From Platycnemis pennipes (lineage: Eukaryota > Arthropoda > Insecta > Odonata > Platycnemididae), in contig OW121853.1 in NCBI GenBank assembly GCA_933228895.1, positions 123,772,133 to 123,836,132 on the forward strand: a stretch of DNA of 64,000 bases, written 5' to 3'. Of this stretch, positions 1 through 64,000 are shown piece by piece. Made by a program: the position numbers and the translations under genes. The notes under the pieces are model-generated. The model did not search any database. It was not told the DNA's origin and saw only the letters and a list, made by a program, of their open reading frames with translations. Position 1 is the stretch's first letter. Every line of letters begins with the position of its first letter.

Positions 1-75
1 CAACTCCTTGGTTACCTATTGGATATAATCCTGACGGTTTTAACCCCCCCCCCCCTCCCAAAGGGCATGGATGTT
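1..75 (+). repeat. MITE-6 right-end fragment
   Basis: The segment CTCCTTGGTTACC followed by GAYGGTTTYAA and a C-run matches the right end of the elements at 4046-4937 and 52895-53218. Only this end lies in the window. The 13-base C-run is probably a slippage tract inside the terminal repeat. Confidence 0.6.
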
Positions 76-626
76 ATGCCTGTCTGCAGAGTAACATCAT
101 CTTAGGTCAGATGGGACATTAAACCTTAGATCATGGAGAACCTACAACCCAACACTACTCAAATGATTTTCTCATGGATAGACCCAAATGATCCATATCT
201 CATCGCTACCGAAACGGAATAGAACAGAACCAATGATAATCAACGGTATCTTTGTGTCTTGCACAATTTATTTGGAGCGTGTAACGTCCAAATACGTTTC
301 AGGCGTTGTAATAATTTCCAGAAGTTGGGAAATGGGGACGCAAAAAAAAGAGGGAAAAGACCCTTTTCTTGCGTTTCCACTGTGGCTATCAATAACGCAA
401 ACTCATCCGGAAAAACACTGCCGGCCGTAAATGCCCTAATGAGAGATTTGAAGCGCCTGACAAGGCTCGAGGAATTGGAGTCGCATTTTCGCTTACCTAA
501 GCACAGAATTACAAATAACGATAACGCAAACGCACGCATTAAGATTCTCTGTGATCGGATCCCTGGTACAGTGACCAAGTTACGTTGAGTAATTAAGTAT
601 TATTAGAAAGTAAACTACCTACATTG
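76..626. other. Unassigned; partial copy of repeat R at 508-566
   Basis: No gene is recognised. The two overlapping ORFs at 240-590 on opposite strands have no motif. The stretch ATAACGATAACGCAAACGCACGC at 514-537, followed by a GATC-containing tail, matches the right end of the repeat at 36113-36352 and 18303-18538, so part of this block is a decayed copy of that repeat. Confidence 0.4.
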
Positions 627-902
627 GATCACTCACTCAGTGATTCAACCGAAGATTGGTTTTGATAGGTGAGGGTAGAGCTCACCCCTTACTAAGCCAA
701 TGGCGTGTGAAAATCACACATTAAGGGTAGAGGGACCAATTCCTTTCCCTTGGCCACCTGCGATTTCATACGAAATCCTGACACGCAGAAAATTGAATCG
801 CGAGGAATTTTGATGGGGGTGTGCAAAGAGGCTCTTGCCCGGGATTTGAACTCGGGACCCTCCGGTCAGTAGCTCGGTGCTCTACCCACTAGGCCACCAC
901 GT
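627..902 (-). repeat. SINE-2, tRNA-derived
   Basis: On the minus strand the head reads GTGGTGGCCTAGTGGGTAGA (A-box-like), and about 45 bases on comes GAGTTCAAATCCCGGG (B-box and T-arm). The body then reads AAAATTCCTCGCGATTC, CACACGCCATTGGC and GTGAGCTCTACCCTCACC. The same order is found at 41376-41653 on the plus strand and at 33838-34345 on the minus strand. RNA polymerase III transcription is known for this class of element; activity of this copy is not implied. No clear TSD was found. Confidence 0.82.
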
Positions 903-1281
903 TAGTAGCTTGAAGTGCAATTTTGTTTTCCAACAATTAAACAGAAGTTTTAGTCAGGTAATCGTTTAAAAAAATAAAAAGAAATGCTATGCAACAATAA
1001 CCGGGAACAGATTCTTTCAATGTAGCTCGCCTTCTAGTTGACGAGTTCTTATTTTAATATTGGAAAGGAATGCTGAATTTCTGGGTAATGTAAAGAAGGG
1101 ACGAAAGCCTGAATCAATAATTTCCTCTAAAGAACCTCCTTTCTCCGGTATTATCTCCAGTGACTCCCACAGCAAACACTGTATTCAAACAGGAGCCACG
1201 AAATTGGCTTCAAATAAACTTTACGGAAGAACGTTACGTTTCAGCCACCACGAACGGCTCACCAATAAGACTCAAATTGCC
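903..1281. other. Unassigned
   Basis: AT-rich sequence. The ORF that starts at 1060 runs straight into the MITE at 1282 and has no recognisable motif. Confidence 0.4.
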
Positions 1282-1816
1282 AATGAGGGAGTTTACTCGG
1301 AACTGAAATCGCAATTTCGTGCACGATATTGTTGGATGGAAACGAAAAAAGAAATTTAGTGAAAAAATTAATCTTCTAACCACAACCATTCACTCATAAA
1401 TCAAAAATTAAAATAAGCAAAAGGTGACGTCCACCGAAAAAGCTGCTGTGATAACATTGACGTCGTTTTCCTTCTGTCCTTGACTGTTCTTATGGGAAAG
1501 GAAGGGAGTGGAGGGGGTTCTCGGAAGGCCTACTCGCACAGATGCTGTCGTAACTGCTCCTATTGGCAGGGTCAGTTGTTTCACCCTCATTGTGATAAGG
1601 CGAAGTAGCTTCGCGGGCTCAGTTGTGATTGGACGAAGTCGATATACGTCAGAGGTTGCACCACGCCCACTTTTCCGAAAGGGTTAAAAACATCCGTTTT
1701 TCGCCGCCTATAACTCGAGAAATAATTGACGGATCAAAAAACGTAAAAATTTGGGTCTTTTTATTTTACAAACTCTATCATATTTGGCAATTAAAAAAAT
1801 GGTAAACGATCCCATT
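1282..1816 (+). mobile_element. MITE-1 copy 1 (full length)
   Basis: A 535-bp copy of a family found seven times in the window. It starts AATGAGGGAGTTTACTCGG and ends GGTAAACGATCCCATT, which are imperfect terminal inverted repeats of consensus AATGGGGNCGTTTAC. Inside are the family landmarks: CACTCATAAATCAAAAATT, AGCAAAAGGTGACGTCC, GAAAGGAAGGGAGTGGAGG, GATTGGACGAAGTCGATATA and CGCCTATAACTCGAG. There is no transposase ORF, so it is non-autonomous. No TSD is obvious, and the superfamily is not resolved. Confidence 0.8.
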
Positions 1817-2742
1817 GCTGAAAAACAGCCTTTATGAACAGAAATTTTGAAAAGCCTAATATGCTACGCATTGACTCTCTGGGAACTATCGATACGAAAT
1901 AACAGTGATAGACAAGAATAACTGTTAAATGTTACTTCTCGTATTGCATGCTAGATGATTAATAAAAATAACCCATTCCACCAACATAAAAACCTCCTTA
2001 AGCATCCCAAATCATTCTATTCTTCAGAGGAGCTTCCTCAGATGCTTCCACCCCTTACCATGGAACTTGATGCAGATGTAGGACGCCGTATTGAACGCTG
2101 AAAGATATCGTGAAGTTGTAAAGAGTACTGAACCGAATATGTACAGATCAAAGTGAGGACGTTGGCAACCCGAGTTTACTCGGAAAGCAATCAGGGAACA
2201 CTATGTTTACGCAAGCGGAGCAGGGCGAAAGGAAGGGTGAGAGGATGAGGAAAAGAGGGAGATGAGAAAAAGAGGGAGAATAAGAAGCCGATGAAGATCA
2301 GGGAGGGAGGAATATTGAACAAAGATTGGGGGAGATGAAGGCGGTGAAAGGGCGGTGGGGAATTGGAATTCTCAATTCTTTCCTCAAACAAGAAGAGGCA
2401 AATCTTCTTCGAGGAGGCCGAAACGTAGCCGATGAAGCAGAAGAGCGGAAGTCTCGAGAATGAAGCGAAGGGATGCATGAGTAACCGTGGGTTTGGAGAG
2501 GAATTGGAATCATCTGAAGGTCCTCGCTCCCTCCTTACTATTCCTCTCTCCTCTTCTCCTGGGTGCTGAAAAAGAGCTCCACGACTACTCAGTGGTTTTC
2601 ATAATGAAATAGGCACGTGATATCACGGAATATTTCAACTTTTACGCTCCATCAGGAGATGAATCACACTTCTGTGCGATGTTTCAGTCAAGAAAGAAAA
2701 GTACATTTTACTTACAAGTACAAACGTACAAGTTAATTAGAT
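1817..2742. other. Unassigned; purine-rich tract 2205-2500
   Basis: No gene is recognised. At 2205-2500 the plus strand is strongly A/G-biased (runs of GAGGA and GGGAG), so the minus-strand ORFs there are low-complexity Ser/Pro/Phe-rich artefacts. Confidence 0.45.
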
Positions 2743-3092
2743 AACAACTTTTTTCGGAGATCGGGTTGGTGGCTAGAGTACTGGCCTCCCATCCCGATGG
2801 CCCGGGTTCGATTCCCGGCAGTGGCGGATTTTTTTCAGTGGAAAACCGGTCCCCACTTGAGTGCCTAGTGGAGGGCATTTCAAGTTCAGTACTCCGTCCG
2901 TCGGATGGGACGTTTAGTCGTGGTCCCCTTGGCGCCTTTCGTTAAGAGTAGGGTAATGCCGGACGCCGGGTTTCTCTCCACTCTTCCTCCGTTCCCTGAA
3001 AACTCCTACCCAATTATCCACCTATTCTATATGGCGGAAATGACCTCAGCTGTCGGTCGCCTCCCCTAAATAACCAACCAACAACTTTTTTC
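2743..3092 (+). mobile_element. SINE-1, tRNA-derived, intact with 13-bp TSD
   Basis: The body at 2756-3079 is flanked by the perfect direct repeat AACAACTTTTTTC (2743-2755 and 3080-3092). The tRNA-like head has an A-box (GTGGCTAGAGTACTGG) and a B-box (GGGTTCGATTCCCGG at about 2804-2818). The body carries AGTACTCCGTCCGTCGGA, GACGCCGGGTTTCTCTCC and the 3' end CAGCTGTCGGTCGCC. The perfect TSD indicates a fairly recent LINE-mobilised insertion. It is the reference copy for related pieces at 6228-9595, 35745-35810, 43205-43452 and 63148-63945. Confidence 0.92.
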
Positions 3093-4045
3093 TGTTACTG
3101 ATCAAATACTGAAACTTCGAAATAAATTAGAAAAAAATATGACTAACTTGTATCTATTAAAATTCGGTTTGATCGGATGACAGGTTTTACCTTACGAATT
3201 TTCAAAGTGGTGACTTGTTTGAAAAGCATTTTAAAAAACCTTTAATTTTTCTAATTTCAATACCATAAAAAATAGAAAGTATGTTCAAATATTTTTGTTT
3301 TTATGCGTGAACGCAGAATTAAATCCGCTAAATCTTCATGAATCTAATTTTCAAGAGACCATTGATTAGGTAATCAGGCTGCAATCACGGGGATCTATAT
3401 TTTTTTATCCCACCACCAGGGACTGGACTTCTATTTCGAGATCTTCTAAAGTAGTCCCTTTAAGATTTAAAATACGTAACAAGAGTCGGTTTTCGAGTAA
3501 AAAACTAAATTGGGAAGCTTGGTGTCCACAGAAAGATGATATGAGAACAATGCACTCTTATAAATGATTCACATCACTCACTATCCATAATTAGTGATCT
3601 CTGAAGTAAACAAATACCATAAGTTCTGCTATTAACTGAAGTTTCAATAACGGAAGGTTTAGATGGAAGAAAAATACTTTCCACAAAACTCATTTTTAGC
3701 TCCACAAACGGCCCTCCCCTCTTCATCCTCTTCAACAACCAATTTCTCCTCTTCCTCCTTTCCCAGAAACACTCTCCTGTCTGCCTGGACCTTCAGATTA
3801 CCATCTCCACACATGACATCCGCCATACATACAATCCTCCCTCTTCCAATGATGTTGCTTGTGGTTGAAAGTACTCTACCCCCTCCGACAAAAATGAATT
3901 TGTATTTTCCATCCGTGCTTCACTAATTTGAATTTACTTCTGACCGCGCTCCAATAGAACAATGAAGGAATACATTAAAATTAAACATATGCACCACGAA
4001 TTTAGGAGCATAAAGTCCTCTCTTATAACTGAATGAACTAAAAAA
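3093..4045. other. Unassigned AT-rich
   Basis: No motif is recognised. The 87-residue ORF at 3663-3926 is Ser/Pro-rich, lies in pyrimidine-rich DNA and resembles no known family. Confidence 0.4.
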
Positions 4046-4261
4046 CATCCATGCCCTGGGGGGGGTGCGTTTGAAGCCGTCGGGATTATCTCGAAAGGGT
4101 AACCAAGGAGTCACTTGGTACAAACACGAATGGTTCGAAAATTTAGTGCGTCTTAATTGCTCGTTACAATTGTTTTCACTTGATAAAAAGAGTCGTTTCA
4201 GGCGTTATGTGGTGTAATAACATAATTAAATAAGATTGGCAATTTTCCACAGAGAAATCTT

Positions 4262-4304
4262 TACTGCGACCGGTTTCGATGTGATACATCATCATCAGGT
4301 GACC
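4262..4304 (-). ncRNA. Hammerhead-ribozyme-like motif in FB-1 left arm
   Basis: Read on the minus strand: CTGATGA (4298-4292), then T, then a perfect 5-bp stem GATGT/ACATC with loop ATC, then GAAA (4277-4274), then the self-complementary ACCGGT stem III, then C (4268) at the NUH cleavage position (GTC). All core residues match the type I hammerhead consensus. Stem I is weak: only the first pair (G4267 with C4299) is canonical. Self-cleavage is therefore uncertain. Confidence 0.6.
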
Positions 4305-4664
4305 AAATCTCAACAAAGTCCAGTACATATACAAATGAGGGGAGGGACCGGGGGAAAACAAGGAGTGAGGGAAGAGGAAGGGAAGAGGGCCTAAACCAAG
4401 GGTGATAACGGAAAAAGGGGGAGAGGAGGGAGAACTGGTGCTAGGGGTGGGTGTTGGGGAAACTCAACTCCTCAAACAGCCAGGGTTTCCCAGTTCTATG
4501 TGTGGTTTTCCAACACCCACCCCTAGCACCAGTTCTCCTTCCTCTCCCCCTTTTTCTGGAGTCACCCTTGGTTTTGGCCCTCTTCCCCTCCTCTTCCCTC
4601 ACTCCTTGTTTTTTTCCCCGGTCCCTCCCCTCATTTGTATATGTACTGGAGTTTGTTGAGATTT

Positions 4665-4706
4665 GGTCAACTGATGATGATGAATCACATCGAAACCGGT
4701 CGCAGT
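4665..4706 (+). ncRNA. Hammerhead-ribozyme-like motif in FB-1 right arm
   Basis: CTGATGA at 4671-4677, stem II GATG/CATC (the fifth pair of the other arm is lost to A.A), GAAA at 4692-4695, self-complementary ACCGGT and cleavage triplet GTC at 4699-4701. It is the inverted counterpart of the left-arm motif with two or three substitutions. Stem I is not convincingly paired. Confidence 0.55.
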
Positions 4707-4937
4707 AAATAATTTCTTTGTGGAAAATTGCCAATCTTATTTAATTATGTTTTCACTTGAGTTTTTCTCGTCTGTTTCGATTATAGATGAGAATTAAACA
4801 CGAGAGTAAACAATGAATGAGGTTGCAATCGGCGGTTTCAGCTCATCATTTTCGCAAAACAATCCTGTTTATATCACGTGACTCCTTGGTTACCCATTCG
4901 AGATAATCCCGACGGTTTCAAACACAACCCCCCTACA

Positions 4938-5654
4938 GTGTGAAAATCCTTCTCCGGTGGAATATGAACCCGCCAGCTCGAGTTTGACAGACAAGAGTTT
5001 ACCCCACGCCACCGAGACTGGCACCATAACGTCGCTATATAAACTTCTAACGGGAATATTGCTGTTGAATAAACAGACCGACTTCATGGGCAGCACGCAA
5101 TCCACGATTGTCCGGATTTCGAGTGAAAGTCGAACGCGTGTACAATCACCTTTGCGAGGTGTCCCAGCCAAGTCCGCCGATAGTTTATTTACACGTCTTC
5201 AATTTGTGCGAAAGTCGCTCAAAATCGGGGCGCGGTCACTGTAGCGAAGTGTGACGGCCCTAATGCCCTGCGGACTCATTATTTATTACGTCACCCACGA
5301 CCAGCGCGCCACGGCGACTAGACCAAATTGGCTCCGGCCAAAGACGGTTTGCGGATGTTCGCTTCTGTGTTCTCCCCGCCTCGCTGTCAATGGACGACAT
5401 GCACACTGACGGGTGAAATAGCCACGGATCAGCAATAAGGGCAGCTAATCCTCGAGGTGATCCACGTAACACTCTCTTCGTGTATCCCGTTAAAAGGACC
5501 TGGTTATTATGAATGTGATGGAATCTGAGAGGACAACGGCCAATCCACCACAGGATCCAGCTGATATAATGCAGTTTATTAACACATCTATTCTAATTAA
5601 CGGACATATTAGAGCATAAATCGACTTCATATAGAAATAGAATCGATGTGATCG
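4938..5654. other. Unassigned
   Basis: GC is higher than in the flanks, with several CG dinucleotides at 5100-5480. The opposing ORFs at 4890-5244 and 5260-5472 show no domain. The 3' part (5580-5650, AACGGACATATTAGAGC and onward) may already belong to the LINE-B copy that follows. Confidence 0.35.
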
Positions 5655-6214
5655 ACTGGGTATGAACTTGAACGTGTGCAGCGAAGATCGGCAAGATTTG
5701 AAAAGGGACGGTACGATGATCATATTCGCGTAACCAGTCTATTAAATGAATTAAAGTGGGAATCATTGTCAGATCGCAGGCTGAAATTAATCTTCAATAA
5801 ATTCCAAGATAATATTTTCAGCGATGACGCTAAAAATATTTTGCGAACCCCAACTTACTATGGTAGACTGGACCATAATAAAAAATTAAAGAAATTGATT
5901 GCCGAACTGACAGATTCAAAATGTCCTTTTTTCCTCTTACAATTAAGGATATGAATAGCGGTAAATTAATCCAATACGAGTGTATCAATGGATATGATAG
6001 GTAGTTGCGTGCTAGTATAAGGAGTTTAAGCTAACCCAACCAACTTCAAGATATTACATGCTTGCTTGGCTATTTTTATCTTTTTTTTAAATAGTGAAGT
6101 TTGGACTAGTATATTATTACTGATCCTTTTTATGCATTATATTTCGTGCGTATTAGGTGAGAATTCATCCCCTGCCACACACCTTTATGGGGATTGAAGG
6201 GTATTATGAAGATT
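5655..6214 (+). pseudogene. LINE-B 3' fragment (CR1/Jockey-like RT C-terminus and 3' UTR)
   Basis: This is the C-terminal end of a CR1/Jockey-type reverse transcriptase ORF (5676-5954), reading RRSARFEKGRYDDHI ... LLNELKWESLSDRRLKL ... PTYYGRLDH. In this family the stretch follows the RT domain (thumb and C-terminal region). A frameshift near 5930 breaks the usual RTDRFKMSFFPRTIRD end. The 3' UTR ends in the family tail CCCCTGCCACACACCTTTAT ... GGGTATTATG. The copy is 5'-truncated, as is normal for LINEs. A SINE TSD starts at its last bases (6215). Confidence 0.85.
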
Positions 6215-6332
6215 TATCCTGAAGGGACCAGGCTCGAATTCCGCCAAAGGCGAATGTTTTCCAGCGGTATGCCGATGATTCTTTTTTCAATAACATGCGG
6301 AGAACGCTTCCAGTGTTAGTAGGGTAAAGGGG

Positions 6333-6362
6333 GGTGAATCGGACCAGCGGGTGAATAGGAAC
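6333..6362 (+). promoter_or_regulatory. Left subterminal repeats of the pogo element
   Basis: Two imperfect direct copies occur: GGTGAATCGGACC (6333-6345) and GGTGAATAGGAAC (6351-6363). A third degenerate copy (GGTGAAAAGGATC) lies near 6724. They resemble transposase-binding repeats in pogo-type ends; binding is inferred. Confidence 0.55.
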
Positions 6363-7510
6363 GCTTTTCAAAAAGTGCGCTCAGACCCGAAACGGTATCA
6401 CTTGAGACTGACTACGTTTTAGGAATTGCTTTTTTGTAATCTTGTCCTTCTAGTAGAGTGAAAACGAGAACTCGACGACTGAATTTAAGCAAATGATACT
6501 CTGTCGAATGGAAGCCTACCATACGAGAGAGGTGTGAAATTGGGTATTTAGAAAACCTCGTATAGGTTCAAAGTAAGGTGACATTGTAGCGCTTACTCAG
6601 ATTTCAAGTTTTTCTTTCCTGAAAGGAAATCTAATACCATAGCTGCCACATTAGGTTACTTTTTTGAGCCTTGTATGAATATCGGAGTTACCAAACATGA
6701 TACAAAATCATATTACTTAGTCGGGTGAAAAGGATCAGCACGCGCAGGAGTTCAGTTCCAAGCCGCTGATCGAGGGTGAAGCATTGAACCAGTTATACTC
6801 AACTGACACTTGGAAAAATTACTTCTGCTACTGAAAAGTAAGTAGATATACAACTAATATTGATAAATTGCTTACTTACACTTAATGTTTGACATTAAAA
6901 ACATCAAATGTTTATAAGAATGTTTGAGCGAAAGTGGCTAAAAAATTGTTTTTAGGCCATACTCTTTTATTTAAGTATTATAAGAAGTTTAATGGAATAA
7001 ACCTATTTTAATGCTATTCTATATCACGTTATAGATATTTACTACGTATAACGAGGAGGAGGAAAGAGATTTTCCCCGTCATAGAGGTGAATTATTACGG
7101 CGACGAGCATGATTTACAGGCTGAGCGAGAGGTAAGCTACCTTCGTTTGATGTAACATATGTTGTGTACTGTTCCATATATATTAACCAATTATTCGCTG
7201 AAACAATATCATAAAACATACGCATTTCGTGATGGAAATTTATTGTTAATAATTCACATTGAGTTCCATACCTATACATTCTACATTACTCAGTGGTCTA
7301 TATTTTCCAATCTGAAAGAAAAGGAGGTGATATAATGTACGTGATAGAGGGATTGCCAGAGTATTAAATATTATATATGGCAACAGAATTAGTTGTGGAA
7401 CGCCTTACAACCTCCTTTTGATAGCGTAACATTAGCAAAATTTCATTTAAAACGTATTTATGAAAGTGATAATTTTCACTTACCGTTAATGTTTTTCCTT
7501 TTGGATTAAG

Positions 7511-9014
7511 ATGGGGAAGTACCGGCGAAAAACGGAACAGACACGGACAGAGGAGGATATGAGAATGGCGCTAAAAGCTTTCAGAGAGGGAAGAAGCATG
7601 AGGCATTCTGCCGAACTTTTCAATGTTCCCCGTACTTGCCTCTATCGTAGGATAGTAGCGGATACGGAAAAATTGAAGACAAGAGGGGGGCAAAATGTCT
7701 TCTCAGTGGAAGAAGAGGAAGCATTAATTAGAATAATTCTTAGGTTATGTGAAATTGGGTTCGGATTGACAAGAGATGATGTCATGAATGTGGCATATGA
7801 ATTTTCCATTGAAAACAACATAAAAAACAATTTCTGTGCGTGAAAAAAACGAGCAGGCAAGGATTGGTTCTTGAATTTTATATCTAGACTTCCTTTAAGT
7901 CTTCGAAAACCCGAAGGTTTGTCAGTGGCTCGAGCTGAGGGTTGTTGCGTGCTGCAATGCAAGTGGACATTACATACCACCTTTTGTAATTTTTAAGGGG
8001 AAAAAGTTCCATAAGGAATGGGAGGATGGATTTCCGTTGGGATCTAAAATTTTTATGTCCGATTCAGGGTGGATAAATGAGGATCTTTTTTTGGAGTGGC
8101 TAAAGCACTTTCAAGCAAACAGGATTCCTGGCCGATGCATTTTAGTCCTCGATGGCCACGCATCACACAAGACTCTTCCTGTTCTACTGTTCTGTGAAAG
8201 GAATGAGATCACTCTCTTATCACTGCCCAGCCACACTACACAAAGGTTTCAACCTCTGGATAGGTCTTTTTATAAACCATTAAAGACATACTACGATATT
8301 GAAACAAATGCGTATATGACAGTTTGTAAGGGGGATAGAAAGATGACTAAATTTAATTTTGGTCGGCTTTTTCGAAATGCATGGAGCAAAGCCGCAACAA
8401 TCGGCAACGCTGAAAATGGATTCCGATCAACAGGAATATTCCCTCTGAATCCGGGTATCCTGACGGAGTTAGATCTTCATCCTTCTAATCTCGGAAGCTC
8501 ACACGCCCCAGAAGAAGCATCAACTCCTTTTTCGACAAATTCATCTTCCGATCAAAAATTAACTGCCAGTCCCTATGAAGAAAGCCAATCCTCGACATCA
8601 ACATCTGAGGAATCGTCAAATACTTTGGGTAGGTCTTTCCATAATTTACTACCTACACCAGAAAAAAGAATGAAAGTCAATGTGAAAAGGTCAAGAAAGC
8701 AAATTGCTCAAATACTTACTTCTCCAGCTGTAATAGAAGAAACAAAGCAACGACTGAAGAAACAAAATATTAGGAACGCGAAGGGAACTTGCAGAAACTT
8801 ATATGAATCATCTTCAGATAGGGACGGCAATACTGAGAATGGGGAAAACTCAGCTGATGATACGCTTTGTGGCTTCTGCTCCAAGTCTTATAATTGTGCG
8901 AATTCGTCAACGTTTAGAGACTGGATTAAGTGCATGAAGTGTAATTGTTGGTACCATGAGCTGTGTGTAGGTGCTAAGGGGCGAGATAAATTTACTTGTG
9001 GTAAATGTGCTTAA
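7511..9014 (+). pseudogene. Pogo/Tigger-like transposase with PHD-like finger, broken
   Basis: A cut-and-paste transposase remnant. The first part (7511-7843) has a pipsqueak/CENP-B-type helix-turn-helix (MRHSAELFNVPRTCLYRRIV), the DNA-binding domain. An in-frame TGA at 7841 interrupts it, and the same frame continues into AGKDWFLNFISR ... LRKPEGLSVARAEG to about 7938. The frame then jumps to NASGHYIPPFVIFKGK (from about 7958), so roughly 100-150 codons are missing. These include the first catalytic Asp, normally in NVDETG. The remaining DDE core keeps Asp 2 (LVLDGHASHK) and Asp 3 (QPLDRSFYKPLK); the long ORF 8037-9014 covers this part. The last ~50 residues hold a PHD-like zinc finger (CGFC ... 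CMKCNCWYHELC ... CGKC). PHD-type C-termini are known in some animal pogo-like transposases. This copy cannot be active. Confidence 0.92.
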
Positions 9015-9216
9015 TTGTTTTGGTAAATTTGTTCTATTTTGTTCTATATGTTCAGATTTGGTGATGTATGTCTATTTGTAAAGTTATGTTTTACTCTAAG
9101 AAGGTGTCGTCGAAATATCTCCAGACTGCACTACATTGTTAATAGCAATGATGCAAAATTTCAAAATTTTATGGAATAAAACTTAAGAAAACTAAAATTT
9201 ATAACGTTATTTTACT

Positions 9217-9278
9217 GGTCCGATTCAGCCTCTAATCTGGTCCGATTCGCCCTCCAAGTCGTCGGGCGAATAGGACCA
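9217..9278 (+). promoter_or_regulatory. Right subterminal repeats of the pogo element
   Basis: GGTCCGATTCAGCC (9217-9230) and GGTCCGATTCGCCC (9239-9252) are inverse copies of the left-end repeats, and GGGCGAATAGGACC (9264-9277) is a further copy in the opposite direction. Together with the terminal repeat they make at least four copies at this end. Confidence 0.55.
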
Positions 9279-9608
9279 TGCAGTCTCTTGAAGAAATTGC
9301 TCCAGGACCGTTCTATTCAGAGCAACCACGCTGAAAATTGCGTTTTAAACTGGAAAAACATCAAGTCCTTTGCTGATAATGCTTTCAGAATGTAACTGTT
9401 TACACAAACGAGGAAATCGACGATTTTCCTTTTTGTGGCCCGATTCACCCCCTTTTACCCTACCTACTCTGCCTATCGGATTGAAAGTTAAAACGTGGAT
9501 GACTTCGCTGAGAGTCGGCTTACGTCGGCGCCGGGTTTCTCTCCAACCTCACTCTATTTCCTGACATATTCCAACCTCTACCCAGAAACGCAACCTATCC
9601 TGAAGGGA

Positions 9609-12309
9609 GGATTTTTGGTAGATTCCGGCGATCTTTTGCGAAATTTGAAATTAGTCATGAAATAAAAACTTTTTCCACTAAAATGATTATTTTAAATTCC
9701 GTAAATATATCCGGAAAGGCGCCAATTACCTTATTGTTAGTTCTCTACAACCTCACTCGAATTATATATACATGTAAACATACTGGGGATAATATTTGGA
9801 AAAGTGTAGGAACACATAATTGAACGAATGCATTTTTTATGGGGAAGATGGAAAGAAGTCAGATTTCAAGTGAAAAAAAAGTCACCTTAGCCGGGAATCG
9901 ACCCACGGACCTTCCGCTTTCCGGGCACATACATACATGCACACACACACTACGTAATGGAAGCTTACACCTGATATTTTCTTGCTATAAATGAATGTCA
10001 ATCATGCTCCTCCGTACTGTCATATTAGTTTCGAAAGCACAAAGAGACAAGTCCGTTGGAGAAGCGGCTCTTCCTATATTCCATTTCGGTCCGAACTTCT
10101 TTCACTTTCCATCGAGGGAGTGTCCGCTCCCCGAAGCGGAAGGGTGGGTTGACAGAAGAGGCCCTCACTCGAGCGGACGTCCAAAGGGTCGCCGCGTACG
10201 GCAAACCCTGGAGTCCCCAGGGCCGAATTGCGAAAATCAATAGCAAAGGGGTCGAGTTAACAAGATTCGGGAGTAGGCGGGATATCCAATACGGGACTGG
10301 GTACAGCCCTTGAGGGGGTGGGTGAGTTGAACATCCCACTCGACCCAAGTGCATGATGGGACGCCAACTCCCGTGTGTCGTCACGGATGAATGCGCAGGG
10401 AAGGGGTCGGGCCATTTCGGCGAAATCTGCGTTTGATCCGCGGTGAATATGCGACGCGGATCCGAGATATCGGAGAGATAACTCCGTATTTATTCACCCA
10501 AGCAGTGGACGATTCGCATATTTTCAGGGTAGTCAGGTGTTAGAATTTTTTATCTTCTCCCACGGCCGGGAATCAAGAAAGTTAAAAGAGATTGACACCC
10601 CAACCAGATTTATTGCGTGCGCACCTAAAATTAGGGATAATTTCAAATAGAAGGTAATCCACGCAAGGGAATCACGCTATTACATGTGGTATTCACACCA
10701 AACTACAATTATATTTCGTAGTTTTTACGCCACTACTTAAATAGGAATGCATTACTTTGCATTTAATGCAAGAATGTTGGTACCTTGGCCTTTACTTTGT
10801 GAACTTTTTCCATAGTTGAATATAAGATCAAAAATTTGTAATTTCCCCAGGTCATTAAAAGTTGTGTGAAAATTACAAAGTTTTGTTCTTATTCTAAAAA
10901 CGTTAAGCTCAACACGTTTTATTATATCATAAGATTTCGGCAATTCAAAGCATTTTGTTCGATTTTACGGCACTCAAATATTTTCAAACAATTGGCTTAA
11001 AATTAAATTTAAACTTATCGATGAAATCCTCCACATGCTTAATCCTTGAAAATTAAATTATTTGTAATTAAAATTTTTACCATTGCCAAGTTCACTTTAT
11101 AATTTTTTTAAAAATCAGAACGCTCTGTTCGAAGTTCGGTCTGGCTGGTGAAGGGAAACATCAACAACAAGTAACTAAGCGCAACCGAGAGTGAAAATAG
11201 CAAATTAGGATTTTGGGGAAAAATCCGTTCCCTATTCCGCCTATGGTTTCCTGGAAAGATTCGGAGACCAGAATATCACACAGCTTGGATTTAACTTGAT
11301 GTATCTAGACAAAAGCATCTTCCTCCTGATCGAAAATCAGGACATTTGTGAAATAAATAAAACAGAAGCCCCTGATTCTGGAAAACTTGGTTTCTATCCG
11401 TTTACATATGATAATAAAAATAGCGTATTAAAACCATATTCACACAGTGAAATAGTACGATACATCAAGTCACGCTGACGTAAACGAATCCATTAAGTGG
11501 ATGGCATGTTTTAATTAGAGGAATCGGTAAACATAGGTAAATCATGTCACGTAATTAAAAACAGCTCCATTTAATTTGACTGAAAGCCAAAAATATTTCG
11601 CTTAAAAATTAGCAATAAAAATTCAGGATTTGTGACGCTAAAATCCTTTATTCTCGGAAAATGAGAAAGCTAGAGTGTTTCCCCGGAATGCATATAACAA
11701 AAGTGGGTCAGGTCGTTTCATATGATGCATGGCTTCTCGGGGCATAGGTTAAACAAGGCTTATCCTTATCTGATAAAAAAATTTGGGTCATTCGCTGAGA
11801 GTCGCAAACGCCACCGTTTCCCGGAATAATTTAGCTAAATACGAAACATGGCCGGTTTTAACTGAAGACTAAAAATTCTACGATAAAAATTTGCTTTAAT
11901 TAAACGCGTAATGTTTCTCCAAGCAAGGAGGTTATTTCCATGAAGTTGCTCCCAGAGGCACTCCTATTCAGCGAACGCACGGCGGTCTTGTATGTACAGC
12001 CTTCTGTCCGCAATGAATACAAGGGGTGCAATTATATCGCGAGCCTCCAGTTCTCCATTTAATCCCGGTAGCATCAGTGCTCCACAGCTAAGCCTAGGAT
12101 GATGGACATTTGTTTTTGTTTTTTTCTATTATAACTACTCATTACATAGAAAAGCAAATAAATTCTCCTTCCAACCGCAATCTGGTGGATGGCAATCTCT
12201 GGAACTATGAGTGGCGTTATGCACCAACGAAACAAGCAATAAAATCGATGAAAACTCCCTCTATTCAAAATAAAGTTTTTATACGACAACTTTCATGACT
12301 TTTACTTTA
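9609..12309. other. Unassigned; short tRNA-like SINE piece at 9885-9950, CpG-rich segment 10080-10460
   Basis: At 9885-9950 the minus strand reads AAGGTCCGTGGGTCGATTCC, a B-box/T-arm like that of SINE-3 at 36390, so a SINE fragment is likely. At 10080-10460 the DNA is CG-rich and carries overlapping ORFs on both strands without domains. From 10500 to 12300 the sequence is AT-rich with no recognised gene. Confidence 0.4.
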
Positions 12310-12960
12310 TGGACAAGTCATCATTATCATCAGTCAACAATCCTAGGATTGGTTTGACGCTGCCCTCCACTCGATTCTTCTATCGGCAAACCTCTTCATA
12401 CCAACGTAGTTACTCTCTTTCACGTCCTTTATGACCTGTTCTCTATACCTCATACGAGGCCTGCCTTTTCCATTCTTCCCGTTCACTTTTCCTTCGACGA
12501 TTGTCTTCATCAGGCCATCGTGTCTTAAAATGTGGCCGATTAAGTTGTCCCGTCTTTTTATAGTTTTCAGCAGACTTATCTTATCCCCCACTCTTCTTAG
12601 GACTTTTTCGTTTGTCACTCAATCGATCCATTTTATCTTCATCATTCTTCGGTAGAATCACAATTCGAATGCGTCCACCATTTTCTTCACCACTGCTGTC
12701 ATCGCCCATGCCTCACTTCCGTAAAAAACATGCTCCAGATGTACCGTCTGATAAATATTGTCTGCTTACTTCTATGCTTTTTTCAGCTGTAATTAGGTTC
12801 TCCCAGGCAATGAGGGCATAGAATACCCTCTTTTCCTGGGCTAATCTACTCACTATTTCTTTCTTGCTTCGTTCATCGTTGGTTACTCGACTTCTCAGGC
12901 AACAGAACTCTTTCACCTGTTCCAGTGTTTGTTTTTCTAGTTTAACGTTGGCTTTGGTCT
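12310..12960 (-). pseudogene. LINE-A (RTE-like) 3' fragment
   Basis: Minus strand. The C-terminal part of an endonuclease-reverse transcriptase ORF is spread over three frames. From 12916 down: KEFCCLRSRVTNDERSKKEI, then the WAMTAVVKKMVDAF-type region, then NEKVLRRVGDKISLLKTI ... NLIGHILRHDGLMKTIVEGK ... GRPRMRYREQVIKDVKE, ending RIEWRAASNQS and a stop at 12343. The 3' end follows at about 12320 (rc of ATCATCAGTCAACAATCC). This region follows the RT domain in RTE/BovB-type LINEs. Several frameshifts; a dead copy. Confidence 0.85.
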
Positions 12961-14040
12961 CTATGGCCTAGTGTATAGATATATTTGTAACACTTGGATG
13001 ATATTAATTCGTAAAAAAGCAAGGGTTTCCATCAAATATGAACAACTCAAACCCACTCGTTCCGTAATAACTCGATTAACAGAATTTCTATACTGGATTA
13101 TACCTCCTCATTCAATCATTTAATAAAAAATAAGGTGTCATTAAACCACTGGTTTCGCAAAAACTGTAGATCCATTGCAGGGCTACATTTTGTTTACGAG
13201 AGAAACGTCAAAACCGAAATATCATTTACTAGTCGGAGAATATTATCTTTGAAGTCTGAAAATTTTACAATAAACTTTATTGCTATTGCCTCTGTTAGGA
13301 CAAGCTAAAAATATGAAGTAAGTATAAAAATGGTAGATATCAGTCAAAATTACTTTTAGATCCTTCAAAAGCGGCATTTTGTTCGCCAACATCTTCAATA
13401 TTACATTATCTTCAAGTTTGTGTATATTTTATTCACATTTGTAATTTCCTCATATGTATAATTATTCCCTTTTTAACCACCATATTTCATCGCCCTTTGT
13501 ATCCCATGCCATGCATTTTTCAAGAAGATATGATTGTCAACGAGAATCCTGAGAGTGAAGATCTGATTACCGCCGCGAAACAATACTGAAACTTCCTCGT
13601 CCAAAGGAAATAGAGAGCAGGATGTATAGCAGAGGAAAAAGACACCAAGCCTTGAACACCTGGAGCAATGCGTCCTTCACCACACGATATGAAAATCCCG
13701 CTGGCTTGCTCTGATAAGAGGATGGTTCCAAAGGTCACGAGGTCTCGAGCAACGTAAACCCGACGAGGGTCTCCATCTGGAAGGGAAAGGCCAATGCCGG
13801 CACTTGAACTAATTTGCTCGGAGCAAGGGCTCCCAACAAAGGGGAGAATTCCTCCCCATTTAAAGGCTTCAGGTTGGGAAATGGCACCGACATTCAGCTA
13901 AGTGTGCTGACCTAGAGATTACGCGTGATGTGTACATTAAAAGTTTGCTTTTGACTCAATCGGTATTCGATACTTTTCACTGAATGTCACAGAGTAAATT
14001 GAATCATTGAACATTCACCATCCAATTCACTTGCGCACAT
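12961..14040. other. Unassigned
   Basis: AT-rich. Only short ORFs without motifs (13520-13738, minus). Confidence 0.4.
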
Positions 14041-14470
14041 TAATTGGGATCACGCCCTGGGTTATATAATATTTGAAAAGGATCCGAATGAATTGTCTGA
14101 TCAGAGAGCTAGACAGAGTGCAGACTAGAGCAGTTAGGTTTGTTAAAAATGTGTCAAAATAAGTTTGGTTGCGTATCAGAATAACAGAAAAATTAGTTTG
14201 GGGATCATTATCAGATCGCAGATTAAATTACAGGTTACATCTATTACAGATTTTTGAAACGGATAGTTTTACTGAAGATGTTAGATACATATGAAGAGCA
14301 CCTGCGTATCATGGTGGATTTGACGAGAAAAATAAGATTAGAGAGATAGATTGTCGCACCGATAGATTTAAAACGTAATTTTTCCCGCGTACTATTAGAG
14401 AGCACAATAGGCAGAATATCAAAGGATTAGGTGGATAAAGAGTTGCTAGAGTAGTTCCCCCATCTACTTG
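14041..14470 (+). pseudogene. LINE-C fragment, heavily decayed
   Basis: Plus-strand similarity to the LINE-C copy at 58600-58950: GGATCCGAATGAATTGTCTGATCAGAGAGCTAGACAGAGTGCAG in outline, then AGATCGCAGATTAAATTACAG, ACTGAAGATGTTAGATACAT and TAGAGAGATAGATTGTCGCACC. The encoded order (RELDRVQTRAVRFVK ... TEDVRYI ... REIDCRTDRFK) is the CR1/Jockey-type post-RT region. Several stops and indels. The family 3' tail is absent. Confidence 0.75.
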
Positions 14471-14518
14471 GGTATATAATTCTAGTTTAAACACTTGTTA
14501 GTTTGCCCCCATCAAGTT

Positions 14519-14848
14519 CTCGAGTTATAAGCGGCGAAAAACTGATATTTTTACCCTTTCAGAAAAGGGGGTGTGCTAAGGACTCGTACGTCATCCACTT
14601 CCTCCAATCACATCACGTAAAGCCTCTGCCAATCCGTTTTCCTAAAAACAGCCAAGGACGGGAGGTGAATGACGTAGTAATCCCCCAGTTCGTTCGGTGG
14701 GCGTCACCTTTTGCATATTTTAATTTTTTATTTACAAATGAATGGCCATGGTTCGAAGGTAAATTCTTTCACTAAAATTCATCTTTCGTATCCATCTAAC
14801 GATTTCGTGTACAAAAATAGCAATTTCGGTTCCGAGTGAACGCCCATA
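14519..14848 (-). mobile_element. MITE-1 copy 2 (truncated)
   Basis: The copy starts at the internal motif CTCGAGTTATAAGCGGCG and runs to the end GTTCCGAGTGAACGCCCAT, so one terminal repeat and the adjacent ~100 bp are missing and the centre is shortened. Its orientation is opposite to the copy at 1282. Confidence 0.72.
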
Positions 14849-16467
14849 TTATTACCATCATTTACAGAATGGGTTATGCAGACCTATGAAAAGGGACACA
14901 GCAATTTGAAATGACAGTACATGAATCAAATAATACTACAGTTATAAGAAAACATCCCCTAGACTTTCTTTAGTAATCAGCCAAGATAGTATATTTTTCA
15001 TAGATTTAAGTTACAAAGATAACGCAGACAATAATAATAATAATAATATAATATAATAATAATAAAACATTTATTTCACTCAAAATAGATACAAAAATAA
15101 TTAAATGAGCATATAAAGAGAGTGAAATTAGGCATCCCTGTAGGAAACTTCCTTTGTTGGGGTTTCCATTCCTTGCATTTATGGCGTTTTGAGGCAGTTA
15201 CAATTAAGAAAATGGAATGAAAGAAATGAATCAATAGAAATCAAGAAAATAAAATACTAAGGGCTATACAACTAAACAGAAATTGTGTCCTTGAATATGT
15301 AAATTGTCCTAAAATGAAAAAAATCTTGTGAAAAAAATGTGTTATATTTAATTCAGGTACATATTTCACAGTACATTCCAAAATCAATAAATATAATACA
15401 ACATATATAGAACTAATTTACTATGCTACATTTACATAACTATATCGAATATACATAAATACATGAAAACTTTGAACAATGAACATGTTAAATTGAGGAG
15501 GCTTAAGCTAAAGTTCTGAAGTATATTTCTACATCTTTTAGTAAAAATAACCAATTATTCAGACTCTTTTTAAAAAAAGTTCAGACGTTAGCACAGTTCG
15601 CCAGCAAACGTTCCGTTGAATAATGAAATGACATGAAGAGTGAGTCTTTATCATTATTTCTCTCATGTTCTGGATATCCGCGCATAGTGACTTATGGCAA
15701 AGCAGCAGACGCATCCACGGTAACCGGGAAAGCATTATCTCCGAGAGCAACTCGGTCGTTACGGTTGATACCCGGAGGATGGCGCAAGTAAGAACTTACG
15801 TACGCCCGTTTAGTTTCCCATTAGAGCCCGAGATTCGTCGAACTCCCCGGAGGGGGTGAAAAAAAGAGAAGGAATAAGCGCGCGCAGGGTGTGGGGAGGG
15901 GGGGGGGGAGAGGGGATGGGGAAGGCCTGACGCCGGGTCCTAAATGGAGAAGAGAGTACGTTGCATTTCGTAGTGGCCGGAGGCGATGAATAATTCCGCG
16001 AAACTCTCGCAAAAATAAAGCATTTTGCCAGGGGCTGCAGGTGGGATATCTGCGGCAAAATCCGGAAATAGCGCTCTGGTGGAGGCAAAGACCGCTAAAT
16101 CCACAGCTTCAATTAGCCATTATCTAGCGCAAAAGGGGTTGCTCCCTGAGGAGGGGGGGAAGGGGGGGCTAATCTTCCGTGACCTTTCCCGAGGTCCACG
16201 AAAAACAACCTCCGTGCACTCCATGCATTTTACATTACGCAGTTTTAAAACTGGGACGCGGAGCACCACGTTAAACGAACGCGAGATAAAAATATAAGGT
16301 AAGCTTTCTGGAACGAAGGGAGCACTATATTGGGCAAGCACGGAATACTTTTTCCAGCAAGGGAGCAAGATAGCGTTCGACATATTCAGCAAGAAGGGAA
16401 ACGGACATCATCACCGTTGAAACGAAGAAGTATTTTTTCTCCAGTCAGTAGCTCGATTCCTGGAAAC
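14849..16467. other. Unassigned; (ATA)n microsatellite 15028-15066, G/C-rich 15790-16200
   Basis: An imperfect AAT/ATA repeat at 15028-15066 is followed by AAACATTTATTT. That arrangement is common at the 3' end of LINEs, but no LINE body is recognisable. At 15890-15915 there is a G-run inside CG-rich DNA. ORFs at 15810-16297 on both strands lack motifs. Confidence 0.4.
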
Positions 16468-16620
16468 AATTTCTACAAATGTAGGATATTTCAATCCTGC
16501 CGCGTGAACGGCGGTGAAATTCACATTAATTTCCCTAATTCGCATGGAAAGGTCCGTGGTCCGATTCCCGGTCCAGGTAAATTTTTTCGCAAGGCAATTA
16601 ATGTGAATTTCTACGAATGT
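16468..16620. repeat. SINE-3 foldback, locus 1
   Basis: The tRNA-like B-box core (AAAGGTCCGTGGTCCGATTCC) is flanked by inverted copies of the SINE-3 body: GTGAAATTCACATTAATT (16515-16532) on the left and AATTAATGTGAATTTC (about 16596-16611) on the right. The left side also holds an inverted GCCGCGTGAACGGCGGTG, the SINE-3 3' motif. Possible 15-bp TSD AATTTCTACRAATGT (16468-16482 and 16606-16620, one mismatch); it overlaps the right arm by a few bases. Confidence 0.65.
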
Positions 16621-16744
16621 TTATTACATCCAGTTAATTTTGGCTCATGAATGCAGGAAAACTGATGGATGTGAAATAAAAATGTTGATTTTTATCTTAA
16701 TATTTTTAGATTTATACAAATGGCGATGGAAAACTGACTGTTGA

Positions 16745-17085
16745 AGCGTTTAGATTACTGACCACCCATTCCAAACTTCAGTGTGGCCCACTTCCGTCAG
16801 GAACAGTCGCAGAGGGGAAGTACATCACACGGTTGAGAATTGGGCATTGCGCCTTGACCCACTCTTTCCTCTTTACAGAAGAGAAGATTTACACCTCGTT
16901 GTGATGACTGTTACTGCCCCCTCAGTGTTCGACACCTCCTGACGGAATGTGACGAATTCCGGACCATGCGCGAATAGCTGGGTATCAGAGGAAACCTAGA
17001 ACGAGTTCTAGGAGACGACCCTGATCGTCTAAGCCGCGCCATATCCTTTTTAAAAGTAACTGGCCTTCTGAAGAATATTTAATAT
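16745..17085 (+). pseudogene. I/R1-like LINE, C-terminal fragment
   Basis: The remnant is split over frames and holds no long ORF. Near 16832 it reads RLRIGHCALTHSFLFTEEK; after a frameshift near 16897 it reads PRCDDCYCPLSVRHLLTECD ... LGIRGNLERVLGDD ... AISFLKVTGLLKNI and a stop at about 17082. A Cys-rich segment after a RLRIGH-T-THSF block, ending in a FL-TGLL motif, is characteristic of the extreme C-terminus of I-, R1- and Jockey-group LINE ORF2 proteins. There is one more in-frame stop (TAG near 16975). No other part of this LINE is seen. Confidence 0.8.
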
Positions 17086-17864
17086 GGTGTCGTATATTTT
17101 TTATTTTTATAAGACTTTCTTATATTTCCTCAAAGGAAATTGACTTATATCTACATATTTTGATATATCTTTTCCAATTAATTTCTATGGCCGCTCTACA
17201 CAGTACCTACATTTTATTGTACAAATGAATGAATGTAACTGAGCGAAATTGTATGATTGTCTCAATGCAATTAGAACAGGTTCTATTTTCCGTACAGTCA
17301 TTCAGACATTCGCACGAGCGTTCACACAATTTACCGCTTTGCACGGTACAATTTTCCTCATGCAAGCGTATGTAGAAGAAATTGTACAAAAAATGTACCG
17401 TGTAAAACGGCCTTTATACTTCTTATCCCAACCAAGAGCGTCACAATAGAAGAGCTTCGGAGAGCAGAGAAAGGGCAAGTGACAAAAGAAGGCAGCGAGG
17501 CGACGACAACCGGAGAAGTGCGCGACATTCGATATCCCAATTTGACACAAGAGGACCCCTTCCTCGTATTTTTTTAATCGCCGCCATGTCCGTAAAAGGA
17601 GGGGATAAGCCACTCCAGTTTCTTTGTCGCTACAGGGTGTAGGATGCTTGGGGGAGTCGAAAGGAGGCCTAGCACCCTCAAAAGGAACTCGGCTCGTGAA
17701 CACATCGCTCAACGTAGACGAAAAACACCACACACGCAAATTCACCACTAAGAAAAATACTATTATTGCAGTTAAGTATTCCAAGGTGTTTAGATATTTG
17801 CGGAGACACGTAGTTAACGATAACGCGAGGAACATTTTCCCTTCGACTTCACTTTCATTCTGCG
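17086..17864. other. Unassigned; possible repeat 17213-17416
   Basis: The longest ORF overlapping this block (minus, 17302-17931) has 209 codons but no family signature, and its N-terminus lies in SINE sequence. CG-rich DNA at 17440-17560. Confidence 0.35.
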
Positions 17865-18080
17865 GAAGCGACTTCGAGCAAGAGTCTACCCACCCTAAGG
17901 GACCGGGCTCGACACCCGGCGGAAGATTCATTGCGATCCCTTCTTGGGTGCCGTGTGAAGATTATCTCCAATTCAGGAGTTTATCAGTCAGATGGGACGT
18001 AAAACTGATGACTACTTAAGGCCGTTATATCATCATGCTATTTCCGACGCCGGGAAACTAAACAAAACCAAGGTTGTATG
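17865..18080 (+). repeat. SINE, tRNA-derived, fragment
   Basis: GGACCGGGCTCGACACCCGGCG (B-box/T-arm) near 17900 is followed by TCAGTCAGATGGGACGTAAA and GACGCCGGGAAACT. This order is seen in SINE-1 (GTCGGATGGGACGTTTAG, GACGCCGGGTTTCTC) but the copy is diverged. Confidence 0.6.
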
Positions 18081-18302
18081 AATTTAAAGGTAGCAGATCT
18101 TCCTGGGAAATTACAGCCTGCGGAAGGAACGAGCTCAGTACGTGTGAATTTCACATACCATTAGATATGGCGAGCTATGCCTACGAACTGAACGCAGTAG
18201 CTGGGTTGGTTATAACCTTGCTCTAGAAAAATGTGAAGATATTAGACGTATTTAGTCTTTTAAATTATAATGGAATCAAAAATTGCCTAATAACGAGGTG
18301 TG

Positions 18303-18538
18303 GAATTACGGATGCATCATTCGCTGTATCGCAATCTATATCGTTAACGCTTGCCCCTAGAGTAGCGCAGGGTTAATAATAACCGTCTATAAAATCCGCT
18401 CCACTGATTATGATTAGCGATTTGAAGTGCTGCGCAAAAAATGAAGAATGGAGATCACGTTCTCTCTGACATAAGTTAAATCAAAAAATAACGATAACGC
18501 TAACGCACGCCTTATGAAGATCCATGATCGAGGCCCAG
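18303..18538. repeat. Repeat R copy 1 (MITE candidate)
   Basis: About 235 bp, roughly 85% identical by eye to 36113-36352. Landmarks: TATCGTTAACGCTTGCCCC, AGTAGCGCAGGGTTAA, GATTTGAAGTGCTG, AATGGAGATCA and AAAAAATAACGATAACGCTA. The ends are imperfect inverted repeats. No coding capacity. Confidence 0.75.
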
Positions 18539-19589
18539 GTTAGTTGTCTACTTGGTAGTCCATATAAAATATTTTCAAACTATAGTAATGCATGTTGGAA
18601 GCACACTTATGCCCTAATGCTATACTAATCAAATGGTGGATAAAATCTTTAGGGATTTTAAAAATATAATCCCTTTGTAGTTTACAATCATATATTTTAC
18701 ATGAATAGGTTAATTTATAACCAACAAACGTTTTTTGCCATGAAATAAAGTATGAAGTCTTTCAGTTGCATTAATCTAGGGAATGTTTGGTGAATATAAA
18801 GGACCCACTTTACCCACTTTAGGGTGCCTTGTATGATACTCTGCAGATGCAGGTGGATACAAACTCTCACAATTGAAACGACTGCGAAAAAGACACAAAT
18901 CATTAAGTTATAAATTCCTGGTTCATGCCGACTTGTCTTAGTTATTTTCATTCTATTCTAGCACGTCTATCAGAGCAAGTCTGTCGATGGTCCACCCCTG
19001 CCACACACCCACGAGTTGGCTTGCAGGGCCCTCACTCAGTCTGCAGAGATGAGTGCTTCCGGCCCAGGCTGCATCGACCTACACAACTCGAAGCGGAGGG
19101 GGAGTCTGAGGAGGAGCGGAGGAGAACCCGTCTGGGGGCGGGTTGGTGCGTGGTGCAGCCGGCGGACTCGAGTGCCCTTCGCCGAGGGCCTCGAGTGGTG
19201 CGCTTTGCGCCTGGATCCGTGAATCTGAATGGTGCTCGGGGTGAGTGGATGGCTGGTGAAAGAAGAGGCGCCGCAGCAGGCGCGAGGGTGTTCGAGGGAA
19301 AGGAGGAGAAGGCAAGGCGCGCAATTTACTTACCGGCGCCTTATCCACCAACACACCCATTTTCAACAAAAGCACTAGACGATCGGTATCACGCGTCGTG
19401 GCAGAATAAAATAGCGAACAGAGTAATGTTCATGAATTTTAATAGGATTCCAAGCTACTTATCGTTAGATTATATAATCTCACTTTTAATTAATTTCCCC
19501 AACATTTTCAATTTTTAGTAAACTTCTCCACACCAATTTTAGTTGAACGTTGCAATCTATATCCGCTTGAGACTTCATCAACTCATGTC
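18539..19589. other. Unassigned; CpG-rich segment 19000-19330
   Basis: The piece CCACCCCTGCCACACACCCA ... TTGGCTTGCAGGG near 18995-19030 resembles the LINE-B/C 3' tail. The CG-rich stretch after it carries overlapping ORFs on both strands. It could be a promoter or first exon, but no protein domain is recognised. Confidence 0.35.
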
Positions 19590-21210
19590 TTTGAACTTTA
19601 GATGCATGAACTATACATTGGAAGAGTTATACAACGGAAAAAATCTCAGCCGTAAAGCTATTGAAGAGGAAAGCGAAGTGGAAAAGGATGATATGGGGGC
19701 ATCAATATTAAGATCGGAATTTGACGGTGCAGTAAGGGACCTTCGGATACATAAGGCTTCTGGTATTGATGATGTTCCTGTAGAAATAATTAAAAATGCA
19801 GGAGAGAAGACATTAACTCATCTTTACAAAACCATCTGCGACATGTACTCAACAGGATAAATTCCAAGGTACTTAAAGAAAAACATCATCACTCCTATTC
19901 CCACAAAGAAGAGAGTGGAGAAATGCGAAAATTTTAGAACTATACGCCTGACGACAAATGCATCGGAGATACTGCCCAGGATCATCTACAGAAGAACAGA
20001 ACGAAAAGCAGAGGAGTTCCTGGATGAAGATCAATTTGGATTCAGGAAAAGTAAGGGTACAAGGGAAGCAAAATTGGCCCTTAGACTACTCATAGAGAAG
20101 AGAATGGAGAAGAACAAGCCGACGTTCATTGCATTTGTGGTTTTAGAGAAGGCTTTTGATTACGTGGATTGGGATTCAATGCTTGGAATTCTTAATGGAA
20201 TTGGAGTGCCCTTCAATGACCGAAGAAGTATACACAGTCTGTACAAAAACCATGTAGCTGTGATTAAATCTGGACCCAGCTGTGAAGAGGCAAGAATAAG
20301 GAAAGGAGTGAGTCAAGGCTGGGTATTGTCTCCCGTAATTTTTAATGTTTACATCGAGAGAGCCATCAATGAAATCAAAGAGAAGTCTTCTGGAGTGACT
20401 ATCCACGGAGAAAAAATAAGCAAGTTGCGATTCGCTGATGACATAGCACTCGTTATAGAGACAGAGAGGGATCTGAACAAGATTCTAGTAACCATGGAAA
20501 GGACAATGGCCAGCTGAAGATAAATAAGAAGTAAACTACTAGTAAGGTATTGGTGTGCAGCAAGAAAGAAGAGGCCAAAACCGATGTCAAATTAGGAAAA
20601 CAAAAACTCGATGAGGTGAAAGAGTTCTGTTACCTAGGAAGCCGAGTAACCAACGATGGACGAAGCAAGAAAGAAATAGTCACTGGAATAGCCCAGGCAA
20701 AGAGGGCATTCTATCAAAAGAAGAATCTACTAACAACTGGAAACATAAGCGTAGAAGTTAGGAAACAATTCATCAAAAAGTACATCTGGAGCGTGTTTCT
20801 CTATGGAAGTGAGGCATGGACAATGGCAGCAGCAGAAAAGAAAAGGGTGGAAGCATTCGAAATGTGGTGCTACAGAAAAATGATGAAGATTAAATGGATA
20901 GACCGAGTAACAAACGAAGAAGTCTTAAGAAGAGTGGGAGAAAAGAGAAGCCTGCTGAAAAAATTCTAAAAAGAAGGGACAACTTAATCAGCCATATCTT
21001 GAGACGCAATGGCCTGATGAAGACAATCGTCGAGGGAAAAGTGAACGGGAATAATGGAAATGGCAGGCCTCGTATGAGATACATGGAACAGGTTGTGAGG
21101 GATGTAAAAGAGAAGAATTACGTCACAATGAAAAGGTTGGCCGATACAAGAATCGAGTGGAAAGCTGCGTCAAACCAATCCTAGGATTGTTGACCAATGA
21201 TGATGATAAT
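19590..21210 (+). pseudogene. LINE-A (RTE-like) reverse transcriptase, largest copy
   Basis: A retrotransposon ORF covering most of the RT domain and the C-terminus; it would have copied its own RNA at a nicked target site. RT blocks: HKASGIDDVPVEIIKNAG; after an in-frame TAA at 19858, IITPIPTKK, FGFRKSKGTREA, AFVVLEKAFDYVDWDSM, GVSQGWVLSPVIFNVYI and the catalytic FADD box (LRFADDIALVIETERD, near 20430). Frameshifts near 20510 and 20965 separate the rest: EVKEFCYLGSRVTNDGRSKK, FLYGSEAWTMAAAEKKRVEA, WIDRVTNEEVLRRVG, then HILRRNGLMKTIVEGKVNG ... RIEWKAASNQS. The endonuclease domain is missing (5' truncation). The 3' end is ATTGTTGACCAATGATGATG. RTE/BovB-type by motif; the exact clade is inferred. 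Confidence 0.92.
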
Positions 21211-21479
21211 GAACTATACATTAGCTCGGTAGTAGTTCTTATATTTTGGAACGAGGCGTAATTAGGTTATTATGGCAGAAAAGCGTTATAATTGCACGTT
21301 CACATTTTAATCTCCAAAATAAAACAACACTCTTATGATATTATTCAGAATCAGTGTGTTATTTTATAAATTATTTATGGTGAAATTGGTTCTGCTACTT
21401 CACTTATGTTGCAGTAATGAAAACTCATTTAAGTTTTCCCTTCTATTTATAATTAATATGATTTTCTGTATTTTGCTCG
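21211..21479. other. Spacer between two LINE-A copies
   Basis: AT-rich. No motif. Confidence 0.35.
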
Positions 21480-21935
21480 GAGATGCAAGCTTAGAAATAA
21501 GGAAGCAATTCGTAAGAACGTATATCTGGAGCATGTTTCTTCACGGCAGTGAGGCTTGGACGATGACAGCAGCGGAGAAGAAAAGGGTGGAAGCATTCGA
21601 AATATGGTGCTACCGAAGAATGATAAAGATAAAACGGATCGACCGAGTGACAAATGAAGAAGTCTTAAGAAGTGTGTGAGAAAAGAGAAGTCTGCTGAAA
21701 ACTACAAAAAGAAGACGAGACCTCCTAATCGGCCATATCGTAAGACACGATGGCCTGATGAAGATAATCGTGGAGGGAAAAGTGAACGGGAAGAATGGAA
21801 AAGGCTGGCCTCGTAAGAGAACAAGTTGTGAAGGACGTGAAATAGAAAAATTCCGTAAATATGAAGCGGTTGGCCGATAGAAGAATCGAGTGGAGGGCTG
21901 CGTCAAACCAATCCTAGAATTGTTGACCCATGATG
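21480..21935 (+). pseudogene. LINE-A 3' fragment, second tandem copy
   Basis: Starts in the C-terminal region (ASLEIRKQFVRTYIWSMFLH), continues GSEAWTMTAAEKKRVEAF and RIDRVTNEEVLRSV to a stop at 21679. It resumes in other frames as LLIGHIVRHDGLMKIIVEGK and ends RIEWRAASNQS-like near 21918. It lies 270 bp after the previous copy in the same orientation but differs in many positions, so it is a separate insertion rather than a recent tandem duplication. Confidence 0.85.
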
Positions 21936-22460
21936 ATGTAATTCGTTCTTACTTTCAGTTGATACCGTTTCTGACTCCAACCTGTTTGTTACACCCAACG
22001 GGGCGTGAACTTCGCACATCATCGCAGTGTGCAGATTCCTTCCCATGAGCGCCCGCCAGACTTCAATGTACGAGTGTTTGCGCGACGGATCTTCTAAGGC
22101 TTCACCCAGATATGAACCCGATCCCCAAATGTCGATCGCCCCAGCCAAAGAGATATGACGCCATCTTATTCAGCCTACCAGACGCCGTTTAATGATTTTG
22201 AATCAAGGCATGGCTTCCCTGGCTTTCCTGAAACGTCGTCTTTTGGGATTTATCTGGCCACCGCACCTTCGGCAACACCGTGCCAGCTGCTCAAATATGC
22301 AGGCAACCGAATGATTTTTTTTCGCGTCTTCTATCCAATTGAAATCCCTGTAGCACCCTAAATATATGGCACTAAGAGAGCCACTCCAAACAAGGGTGAC
22401 ATTAGCGCCACTCCTAAAAGCCCATCATTAGTGACCATTGCACCGATTACATAAATTTAT
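21936..22460. other. Unassigned
   Basis: No gene or repeat is recognised. Mixed GC, several short ORFs without motifs. Confidence 0.35.
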
Positions 22461-23115
22461 CATATCAGAAACAACGTACTCTTCAGCTACTTTTCCCTTG
22501 TTAGACCTCATTTGGAATATGCTGCCAGTGTATGGGATCCCTACGAAATCAGTCTAAATAATTAACTAGAACGTGTGTAGCGAAGATCGGTAAGATTTGT
22601 AAAGGGACGGTACGATAACCTTATTAGCGTAACCAGTGTATTAAATGAATTAAATTGGGAATCATTGTAAGATCTCAGGTTTAAATTTACACTTAATCTC
22701 TTAAACAAATTCCAAGACCATATTTTCAGTGATGATGTTAAAAATATTTTACGAACCCCAACTTACTATGGTAGACTGGACCATGATCACAAAATTAGAG
22801 ACATTGATTGCCGAACTGACAGATTCAAAATGTCCTTTTTTCCTCGTACAATTAGGAATATGAATAACGGTAAATATATCCAATACGAGTGTAGCAATGG
22901 ATAACATTGGTAGCTGCATGTTGGTATAAGGACTTGAAGCTAACCCAACTAACAGCATGTTTTTGCATGTTTGCTTTGCTTTTTTTTATCTTTTTTTTAA
23001 ATAGTGAAGTTTAAAACTGTAAAACTGCTTGATATGTCGTGCATGTTTGGTGAGAATTAACCCCCTGCCACACACCGTTATGGTGGCTTGTAGGGTATTA
23101 TGTAGATGTAGATGT
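22461..23115 (+). pseudogene. LINE-B 3' fragment
   Basis: Begins with the CR1/Jockey-type block (SYFSLVRPHLEYAASVWDPY, about 22490-22540), then ERV*RRSVRFVKGRYDN, DDVKNILRTPTYYGRLDHD, TDRFKMSFFPRTIRNMNNG and a stop. The 3' UTR has a T-run, CATGTTTGGTGAGAATTAAC, the tail CCCCTGCCACACACCGTTAT and the end TATTATGTAGATGTAGATGT. Several stops and one lost Trp region show it is inactive. Confidence 0.88.
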
Positions 23116-24304
23116 ATGCTATGCAGCCTCTAATTTCATACCTTCATCATGCATGACAGACGCTAATCTAATCTAGCCCAAAAATAGAGATTATGCGCCA
23201 TGCATGCCAGCAAATGTCCATAATGATTACCTTTGTGCCTTACACACTACACTTTTAAGGAAACATCCAAAACAGAAAAACAACTTTAATTAATAGCATT
23301 GCCATTTAATAAATTATTTTCACTTCTCTAATCGGAATTTTTAACAGTCCCTTCTATACGCACCAACACAAATAATATAGTAAAGCACACCATGTTCAAG
23401 AAATAAACTTCAAAATGCAAAATTTAACGACCAAATTTTTGAATGAATACAAATATCCATTTAGTCACGGGTAAATGAAGCCGTGCAGTTGTGAATGAAA
23501 CAATTGCAAATATGAATTTCCAAGGGATGGGCAAATAGTGGTCATAGCGAAAGAAATAGCATGAAAAGACTGGAAATATCACATCATGATATTGCTTATC
23601 AACCAAAAGTTAATAAGCAATTTTTCATGCTATGCTGACAGCGTCAAGTGGTAGCTGGAGCCGTAAGGGTCCGGAGCAAGATTTGAAGCTGCAAGTTACA
23701 CTAAGGATGTTCATCCTCCCCTGTTCGAAGGAGAAGGACTGGGCGGTCAATAGAGTCTACCTCGGTCATTCCCACCGCGGAGTAACCAAGCGGATGCTGG
23801 GACTGGCTGGCTCAGCCGCACAATCTCGTCTCAACGGCTCACTACTTGGAAACGAGATTACTTGTCCAAGCGACCTCACCGCAGTTACGCACCGAGGAGC
23901 GACCGTCTCCCCAAAGCTAATCACGTCGTCATCACGATCGGGGTCAGGGCTTTTCATCAAAGGGTTTTCCTCCTCCTCTTCTCCATCATGCCCCACTTCC
24001 CTATCAAGACCACACCAGGGTCGGCACTGGACCACTTCTCGCGAGGTGGAGAGGGCATTCTCAGTCCTCGGGGCGATTGGAGTTCAAAAGCTGTCACTCA
24101 GAACAGAATACGAGTGAGCACGTGCCACGCGGAAGATACCTGGATTCAAGCACGTAAGTTGAGACCGGTGAGGACGACACCAAAGCGAGTGGTATTGAGA
24201 GGGATATCAGCGTGACTGCAAAGGGTCGTCTCGTCGGGGCAGACATTCGGAGCCGAGCACACATCTCACGGTCTGGCGGAAATTCACAGTCACGACGCGT
24301 CGTC
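23116..24304. other. Unassigned; CG-rich 23640-24300
   Basis: A 161-residue plus-strand ORF (23632-24117) lies in CG-rich DNA, with ORFs on the other strand and frames. It has no domain and no codon bias that I can judge. It could be exon or UTR sequence, but nothing supports a product. Confidence 0.3.
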
Positions 24305-25098
24305 CAAAAGAGCGATGTTACTTTTCACTAGTTAGGCCCCACCTTGAGTATGCACCCAGTTTATGGGATCCGAATGATTTATGTTTGATCAGAGAACTAG
24401 ACAGTGTGCAGCATAGAGCAGCTAGGTTCGTTAAAAGGTGTTACGATAGTTTGAGTAGTGTTTCAGAATTAATACAAGAATTAGGGTGAGAGTCATAATC
24501 AGATTTAAAGAATTCTTCCGTAGTCATATGTGTCCACAATACTTGGCAAAGAATTTCGTACTTTTCCTCTTACTTGCAGATGTGGTATTCTCGTGAAACG
24601 TTTTGAATTAAATACTTCAAAAGTTACTCACTTGTGTTGTTACTCACACCTTATCTTCCATCTCACATCTACCATCACACATCTTATCAGAGCGTAGGTT
24701 AAAGTACAGATTGAATCTACTAGAGAAATCTCAATCGGATAGCTTTACTGAAGATGTTAAGCACATATTAAAATCACCAGCGTATTATGCTAGATTCTAC
24801 CAGATAAATAAGATTAGAGAGATAGATTGTCGTATTGATAGATTCAAAATGGCATTTTTCCCCCTTATTATAAGAGAACAGAATAGGCAGCATAGCAAAG
24901 ATATAGGTAGAGGAAATATTTTAGAGTATTCTGACTAATGCATGATGCATGTATTAACCCCTTAAATACTATAAACACTAACAATCTAGCGGCATGAGAC
25001 ACTTTGGTTGCTTGTTTGCATGTTAGTAGTGCATGATTGGTGATCTTCACCCCCTGCCACACACCCTCGCGGTGGCTTGCAGGGTATCGTGTAGATGT
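24305..25098 (+). pseudogene. LINE-C 3' fragment interrupted by an insertion
   Basis: The copy starts AGCGATGTTACTTTTCACTA (coding ...RCYFSLVRP), goes through RELDSVQHRAARFVKRCYDS, is interrupted at 24504-24685, and resumes with RLKYRLNLLEKSQSDSFTED (from about 24690), then KHILKSPAYYARFYQINKIR and FFPLIIREQNRQHSKD. The 3' UTR ends CCCCTGCCACACACCCTCGC ... GCAGGGTATCGTGTAGATGT. Compared with LINE-B the tail differs at TCGCGG versus TTATGG. Confidence 0.88.
24498..24691 (+). repeat. Dispersed repeat U inserted in LINE-C, short TSD
   Basis: The inserted piece (24504-24685) is flanked by ATCAGA (24498-24503 and 24686-24691), and the uninterrupted LINE-C reads TTATCAGAACGTAGG at this point (58745-58760). 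The inserted piece begins TTTAAAGAATTCTTCCGTAG and matches, in reverse, 25600-25822. It includes a coding-like stretch (TMLGKEFRTF-type). Its nature is unknown. Confidence 0.6.
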
Positions 25099-25380
25099 AG
25101 ATATCCATGCAATATTTCACACAGACGACGCTAGATCCTACATTACTTACCACGAGCGTCGTCATATTTCTCGCTTTTCTGCTCCGATAATATTGTACTT
25201 AAGTGACCCGCCGGGACTAACATTTCAACCCTTTGAACATTTTGAAAATGCTTTGCATGGGAAAAATAACAGCAAAACAAATAATTAATTTAATATTTCC
25301 CCAGGTCAAGAATACATACTTTATTTAAAAGTAAAATCTGAGGATTCTCGCCAAATCACGTGTGATTCGTACATACTGAA
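25099..25380. other. Unassigned
   Basis: AT-rich, with no motif. Confidence 0.35.
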
Positions 25381-25526
25381 ATAATAACGTCAATTTCCAC
25401 AAAATAAAAGTTTTACTTCTGCCCGGATTTCAACGATGATGTTGTCAAGGACCTGGAGATATTGTTTCAAAATTGAAACCCGGGTAGAAGTAAAAATTAT
25501 ATATTGAGGAAAATTGACGTTATTAT
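25381..25526. repeat. Foldback element FB-3 (decayed hammerhead-like core)
   Basis: Arms ATAATAACGTCAATTTCC (25381 onward) and GGAAAATTGACGTTATTAT (25508-25526) are inverse. On the right arm TTGAAACCCGGGTAGAAG (about 25473-25490) keeps the GAAA, a self-complementary ACCCGGGT and an A at the NUH position. The left arm keeps GTTGAAATCCGGGC on the minus strand (rc of about 25420-25434). The CTGATGA box is lost in both. No clear TSD. Confidence 0.55.
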
Positions 25527-25599
25527 ATGTCTGCTTAATTTAAATTAGTGGCTTTGCAGGAAATAATTTATCCTCTATTAAACCTGTTCGAATACAGAA

Positions 25600-25822
25600 A
25601 ACATCCGTTACTAAATAGTAACTGATTGTGAGGCCGAAAGTTGGCGAAAATCTATACTAAATGAAAGAACGTGAAAAGTAAACTTGAGCGTTGTTACGGA
25701 TGTAAAATTATTTAATTCAAAACGTTTAACGAGAATACCACATCTGCAAGTGAGAGAAAAAGTACGAAATTCTTTTCCGAGCATTGTGGACACACTTAAC
25801 TGCAGAGGAATTCTTTAAATTT
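25600..25822 (-). repeat. Dispersed repeat U, longer copy
   Basis: The reverse complement matches the insertion at 24504-24685: TTTAAAGAATTCCTCTGCAG, GTGTCCACAATG, AAAGAATTTCGTACTTTTTC, CTTGCAGATGTGGTATTCTC and AAACGTTTTGAATTAAAT. It carries a 60-codon ORF (minus, 25611-25793) starting MSTMLGKEFRTF. The shared part of the ORF is partly conserved between the copies. I cannot assign a family. Confidence 0.6.
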
Positions 25823-27892
25823 CATCATGCATGTACCAATACCTGAAGATATTTTAGTGTAGTGGAGTGTAGTGGAATATGCAAAAAACATTTTGACTTC
25901 ATGTGGTAACCTTTATTCTTTTCGAATTCTACCAGCTACAAAGGTGAGTATTTATGAGACTTCAATTTTCTTACCTTTAGCTAAAGAGTTAGTAATACTG
26001 CATCATAATTCGATGGAAATAAAAATATCAAAACTAGAAACAAGAATGACTTTACGCGAAGGTAATTACTCTCAGTAATAAGTCTTACGGGGAAGAAAAG
26101 GCAGACAATTGAAGCAGGGGCACACAGGCTGGAGATGAACGCAGAAGCCCGTTCTCCGGTTCGCGGATTGAAATTTATCGCCTCGGACGAAAGGCATAAT
26201 GAATGACGCGGATACATTAAGCGAAGCCCTCGTGAGACACGTCGCGGAATTGAAAACATTCCACTCTCCGGAGGAAAATCACTAATTCACGCCTGCATTC
26301 ATCCATCTATCTTGCAGCAAGGAAAACGAGTCTGTGACCAATCGATACATTTTAGCGAAATGGGAAGAGTGATGTATGATGCCATAAAAATCCGAATGCA
26401 TCTAAAAGAAAGAAGGAGAGGGGGGTTCAAAGATAAGCCACGCATCAGAAACAACATACACGTTAAACCTTTTTTTTGCAGTATTATTAATTTTTCTTGA
26501 CTCCAGGCAATGCATGTGTTCCCACGTATACGTTCCTTAATTAAAGTTTGACGAAAGACACCTTAGTTTACGACTTCTAGAGAAAATTCTTCTCTTACTT
26601 ATACTTGACAGGCAAACAACAAATTCCCTTAAAAAACAGCTAATTGCAAAAAGTAAGGACGCAAATGAATGGCACTGCAATAAATATGCCCAAGGTTTCA
26701 CCCATAAAGAGAAACGACCAGTGCTTAAAGTTATAATCAACATTTTTTCCATTCCAATTCGCAAATGGCTCCGACCGTCGGGTAAGAAAGAATTTCAATT
26801 TACCAAAAAACGCATTCATAGGCATTATCTGATTTGTTTCTTTTTTTTAGATATTCAAGATCTTTTTCGTTATGTATGTATTTTTTTTGATCTGCTCACA
26901 GCGTCCGTATCCAAAAAAAAAAGGAAGGAAGGGAGCGACGGGCTCAAATAGAAACATATGGAAATAGAAAGACACTCGCACGTATTATTTCCGAAACTTG
27001 CAAAGGAAAATTGCACAACTACATTCCATAGCGAAGATATGAGATCGCAATTAAATTCACTATCAAACATCAACAAAGAAATTAAAAGAACAATTTCTGG
27101 ACGCGGAATAAAAATATCACACCATTATAAGTTTACAATCCCATTTGCCAATCAGTGCAGTGGATGCATGCGGTACCCATGTTCCACATACCGAAACAGC
27201 GATAGGTACCGGGTTCAACTTCTACACAAACGACAGAGCATCTACACGCACAGCCTTCCCCCGACCCCAACTCCCATTGAAATCAACGCGAATCAGTTGG
27301 CTACGGTGTATTCCACATACTGCTATCAACGTAAAAGGAATTTGATACCGTAAATCTGGGTTACTTGTACACACTTTTTACCTATTATTTTTATATTTTT
27401 TTGTTTTATAACCATAATAAAAAAGACTGGTACCAATGACCATATATATATATATATATATATCATAATCTGCAATATCTAGTTTCTTATTTGTGACAGT
27501 TATTACCATATTTTAGCACGTCATGATTTTTAAAAAATTTAATGAAATTGGGTTCGAGTATCTCTGCGGTTGGGTTGCTTGAACCCATGCTCTATTTCCC
27601 TATGAAAATGAGTTATAAACGTGAGTTGGGTTCAAGTAAGATGTGGAATCTTTAAATAATACTTAAAATGCATTAAAAGAATTATCTTTTTTTCGTAAAA
27701 TATTTTAATAACACAAACAAATAATAAAAAAAGAAGAGCTTCGAACACATTATAGAAACTCAACCGACCTCAACATTTTGCAGCCTCTGTTTTATGGTTG
27801 AACTCCTGATTTAAAAAAATCTGCTTGCCTTTGGGACATTGCACCTGATCTAGTGGCGTTTAGGCATTGTTCAAGATGGTCAAGATGGTAAA
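25823..27892. other. Unassigned; (TA)n microsatellite 27442-27463
   Basis: AT-rich, with no protein motif in any ORF (the longest, 26958-27353, has 131 codons and is unremarkable). The TA repeat is about 11 units. Confidence 0.4.
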
Positions 27893-28380
27893 CCCAACTA
27901 ACTTCATGATATTGCATACTTGCTTTGTTATTTTTACTTTTTTTTTAAATTGAAGTTTAGACTAGTATATTATTACTGATCCTTTTTTATGCATGTTACG
28001 TAGGCAGGGCCGTCGGAACAACTAGGAGGGGCCAACCTTGAAAAGGGCCCGGTTCTTAACAAAAGGGCCCGGCTCCTATGAATAGGCCCCGCATTTTTTC
28101 CGGATAGGAGGGGAGGGTTGAGACTAGAATTCCGCTAAAAGTGCATATAAAGGTGGTAGAATATGCGTCAGAAGGGAAAAGGCAAGCTTGAAACAACTGA
28201 AATTTAATTTTTATTAATGAAGACTCATTTCTCAAGGGCCCGGGGCAAATTCTGGGGGAGGCCGAATGCCCCTCCTGCCCCCCACTTCCGACGCCGCTGT
28301 TGTAGGCATGTGCGGTGAGAATTCACTCCCTGCCACACACCTTTATGGTGGCTTGCAGGATATTATGTAGGTGTAGATTA
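27893..28380 (+). pseudogene. LINE-B 3' UTR, split by a hAT-type MITE
   Basis: 27893-28004 matches the LINE-B 3' UTR (AACCCAACTAACTTCATGAT, CTTGCTTTGTTATTTTTA, CCTTTTTTATGCATG). It resumes at 28300 with GGCATGTGCGGTGAGAATTC and the tail CCCTGCCACACACCTTTATG to TATTATGTAGGTGTAG. No coding part remains. Confidence 0.82.
28005..28299. mobile_element. hAT-type MITE in LINE-B
   Basis: Starts CAGGGCCGTCGGAACAA and ends TTCCGACGCCGCTG, terminal inverted repeats of about 14 bp (CAGSGNCGTCGGAA). Its length is 295 bp, with purine-rich GGGCCCGG blocks near both ends. The CAG start suits hAT. The flanks TACGTAGG and (T)TTGTAGG are an imperfect candidate for the 8-bp TSD. Confidence 0.78.
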
Positions 28381-29741
28381 CACACGTTCGCCGCGAGATT
28401 AAGGAGGTTGGCTCGCGACTGCTTGAGTCAAGTTGTCTGAGGAATCTTATTAATTTAAGTACGAGTATATGCCTGCTAAGTGATCCTTACTTCACAAAGA
28501 AAATTATCTAAGCTATTAAAATTCATAAGTATCACAAGAAATACGATGTAAAGTCGAAGGATTTCTTTTTTATGATAATTTTTATCAGCTCGACGATGGA
28601 GTCATTCAGCACTTACTAGAAATAAATTCAAGTACTCAATGAATTTACTAATGTATAACACCAGAATATTACTATCAAACGTTATGTTATAATATTTTCT
28701 GAAATATGCTTTAATATCTGCTTTAGTAATGATATTATTCATACGCCATACATTTTGGCTGGAGCTACCGCAGCGCCACTTGAAGACAACTACGCATTTC
28801 GTCTGCTATAGGCGCAGAAATTGGTGGATTTAGCGAAAAATACGGTGGGTTGATGCCTTTATTTTCGTGTCATTTTATTCCTTGTTAAATTACGCATAAA
28901 ATATCAGTTTTTTGCAAAAATGACATGTCACTAAGGTATTTTTAAACGTTATATTCCCATGTGATGGCCATTCTCGCCGTTAATCGTATGTAATTTCAAA
29001 TGCAATTTGTGGAACAAGGAGTATGGGTTGGCGTAATTATCTTTACTTTTTTAGATAGAGGCACTTTAGTTCTAAAAGTGCTGAAAATGTAAAAAAATGA
29101 CATGACTTTCACTTTTCGGATCAACCTCCTTAAACGGATGGAGAGGAGAAAAAGCTCACGTTTTATGATGCATAGTACACATACGAAAACAAGAAAAATC
29201 TCCGTGGCAGAAGGAGACTTTTCAATATTTACGCTTCGGGTGACAATTACCGTAATTCCCTTTAACCAGGAAATGCACTTCCCCTAATGCCCCTCAGTTC
29301 GGCCGCGGATCGGGAGGTGGAGTTTGTGCATCGCACTCAAACACGAGGGGGGAAAGAATGGAGCGATCCTCTCTTGTTACCCTCCCGAGAGCAAATTGCG
29401 GCGGTGCCGAGAGACACGTCCAAATTCGCGGGAAAGTTAATAAGCGAGAAAATAGCGGGCGTCACGATATATTCGACGAGATCATTAAAACCGGCGAGGA
29501 GGCTCGCGAAATTTACTGCCTCGACTCAAGAGGGTGAGATATCCTTCGCACACGATGCAGGGGGGGGGGGGGGGAAGCAATGTTGGTAAATGGGGAGTGG
29601 GCGGAGAGTTCTATGCACGCTAGAGGTGACGCAAGGGAGATGGAGAGGAAGAAAGGGATGATGACCTAAAAAGCAAGCACACTGGCTATGAAGCAATAAC
29701 ACCGGCATACGGCAGGAGTTGATAGAATACCGGCAGTTCAT
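28381..29741. other. Unassigned; CG-rich 29280-29580 with G-run
   Basis: AT-rich to 29280, then CG-rich to 29650 including a 13-base G-run at 29561-29573. The 100-codon ORF at 29287 has no motif. Confidence 0.38.
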
Positions 29742-30545
29742 CATCAAGAGCCAGCAATCCTGGGATTGGATCGACGTAGCTCTGCACCGAATTCTTCTAT
29801 CAGCTTATCTCTTCATATATACCAGGGTGGCTACTGATAACCAATTTTCAAATTCCCTGACTTTTCCCTGATTTTTCCCTGATGGCTTTACCAATTTCCC
29901 TGACCGATCGCCAAAAGGTCTCCTATTGTCGGAATATTTTTTCTGCTGAATTAAATTTTCGTCAAACTCAGAAAATGTTAAAAGCAGAAATCAATACATT
30001 AAAAGCTATAAGAATGAAAAAATATATTGAACCTCCACCCAAATGAAAAATATATTAAACCTTCACAAATTAAGTCCTCACACAAATTTTACACACTTTT
30101 AAGACATTTTTCGTGGCCGCCATTTAGCCATTAGTTTTAGTTGGTGAAATGTTTTGGAATAAAGGGCGGGAAAGACTGCTCGGTAAACTTAATGGCAGAA
30201 AAAAACGAGAATTTCCCATCCCAGTTTCTCCCCGACTGTTACGAGAATCCCCTGACTTTTCCAGATTTCCAAAATTCCCTGACAATTCCAGGTTTTCCCG
30301 GTTTTCTCTGACGATCGCCACCCTGCTTACGTATTTCTTCACTTTCACATCCTTCATCAATTTTCCTCATATCAGATACGCTTCTCAAAGGCCTTCATCT
30401 AACTTCTTGTTCTCCGTTCAATTGTCCTTCGACAATTGTCTTCGTCAGTCCATTGTGTATCATGATGTGTACGATGAAGTTGTCCTGTCTTTTTCTCAGG
30501 GTATTCAGAAGACCTCTCTTTCCTCCCACTCTTCTTAGGACTGGT
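29742..30545 (-). pseudogene. LINE-A 3' fragment split by a MITE
   Basis: Minus strand. 30545-30326 encodes a LINE-A-like VLRRVGGKRGLLNTLRKRQD and HIMIHNGLTKTIVEGQLNG. After the MITE at 29823-30325 it resumes (29822-29745) with the end of the ORF and the 3' end (rc of CAGCAATCCTGGGATTGGAT). The join matches the intact LINE-A at TCTTCATAC/TTACGTA. Frameshifted. Confidence 0.8.
29823..30325. mobile_element. hAT-like MITE with TTCCCTGAC repeats
   Basis: Terminal inverted repeats CAGGGTGGC (29823-29831) and GCCACCCTG (30317-30325). The subterminal regions are full of short direct repeats (TTCCCTGACTTTTCC, TTTCCCTGA, TTCCCTGACAATTCC) in the same direction at both ends. The 503-bp body includes an unrelated-looking AT-rich centre. 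It lies within LINE-A; no clean 8-bp TSD was found. Confidence 0.75.
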
Positions 30546-30899
30546 AGGGAAGTGGCCATGAGAAATGTAGCATGACTACATAATGTGGCAGCACTAGAGT
30601 AAAAAAAAGCAACGGAACAATGGAAAGACGTTGCGGCAGTCATTCATCAAAATGGAAGAAAAATAAATAAAATGTATGCTCAACATTGTTTGCACTAAAA
30701 CATATTTACGAAAATCCTACAACTCTTTCCAAATCACTCACAGGGCTGTACCAAAAGGGTGTGGTCATTTGAAGTTGAACTTTTTTTGTCTCAGCAAGCT
30801 TCAGCTTTACTACACAAGTGCTACTTTTTGCGTGATTTTTTTTAATTTCCAACAATTCCGATTCGAGCCTGAAAATATTTCCTGCCATGTGACTTGCTC
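30546..30899. other. Unassigned
   Basis: The ORFs at 30676-30966 overlap the following LINE-C UTR and carry no motif. Confidence 0.35.
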
Positions 30900-31061
30900 G
30901 GCTTATGTAGTTACTAACCATCTAGCCGCAAGTGACCCTACTATATACCATTTTGCCATAAAGTAGCCTAATTCCATGTCAATAGTGCATGCTGGGTGAT
31001 CTTCACCCCCTGCAACACACCCTCGCGATGGCTTGCAGGATATTGCGTAGATGTAGATGAT
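30900..31061 (+). repeat. LINE-C 3' UTR tail
   Basis: CCATCTAGCCGCAAGTGACC, then GTGCATGCTGGGTGATCTTC, CCCCTGCAACACACCCTCGC and TATTGCGTAGATGTAGATGA match the LINE-C 3' end. The 5' limit is unclear. Confidence 0.8.
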
Positions 31062-32529
31062 AGTCAGCAAGAGAGAGACGAAACGATTCGCGCGCAGAAA
31101 TTGGGGATCTTCAAAAACACGGCAGCAACTTCAGGGGACTAATATTGGAATTTCCACAAATATAAGCCAGGAATAAAAAAAATTTCACCACAGATACTGC
31201 ATGCAACTAAAAAACGCGCTACCAAAATGTCAACGCTACTCGACGTTCATGACATGTTAATGGTGTCAGTCATTCATCCAAATCACGGCATATTTTCAAA
31301 TCTAGAAACATATGTTGGGGTTGGGAATGGGACCGACGACTGACGTCATTTGCGCTATAATAAATAAAAAACGGTCTTTAACGGGCGTTATTGAGACAAA
31401 TATTTCCCTTTCTGCAATTTAACGCTCGTAAAAATAATAACACAAAACATGGCTCAACAATTATGATGAGGGAACAAGTTTTAAAGATATAATTCAAGGA
31501 ATTATATAATAATGAATAAACAAAAAGAAATATTTACACAACATTGCAATATTAAACAACAAAGAAATTATGGTGCGTGAATTATTTAGAACTGTGGGAA
31601 AAATGTGAAGATTATTAAACATATTTACATCCTATACGAAAATACCCACTGAAGAAAAACACCCACAGCAGAAGGAAAGAGTGAAAACCCTACGAAATCC
31701 TACTGATGGTGTAGCTAGTGTTAAATACAAATGAAATATAATAGTCCATAGGAAAATTAGTAGATTAAATAGAAAATTAAAGAAAAATAAAAAACAACAT
31801 AAAAACAAACATGATGTGCTGCGACAACCATAACCTTAGTGATAAGCTTTGATGATGATAGGGGTGGAACCCAAGAACACGTCGTTGTGAAAAAGTAATA
31901 AACGTTAGGTATTCTCAAAGTTTTATTTAGGCAGATATTAAAATTATCCCCAACTTATTCTTAATTAATAAAAAACAGATTGTAGAATCTGATTTTTTTT
32001 AGAGCGACGGGTACCTAAGAAGGAAAAAGCTTGATATTGTCGCTGTGCACTAATTTATTCGTGTTCACGATTTTCTCTTGTTTTTTACGTCCCAGTCGCA
32101 AAAGGTATCCTTCGGCATGTCCTCGGGAAAAATGTCTATCACCTATCCACAAGAGAGACATTTTATGCCGAGCTGTCAAATTTACGGCGTTGTACCCCCT
32201 TAAATTTATAATTGTCGAGAGGACTGTTGAAAGGATACATGAAAAGGATCTCACTTAAATTAAAAATACACACGGTAGAGCCAGAGGAGATGGTCTTCAG
32301 TATTCTAGAAACGAATGCGAGAAGAGAGGTTGTAGAACAAGGAAATGGACACAAAAAATCAGCGAAATTGAAGAAGAACCACTAGGACTAGTTCAGCTAC
32401 TAGCATAAGTGGAGGACTGTAATTGAGGAATGCCATCACATACAGACTGTTAGCGTGAAAGGTCTTCGTGGGAGAACACTCGAGAACCGACTGAATTCTG
32501 AAAGAGAGAATGAAATGAGGCTTAATTTT
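31062..32529. other. Unassigned AT-rich
   Basis: No coding or repeat motif is recognised. The overlapping ORFs at 32015-32258 are on opposite strands of the same DNA. Confidence 0.4.
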
Positions 32530-33054
32530 AATGGGATCGTTTACCATACTTTTTATTGCCGAATCTGATAGAGTTTACAAAATAAGAAGACTCGTATTTT
32601 TCCGTTTCCCGATCTGTCGATCAGTTCTCGAGTTATAAGCGACGAAAATCTGATGTTTTTAAACCTTTCGGAAAATTAGGCCGGCAAAGGACTAGTACGT
32701 CATCCACTTTGTCCAATCCCAACTGAGACCGCGAAGCTCCTTTGCCTTATTTTAATAGGGTACACACAGCTGACTCTGCCAATGGAAATGGTTGCGAAAG
32801 GATCTGTGCGAGCAGACTTTGAACCCCCACCTCCACTCCCCTCCCTTACCCTCAAAACAGTCATGGAAGGTGACGTAGAAATCCTTAAGGCAACTCGTTC
32901 GGTGGGCGTCACCTTTTGCTTATTTTAATGTTTGATTTCCGAGTAAACGGCTCTACTTAATAAGAAGATTAATTTTTTCACCAAACATCATTTTTTCAAT
33001 CTAACGATTTCGTGTAAAAAATAGCGATTTCGGTTCCGAGTAAACACCCCCATT
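32530..33054 (-). mobile_element. MITE-1 copy 3 (full length)
   Basis: Starts AATGGGATCGTTTACC and ends GAGTAAACACCCCCATT; 525 bp, inverted relative to copy 1. Landmarks are present in reverse order (GAGTTATAAGCGACGAAAA, CACTTTGTCCAATCC, CACCTTTTGCTTATTTTAAT, TAACGATTTCGTG). Confidence 0.82.
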
Positions 33055-33837
33055 CCAAAACGGAAAATCATTGTATCCAACTTAACGTTGACTTCGCATT
33101 GGTGATTCCAAGGGCACATAGCCAATTTTAATGAAGGCATTTCCTAAGGGTTCCTTAATTGCAAAAACAAATAAATGCGTGGTGTGACATTGACTAGCAA
33201 TACGTCCCTCAAGCCACGATAGTAAACGTCATTTTCGCCAATGCGACTCTCCTTCGAATTCTGTAGGATACATCCCTATTTTCCTTCCACAAACTATTTA
33301 AGGAGCAAAATTGGTTCACCTGTTCTGGCTCACCCGCATAAGACAATAATATTATTGCGTCGGGAAGAATCCTAGCGGAATTCCTTTCGGGGATTCATTT
33401 CTCTGAACGGATAACGACGCCGCCATTTATCTCCCGGCATGACCCGCGCGCCCCCTCCCCCGGATGTAACCGTTCGCGGAGCCGCCGGCAGGAGGCGTGC
33501 GAGATCGATGCGGCAGCGTCACCAGAAGGTCAAAGCCAAGGGGAGTGCTTTTAAAGGGTCCCTGAAGATGGAGCGAGGCTCATCCTGACGAGGGGGAGGC
33601 AAGGGATGAGGTTCGCCAAGATAAAGCAGGACCCGTCCTTTTCAAAAGCTTGCTTTAACTTGTCACGGCATTTAAATATAGAGCTGTGTGTCACATTCAG
33701 GGTGATTAAAAATTCAGGTGTTATCGAAATGTTGAACCGCTCAATCATTTTTGGGTTCCAATCCGGAGCATAAGTGTATAAACAGAGGACAAAAAGTTTG
33801 AACCGTGTGATCATCGTTAAATATAATAAAAAAATTA
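33055..33837. other. Unassigned; short CG-rich stretch 33415-33560
   Basis: CG-rich at 33415-33560 (for example GACCCGCGCGCCCCC), with no ORF or motif. A CpG island-like promoter is conceivable but unsupported. Confidence 0.35.
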
Positions 33838-33904
33838 GGTTCAACCCGAAGGTGGTTATAATAAGAATGAATAAACTTGATTTTTCCACAAATTTTATTA
33901 CTTT

Positions 33905-33944
33905 CCACTACCCAGGTTTCGACGGTTAAGTCATCATCAGGTGA
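33905..33944 (-). ncRNA. Type I hammerhead-ribozyme-like motif (best in window)
   Basis: On the minus strand: stem I 5' side TCAC (33944-33941), CTGATGA (33940-33934), T, stem II GAC (33932-33930)/GTC (33923-33921) with loop TTAACC, GAAA (33920-33917), stem III from A33917 with CC/GG and U33910, A33909 at the cleavage position (GUA), then GTGG (33908-33905), which pairs with TCAC. All core residues are present. Stems II and III are short (3 bp), as in the minimal hammerheads described from Penelope-like elements. Confidence 0.7.
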
Positions 33945-33996
33945 TTGGTTATTCACCAATCACCTGATGATAACCAATCACCAATTGAATAACCAA

Positions 33997-34036
33997 TCAC
34001 CTGATGATGACTTAACCGTCGAAACCTGGGCAGTGC
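33997..34036 (+). ncRNA. Hammerhead-like motif, cleavage site mutated
   Basis: The inverse copy of the previous motif: TCAC, CTGATGA (34001-34007), GAC/GTC stem II, GAAA (34021-34024), but the cleavage triplet reads GGC instead of GTA, so self-cleavage is not expected. Stem I (TCAC with AGTG) is kept. Confidence 0.6.
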
Positions 34037-34345
34037 AAAATAATAATATTGTGGAAAAATCAAGTTTATTCATTCTTATTATAATGAATCGTTTCCACCA
34101 TGTCACGGCCGATAAAACTATCTACGGAAGGTGGTTTTTTTATTGGTGAGGGTAGAGCTCACCCCGTACTAAGCCATTGGCGTGTGAAATTCACACATTC
34201 AGGGTACAGGGGGCCAATTCCTTTCACTGGGCCACCTCCTATTTCCTACTAAGTTTTAAGATATAGAAAACAGAATCGCGAGCATTTTAAGAGGGGGTGT
34301 ACAGAATGGCTTCTACCCGGAGGCTTTTTCCACTGTAGGTCACCA

Positions 34346-34479
34346 CTTAAATAAAACAGCAATAATTTATTTTTCAACATGAGGATTTTCATTTCCGATA
34401 CCCTGCTCACGATTTACAGCGTGCCTACTTGCCGCAAAGAAGACGATAACTCCTAATTAACCTTCCCCCTACCGCACAT
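34346..34479. other. Unassigned
   Basis: Short AT-rich spacer. Confidence 0.3.
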
Positions 34480-35099
34480 TCAGTGAAGACGTTTATTTAT
34501 TTATTTTTATTTATTTAACATGAAATCCAAAAAGAGCCAACAAGAACTTTACATTGGATTTTTTAACAAAGGATAAATAACACAATTATAAGACATAGAT
34601 CAAAAAAATAAAACAAGAAGAATCAAATTATTACTTTGTAAACTTAAACACAGAATAATATCCACTGAATGAAAGACATCTACATCCACTATGGTAATTT
34701 AGGGAGGGAGGAAGATAGGAAGGGAGAATTAGGAAGGAGATCTGTTGATAGCGGTAGTGAATGAAGGTGTGTAGCCGTTATAGGTTTCTACCACTTCTGG
34801 AACTCTGTGGTATCACCTGCCATGTGGAAAAGTCCCACTCACCCACCTACGTCAAATGTCCTAAATTTACATAACTTCTGAAATTCACGGGACAAAAAAA
34901 GAAGAATGGGAATGCAAGAAATAAAACTATTTTTTATTAAATTGCTATTAAATTCACTTCCCATTTGTTGTATCTAATGTAGCTGATGTTAACTTAGGCA
35001 TTGTTTTGCACTTTAGTTTCGTTATCACGCCCATAGTGCATTTAACACGTTTGCCACATTATTATTATTATTAGTATTCTACCGGTGAAGGCAGGTTTA
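34480..35099 (-). repeat. LINE-D 3' UTR (probable)
   Basis: An AT-rich block beginning TTTATTTATTTATTTTTATT with ACTTTACATTGGATT. The same pair of motifs occurs at 59330-59380. It lies just 3' of the LINE-D coding remnant on the minus strand, so it is interpreted as its 3' UTR. Confidence 0.5.
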
Positions 35100-35720
35100 A
35101 ATGGACATTTAGATCTTCCCACCCCCTAAATTTCACACGATGTCCCTCTTCAGCCCCTCATACCTCCTGCCACCCATAATTCCATCCAAGCTACCCGTTC
35201 TTCTCCTCCCTCTTCCCCGCTTACCCAATGCTCTTCCCTCAATCACCTCCTTCAAAACACCATCCCCTTTCATTACCTTTTCCATCCACACCTTCTGCCT
35301 TCTCCTAATTTCATATATCAAATTTCTTTCCTCTCCTACCAATTCTAGCACTTCCTCGTTCGTCTTCCTTTCGACCCACTTTATTTTCTCCATCCTTCTC
35401 CACACCCACATTTCAAAAGCCCTAAGTCTATTTTCATCTTCTTTTCGCAAAGCCCACGTTTCCGCCCCATATAGTGAGTGCAACGCTCCATATTAAACTT
35501 TTCACTAGTCTTTTCTTCACTTCCTAACTCAACGCTGTCCTGTCATTAGGTCACGCCTACGAGTAAAATCCTCTTTTGCCAATGAAATTCTCCTTCTCAC
35601 TTCAATGCTGCTATACCCTTTTTCTTCCAACACACTAACTAGATAGCTAAATTGCTCTACCTGCTCTAACTTCTGACCTCCTACTTTTATCGTTATACTG
35701 GTGTGCCACATAACGGTGAT
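35100..35720 (-). pseudogene. LINE-D (RTE-related) C-terminal fragment
   Basis: Two minus-strand reading frames: 35529-35711 (VGGQKLEQVEQFSYLVSVLE ... IEVRRRISLAKEDFTRRRDL) and 35133-35483 (LYGAETWALRKEDENRLRAF, WVWRRMEKIKWVERKTNEEV, EKVMKGDGVLKEVIEGR). The order FSYLGS-like, GAETW, RLRAFEMWVWRRM, NEEVL, EGR is the same as in LINE-A, so it is a related but distinct RTE-type element. The frames are joined by a frameshift near 35480-35530. Confidence 0.82.
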
Positions 35721-36112
35721 TAAAAAACCGGGTCTTCTTCAATTGAATCCTCTCTGTCGCAAATGGCTTCAGTTGTCGGTCGCCTTCCATAAATAACAAC
35801 AACACGACATCCATAGTCTCCCCGCGCATTCCATTTTGGATTTTACGACGAAAGCGCGACGTCTTTATGTTAATCCGGGGACAAGTGAACATGCCGTGTT
35901 AATGTGAATATCACCGCCGTTCACGCGGCAGGCTTGGAATTTCCTACATTTACAGCCAAGCGCGGCTTTAGCGCTGGATGGGGTTCACATATGGTCGTGG
36001 CTTCCTTGAAGCCCTTTCATCCTTTCGTTGCCATCCTTGATGGACCGCGAAGGCTCTACATCTAGTACCTAAACCTCAGTAAAATTTACATGCGAATTAG
36101 GGATCCTGGTGT
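35721..36112. other. SINE fragments 35745-35810 and 35895-35935, remainder unassigned
   Basis: CAGTTGTCGGTCGCCTTCCA at 35768 matches the SINE-1 3' end. AATATCACCGCCGTTCACGC at 35908 matches the SINE-3 3' end. Neither has its tRNA head. Confidence 0.5.
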
Positions 36113-36352
36113 GGGATCACGGATCTATCTTTTGTGTTATCGCTATCTTTATCGTTAACGCTTACCCCTGGAGTAGCGCAGGGTTAACAATAACAGTCTA
36201 TAAAATTCACTCCACTGATTGAATTAAGCGATTTGAAGTGCTGTGCGAAAAATGAAAAATGGAGATCATATTCTCTCTGTCATAAGTTAAATCAAAAAAT
36301 AACGATAACGCTAGCGCACGCCTTATGAAGATCCATGATCGAGGCCCTGGGT
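36113..36352. repeat. Repeat R copy 2 (MITE candidate)
   Basis: Near-identical layout to 18303-18538. The left end (ATCACGGATCTATCTTTTGT ... TTATCGTTAACGC) and the reverse complement of the right end (ATCATGGATCTTCATAAGGC ... CGTTATCGTTA) form imperfect 35-40 bp inverted repeats. The right end abuts SINE-3 (36353). Confidence 0.75.
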
Positions 36353-36485
36353 AGTGTAGTGGTCAGCGCAGTGGCCCAGAATGCCAAAGGTCCGTGGTTC
36401 GAGTCCCGGTCCAGGTGAATTTTTTCGTATGGCAATTAATGTGAATTTCACCGCCGTTCACGCGGCAGGCTTGGAATATCGTACA
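36353..36485 (+). repeat. SINE-3, tRNA-derived
   Basis: A-box-like GTAGTGTAGTGGTCAGCGC and B-box GGTTCGAGTCCCGG, then a body with ATTTTTTCGTATGGCAATTA, AATTTCACCGCCGTTCACGC and GGCAGGCTTGG. It is the uninverted form of the loci at 16468 and 54655. Confidence 0.78.
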
Positions 36486-36562
36486 CGACATCCATAGGCT
36501 GAGGCAGGATACGAACTCGGAACCTTTGGGTTACTAGGCCGGCACATTAACCAACCTCGCCA
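36486..36562 (-). repeat. tRNA-like SINE head
   Basis: Minus strand: AGTGGCGAGGTTGGTTAATG (A-box region) and GGTTCCGAGTTCGTATCC (T-arm). About 70 bp, with tRNA spacing, but the acceptor ends do not pair, so it is not a functional tRNA gene. Confidence 0.55.
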
Positions 36563-36716
36563 CTGCGGACGGTTCGGTGGTATGAAGACGCGAAGCGGGG
36601 GATGAGGAAAGATTTAAAAAAAGACCCTGACGGAAAATAATACCCTCACGTGAGGAGAGACATGCCGCACTGAATAAATGAAGTACGCGGGCATCTAGTC
36701 GCGACGCAGGGGAGGA

Positions 36717-37446
36717 GGGGTGAGTAGGGCTGTGCGATACCACGATATATCGTCGACGATACTCGATATGCACTTGATATCGGGAATCGATATTTCTGAA
36801 ATCAATATCACGATATGTCGAATCCCGATATGACGATATCCCGATATGACGATATCCTGATTCCGGTGTTTTTTTCTGTCACCCTTAATAATGTCTCTAT
36901 TTAGCGCAATTTCTCGGTAATGGTTGATCGGACTGAGGTGCTATAAACGGTCTCTTCCTTATAAAATATTACACTCCCTCAATCGTTAATTATATATTTT
37001 AAATTGTCTAATTTGTTATTGTTATTAACTCTTAAACCTTTTTATCATAAAATTTGGATGTGGGCAATGGAATGGCCATGGTGCGATTTCATCACTGAAA
37101 ACTCGAATTCAACAAGAAAAGTTCAGATTTGTTTATAAAATTATTGTTTTTAAACCACAATTAGGAATTTTACAAATTTTCCCCGTTCTTCGACCAAGGA
37201 AAAATGGTTATATTTCAGCTCATATGGGCCGTATCAAAAAATAGAAAAGAACCTCTATTATCTAAAATTATAAGCTCTTTCGACTTAAGTTATTGTATTA
37301 TAAGTCGATATCCGATATCTCGATATGTCCATATCACGATATTTCCTATTTATATCGCGAAACCGATATATCGGCGAATCCGCGATATCAGAATGATATC
37401 GTCGTGCGATATTCAAAACAGCATATCGTACAGCCCTAGGGGTGAG
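36717..37446. mobile_element. hAT-type MITE with perfect 8-bp TSD and CGATAT arrays
   Basis: The element 36725-37438 starts TAGGGCTGTGCGATA and ends TATCGTACAGCCCTA (15-bp inverted repeats, one mismatch). It is flanked by GGGGTGAG on both sides (36717-36724 and 37439-37446), the 8-bp TSD typical of hAT elements. Both subterminal regions are packed with CGATAT/ATATCG words (36740-36850 and 37300-37420). The 714-bp element has no transposase ORF. Confidence 0.92.
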
Positions 37447-38294
37447 GGGTGGATAGAGTGGGGTGGGGAGGTCGGAGGGATGGAGGTCATACAATGGAGA
37501 TCCCTGTTGGTGGAGGGGCGGGGGTTCGCTCCCCGGGGGACGCTGCCGTCTCCGAAATCTGCGAAGGGAGGAAGAGGGAGAGGGGGGGGGGTGGAAGGAG
37601 GTCATCTCGTGGGTGTCATCACGCGGGAGGGATGAAAGAAACGAATCTTCGGGCGCTCCACGAAAATAAGATCTGGGTCTTGACCCCCTCCACCCCGAGA
37701 AGAGGAGATGGGGTGGGATTTGGGTGGGGGGGAGAGGGTTTGGATAGTGGTCCGCATCTCTCACTGAAGCGATGGGGAAGAGATTCCGCCTCGCGCAAAA
37801 TATTCATGAGTTTTCTCGGTGAGCGAGAAAAACTTGCAAGAGGGCGCTATTCTCGGCGACGAGGGCCTCAAGTTCTCAAAATAATGCTTCGAGGGGGGAG
37901 GCGGGGGAGGCACGCCGTGACGCCATCCTTTATCCCTCGGCTGCGACGTGGGTGAAGCCCTCTGGTGGAGACGCCATGAAAGAAGGACGGAAGAAAGCAA
38001 ACAAGAGCCCTTTGCACACGGAGACTGTCGGTGGGAGGGATCTTAAGAAAGCTTCGGTTCCCGCTGTGTGTGCTTAACACCGGAACGATAAATATGCATC
38101 TCGGCGTGCAGCGAAGAAAAATGCATTCCGCCCTGCGACAGTTTATGTGGCATTTTCCCCGGGAATGTAATACGCAAAAAAATTAAAATTACCAACTTCC
38201 AAAAATATAAATAATTTCGAATCATTTATGCAAGTATTTATCATATATTTTGGAAGTTTTTGAAGAGGAAAATTTGAGCCGTAAAATATAGTTT
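37447..38294. other. Unassigned CG/G-rich block
   Basis: Strong G-richness and CpG at 37447-38000 with overlapping ORFs on both strands (up to 168 codons) that are Gly/Arg/Pro-rich compositional artefacts. It could be a CpG island; no domain is seen. Confidence 0.35.
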
Positions 38295-38751
38295 TACAGT
38301 CAAACTCATTTATAATGAGCACTGTTAAAACGAGATCTCGGCTATTGCGAGGAAAGAGAGAAGGGTTGTTTGGAAATAATGCATTATATAACGGTTAAAA
38401 CGAAACTGTATTGGAGAGCCTTGCTGTTATAACGAGCAAATCATTATTTCCAAATGAACGAGCAGTGGCTGTACTGTCGTACCAAGGACTTTTTCTTGTA
38501 AATGTAGCATGCATGTGGATAGTTTACTGAATAAATTGTTTATTTCGTGATTTCAATCATCTTATATTAATCTTTGTTATTTTATCACCTCTGCATAAGA
38601 ATAGTACGTGTGTGAGCGCGCGTGTGTGCGTGAGAGAGGGAAAGACAATGAGTGACAGTATATGTATAGAGTGACAGTATATACTCGTAACGGATATTAA
38701 GAGCAAAAGCATTTGTTCCCTTGCATCTCGTTACATCCTAGTTTGACTGTA
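38295..38751. mobile_element. Tc1/mariner-pogo-type MITE, TA TSD
   Basis: The element 38297-38749 starts CAGTCAAACTCATTTATAA and ends TTACATCCTAGTTTGACTG, flanked by TA (38295-38296 and 38750-38751). The terminal inverted repeat is about 10 bp (CAGTCAAACT), followed by TTATAACGAG-like subterminal words at 38390 and 38430. 453 bp, with no ORF. The CAGTC start resembles Tigger-derived MITEs; this is inference. Confidence 0.82.
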
Positions 38752-40395
38752 TTTTGACCCACTTGAGCATTGGGATGTAAATCACGATATTTATGGATTT
38801 TAAATCACCCCATGGATACTTTTTGAAATAAATATTACGCTCGTTAATTTGAATTGTGATTATCGAGCCAAAATCATGAAAAAGATTTCATAGAATGCTG
38901 ATTAATAAATAATTGGCATATGTAAATAGAGACAAGGTTCTGGATTTACGAGGACTAGGTTCTCTTCATTATCTCACCGTCATCCATTTTGCAATCCCTA
39001 AAGAAATTATAAGTATAATGGAGCATAATTCAGAAAAGCAGGTAACGTGGTAACCATAAAACCCAAAGGTCTGATGTTCGAGGACCATGCTTACGTTGCC
39101 TACCAATTGTTAATTTACATGTTATTGAAGAAAACATGCCTGCACTAGATACACTATTATTAGTATAGAATATTTATAAAAATATTAGGAATATGAATAT
39201 ATTGGTAGTATAATCATTTACACAGGACATGGGAAAAAGGTCATGGAATAAATATTGTCGCTCTCGGAGAATCGAACAGGGACCATGGAAGATGAACTGT
39301 TCACCTACGCACCACCGACGCTACACGACTACAACGTTCAATTCACAGTATTCCACTACCAATTCATTATTTCACATTTTTTCACTAACCTACATCAGCG
39401 ATCGCTTTATGTTTACTCTGTTCGTGATAATTTAAAGTAATGTTCTTCATGTTAACGCAAAAAAATTGTCCAACAATACTCTATAAATATACAACCCTGC
39501 TATATAACTGAAACTAAGGGAGTAAAAAATTTCCTTTGCAAGACAAGGCTACATTATTTGATGATATTTAACGCCCATGTAATGAGAATAAATAATATTT
39601 CCCTCTATGTCAGGAGGTTTTTCAAGATTTGAACATTGTAATTCCCTTAGAAAGTATATTTAACTTGGGCATGTTTGAACCGAGTTGCAGTCGCATTTGT
39701 AGACCAATTGAGGGTCTATTGCCAGCTACAGGCAAGTCAAGCTTCAAATAGTATATTTTGTCTACCATTGGCTAAACATAAAATACAAAGGTAGTTGTAG
39801 CATTAGTGTTACCCTAAAGGGTGCTTCAACAGCTACGGACATTACGCACCTCTGACTAAATGTTGATTTCAATTCTTCAGTGCACATTTAATGAATGCAA
39901 GGGAAAATGTGCGTTAAGATTAATAAAACATCTCTAACATTTCAAGAAAAATGAGTTTTTTCCAATATAGACTGGAATTAAGTGCAAGGCTGTTTAATAA
40001 AAGTATCAGAACTCTAAAAAAAAGCAGGGTTTGATTTTTTATGAAGATTTCCTTTTCTCTCATTTCTACACAATCCCGCGTTTCCAACCCTATTAACCCA
40101 ACAATGACAAGTTATAAGCCGAAGGTCTATTTAGGACAGAGATATGGATCAAGAGGCAGTAGGAGGGCCAGACAACCGGAGAAAACTAAAAACTACAGAA
40201 GAACGTTGCGAAGCCTTCGGATAATACACCCAGTTTACTTTTGCAATTGGAAACTGTGACTGTTCGTTTGGCATAAACGTTAATGCTATGAATGCTTTAT
40301 GCACCTACATACTTGTATTTTTAAATGGATGCTCGTTGGCGTAGTACTTGGAAGGAAAATGACAACAGCCTTTGCGATGTCAGAAAGAAAATCGG
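38752..40395. other. Unassigned; tRNA-like scraps at 39050-39104 and 39255-39300
   Basis: AT-rich. GGTCTGATGTTCGAGGACC at 39069-39087 resembles a T-arm, and the reverse of CTCGGAGAATCGAACAGGGAC (39274) is another; both are probably SINE relics. No genes. Confidence 0.35.
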
Positions 40396-40926
40396 AATGG
40401 GGGCGTTTACTCGGAGCCGAAATCGCCATTTTGTACACGAAATTATTACATGGAAACGACAAATGAATTTTGGTGAAAAAAATCAATCTTCTAACCAGAG
40501 CCATTCACTCATAAATCAAAAACTAAAATAAGCAAAAGGTGACGCCCACCGAAGAAGCTGCTCTGAGACCATTTACGTCATCCACCTTGCGTCCTTGACT
40601 GCTTTTAGGGGAAGGGAAGGGAGTGGAGGAGGGTTCTCGGAAGGTCTGCTCGAACAGTTCCTGTCGCAACCACTTCCATTGGCAGATTCAGCTGTGTCCC
40701 CCATTGTGATCAGGCAAAGGAGCTTCGCGGTCACGGTGTGATTGAACGAAGAGGATGACGTACTAGTCCTTTGCACGCTCACATTTCCGAAAGGGTAAAA
40801 ATCATCAGTATTTAGCACCTTACAACTCGAGAACTAATTCACAGATCGAAGAACGAAAAAATACGGGTCTTTTTATTTGAACACTTCTATCAGATTCGGC
40901 AATAAAAATATGGCAAATGACCCTTA
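40396..40926 (+). mobile_element. MITE-1 copy 4
   Basis: Begins AATGGGGGCGTTTACTCGG and ends near TGGCAAATGACCC (degraded terminal repeat). About 530 bp, same orientation as copy 1, with the family landmarks in order. Confidence 0.8.
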
Positions 40927-41363
40927 CCAAATGAACCTTGACGTTTATTAGAGAATAATGGCAGGGACGTCGAGTTGAGATGCTTAGTAAAGACTGTTGA
41001 CTAGTCTTATATAGAGTGAGGTATTTAATGACGCCATAACGGAATAGTCTGGAAATCAGGTCAGCGACGTCTGATACATGGTTGTACGGAAGGATGAATA
41101 AGGTGGTAGAAAAGTACAGAAAGTTGATAGGAGAAATAAGGACTAGAGTGTATGGAACGAGTACTAAGGAGAAAATGCTTTGAAGGACTTGATAGAAAGA
41201 AGAAGGGAAGGGTAAGAAGGGAATGGTAAGAAGAGAGGAGAAGAACGAGTACTTTGGTTGATGAGTGGTAGGAAGTAACAAGCGGAGCAATGAAACCAAA
41301 TTATGTGAAAGTCGGATCTCGCAACAAGGGTTTGTTTAGAAGTTTTTCAAAATTTTCATGCTC
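40927..41363. other. Unassigned
   Basis: A minus-strand ORF (40820-41299) begins in unassigned DNA and ends in the MITE. It is Leu/Ser/Thr-rich and without a domain. Confidence 0.35.
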
Positions 41364-41665
41364 ATCTACCTAATGAGGGTTGTGGTGGCCTAGTGGGCAG
41401 ACTGCTGGGCTACTGACCAGAGGGCCCCGGGTTCAAATCCCGGGAAAGAACCATTCTGGACACCTCTACCTAAAAGGCTCGCGATCCGATTTGCTGCGTG
41501 TCAGAACTTCGTAGGAAATCGCAGGTGGCCCACGGAAAGGAACTGGCCCCCCTACCCTGAATGTGTGGATTTCACACGCCATTGGCTTAGTACGGGGTGA
41601 GCTCTACTCTCACCTATCAAAACCAACCTTCGAGTTGAATCACTGAGTGAATGATCCACCTAATG
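41364..41665 (+). mobile_element. SINE-2, full length with 12-bp TSD
   Basis: The body 41376-41653 is flanked by ATCTACCTAATG (41364-41375) and ATCCACCTAATG (41654-41665), one mismatch. The tRNA-like head has GTGGTGGCCTAGTGGGCAGA and GGGTTCAAATCCCGGG. The body has GGCTCGCGATCCGATTT, CACACGCCATTGGC and GTGAGCTCTACTCTCACC, and the 3' end is CGAGTTGAATCACTGAGTG. It is the best-preserved SINE-2 copy. Confidence 0.9.
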
Positions 41666-43204
41666 CCACCGAAACCATACACCTTGTTTCACTGATATAA
41701 TAATAATTGCTTTCCGCTTTTATACATTCTCTCAGGGGAAAAGAGCGGAACGTCGGCATGTGCATAAAGATTATTAAAAGGTGGACTAAACATGAGCGCG
41801 GATAATGATGAAAAGTCACAGTTGAGACGTCTTTGTCGGGCCGTTCCTTCGTCTCCTCAACTTCAATTTAAAGCCTGTTCCGCGAAGCCACGCCCTGAAG
41901 CAGCGGAGAGATCAACTGACGGTGATCCGCTCGCCCGAGAGCAACGTCAATGCGCAACCACGGGAGCTAGGAGCGCCTTGGAACGCGGAGATTTCGTCGT
42001 CAGATAGGCGGCGACTTTGTCGGCACGGATTGACAGTCACGCCGTACTCAGCGAGGTGGCACCAAGGTAAGCCGAAAGCGGACATCTCCGGAGGGCAACG
42101 CCACCACGTTAGAAATGATCACACAAATATTGAATAAATGCGAGGAGATCTCAAAAGGAGAGGTATACCACAGAAGAAGGCCGAATAATGATAAAATAGA
42201 CTGGAAAAGATTAAGCAGCTACAACCCAAAATCACTTCTAAATTCCCCCTCAGAGAAGACGCACAAAGATGCATGCGAACCTATGTTCAACGTCTATGCT
42301 TCGGGGGATTAGAATCAAAAGAGTTAAGCAAAGTGGAGAATTCTACTCCACCCTTCGTGACAGCTCCTTCTTCATCTCTTTCTGTTCAATACGGCAGAAA
42401 AGGGAGTACGATGTTTAGGGCTAAACACAACATGGCATAACAGACTTGATGACGATGACCTTTTCGGGCTGATGGTGAAGTTATGGGGTCAATAGCTTTC
42501 CAAAAGATCAACAACTTTGTGTCATAATAGAGAAAACACTGCCAACAAAAATTTCCAACAAATCTCAACGGAGGAGACGGTTTAAAGTACATCCGACGGG
42601 CAGAGGACTTAAAATTCTCTCCACAAGGTACTCGAAGAAGAAGCTTCTTTGGCATTTACCGAAATGATTATTTGAAAATTTGGAAAATGGATTTTTTACT
42701 ATTTCCCTCATGTACAGGTATAAAAAGATGTTTTACGAACAAGCCATTCCAGAAAGATGTGATTTATAGCACAACAGTAAGGAGTTTCATAAAAAAGTGT
42801 TCTAAATTCAAATAGTTTGAAAGAAATTGAGTTTTTCATGTTACCTACCTAAAAGTTTCAAAAACCCGATTTGAGCCCTTGTTGAAATTCACCATTCATT
42901 ATCATCGTAAAATATAATGAATCCATGAATTATGAGTTTGAGTAAATTATGTCATTCGAAGAGATTTCAAAATGGAGATTACGATAAATTGTCAATATTT
43001 GCATGCACAATTAATTCTATACGCAATTTCAATCCTTACGAAAAATGTAACCAAAGTGGTCACTAAATTGAATATTTAATGCTATATGACTTTACTTCAT
43101 TACACTGCATTGTTCACAGCTTCTGTTACCTTTATGGGAAACGACAGACAGTTGAGGAAAAATACGTCGCTAAGGATTCATGGTCATTAGCAAGGGTCAT
43201 TAGG
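41666..43204. other. Unassigned; CG-rich stretch 41790-42115 and a SINE-like scrap at 42570-42630
   Basis: At 41790-42115 two overlapping plus-strand ORFs (71 codons each) lie in CG-rich DNA that ends at AAG/GTAAGC (42064-42070), a good 5' splice-site match. No domain is recognised, so an exon is possible but unproven. GGTTTAAAGTACATCCGAC at 42578 resembles the SINE piece at 43309. Confidence 0.35.
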
Positions 43205-43452
43205 ATACAGGTAAGAGTTTTGGGAGTGGAGTAGGGTTGGTAAGAACCCGGCTGCCGGCAATATCTGTCCCTATTGAAAGGGTACACGGTTTAAAGTACC
43301 ATTCGACTGGCGGAGGACTTAACATGCTCTCCACAAGGTAATCGAATGAGTAAACGTGGTCGGTATTCCACTGAAAAATCTACCTCTTCCGGGACTCCGA
43401 CCCGGACCCTGCAAATGGGAGATCAGTACTCTACCGGGCCAACCCGATCCCC
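43205..43452 (-). repeat. SINE-1-like, tRNA-derived
   Basis: Minus strand: GGTTGGCCCGGTAGAGTACT (A-box) and GGTCCGGGTCGGAGTCCCGG (B-box/T-arm), then TTTTTCAGTGGAATACCGAC, which matches SINE-1 TTTTTTCAGTGGAAAACCGG. The 3' part includes GGTTTAAAGTACC in place of the SINE-1 middle, so this is a subfamily. Confidence 0.72.
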
Positions 43453-44732
43453 CCCAATACTCAAAGGATTTCATTAAATGTATCTTGCAACGTACGGCTT
43501 GATACGACCATCGTCAAGGTGAGATGTTAGGGGCGCAGTTAAAAAAGAACTAAAGTGAATAAACAAGTAAAAAATCAAGTTTGCGTGTAATTAAGGAGCA
43601 TAAAAAAAGTAAAAGGAAATAGATGAAAGATCAGGAACAAAAGAAAAACAGCGGAGGAGAAGTGTATTACATTATTTTAGTGGTGGAAGATCGAGGATCG
43701 ATTAAAAAATATTGGTGGAGGAGTATAGGTACTACAATTTGGATGATATTTATATGACATTGGCAACGATTAAACAAAAAGTTGGTACAGGTCAATGGGG
43801 CTCCGAGATGATAATTTTCATATCCGATACAGCAAAACAAAACAGTTGCAGCATATTACAAACATCATTTTTCGCTTTATACTAGCTTAATATGTCTCGG
43901 ACGGATATATTACCGAAATTCCATTAAACGCTGACAAATTAATACCTTCAACTGATGAAATCGCATTCCTGTGGCAATCCTAACTTATAACTTTACAACT
44001 GAGTAGCATAATTGCATACACCTAACAAGGGATCTAACAAAGGATCGTATAGGAGCCAGCACTAGTAGTTACACTGTCGTGTCCTGAAATTCCGCATGAG
44101 TGCATGAATGTTGTCTCAGCACTTAAGACAAAGGCATGTACCGCAACAGTTCGACGTGATGTTTACCTTGTGTCCAAAATGTGGAACATGCACTGCTTTT
44201 CATAACAGATTGAATTTAAGTGTATTAGCTAAATAGTGCTTGGCGAAAATTTTGCTTAAGAATTAAGTTGCGTTACAAAGATATTACAGTTTGAATATTG
44301 TAAGTTTTCGGCAGCTTAAAAACACGACGTCAACGCATGACGTCACGGCACGGGGTCACTATGGGCGTTACTTATCTGTTGTGCGTGGAGGTGAGCTGTT
44401 TAATGAATAGGTACTTGGCGTAAACATTTTTATATATCTCATCTCTTTAGCGCAATAAATGAACGTATTTCGATTTTTTTGTTGAGTAGTATGGATACAA
44501 GGAGCGAATCTCCATTAATACTATAATATCTGTATAGTGCCCTATTTGTTTTCACTCCAAGAATCTATGCTACGACAAAGCAATCGCTGGTTTTTTAGAA
44601 GGATGCCACAATTAGGGAGTCAACCAAAAACAATTTGTCGGGTTGAGCTTTTTTAAATGACTTTTCAATCATGTATTCGATCGAGAAATGGCTAAAAACC
44701 TCAAAACAATACCTTCGCTACGTTTAATTCTG
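43453..44732. other. Unassigned AT-rich
   Basis: No coding or repeat motif is recognised. Confidence 0.38.
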
Positions 44733-45270
44733 TTGTAAAGGGACGGTATCATAACCTTATTAGCGTAGCCAGTCTATTAAATGAATTAAATTGGGAATCA
44801 TTGTCAGATCGCAGGTTGAAATTTAGACTTAATCACTTAAACGAATTCCAAGCCCATATTTTCAGTGATGATGTTAAAAATATTTTGCGGACCCCAACTT
44901 ACTATGGTAGACTGGACCATAATCACAAAATTAGAGAAACAGATTACCGAACTGACAGATTCAAAATGTCCTTTTTTCCTCGTACTAGGGATATGAATAA
45001 CGGTAAATATATCCAGTACGAGAGTAGCAATGGATAACATTGGTAGCTGCATGTTGGTATAATGACTTTAATCTAACCCAACTAACGGCATTTTTTGCAT
45101 GTATGCTTTGCTATTTTTATCTTTTTATTTTAATAGCGTAGTTTTGAACAGTACCTATACAAGTACTAATCCTTTTTTATGCATGATATGTAGTGCATGT
45201 TTGGTGAGAGTTCACCCCCTGCCACACACCTTTATGGTGGCTTGCAGGGTATTATGTAGATGTAGATGTA
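44733..45270 (+). pseudogene. LINE-B 3' fragment
   Basis: The coding remnant (VKGRYHNLISVASLLNELNW ... SDRRLKFRLNHLNEFQAHIF ... PTYYGRLDHNHKIRETDYRT) is truncated at the 5' side. A 3-base deletion changes SFFPRTIRDM to SFFPRTRDM. The 3' UTR and tail are complete (CCCCTGCCACACACCTTTAT ... TATTATGTAGATGTAGATGT). Confidence 0.88.
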
Positions 45271-47247
45271 TTCTAAAATAAACATCTGTTTCCGCAACAA
45301 TAAGGAACGTAAATAGTGCTGTGACGTCAGAAGGCGATTCAGGTCACGTGACTTCTGTAAATTTTCGGGGACATTTTAATAGCATTTAATAAGCTTTGTG
45401 GTTGGCATAGAAAATGTTGCCATTTGTGAGAAAATGTCTCATTTAATGCATTATTAATACACGAGAAACAAATTTCATGCGTATTCCCCATTCTAGGGTG
45501 GATCTTCCCGCACAATGATGCTTCGGCTGCTGCCAGCACCAGTGTGTGGCCCTCAACTGTCGGAGACTTCAACGCGCGTGCCAGAGGACAGCTGTGCACG
45601 GCGATCACGAGGGAACGAGAAGAACGGTTGGTCAGCTCCTCTTCCCTCCCTTACGCAAGAGCACAGTCAGCTGTTTCCGCCGGGATTAAAAAGTGACACC
45701 ATAACAGAGCGCGAGAGCCAAACGATGACGGGGATAGGAAACAAAAGAAGGGAGTGGTGTCACCGCCATAAGAAAGAAGTCGAGCGACAACCACGCCTCT
45801 ACCCACCTCCGTTCCCCGCCTTTAAAACCATCAGAACAATGAGGACATTAAAAAGGACCGGAGACCTTGTGTTTACTCTCTCCCGCAGCGCTGCAACTTG
45901 CTATTCCCAAGCAAGAGACGCCCGTCACAAAGGAGGGGGAGAGGGGATAATGCAAGAAGGGGCAAAAAAATCAGGTAAACGCTTGCATTAACGTTTTTAA
46001 TGGGAGGCCAGGTGAAAGTGTGAAGGACAACGGTGAATACGACGCACAAACACTCCGGAGAGGCGCAGAGTTTAGAGGAAGAGACAAGAAAGACTACTGT
46101 AGGCATAAGAAATCATAAAAGAATAATGGTAGAGGAATAGTAACAAGATTGGATATACATTAGGCGCGGATTAGTATTGATGGAAGCCACTGTTATGAGG
46201 ACGCATACGAAAAAATTTAATTCTAAGGATGATTACGTTCAAGAAGAGAAAATGCTTTGAAAATGCTAGCATTCACTATCCAACGCTTAAATACTTTTAA
46301 GAAAATATGCCGAACTCACAATGTTAGTTGTATTTTAATATTGATGGTATCATAACCAGTAAACTCCTCACTTCAAAGTAAACAGTATCATACGTGGAGG
46401 TTTCACCATATCCCAGCGGCAGATCTCTCATATCGAATGTAATATTTCAGTCATGTGAAAGTCACGAACGAAGGAATAGTATGGGTGGTAAATTATGGTT
46501 ATTTCCTTGATAAAGAATCATAGACGACAATAATACTTATGACGAAGTTAACTAGCTTTCCTAAATTGAATGAAAATTATGAACATAACGGTACGGAACA
46601 TGTTACGTAAGCCCTGAAGACAACTGTGACACTGATTTAAAACCCCTAAAACAATGAGACCATATTTATGGAGGTACTTCACTTAAATTTCCAGTTTTTC
46701 ACGCTTGGCATAATTTATTTACTCGATATGGTTCAGCAGTATGCTCACTAGATGCTAAACAAAAAGTTCACTCGGCTTTAAAAAAGAAGGGACAAAATAT
46801 TGCTGAAATTCATATTTTACACAAAACTGAACCTTACATTACAGACAAAAATTAAAGAAAAGGGAATTTACATTAAGGCATAGGACTGCAAATATATCTT
46901 CTTCTCTGAATTCAATGATCCAATCATTTCAAGGAAGACGTAAGATTCGGCAATCAGATACGCCATTAATTCTCAAGAGTAGTTTGCAATTTCCCAAGAC
47001 GACAATTCTCTTTCCACAGAGATACTAAAATAATCTGATTTACTTGGATGCAAGATATAAATATCCTAAAGTGTATGAATCTCGATCAAAAAGGAAGGCG
47101 TGGTTGCAAAAGCATCAAATCAAACTTTATTCCAAATCAAACTTCTCCTATTATGGCCCAGATTAATTTCTTTAAGGCAACAATGCACGAAGCAGAATAT
47201 ACTAATCAAATACTTATTTCAAGTAAGAGACGAATGCAAAAAATATT
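45271..47247. other. Unassigned; CG-rich 45480-45700
   Basis: The 158-codon ORF at 45515-45991 starts in CG-rich DNA, but no domain or family resemblance is seen. The rest is AT-rich. Confidence 0.35.
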
Positions 47248-47374
47248 CCGTGGCTAATTAAATAAGATTGGCAATTTTCCACAAATAATTTTCTTTGTGG
47301 AAAATTGCAAATCTTATTTAATTATGTTACTCCACCATATAACGCCTGAAACGACTCTTTTTTCCCGTGGCTAA
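47248..47374. mobile_element. Foldback element FB-5 (minimal), 10-bp TSD
   Basis: CCGTGGCTAA flanks the element (47248-47257 and 47365-47374). The element 47258-47364 has a palindrome (AATAAGATTGGCAATTTTCC ... GGAAAATTGCAAATCTTATT) whose arms are only about 30 bp with a loop of about 9. They are the outermost part of FB-1. The right side carries the asymmetric tail (ATGTTACTCCACCATATAAC, GCCTGAAACGACTC), the inverse of the FB-1 left tail. The hammerhead region is deleted. Confidence 0.82.
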
Positions 47375-48727
47375 ATTAAAAAGTTCATTTCAGGTGATGT
47401 GGCAGAACAATTTCATATCCGCCGAATCACCAAGAGAGACGTGAACAATTAGTGCACACATTCGGTTAAACATCAAAACATGTCTATATCATTTTCCAAG
47501 TTTGCAGTAACTAGCTGCCGTCCCTATTATACTCACCTTGGCTGCAGTCAGCAGCGGAATCAACTCAGGTCATGAATTAAAATATTATATAATACAGAAA
47601 TATTCTCAAGGAAGAATTTCACAATCTGGAGGGGCTTTTCTGTGATTTCGACATCTTCCTCATCCAGATAGCATCTATTCTCATTCGTTAGATATCTACG
47701 CCCTAATATTTCATCGGAAATAATGTTTAATAGGTGCCTACGTTACCCTGCGAGCCGTCGCAAAGGTATATGGCAAGGGCATAGTGGCAAGAGAAGGGGT
47801 TGGATATTAAGGGTTAGAAAAGAGCAAAGGTTAAAAAGAAATCTTGAACATTAGTTATTGCAATAATCGTGAAATGAGGTAAATACATTTTTGTAAACAC
47901 CAAGAACAATGTTGGACGTAAGTACTCACCAACGATCAAAACGATCAAAGAATGAAGTGTTTCACATCTCAAAGCAGGCACTCACCTGGAAATAATAGAA
48001 AACGTCATTAATATCAATGCATCAATACCCATTAAAGAACATTTTACAAGACGCTCAAGAATTCTCTTGAGAAACGCACAGGGGCATTTAGTCTCAAATG
48101 CAGTGTACTTTGCATAAAATAATTACCGTTCGAAGGAACGGGAATTTCACGTCTTCGTCGCATACAAGATTTAAGTAGAGCCACAAATATCTTAGAGCAA
48201 CGTGACCATATGGATCTGAGCCCATCGTCATAATTGTAGCAAGCATTAACCAGGATGAATGTCACATTGAGGTACATCCTCCAACGATGAAGTCCAGCTT
48301 TAATTTGGCACTGATTAAGCGACCAACACGTGGATAGCACCAGGTGTTGGAGATACCACAGTGCGGGCAACAATACCGAAAAACAACTAAATTTCTAAGC
48401 AAGCGTACACAATTTCTTCAAGAATTAAACACTTAAAAGTTTGTTTTATTGATCCAAAAAGAAGTACAATCTACATTTTAATATGCACAACACACATTAA
48501 GTAGTAAAATTTGGAATTTGTAAGTCCCTATTTCTTATGATATATCTCAACCATTTAATCTAAACTTACAAAAAATTATGCAGTGATCACACGACACCAT
48601 ACTCCAGACGGAAGTCCAAACTAAGTCAAAGCCATTCTGACTGACTACCACAAAGAACCGAATACACCTGGAATATTTAAATGATGATGGAGATATAAAG
48701 TGGAAACGTGCGATCCAAAAACCATTA
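47375..48727. other. Unassigned
   Basis: AT-rich. The ORF at 48044-48373 (109 codons, minus) has no recognisable domain. Confidence 0.35.
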
Positions 48728-48980
48728 CTGCATACATACATTTATTTATCATGCATGGCTAGTGATGGTTCAACCCCTGCCATACACCGTCACTGCAGGG
48801 TATTATCGCAGAGTAAAGAATACTCGTGACTTCAAAAATATGTGCAAAATAATTCCAAAGGCGCTAGCGCGACGAGGTGAACAAATTCGAAACTAAGTGA
48901 ATTTTGATAACAATTTTGGTACAGGCAGTGAGCGCTCTATAGTATTCCTTACTCTGTGGTATTATTTAGATGTAGTTGAA
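48728..48980 (+). repeat. LINE-B/C-type 3' tail split by a small MITE
   Basis: CATGCATGGCTAGTGATGGT, CCCCTGCCATACACCGTCAC and GCAGGGTATTAT lead up to 48806. The tail resumes at 48958 as GGTATTATTTAGATGTAG. The family tail lacks its GGTGGCTT block. Confidence 0.7.
48799..48965. mobile_element. Small hAT-type MITE with perfect 8-bp TSD
   Basis: The element 48807-48957 (151 bp) has inverted ends CAGAGTAAAGAATACT (48809-48824) and AGTATTCCTTACTCTG (48941-48956), one mismatch in 16. The 8-bp direct repeat GGTATTAT flanks it (48799-48806 and 48958-48965). It sits within a LINE tail whose normal sequence is GGGTATTATGTAGATG, so the empty site is clear. Confidence 0.87.
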
Positions 48981-49200
48981 GACAATATAAGTGTAAAAAC
49001 TACTTAGTTGTCCTTTTAGTTTATATTAAAATTGCAAAACAATTTTCTGCTTTTAAACACGAACTCAAGTGCATTTTTGGTTCTTACGACAAAAAAATCG
49101 TGAAAAAAAAATTTAATCATTTATCTGAAACCGCAGACCTATGATCTTGCAGCGGCAATGAACTGATATGAACAGAGGCTGCGTAGCTCATCCAGGTTTT
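48981..49200. other. Unassigned
   Basis: AT-rich spacer. Confidence 0.3.
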
Positions 49201-49436
49201 ATTCTAGTGCACAAACTACTTATCTACATCCTCTAAGTACTCTGCAAGTCATCACAAGGGTGTGTGGCAGGGGATGGAAAATCATTGCACCTGCTTACCA
49301 CCCGAACATTACCGCAACGTGCCAATTTAATGCGAGTATAAGGCAACAGTCATTTGTACAGCGTCCACTCTGTATCCGTCTTCTACAGCTAACCAGAGAA
49401 CACGGGATTGTATATCAACTTAGTTCTGCATCTTAT
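49201..49436 (-). repeat. LINE tail, diverged subfamily
   Basis: Minus-strand 3' tail: rc of CTACATCCTCTAAGTACTCT ... AAGGGTGTGTGGCAGGGGAT. It continues into a sequence (rc of CTGTATCCGTCTTCTACAGC) unlike LINE-B or LINE-C UTRs, so a third subfamily is likely. Confidence 0.6.
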
Positions 49437-49925
49437 CTACATCTATATAATACCCTACAAGCTACAATAAAGGGGTGTGGCAGGAGGTGAATTCATACCG
49501 TAATTGAATTATATATCATTAATGAAAAGGATTAGTAATTATATTCTGGTCTAAATTTTACAATTTTCAAAAAAAGATAAAAATAGAAAAGAAAGCTCGC
49601 AAAAAATTCTGTTAGGGGTTTAGCTTAAAGTCCTATACCAACATGGAACTAACTTTGCCATTCATTGATACACTTGTATTTATACTATTGGATATATTTA
49701 CAGCTATTCATATCCCTAATTGTTCGAGGAAAGAAGGACATCAGTTCGGCAATCAATTTCTATGAATATATGACCATGGTCTACCATAGTAAGTAGGAGT
49801 TCGCAGAATAATTTTAACGTCATCAGTGCAAATATTATCTTGGAATTTAATTAAGGGATTAAGCCTAAATTTCGACCTATAGCCTAAAAATGTCCAATTT
49901 TAGTTAATCTATTAGACTGGATCCT
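49437..49925 (-). pseudogene. LINE-B 3' fragment, decayed
   Basis: Minus strand: tail (rc of CTACATCTATATAATACCCT, GGGGTGTGGCAGGAGGTGAA), then the end of the ORF with PTYYGRPWS-like and LLIELKLDIF-like remnants to about 49925. Many indels and a deletion in the DRFKMSFF region. Confidence 0.75.
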
Positions 49926-50235
49926 GTGCATCCATGGGAAAATATGCTAAACATCGTGGAATTACAAACATAGACGGCAGTTCCGCACAAAGCACAAGCG
50001 GTCCATGATCCAGAGCGATAACCGCTGCTTCGTTGGGACGAGTATAATCAGTGAGAGGGGTTTACGTCCCTTGGCTACTCTAAGGGTCCGCCAGTTCAAA
50101 TTATGCCACAGCTACAGATTTTGTGATAGCCTTACGACTAATTGTACTCAGAAATAATTCGATGCGACATAACGTTGATAACTAAATCACTTCTAAGGGA
50201 TCGGAGAACATGCGACGATTGTAGAATGAAATTGT
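49926..50235. other. Unassigned
   Basis: No motif. Confidence 0.3.
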
Positions 50236-50704
50236 ACATCTACATCTACATAACACACAGCAAGCCACCATAAAGGTGTGTGGCAGGGGGTGAACTCTCA
50301 CCAAAAATGCACTACATATCATGCATAAATAAGGATTAGTACTTGTATAGGTACTGTTCAAAACTACGCTATTAAAATAAAAAGATAAAAATAGCAAAAC
50401 ATACATGCAAAAACATGTCGTTAGTTGGGTTAGCTATAAGTCCTTATACCAACATGCAGCTACCAATGTTATCCATTGATACAATCGTACTGGATATATT
50501 TACCGTCATTCATATCCCTAATAGTACGAGGAAGAAAGGACATTTTGAATCTGTCAGTTCGGCAATCTATTTCTCTAATTTTGTGATTATGGTCCAGTCT
50601 ACCATAGTAAGTTGGGGTTCGCAAAATATTTTTAACATCATCATTGAAAATATGTTCTTGGAATTTGTTTAAGAGATTAAGTCTAAATTTCAACCTGGGA
50701 TCTG
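50236..50704 (-). pseudogene. LINE-B 3' fragment
   Basis: Minus strand: complete tail (rc of ACATCTACATCTACATAACA ... GTGTGGCAGGGGGTGAACTC), UTR, then the ORF end in good order (DPRLKFRLNLLNKFQEHIF, NDDVKNILRTPTYYGRLDHN, HKIREIDCRTDRFKMSFLPR, TIRDMNDGKYIQYDCING). It is interrupted at SD-PR by the tRNA-Lys-like sequence. Confidence 0.88.
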
Positions 50705-50714
50705 ACAAAAGTAA

Positions 50715-50787
50715 CGCACAGCGTGGGGCTCGAACCCACGACCCTGAGATTAAGAGACGCATGCTCTACCGACCTAGGTAGCTGGGA
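50715..50787 (-). pseudogene. tRNA-Lys(CTT)-like pseudogene
   Basis: 73 nt on the minus strand. GTCGGTAGAGCATG (D-arm), CTCTTAA anticodon loop (anticodon CTT), AATCTCAGGGTCGTGG (variable loop into T-arm) and GGGTTCGAGCCCCACG (T-arm, fully paired) match animal tRNA-Lys. The D-stem 5' side (CCTA), two anticodon-stem pairs and at least two acceptor pairs are disrupted. It abuts a truncated LINE-B, so it may be a chimeric retro-insert or a SINE head. Confidence 0.75.
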
Positions 50788-51214
50788 TGTTATGTATTGT
50801 ACCGTCCCGCCAGAATCCGAGCGGCATCTGAATCTATAGCGGAGGAGACTGAAGTGGGGTTCGAAATTCGATGCCACACGCGAAGCGACTACTCGGTTTT
50901 GCGGAAGGAATTAACAAATGAAGGCGGACGATTGAAAATTCCGACTGCGTCATCAGACTGACACTAAGTGAAGGTCGAAATCGATACCGCGTCGAGGATG
51001 ACGCGATCAGAATGGGAGGGGCATAAGAATAGGAACAGAAGGAGAGAGAGATAGGAGGGGAGGGGGAACAACGGACACAGTGGAGATGGACTTCCGAGAG
51101 AACTAGTGCCACGATTATGCGACAGCTGCAACTGAGAAGCACTCGATGGTGCAGGAAAGTAATTAAAGAGGGAGCGGCAGGGAGGAGGGAGTGTGAAATG
51201 CAAACGACTGGCAG
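50788..51214. other. Unassigned
   Basis: Mixed CG content with a purine-rich tract at 51010-51080. ORFs on the minus strand have no motif. Confidence 0.35.
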
Positions 51215-51885
51215 TCATCTACATCTGCATCAACATAATACCCGGCAAGCCACCATAATGTGGCAGGGGGTGATTTCTCACCAAACATGCACTACATATC
51301 ATGCATAAAAAAGGATTAGTATTGATATACTGTTCTAAACTTCACTGTTTAAAAAAAGATAAAAAAGCAAAGCAAACATGCAAAAACATTCTGTTAGTAG
51401 GATAAGCTTTAAGTACTCATACCAACATGCAGCTACCAATGCTATCCACTGCTACTCTCCGATTGGACATATTTACCGTTATTCGTATCTCAAATTGTAC
51501 GAGGAAAAAAGGACATTTTGAATCTATCAGTTCGACAATCAATTTCTCTAATTTTATGATTATGGTCCAGTCTGCCATAGTAAGTTGGGATTCGCAAAAT
51601 ATTTTTAACATCATCACTGAAAATATTGTCTTGGAATTTATTTAAGGGATTAAGTCTAAATTTCAACCTGCGATCTGGCAATGATTCCCAATTTAATTCA
51701 TTTAATAGACTGGTTACGCTAATAAGGTTATCGTACCGTTATTTATCATTTGGGCATATTTCCCTGTACGCAATTGCGTCATCGGCAAATAGACGAAGCT
51801 TACTTTTTACCAACTTATTGATATCATTAATGTACAGAAGGAACAGGAGTGGACCTATCACACTGCCTTTTACTACTGCTATTTT
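51215..51885 (-). pseudogene. LINE-B with RT fragment, internally deleted
   Basis: Minus strand. From 51885 down it encodes a piece of the RT palm: KGSVIGPLLFLLYINDINKL then LRLFADDAIAYREICPNDK. The GS-GPLLFLLYIND and FADD boxes identify a CR1/Jockey/Rex1-type reverse transcriptase. At about 51738 it jumps to the post-RT end (LLNELNWESLPDRRLKFRLN, KNILRIPTYYGRLDHNHKIR, RTDRFKMSFFPRTI) and then the UTR and tail. About 600-700 bases between FADD and the thumb region are missing. It is the only LINE-B copy here with RT catalytic sequence. Confidence 0.9.
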
Positions 51886-52291
51886 CACTGATGACGTTAA
51901 AAATATTTTGCGAAGCCCAACTTACTATGGTAGACTGGACCATATCACAATATTAGATAAATTGATTGCCGAACTGACAGATTCAAAATATCCTTATTTA
52001 CTCGTACATTTAGGGATGTAAATAGCTATATATATTCCATAGTATAAACACAAGTGTCTCAATGGATAGCGTAGGTATTTGCATGTTGGTATAACGCCAT
52101 TAAGATAACCCCTAGCAGCATTTTTTTCATGCTTGCTTTGCTATTTTTATCTTTTATTGAAAATTGTGAAGTTTGGACTAGAATGTAAATATTAATCCTT
52201 ATTATGAATGATATGTGATGCATGTTTGGTGTGAATTCACCCCTTGGCACACCTTTATAGTGCCTTGCAGAGTATTATGTGGATGTAGATG
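51886..52291 (+). pseudogene. LINE-B 3' fragment, head-to-head with the previous copy
   Basis: Plus strand: FTDDVKNILRSPTYYGRLDH, IAELTDSKYPYLLVHLGM, stop, then UTR and tail (CCCCTTGGCACACCTTTATA ... TATTATGTGGATGTAGATGC). Its 5' end is fused directly to the 5' end of the minus-strand copy. Confidence 0.85.
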
Positions 52292-52894
52292 CAAAGTTCG
52301 AACCAGAACGGGTTCGCGAGTGTCAAAAACCGCACCCTCGCTCGCCCTCACCAGACCCTCGTAGGAGAAAGGGACCGAACTGGATGTGCGCAATACGATT
52401 TAAAAAGCAATAAACTATTCAAATGGGCAACGATTTATTATCTCCGTCGCATCACTCATCCAAACAGAGTTTTTGATCGACGTTCTATGATAAAAATTGC
52501 CTACTTCCCACAAAACCTCCGTCACCCTCTGCAGTTGGGGACAAACAGGTCAAGTGGATGGACAGTGACGTCCACCACACTCAGAGACGGGAATGGTTTG
52601 GGAAAGGGAATGATTTGAAAGGCCAGGAGGGTACGAGATACGGGCAGTGTAATGGTCGCCATGGGAACGAGCGGAGGAAAGGTCATGACCCCTGCAAAGG
52701 ATCCAGCATGACAATCCGAGGTGGCACTCACACGGGATCACCGCAGCGGATAATTTACCTTCCACGCGAAGGGAATTCCACTCGAACCCAGGGGGCAGTA
52801 AAACTTCAACTGTTGCAGGCTCCACTTTGTGGAATGACGGCATGATGGGAGAAATGATTCACTTGGTACTTATTCCATGGAATCATTTCTCCCA
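52292..52894. other. Unassigned; 14-bp perfect hairpin 52847-52893
   Basis: GGGAGAAATGATTC (52847-52860) and GAATCATTTCTCCC (52880-52893) form a perfect stem with a 19-base loop, ending at the left edge of MITE-6. The rest is moderately CG-rich with ORFs on both strands lacking motifs. Confidence 0.45.
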
Positions 52895-53218
52895 CCAGGG
52901 GGCAGTGTTTGAAACCGTCGGGATTATCTCGAATAGGTAACCAAGGAGTCACGTGGGACCAACAAGAACGGTTCGAAAATTTGATGTACATATTTGAATC
53001 ACTCGTAATAATCTAAATAATTGGATTGTAATTGATTTTTTCTCGTCCATCGTGAACACAGGGCCCCCGGATGAGAAAAATTCAAGTGAAAAATTACTGA
53101 GATTATTTCGAGCAATTTAAACAAACCTAAATTTCCTAACTATGCGTGTTTGTACCACGTGATTATTTGGTTACCTATTCGAGATAATCTCGACGGTTTC
53201 TAGCACACCCTCCCAGGG
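52895..53218. mobile_element. MITE-6 copy, uninterrupted
   Basis: Left end CCAGGGGGCAGTGTTTGAAA, GTCGGGATTATCTCGAATAG and GGTAACCAAGGAGTCACGTG; right end CACGTGATTATTTGGTTACC, TATTCGAGATAATCTCGACG and GGTTTC...CCCAGGG. The inverted ends are about 80 bp and imperfect. No ORF. Confidence 0.78.
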
Positions 53219-53682
53219 TAAACATTGGGACGCATAAAACCAAACGCTTTCTGAATTGTTGACGCATACTGGAGGAACGACGGAGAGATACGACTTGATT
53301 TCTGAGATAACTCTAACGGCAAATGAGCCTGAAGAGCAATAGAAGAGCGAAAGTTATATTTGCAATTTCATAGATTTCTTTAAAAAGCAAGTTTATGTTT
53401 AACACAAGAGATTTTTGTAGAAGATTTGCACTAAAAATGAACTTATTTTAATTACATCATAACATTAAATAACAACCTGAAAATTATTGTAATTCATGTA
53501 TGTATTATTGAGGTGCATCGACGACTACGGTCATTTTGCAATTGTAATTCATCCAAAGTGTTTATTAAATATCTATATTTAAATATAAAAGCCTCAACCC
53601 ACCGCAACGGCTAGTGGCAGAGGGTGACACGACACCAAGAATATAATAAACGTCGCGCACACAATCACCATCATCATCTTAA
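53219..53682. other. Unassigned
   Basis: AT-rich. CCACCGCAACGGCTAGTGGC near 53599-53618 faintly resembles a LINE tail. Confidence 0.35.
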
Positions 53683-53945
53683 TCGGTCAACAATCCTAAT
53701 ATTAGTTTTAACGCAGCTCTCCACTCTACCAACTAACCTCATCATGCACTCAATACTTTGCAGCGTAACTATGTGGAAATTCATGGTGAAATAAAAAATC
53801 CAACTCCTACGTATATTTCCACTTAAATTTAATAACTAACCGTTGAAACTAGTTGTGCCAAATACTTTTAAGTGGAAATATACATAGGTTTTAGATTTTT
53901 TTATTTAACCTCTTCATATTACCTACTTGTAATTCAATTACCATA
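53683..53945 (-). repeat. LINE-A 3' end, split by foldback FB-4
   Basis: Minus strand: rc of ATCATCTTAATCGGTCAACA and ATCCTAATATTAGTTTTAAC and GCAGCTCTCCACTC, the LINE-A 3' end, then a break at 53746-53905, then rc of CTCTTCATATTACCTACTTG. Confidence 0.72.
53734..53917. mobile_element. Foldback element FB-4, 12-bp TSD
   Basis: TAACCTCATCAT (53734-53745) and TAACCTCTTCAT (53906-53917), one mismatch, flank the element 53746-53905. Arms GGTGAAATAAAAAATC and its inverse GATTTTTTTATTTAACC with TATTTCCACTTAAA and TTTAAGTGGAAATATA. The left tail (GCAGCGTAACTATGTGG) resembles the inverted FB-5 tail. CGTTGAAACTAGTTGTG (53841-53857) keeps GAAA, the self-complementary ACTAGT and a U at the NUH site; CTGATGA is not recognisable. 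The host LINE-A shows the empty site. Confidence 0.8.
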
Positions 53946-54569
53946 TTTATTGATAATTTAAAGTTATTAAACGAAGAAAACATGGCAAATTTACGCGCAT
54001 CGTAACTTCTCATTTCAAATTATCGCTATTTACAACAGGCTTTGCACACATTTCATAGAAATATTAGTAGTTACACACTATAAAATACTTCTATCCATTT
54101 TATCTTCATCATTTTTCGGTTTCACGCTACATTTCGAACGCTTCCCACTTTTGAGTTCCAAGTAAATGGGTATGAATAAATGTTTTCACCCATTGCTGAT
54201 TTTTACTTATGATTGTTGGACGACAGACGGTAATGGATCTGATATTTCGAATGAGAGTGAATGACCCTCCTGTTGAGTCACTAAGGGGTCTGGGTTCGCT
54301 TTTAAGACTTTTCAGGCGGAGCAGACGGCTTCGACCGGTTATCTCCACCCTCTCTCCAACCCGTTGCTCTCGGCGGAAAGAGCTTTTAAGCGTAGACGAC
54401 CACTCCTTCTAGCTTCGTCTCCTCTTCATCCATTACTCCTCATCCATCGTCTCCAGATTCCAGCAGTTATACGTCAAACCACTCCGAACCCTCGCCGGCA
54501 ATGACAGCTTCGCCCAACCGCCACACACTATACAATGGCGTTGGCATTTCTACAGACCTATTTGACCGC
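53946..54569. other. Unassigned
   Basis: TTTATCTTCATCATTTTTCGGT at 54099 resembles a LINE-A fragment. The rest, including a CG-rich 54290-54500 block, is unassigned. Confidence 0.35.
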
Positions 54570-54897
54570 ACATATACGATTAGAGAGATAGATTGTCACA
54601 CCAATAGATTTAAAATGTCATTTTTCCCTCATACCATTAGAGGACATGTAATATATTTCGAACCTGCAGCGTGAACGGCGGTGAAATTCACAAATTTCCA
54701 TGCGAAAAAATTTAAGGTTAAAAACGCCAAAGGTCCGTGGTTCGATTCCCGGTCCAGTTCAATTTTTTTCGCATGGCAATTTGTGAATTAGATAACATAG
54801 CAAAGAAAAAGATAGATGAAATATTATTAGTGTAGTCTGTAGAGCATGATGCATTTATTGACACTAATAACCCATGCATGATAGGTAGATGAAGATA
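54570..54897 (+). repeat. LINE-C fragment interrupted by SINE-3 foldback
   Basis: 54570-54650 (GATTAGAGAGATAGATTGTC, AGATTTAAAATGTCATTTTT, ACCATTAGAGGACATG) resumes at 54791 (AGATAACATAGCAAAGAAAA, TAGTGTAGTCTGTAGAGCAT). The tail is lost near 54890, adjacent to LINE-A. Confidence 0.72.
54655..54790. repeat. SINE-3 foldback, locus 2
   Basis: Left arm CGTGAACGGCGGTGAAATTC, ACAAATTTCCATGCGAAAAA; centre GCCAAAGGTCCGTGGTTCGA and TTCCCGGTCCAG (B-box); right arm TTTTTTTCGCATGGCAATTT and GTGAATT. The arms are inverse copies of the SINE-3 body. This is the same architecture as 16468-16620. Confidence 0.72.
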
Positions 54898-55905
54898 AAT
54901 CATCATCATTGGTCAACAATCCTAGGATTGGTATGACGCAGCTTTCCACTCGATTCTTGTATCGGCCAACCTTTTCATTGTGACGTAATTCTTCTCTTTT
55001 ACATCCTTCACAACCTGTTCCATGTATCTCATATGAGGCCTGCCATTTCCAATCTTTCTGTTCACTTTTCCCCCGAAGATTGTCTTCATCAGGCCATTAC
55101 GTCTCAAGATATGGCTGATTAAGTAGTCCCTTCTTCTTTTTAGAATATTTTCTGAAGACTTCTCCTTTCTCCCACTCTTCTTATGTCTTCCTTGTTACTT
55201 ACTCGGTCGATCCATTTAATCTTCATCATTCTTCTGTAGCACCACATTTCGAATGCTTCTACCCTTTTCTTCTCCGCTGCTGTCTTCGTCCATGCCTCAC
55301 TGCCGGAAAGAAACATGCTCCAGATGTATGTTCTGATGAACTGTTTCCTAACTTCTACGCTTCTACGCTACGTATTTCCAGCTGTAAGTAGATTCTTCTT
55401 TTGATAGAATGCCCCCTTTGCCTGGGCTACTCTACTCTTTCTTGCTTCGTCCATCGTTGGTTACTCGGCTTCCTAGGTAACAGAACTCTTTCACCTCATC
55501 AAGTTTTGGTTTTCCTAATTTGACACCGGTTTTGGCCTCTTCTTTCTTGCTGCACACCAATACCTTACTAGTAGTCTACTTCCTATTTATCTTCAGCTGA
55601 TATCTGGCCTTAGTCCTTTCCATGGTTACTAGAATCTTGTTCAGATCCCTCTCTGTCTCCGCTATGAGTGCTATGTCATCAGCGAATCGCAACATGCTTA
55701 TTTTTTCTCCGTGGATAGTCACTCCCGGAGACTTCTCTTTGATTTCATTGATGGCTCTCTCGATGTAAACATTAAAAATTACGGGAGACAGTGCCCAGCC
55801 TTGCCTCACTCCTTTCCTTATTCTTTCTTCATCACAGCTGAGTCCAGATTTAATCACAGCTACTCGGTTATTGTACACTCTTTGTATAATTCTCCACTAA
55901 TAAGG
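54898..55905 (-). pseudogene. LINE-A (RTE-like), RT to C-terminus
   Basis: Minus strand. 55878-55576 encodes MYNNRVAVIKSGLSCDEERI, RKGVRQGWALSPVIFNVYIE and the catalytic FADD box (LRFADDIALIAETERDLNKI), then KARYQLKINRK. Past a frameshift it continues with the KEFCYLGSRVTND region (about 55510-55440), EAFEMWCYRRMMKIKWIDRV (about 55255-55200), and 55107-54922 (NGLMKTIFGGKVNRKIGNGR ... KRLADTRIEWKAASYQS). It is similar to the 19.6-kb copy but less complete at the 5' side. The 3' end is at about 54899. Confidence 0.9.
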
Positions 55906-56757
55906 TAAATATATGTATATGTCTCTACAGCCTAAAACCTGTTATTATTATGTAGTTATATACAATATAGCGTCATTTGACTCTATTATCTAACTTGTTT
56001 CCATGCAGTAGCCTAATTTAATGCCTTTGTCGTTGCGATCTTATCGTACCGATGGATTCAAAATGTCATTTTCCCCATACTATAAGAGAACAAAACAGGC
56101 AGCATAGCAAAGGAAAATAATGTAAGTGATATATTAACAATCATATCTCATTATTTTTAAGTGAAAAATCTCTCTACTTTCCAGAAAGTCCACTGATTGA
56201 TCCTAATGCCTGGGCTGCTCAGACATGGGTGGTCACAAGAAGTAAAAAATAAAAATATTCTGGAAGAAAAAGACTAAATCCGAAGTCAACCTTTCCGGTG
56301 TCGGACGGTTGACGTCACTTCCTGTTTACAAGGTGAATTCCCAGACGCACAGAAGATATCCCTGTCGCCTCTGTATCTTGAAAATTCTCCCTCATCTGGA
56401 AAATTAATTCATGGGTAGTATCCGAAGAACGTACAAAATAAGGGTTTTTCATACCATGAACAATGATGAGTAATGAGTACTGGTCTCCTTCTGGTGATCT
56501 GCATCATTCTTCAGTAGCACCTCGCGCCTGAAAACTTAGAAAATGTTGTCCTACTACGATGACTGGGTTTGCACAAACAAAGCATAGAAATGGAGTGCGC
56601 ATTGCCGAGTGCGATTATTATTAGTCTCTATGCCGCCGAAAAATTCCAAAAATATTTTTTTCGATTCTTAATTTTCAATATTCCTTGCATACATAATTGG
56701 CTGCGATTTTCTTCCGAGGAATGCAAATGAAATACATTTAAAATTAAGGAATATATT
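55906..56757. other. Unassigned; LINE-C scrap 56035-56125
   Basis: CTTATCGTACCGATGGATTC, AAAATGTCATTTTCCCCATA and AAAACAGGCAGCATAGCAAA at 56041-56115 match the LINE-C ORF end. The rest is unassigned. Confidence 0.5.
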
Positions 56758-57300
56758 GATGAAAGCGTTTACTCGGAACCTAAATCGCAATTTTGTACAC
56801 GATATCGTTATATGGAAACGAAAAAAGATTTTTAGTGAAAAAATTAACCTTCTAAAAACAACCATTCACTCATAAATCAAAAATTAAAATTTGCAAAAGG
56901 TGACGCCCTCCGAAAATGCTGCTGTGATAACATTGACGTCATTTTACTCCCGTCCTTGACTGCTCTTATGGGAAAGGAAGGGAGCGGAGGGGGGTTCTAG
57001 GAAGGTCTGCTCGCACAGATGCTGTCGCAATAGCTCCGATTGGCCGAGTCAGCTGTATCCCCCCCCCCCCCTTTGCGATAAGGAAAAGTAGCTTCGCGGG
57101 CAAAGTTGTGATTGGACGAAGTCGATATACGTCAGAGGTTGCACCACACCCACTTTTCCGAAAGGGTTAAAAACATCAGTTTTTCGCCGCTTATAACTCG
57201 GGAAATAATTGACGGATCAAAAAACAGAAAAATACGGGTCTTTTTATTTTACAAACTCTATCAGATTCGGAAATAAAAAAATTTGGTAAACGACCCCATT
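56758..57300 (+). mobile_element. MITE-1 copy 5 (full length)
   Basis: Starts GATGAAAGCGTTTACTCGG and ends GGTAAACGACCCCATT. 543 bp, same orientation as copy 1, including a C-run (57060-57070), GATTGGCCGAGTCAGCTG and CATTGACGTCATTTT, where the TGACGTCA palindrome is intact (56934-56941). Confidence 0.85.
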
Positions 57301-58028
57301 GGGTCGTGGGACTAAGACTTAGTGGAAATCCATGCTGAATGGAAAAAAAACCACAACACCACGGGAGAGACATACAGTACGCTTTAGTTTTTTGTACTTT
57401 TCGTAAATTTTTGCAATTTAAAAGTATTGAACTGAATAAAATTCCCTGATTACAGATACTTGGCTGTTAGCGAGAGATTAAGCATCAACCTTTTTCTCCA
57501 GGAATAAAACACGCAGCGCATTAACAGCTGTAATCGAGCCACTTCAGGTTGTAATCGAGGTTCTTCAAGATGCCGGTGGTTTAAGGGACTTGGACGAACT
57601 TAAAGAGGTGACCACTTCTTCTCCTACGACGTCCCCAAAAACTCTTTCCCCACCTCCTCTCCCCCACCCTTAAATTTTAAGTGGTTTCCCATGTATCCCT
57701 TTTCCCCTCATTCCCTCTCGAGGGCATTTCCAAAGGGTCTGTCCATGGCCGAGTGGCGAGTTTAGGCCCAGAAAACGACGACGACCAGAGTGCTGTGCGC
57801 AACACTTTCTTCCTCGCCCTCCCTCTCCCTTCTTCCTTGGGGCAAAGCTGCGAAATCCATTCGCCCGCTAAAGCGAAGGGAAAGAGCATATTTTTCCGCT
57901 GGTAAGCCGTCTAGACATGGCCAAACTCCACCCCAAAAAGCCCAACTGAAATAATTTTCACATCACTTACAGTTCAAGAGTTTTTATTTATAAGAAATTT
58001 TAGCTTTTATAAGTATGATAAATAAGAG
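57301..58028. other. Unassigned
   Basis: No gene. The ORFs at 57677-57905 are opposite-strand pairs in moderately CG-rich DNA. Confidence 0.35.
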
Positions 58029-58168
58029 CCTTAAAAAGTGTGTAGTTAGAATCCAAAACCACTTATAAATGTATATATGTATATAAAACCACTTATAAAC
58101 GTATAAATATGTAAAAAAAATGTATAAATATGTAAAAATATGCATATAAAACCACTTATAAATGTATA
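58029..58168 (+). repeat. AT-rich tandem repeat before LINE-C
   Basis: The unit AAAACCACTTATAAA occurs at about 58053, 58085 and 58147, separated by TATAAATATGTAAAAA units. CCTTAAAAAGTGTGTAG at 58029-58045 also occurs inside the LINE-C ORF at 58319-58335. Confidence 0.6.
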
Positions 58169-59158
58169 AATGGGCACCGAAGTTAGTAGTAAGCTTAGAC
58201 GTTTTGCAGACGATGCGGTAGTGTATAGGGGTATATCAACAGAAGGAGATAGAAAATCGCTTAGCAAGGATTTAGATGCAATTCAAGAATGGTGCGACAA
58301 ATGGCAGGTACAGCTTAACCTTAAAAAGTGTGTAGCGATCAATTTTTGGAGGAGGAATAATTCGATAGAGTGTACCTATAAAATTAGTAACACGAAGATC
58401 GAAAACGTAGAAAACCATAAGATATTTAGGTGTAACAATCACTAAAGATTTATCGTGGGGAAGACACATCCAGGAAATATGCGGCCGAGCGAAGAGATTT
58501 ATAGAATAGCTAGGATTTATAAAAAGAGTACTTGCGAAATGTGATGAGAAGACAAAAGAGCGATGTTACTTTTCACTAGTTAGGACCCACCTTGAGTATG
58601 GAGTCAGTGTATGGGAGCCGAATGAATTAGGTTTGATCACAGAACTAGAAAGTGTGCAGAGTAGAACAGCTAGGTTCGTTAAAAGGTGTTACGATAGGTT
58701 GAGTAGTGTTTCAGAATTAATACGTGAATTAGGGTGGGAATCGTTATCAGAACGTAGGTTAAAGTACAGATTAAATCTATTAGAAAAAGCTCAATCGGAT
58801 AGCTTTACTGAAGATGTTAGGTGTACAATAAAAACACCAGCGTATTATGCTAGATTCTACTAGATAAATAAGATTAGAGAGATAGATTGTCGTACTGATA
58901 TATTCAAAATGGCATTTTTCCCCCGTACTATAAGAGAACAGAATAGGTAGCATAGTAAAAGGGATAGGTATGGGAAATATTTTAGAGTAGTCTGTAGTGC
59001 ATGATGCGTGCATTAAACCCTTAAATACTATATATACTAACAATCTAGTTGCATGAAACCCTATAGCTGCTCGTTTTAATGTCAGTAGTGCATGTTTGGT
59101 GATCTTCACCCCCTGCCACACACCCTCGCGGTGGCTTGAAGGGTATCGTGTAGATGTA
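58169..59158 (+). pseudogene. LINE-C (CR1/Jockey-like), RT palm to 3' tail; most complete copy
   Basis: The encoded protein is the second half of a CR1/Jockey-type reverse transcriptase. LRRFADDAVVYRGISTEGDR contains the catalytic FADD box (about 58198-58212); then LDAIQEWCDKWQVQLNLKKC and NSIECTYKISNTKIENVENH (ORF 58170-58445); frameshift; ITKDLSWGRHIQEICGRAKR; stop; FIKRVLAKCDEKTKERCYFS; LVRTHLEYGVSVWEPNELG; SVQSRTARFVKRCYDRLSSV; RELGWESLSERRLKYRLNLL (ORF 58633-58863); INKIREIDCRT; FFPRTIREQNR. The 3' UTR ends GATCTTCACCCCCTGCCACA, CACCCTCGCGGTGGCTTGAA and TATCGTGTAGATGT. At least two nonsense codons and one frameshift. The 5' half is missing. Confidence 0.92.
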
Positions 59159-59620
59159 AGAGTAACTCCTCGGGAGAATCGCAAATTCTACTCACATATT
59201 ACTTTGCGTCAAATAAAAACATAAACTACCTAAGTAGAGATGGGAGTGATTTAAGATGTGAACAAATAAACTGGGGAAACAAATTATAATTGGATTGGTG
59301 GCAGTCTACAGATTAGGCCCGACGCATAATTTATTCATTTATTTAACACCAAAAACAGCACCAAGGCCTTTACATTGGATTATATGTATAAAATATAAAT
59401 AATAATAGAATATAACAATGACAAATAACAAAAATAATAAAACAGAATTTAAACGGGAAGGGGTAAGGGGTAGTTATAAGGTTGAAAGGCGCTCGCTGTA
59501 CGTGGTTGTTGAAAGTGCTGCGTGAGGCAAAGAGATCAATGGAAGGTGAAGTGGTGGAAAGGGCATTGAAAATGGGAAGGTAAACGGTAGAATAAGGATC
59601 GCTGAGAAATTGATAGTCGG
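59159..59620 (-). repeat. Possible LINE-D-like 3' UTR piece, remainder unassigned
   Basis: ATTTATTCATTTATTTAACA and CCTTTACATTGGATTATA at 59330-59385 resemble 34496-34560. No coding sequence follows. Confidence 0.4.
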
Positions 59621-59832
59621 AATGGGGGCGTTTACTCGGAACCGAAATCGCAATTTTGAACAAGAAATGTTAGATGGAAACGAAAAACGCATTTTAGTGA
59701 AAAAACTTATCTTCTAACCACAACCATTCACTCATAAATTAAAATAAGCAAAAGGTGACGCCCAACGATAAAGCTGCTGTTATAACATTGACGTCATTTT
59801 CCTCCCCTCCTAGACTAGTCTTTGTGATGAGT
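59621..59832 (+). mobile_element. MITE-1 copy 6 (truncated right side)
   Basis: AATGGGGGCGTTTACTCGG start, AACCACAACCATTCACTCAT, AGCAAAAGGTGACGCCCAAC and CATTGACGTCATTTTCCTCC. Similarity fades at about 59832. It contains an intact TGACGTCA (59789-59796). Confidence 0.78.
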
Positions 59833-59932
59833 AAATCATCTTCCGAGAGCTCTATGTATTCTTTATTCAATTTCCTGTTTGAATGCTGCCTGAATGATCC
59901 TCCGAGCATGTTAATTCGCAGAGTGCTTCACG

Positions 59933-60397
59933 ATGGATGAAGGAAAATCGCTCAGAGCTCACACTACTCATGCCGTCGCGATGAATCTGGAAAATTTGAG
60001 GAATTTACCATTTTGCAGTTTCGAGTGCGGATGGAGAAAAACACCTCTGATCCTTCTTTTGGTCGACACGGTAGGCACCGCTGCCCTGAGGAATTTATTA
60101 TCCAGTCGGGAGTCCATCTGTAACCTAATTGTTTCGAGCCATGCGGAATTTTCTGCGTTCCTGCACATGAATCGCGAAGTTCCTCTATTCATACGTTATT
60201 GGACTCCACATTCACCTTTTGATTCCGCTCAGATCCAAACCCTTGCCTCCACTGATGCAACAGACATCGGTCACCCATGCCGCACGAATTTTACGGAAAT
60301 GACCAGAGAGCTTCGCGACAATATAAGAGGACTTTTCGCGTTATGGTACATTACCGTTATGGAAATTATTGCGAAAAATTCACCAGCAAAAACTTAG
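59933..60397 (+). CDS. Uncharacterised 154-residue ORF between two MITE-1 copies
   Basis: An open frame starting MDEGKSLRAHTT, with no domain that I recognise. It has a moderately hydrophobic stretch (TPLILLLVDTVGTAAL, about residues 37-52), three Cys near the N-terminal third (one in FCSFEC) and no obvious signal peptide. It lies exactly in the 650-bp gap between MITE-1 copy 6 (plus) and copy 7 (minus). It may be host sequence, a chance ORF, or part of a larger relative of MITE-1. Codon bias cannot be judged here. Confidence 0.25.
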   Translation: MDEGKSLRAHTTHAVAMNLENLRNLPFCSFECGWRKTPLILLLVDTVGTAALRNLLSSRESICNLIVSSHAEFSAFLHMNREVPLFIRYWTPHSPFDSAQIQTLASTDATDIGHPCRTNFTEMTRELRDNIRGLFALWYITVMEIIAKNSPAKT

Positions 60398-60480
60398 CTC
60401 ATTGAACGAGTTTTACCATTTCTTAAATAGAAGAATTCGACTTTCACTAGGTGAAAGTGATAACGGCAACCGTAACCGGC

Positions 60481-61013
60481 AATGGGGTCGTTTACCATAT
60501 TTTTATATTGCCAAATATGATAGAGTATGTAAAATAAAAAGACCCATATTTTTCCGTATTTTGATTCTTCAATTATTTCTCGAGTTATAAGCGGCGAAAA
60601 ACTGATGTTTTTAACCCTTTCGGAAAAGTGGGCATGGTGCAACATCTGATGTATATCGATTTCGTCCAATCACCACTGAGCCCGCGAAGCTACTTTGCCT
60701 TATCGCAATGGGGGGACACAGCTGACTCGGCCAATAGGAGCGATTGCAAAAGCATCTGAGCGAGCAGACCTTCCGAGAATACCACTCCCCTCCCTTCCCA
60801 TCCCATAAGAGCAGTCAAGGATGGGAGGAAAATGACGTCTATGTTATCACAGCAGTTTTTTCGGTGGGCGTCACCTTTTGCTTATTTTAATTTTTGATTT
60901 ATGAGTGAATGGTTGTGGTTAGAAGATTAATTTTTTCACTAAAATTCTTTTTTCGTTTCCATCTAACAACTTCGTGCGCAAAATTGCGATTTCTGTTCCG
61001 AGTAAACGCCACC
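60481..61013 (-). mobile_element. MITE-1 copy 7 (full length)
   Basis: Starts AATGGGGTCGTTTACCATA and ends CCGAGTAAACGCCACCC. 533 bp, in reverse orientation. Best-preserved internal landmarks (GAGTTATAAGCGGCGAAAA, TTCGTCCAATCACC, CACCTTTTGCTTATTTTAAT). Confidence 0.85.
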
Positions 61014-61104
61014 CTTTTCTATACGGCCTCAACGTCCAGTCCGACGGACGGGTGAACTCTTTTGTGAATTTTTGGAAAAGGAATAGCACTCCTCCCAGCA
61101 CTTA

Positions 61105-61923
61105 AAAAATAAGTAATAATGAATTAACAAACGTGGAATCCATTAAATATCTTGGAATAAGACCGACACACGATCTTTCCTGGGGTAAACACATACGTGA
61201 AATAAATGGGTCAAGCGAATCGTAAACTGAGAGTCGTCAAAAGAATACGCGGTAAATTTGACGATCATGTACGAGAAATCAGCTACTTTTCCCTTGTAAG
61301 ACCTCATTTGGAATATGCTGCCAGTGTATGGGATCCCTACGAAATCGGTCTAAATAACGAACTTGTACTTGTGTAGCGAAGATCGGCTAGATTTGAAAAG
61401 GGACGATACGATAACCATATTAGCGTAACCAGAAATGATTTAAATTGAGAATCATTGTCAGATTGCAGGGTGAAATTTTGACTTAATCTCTTAAGTTAAT
61501 TCCAAGACAATATTTTCGGTGATGATGTTCAAAATATTTTGTGAACCCCAACTTACGATGGTAGACTGGACCATAATCACAAAATTAGAGAAATAGATTG
61601 CCGAACTGACAGATTCAAAATGTACTTTTTTCCTCGTGCTATTAGGGATATGAATAACGGTAAATATATCCAATACGGGTGTAGCAATGGATAGCATTGG
61701 TAGCTGCATGTTGGTATAAGGACTTGAAGATAACCCAACTAACAGCATGTTTTTGAATGCTTGCTTTGCTATTTTTGTCTTTTTTTTAAATAGTGAAGTT
61801 TAGAAAAGTATATCAATACTAATCCTTTTTTATGCATGATATGTAGGGCATGTTTGGTGAGAACTCACCCCCTGCCACACACCTTTATTGTGGCTTGCTG
61901 GGTATTATGTAGATGTAGATGTA
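61105..61923 (+). pseudogene. LINE-B, longer 3' fragment
   Basis: It starts in the region before the LVRPHLEY block: NVESIKYLGIRPTHDLSWGK (about 61130-61190) with a frameshift at INGSSES, then KLRVVKRIRGKFDD-like, SYFSLVRPHLEYAASVWDPY, stop (TAG at 61374), RRSARFEKGRYDNHISVT, RLDHNHKIREIDCRTDRFKM, FFPRAIRDMNNGKYIQYGCS, UTR and tail to TATTATGTAGATGTAGATGT. Several frameshifts. Confidence 0.88.
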
Positions 61924-61956
61924 CTGTCTAAATTATTAACTCGCATCAATAAGTAC
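61924..61956. other. Spacer
   Basis: No motif. Confidence 0.3.
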
Positions 61957-62065
61957 GTGGAGGCCGGCTTAAAAATGAAAAATATCTGACCTCGCCCGGA
62001 TTCGATTCCGACCCTCGGGATATGAGGTCAGTAATCTAACCACCACGGTAGACCGAAATCTTAGG
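61957..62065 (-). repeat. tRNA-derived SINE head
   Basis: Minus strand: GGTCTACCGTGGTGGTTAGA (A-box region) and GGGTCGGAATCGAATCCGGG (B-box/T-arm), then AGATATTTTTCATTTTTAAG. Related to the 43205-43452 SINE. About 55 bp separate the boxes, as in tRNA-SINEs. Confidence 0.65.
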
Positions 62066-62700
62066 GTTTGATCGTTTCCACAAAACACTGCACAACCCAA
62101 TTGCTGCTGGCAGGTGGACAATAACGAGATAATAAGTTCTGGATACACATCATAAAAGATCCCCGCAATGAAGACATAAGTGAGGGGGTGAGAATTGCAG
62201 TTTCGTTCATAAAGACGGGTGGAGAAAAAGAGGAGGGAAAGGCCATTCACTGAGACAACATGGGTGGGACTATAAAATAATTGGCACTCCTTGGATTAAG
62301 GTGGCATCTGGTGGGCGAGGGAAGTATTCCTAGACGTAATGGAAGAATGTCGGAGATGGAGACAGAGAGGGAGAGGTATTTCCAGACGGGGGTGTGTTCA
62401 CTGCGATCCAACTGGAATTTCCGGGAAGCGGCGACGAGAGGGCGAGGAGGGTCAAGAATAAGCTCTCCCGGAGGAAATGCCTCCCTCCCCGGAGAGAGAG
62501 ACGGCCATTTCCCAACGGAGAAACGCGGACGGCGTCGTCAATGGCGACGGCCACGGAATCCGAAGTCTGGATTGCGCACCGAGCACCTCTTTCACGTGAC
62601 TCCCAATGAACATGAAACGGCACCGCAATCAAGCTCCTTCTGTGGCCGGAAATTGCAATTTTTAACCCCTAAGGGTAAAATAAAATATCAAAGACTCGGA
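62066..62700. other. Unassigned; CG-rich 62280-62600
   Basis: ORFs on both strands (up to 153 codons), Arg/Gly/Ser-rich, without domains. Confidence 0.33.
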
Positions 62701-63110
62701 ATACGTATCTACATCTACATAATACACTGCAAGCCACCATAAAGGTGTGTGGCAGGGGGTGAATTCTCACCAAACATGCACTACATATCATGCGTATAAA
62801 AAGGAATAGTATTAATATACTAGTCAGAACTTCACTGCTTAAAAAAAGATAAATAAGAGCAGGGCAACCATGCAAAAACATTCTGTTAGTAGGGTTAGCT
62901 TTAAGTACTCGTATCAACATGAGTAAATACCAATGCTATCCATTGCTACTCTCCATATGGACATATTTACCGTTATTCGTATCTCTAATTGTACGAGGGA
63001 AAAAGGACATTTTGAATTAATCAGTTCGGCAATCAATTTCTCTAATTTTATGATTATGGTCCAGTCTGCCATAGTAAGTTGGGGTTCGCAAAATAATTTT
63101 AATATGAACA
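62701..63110 (-). pseudogene. LINE-B 3' fragment
   Basis: Minus strand: tail (rc of CTACATCTACATAATACACT ... GTGTGGCAGGGGGTGAATTC), UTR, ORF end with PQLTMADWTIIIKLEKLIAE and SNTVNMS-like remnants in shifted frames. It stops at KIILK and joins a SINE. Confidence 0.85.
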
Positions 63111-63144
63111 TCCAGGTAATGGAGAAGATTCATGACTAAACGAC

Positions 63145-63950
63145 CCTCGCTAGGTCGGGTTGATGTGTTGTCTAGAGTACTGGCCTCCTATCCCGAGGCC
63201 CGGATTCGAATCCCTTCACTTGCGAATTCTTAATTGGTGCACCAGTCCCTACCATAAGAGAGCACAATAGGCAGAATAGAAAAAAGTTAGGTACGAAAAA
63301 AAATATGCACAGTAGTCTGAAGTGCATGATGAATGTTTAAGAATTACTAACAGATGCCTGATTGGGGAATACCGATAAATGTATAAAGGAAAACGTTTTT
63401 CTAACCAGTAATCAATTCATTAATGTATGAGAAAACGAACGGATTCAGGGGTAACTTTGTGAAATTTTTCCATGGTGGAAATAACACAATGTGTTGAAAC
63501 CCGAGTCGTGAATAAATTTATAAAGTGAAATGTGCAAAGTTATTTATTTCCATCATTAATGTATAGTTACCAACCACCTAGTTGCAAGTGAACCTTATAT
63601 CTAACCTGGCTCGTTAAAGTAGTAGTAAGGCATCTCGTAGTTGCATGCAAGTAGTGAATCTTAAGTGATTTTAACCCCCTGCCACGCACCCTCGCGGTGG
63701 CTCGCAGGGTATCACGTAAACGTACTTATGTGCCTTGTTGAGAGCACTTCGAGTCCAGTACTCCGCCCGTCGGATAGGACGCAAACTCGTGGTCCCTTTG
63801 GCAAGGAGGATTGCCGACGGCGGGTTTCTCTCCACCCTTCCTCCGTTCTCTGAAAACTCCTACCTTTACCCAGCTACCCACCTATCGTCTCTGGTCGCAC
63901 AAAGGTCGCTATTATCGGTCTCCTCTTACAAAACTACCAATTTCTGAAGT
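63145..63950 (+). repeat. SINE-1 copy split by LINE-C
   Basis: The head at 63148-63241 (GGTCGGGTTGATGTGTTGTC, TAGAGTACTGGCCTCCTATC, GGATTCGAATCCC) and tail at 63733-63945 (AGTCCAGTACTCCGCCCGTC, GACGGCGGGTTTCTCTCC, ACCCACCTATCGTCTC) are the two halves of a SINE-1. Confidence 0.78.
63242..63730 (+). repeat. LINE-C 3' fragment inside SINE-1
   Basis: ACCATAAGAGAGCACAATAG, GTAGTCTGAAGTGCATGATG, then AT-rich filler, CCACCTAGTTGCAAGTGAAC, and the tail CCCCTGCCACGCACCCTCGC to TATCACGTAAACGT. The segment 63345-63540 between the ORF end and the UTR is not LINE-C-like and may be another insertion. Confidence 0.75.
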
Positions 63951-64000
63951 AGTAATTCTCACGCCAGGTAGGTGGAATATTAAATGGAACACTTATGCAA

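Follow-up and report, generated by a model that had tools for sequence, protein, structure and literature searches.

What kind of element places a complete hammerhead-like ribozyme core within the arm of a palindrome is the question raised by FB-2, a 269-base hairpin-like insert at 33858-34126 of a 64,000-nucleotide stretch of Platycnemis pennipes DNA (contig OW121853.1). This whole stretch is referred to as the window, and coordinates without a locus name are positions within it. The initial annotation described FB-2 as an inverted element; the palindrome arms and their minimal hammerhead, type I and Penelope-like, stand, but the description was incomplete, as the element appears to be the end-pair of a Penelope-like retroelement. 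This assignment is made because relatives of FB-2 carry reverse-transcriptase (RT) ORFs between or beside the same ends. Taken as a whole, the favored explanation, to which we assign a probability of roughly 0.8, is that FB-2 comprises two Penelope-like pseudo-LTRs on their own, arranged head to head (divergent), a solo pair that would have been made by two-ended priming. Judged from its sequence, each arm is the putative 5' part of the element RNA, comprising the minimal hammerhead and then the pre-ORF region, and one arm keeps a tail of ~40 nt.

Structure of the FB-2 insertion

FB-2 is a discrete insertion flanked by exact 10-bp target-site duplications (GAAGGTGGTT), of which the left copy (33848-33857) is flush with the insert and the right copy lies at 34127-34136. 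When the insert is removed, the joined flanks align across the site with two insert-free related repeats near 650 and 41632. The target is a dispersed repeat found at 650-900, 41382-41632, and 34127-34320, two copies of which display a tRNA-like stretch (CCCGGGATTTGAAC) by eye.

The inverted pseudo-LTR arm, which has no tail, occupies 33858-33944 on the minus strand and is 100% identical to an arm of the genomic copy L351 up to the common no-tail end. The direct arm lies at 33997-34084 on the plus strand and is followed, 3' of this right arm only, by a 42-nt tail (34085-34126, plus strand) with an open frame (MNRFHHVTADKTIY); arm and tail together are 94.7% identical to L351. In the repeat search, the arms pair along nearly their full length, and the central junction between them (33945-33996) holds a third partial copy of ACCAATCACCTGATGAT at 33955-33974.

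The hammerhead motif

The minimal type I hammerhead motif lies at 33905-33944 on the minus strand, and the earlier claim of a complete hammerhead-like core in type I order at this place is borne out, with all core bases present. Along the minus strand, the 5' side of stem I (TCAC) is located at 33944-33941, the core CTGATGA at 33940-33934, an extra T at 33933, stem II (GAC/GTC) within 33932-33921, GAAA at 33920-33917, ACCTGGGT at 33917-33910, A17 at 33909, and GTGG at 33908-33905; the predicted cut between 33909 and 33908, also proposed earlier, agrees with this layout. The corresponding RNA, UCAC-CUGAUGA-U-GAC-UUAACC-GUC-GAAACCUGGGUA-GUGG, contains every conserved core base, i.e., in the conventional numbering of hammerhead core positions, C3, U4, G5, A6, G8, A9, G12, A13, A14, the A15.1–U16.1 pair, and H17. 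Stem II does not directly follow A9 in this copy, one U being inserted between them. In the monomer, stem I has 4 bp (one of them G-U), stem II has 3 bp after the extra U, and stem III, closed by a 4-nt loop, has just 2 bp; in a dimer, ACCUGGGU self-pairs to give a stem III of 8 bp. The second copy on the opposite strand (33997-34036, plus) is mutated, as had been noted: the same 30-mer at 34001-34030 is followed by C and AGTGC, so that U16.1 is changed to C and stem I is shortened by the loss of its fourth pair.

A loose descriptor (the core, 0-1 inserted nt, stem II of at least 3 bp, A15.1–U16.1 plus one pair, and stem I of at least 4 bp) finds the FB-2 minus copy as its sole match in the window, and 4 of 300 dinucleotide shuffles contain any match (mean 0.013). 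The palindromic stem III was rejected as standalone evidence, self-complementary 6- or 8-mers ending in T following 61 of the 1115 GAAA sites of the window. The hammerhead region is contained in 51 arms from the same genome, FB-2's own two arms included, and the 40-mer of the FB-2 minus strand is identical in 36 of them; on these comparisons, the hammerhead is considered intact by descent, not by shown selection.

Covariance models and the extra U

The initial annotation had proposed an Infernal search with Rfam models as a check. No hammerhead match to FB-2 was obtained at the gathering threshold, and none at E ≤ 10. This silence is weak evidence against the motif, because Rfam also missed control hammerheads with the same core: at gathering, three sets of loci from the phage collection (6, 8, and 12 loci, with L003 and L004 occurring in two of the sets), whose motifs are with or without the insertion, gave no hammerhead at the motif position in any locus, and none was reported in L001, L005, or L012 at E ≤ 1. 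Two Rfam hammerhead matches in the control loci lie elsewhere (L017 2656-2723 and L110 4701-4768). Rfam thus misses a common U-insert hammerhead core.

The prevalence of this insert was apparent in IMG/VR, where the pattern CACCTGATGATG..CGAAACC occurs in 14 stretches, 11 of them distinct. In L001, L003, L004, L005, L008, and L012, a stem II of 4-7 bp forms only if one U is skipped; five of these six loci pass a scripted stem I and III test, and L008 has a type III layout by eye. With A or C instead of U at the insert place, 0 of 10 IMG/VR cases pass. A survey that required GGCC stems and allowed any inserted letter yielded at least 130 distinct cases in 282 loci, 14 of which had been retrieved with a T-specific pattern. 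Among the matches listed (130 distinct one-nt cases), the inserted letter is T in 123, G in 3, A in 3, and C in 1, and a loose stem I and III test is passed by 116, 3, 2, and 1 of these, respectively, and by 123 of the 134 listed matches that have no insertion. Viral contigs thus commonly contain hammerheads in which a single unpaired U separates A9 from stem II (L001, L003-L005, L008, L012, and many of L106-L223). Since U dominates one-nt insertions in the IMG/VR hammerheads, the single U after A9 is ordinary natural variation. No account of it was found in the literature searched, including the consulted part of PMC3088659, most subscription papers lying outside the search.

The extra U had at first been taken as part of a start codon, because the AUG frame of a second end-pair in the window, FB-1, is open and the ORF of PAc is described, in the part of the report consulted, as beginning at stem II (PMC11167929). 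The frame of the AUG made by A9-U-G in FB-1 is open through arm and tail, with 37 codons from the AUG just before it. This reading was rejected: in the FB-2 family, the AUG is followed by ACT TAA. Moreover, among the 123 U-insert hammerheads of IMG/VR, the AUG frame gave no support, reaching at least 40 codons in 39 cases, whereas the two remaining frames do so in 29 and 45.

Relatives within the window

The FB-1 end-pair (4184-4747, minus strand) carries CTGATGA-T-GATG..CATC-GAAACCGGTC in both arms and has its tail at the low-coordinate end. It is bounded by a 13-bp target duplication (4171-4183 and 4748-4760) and is inserted in an inverted-repeat element (4059-4933). This target has a second copy at 52898-53218, with which the flanks of FB-1, once joined, can be aligned (70%). 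The hammerhead of FB-1 has the core of FB-2 but a different stem II (GATG/CATC), and its ACCGGU is self-complementary; it is likely inactive, because at most one stem I pair can be formed (GCAG).

FB-3 (47258-47364, plus strand) is a short relative without the hammerhead, a 107-bp palindromic end-pair that consists of outer arms and the same tail only and is flanked by the 10-bp duplication CCGTGGCTAA (47248-47257 and 47365-47374). Its right arm starts about 5 nt past the predicted cut site of the FB-1 sequence, which is a single case. The tails of FB-1, FB-2, and FB-3 are mutually alignable. Over 24 codons, FB-1 and FB-3 differ by 3 synonymous and 2 non-synonymous changes, too few for a conclusion on coding constraint. 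Protein searches returned no homologue of the FB-1 N-terminal peptide, Pfam returned nothing for three peptides, and a nucleotide search of phages gave short weak matches only (best E 0.9).

Weaker, diverged candidate palindromes with GAAA are found at 25381-25526 (profile E 0.0034 and 0.019), 53785-53910 (0.15), and 63455-63556 (0.69). They carry the self-complementary or nearly self-complementary strings ACCCGGGT, ACTAGT, and ACCCGAGT and are possibly older end-pairs. Other mobile elements of the window include an ORF with a DDE_1 transposase domain at 7899-9014, whose nearest named relative, at 46% identity, belongs to Bacillus rossius, a stick insect (unnamed relatives reaching 53%), and an RVT_1 ORF at 19861-20517 that belongs to another retroelement, the surrounding repeats of which recur in the window.

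Copies elsewhere in the genome

A search of the species' own genome (1.79 Gb) with FB-2 gave at least 88 matches, from 40 scored of 839 first-look candidates. The loci examined, 8 from the search plus 20 and 11 further regions, were picked by top score, favoring at least one tail. RT ORFs lie between the ends in L355 and L357 and beside one end in L352, and Pfam RVT_1 is above the cut-off in these three of the five ORFs scanned; L356 and L363 gave no Pfam match at all. GIY-YIG was not matched by Pfam at E ≤ 0.01 in the five ORFs; GVYQLECECSAVYIGQTGRQ..EH near the end of the L356 and L357 ORFs is GIY-YIG-like by eye only. No complete ORF was seen among the copies examined, and FB-2 itself has none. 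In L346 (1-9901), Penelope-like ends and C-terminal parts of the ORF recur every 2.0-2.8 kb as a partial tandem array, in which three ends are cut at query position 44.

Outer ends were consistent in arrangement. Among the first 28 loci from this genome, with L346 and 8 single-arm loci set aside, all 19 two-arm loci are divergent with exactly one tail (~40 nt), and 18 of them have an exact duplication of 7-15 bp no more than 6 nt from the ends. In the enlarged set, from which 13 single-arm loci, L346, and one overlapping locus were left out, every one of the 24 two-arm loci has divergent arms and a single tail, and the duplication (7-15 bp) is present in 23. Outer ends were measured in 67 arms of at least 40 nt from 38 loci: the tail ends at query positions 128-131 in 41 arms and the end without a tail at 86-94 in 22, the rest being a single end at 104 and, within L346, three at 44.

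Inner ends and a possible capped transcript start

The 12 shortest (solo) copies are 227-288 bp long and have no ORF. Among their 24 arms, 22 were measured at the inner end, and 15 of these stop 7-10 nt upstream of CTGATGA; the two arms of FB-2 stop 4 nt upstream of the core, outside this cluster, and the other five have inner ends at 17-83 nt. In 28 of 30 occurrences (repeats kept), the first T of TATATATA and the G of the common stop GTTATTCAC lie 31 nt apart, which is the distance expected of a TATA-driven start; the common arm stop thus lies ~31 nt after the TATA box. In the arms that stop at exactly 9 nt (n = 9), the next letter is G in 8, where longer copies have T. The chance of this is about 0.001 (binomial, with p = 1/3 since a 9-nt stop excludes T). 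Copying of the cap would leave such an added G, as in other retroelements; microhomology at the junction could be an alternative source of the extra G.

The state of the ribozyme in the copied RNA can be read from the same arms. Of the 67, 63 begin at or before query position 3 and therefore hold the 5' half of the ribozyme, which indicates that the templates were mostly uncut; the other four begin at 6, 7, 7, and 21. A 25-nt piece in L370 begins at 64, past the cut site. For the copies examined, this suggests that ribozyme cutting was not used for most of these insertions.

Proposed mechanism and alternative explanations

We tentatively propose, at somewhat less than even odds for the joint claim, that integration of Penelope-like elements proceeds by target-primed reverse transcription from two ends, such that each of the two cut strands serves as primer at its own fixed internal site of the RNA and cDNA synthesis continues on both to the capped 5' end of RNA left uncut by the hammerhead; foldback-like solo pairs such as FB-2 would be the short product that records transcript start and cap, and FB-3 may be a rare ribozyme-cut product. 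The RT-endonuclease of the element would cut both target strands 7-15 bp apart, reverse transcription would start at a proximal site at one end and at the tail site at the other, synthesis of each cDNA would proceed as far as the capped 5' terminus of a short transcript, and the two products would be joined head to head. RNA reading through from an upstream unit would give, by the same process, copies with an ORF between the ends, and the hammerhead would ride along uncut. Such both-strand priming on short capped RNAs would be expected to leave the trace that is observed, with two fixed outer ends, one tail, and inner ends located at the likely start. According to the part consulted of a 2024 in vitro study of an Anolis element, both strands are cut and extended, reverse transcription starts internally, the tail sits between two RT start sites, and the later insertion steps are yet to be validated (PMC11167929).

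Within the same family, the inverted arm might instead arise by self-priming, as for rotifer Penelope elements, the cDNA end snapping back and copying itself. Self-priming has been proposed from palindromes at inverted junctions and, on an antisense template, is favored for head-to-head pairs in the sections consulted (PMC3846280), and the center of FB-2 holds nested snapback-like repeats. It accounts for palindromes, but not for two different fixed outer ends: a snapback predicts equal outer ends, whereas in all 24 two-arm loci the two arms end at distinct fixed positions. The inner points can also differ between the arms of one copy (31 and 21 in L340, 17 and 57 in L341). Self-priming is regarded as an unlikely rival of two-ended priming. 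An origin as a foldback or MITE-type DNA transposon with a chance hammerhead-like string would suit the long palindrome, the short target duplications, and the other inverted-repeat elements of the window. It was ruled out as highly improbable by duplications that vary from 7 to 15 bp in place of a fixed length, by termini made non-identical by the tail at one end, and by sister copies in which the same ends bracket RT ORFs.

A retrozyme-like role, in which the hammerhead would be active in FB-2 transcripts as a monomer or dimer and process them, is improbable, even though the minus-strand core is intact and a double hammerhead results when two 40-mers are folded together (-16.6 kcal/mol versus -5.3 for each alone). 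The free monomer folds otherwise, the monomer hammerhead fold scoring +0.1; for sequences of 55 nt, the best dimer fold is a structure other than the double hammerhead; and the entire FB-2 minus strand folds as a hairpin of -162.6 kcal/mol. Furthermore, the inverted arms offer no direct hammerhead repeat for circle formation, and the plus copy is broken. The hammerhead is probably silent in FB-2 itself, because it would be trapped in a long hairpin in any transcript of the finished palindrome. In the consulted part of the in vitro study, the published Penelope hammerhead cleaves only with its protein present, and its cleavage is not needed (PMC11167929).

Comparison with known systems

Small Penelope hammerhead variants are said, by Lunse et al. 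in 2017, to cleave as dimers, and the diminished, self-complementary stem III of the present motifs (ACCUGGGU in FB-2, ACCGGU in FB-1) appears similar to that reported for these variants. Penelope-like elements are known to have inverted pLTRs, duplications of 8-10 bp, and a tail on one inverted pLTR, as far as covered by the part consulted (PMC3846280). With EN-containing Penelope/Poseidon elements, as described in the consulted parts of two sources, FB-2 and its family share pseudo-LTRs in an inverted pair, a one-sided tail of ~30-40 nt, short duplications, a hammerhead near the border of pLTR and ORF, and TATATATA in the pLTR (PMC3846280, PMC11167929), and sister copies of FB-2 may resemble these elements, to the extent that the latter are described there, in having an RT ORF with a GIY-YIG-like end (by eye). 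In contrast, FB-2 consists of two ends only, with no ORF, and the AUG inside the hammerhead of its family opens only MMT-stop.

Metazoan and plant retrozymes, as described in the parts consulted, are likewise non-coding, hammerhead-bearing derivatives of retroelements; however, they have tandem or direct terminal repeats and give circles, whereas FB-2 is an inverted pair (PMC7229834, PMC4918200). The hammerheads of IMG/VR viral contigs share the core, many with the extra U, but have a longer stem III in the examples seen and an unrelated context. The Penelope-like minimal hammerhead pattern occurs in 0 stretches of IMG/VR; the 55 stretches that it matches in GTDB genomes, with a U-register stem II of 3 bp at best, were taken as chance background.

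Implications

The ribozyme and element families are already known, and what is new is the short form and its junction signature; solo pairs of inverted pLTRs joined in this way were not found described in the literature searched, which excluded most subscription papers. Repeats taken for palindromic 'foldback' elements can be the ends of retroelements. Many short two-ended copies in one genome offer a direct view of where priming took place at either end, of where the RNA began, and of whether the ribozyme had cut it, and they thereby bear on the insertion route of Penelope-like elements and on the role of their hammerhead.
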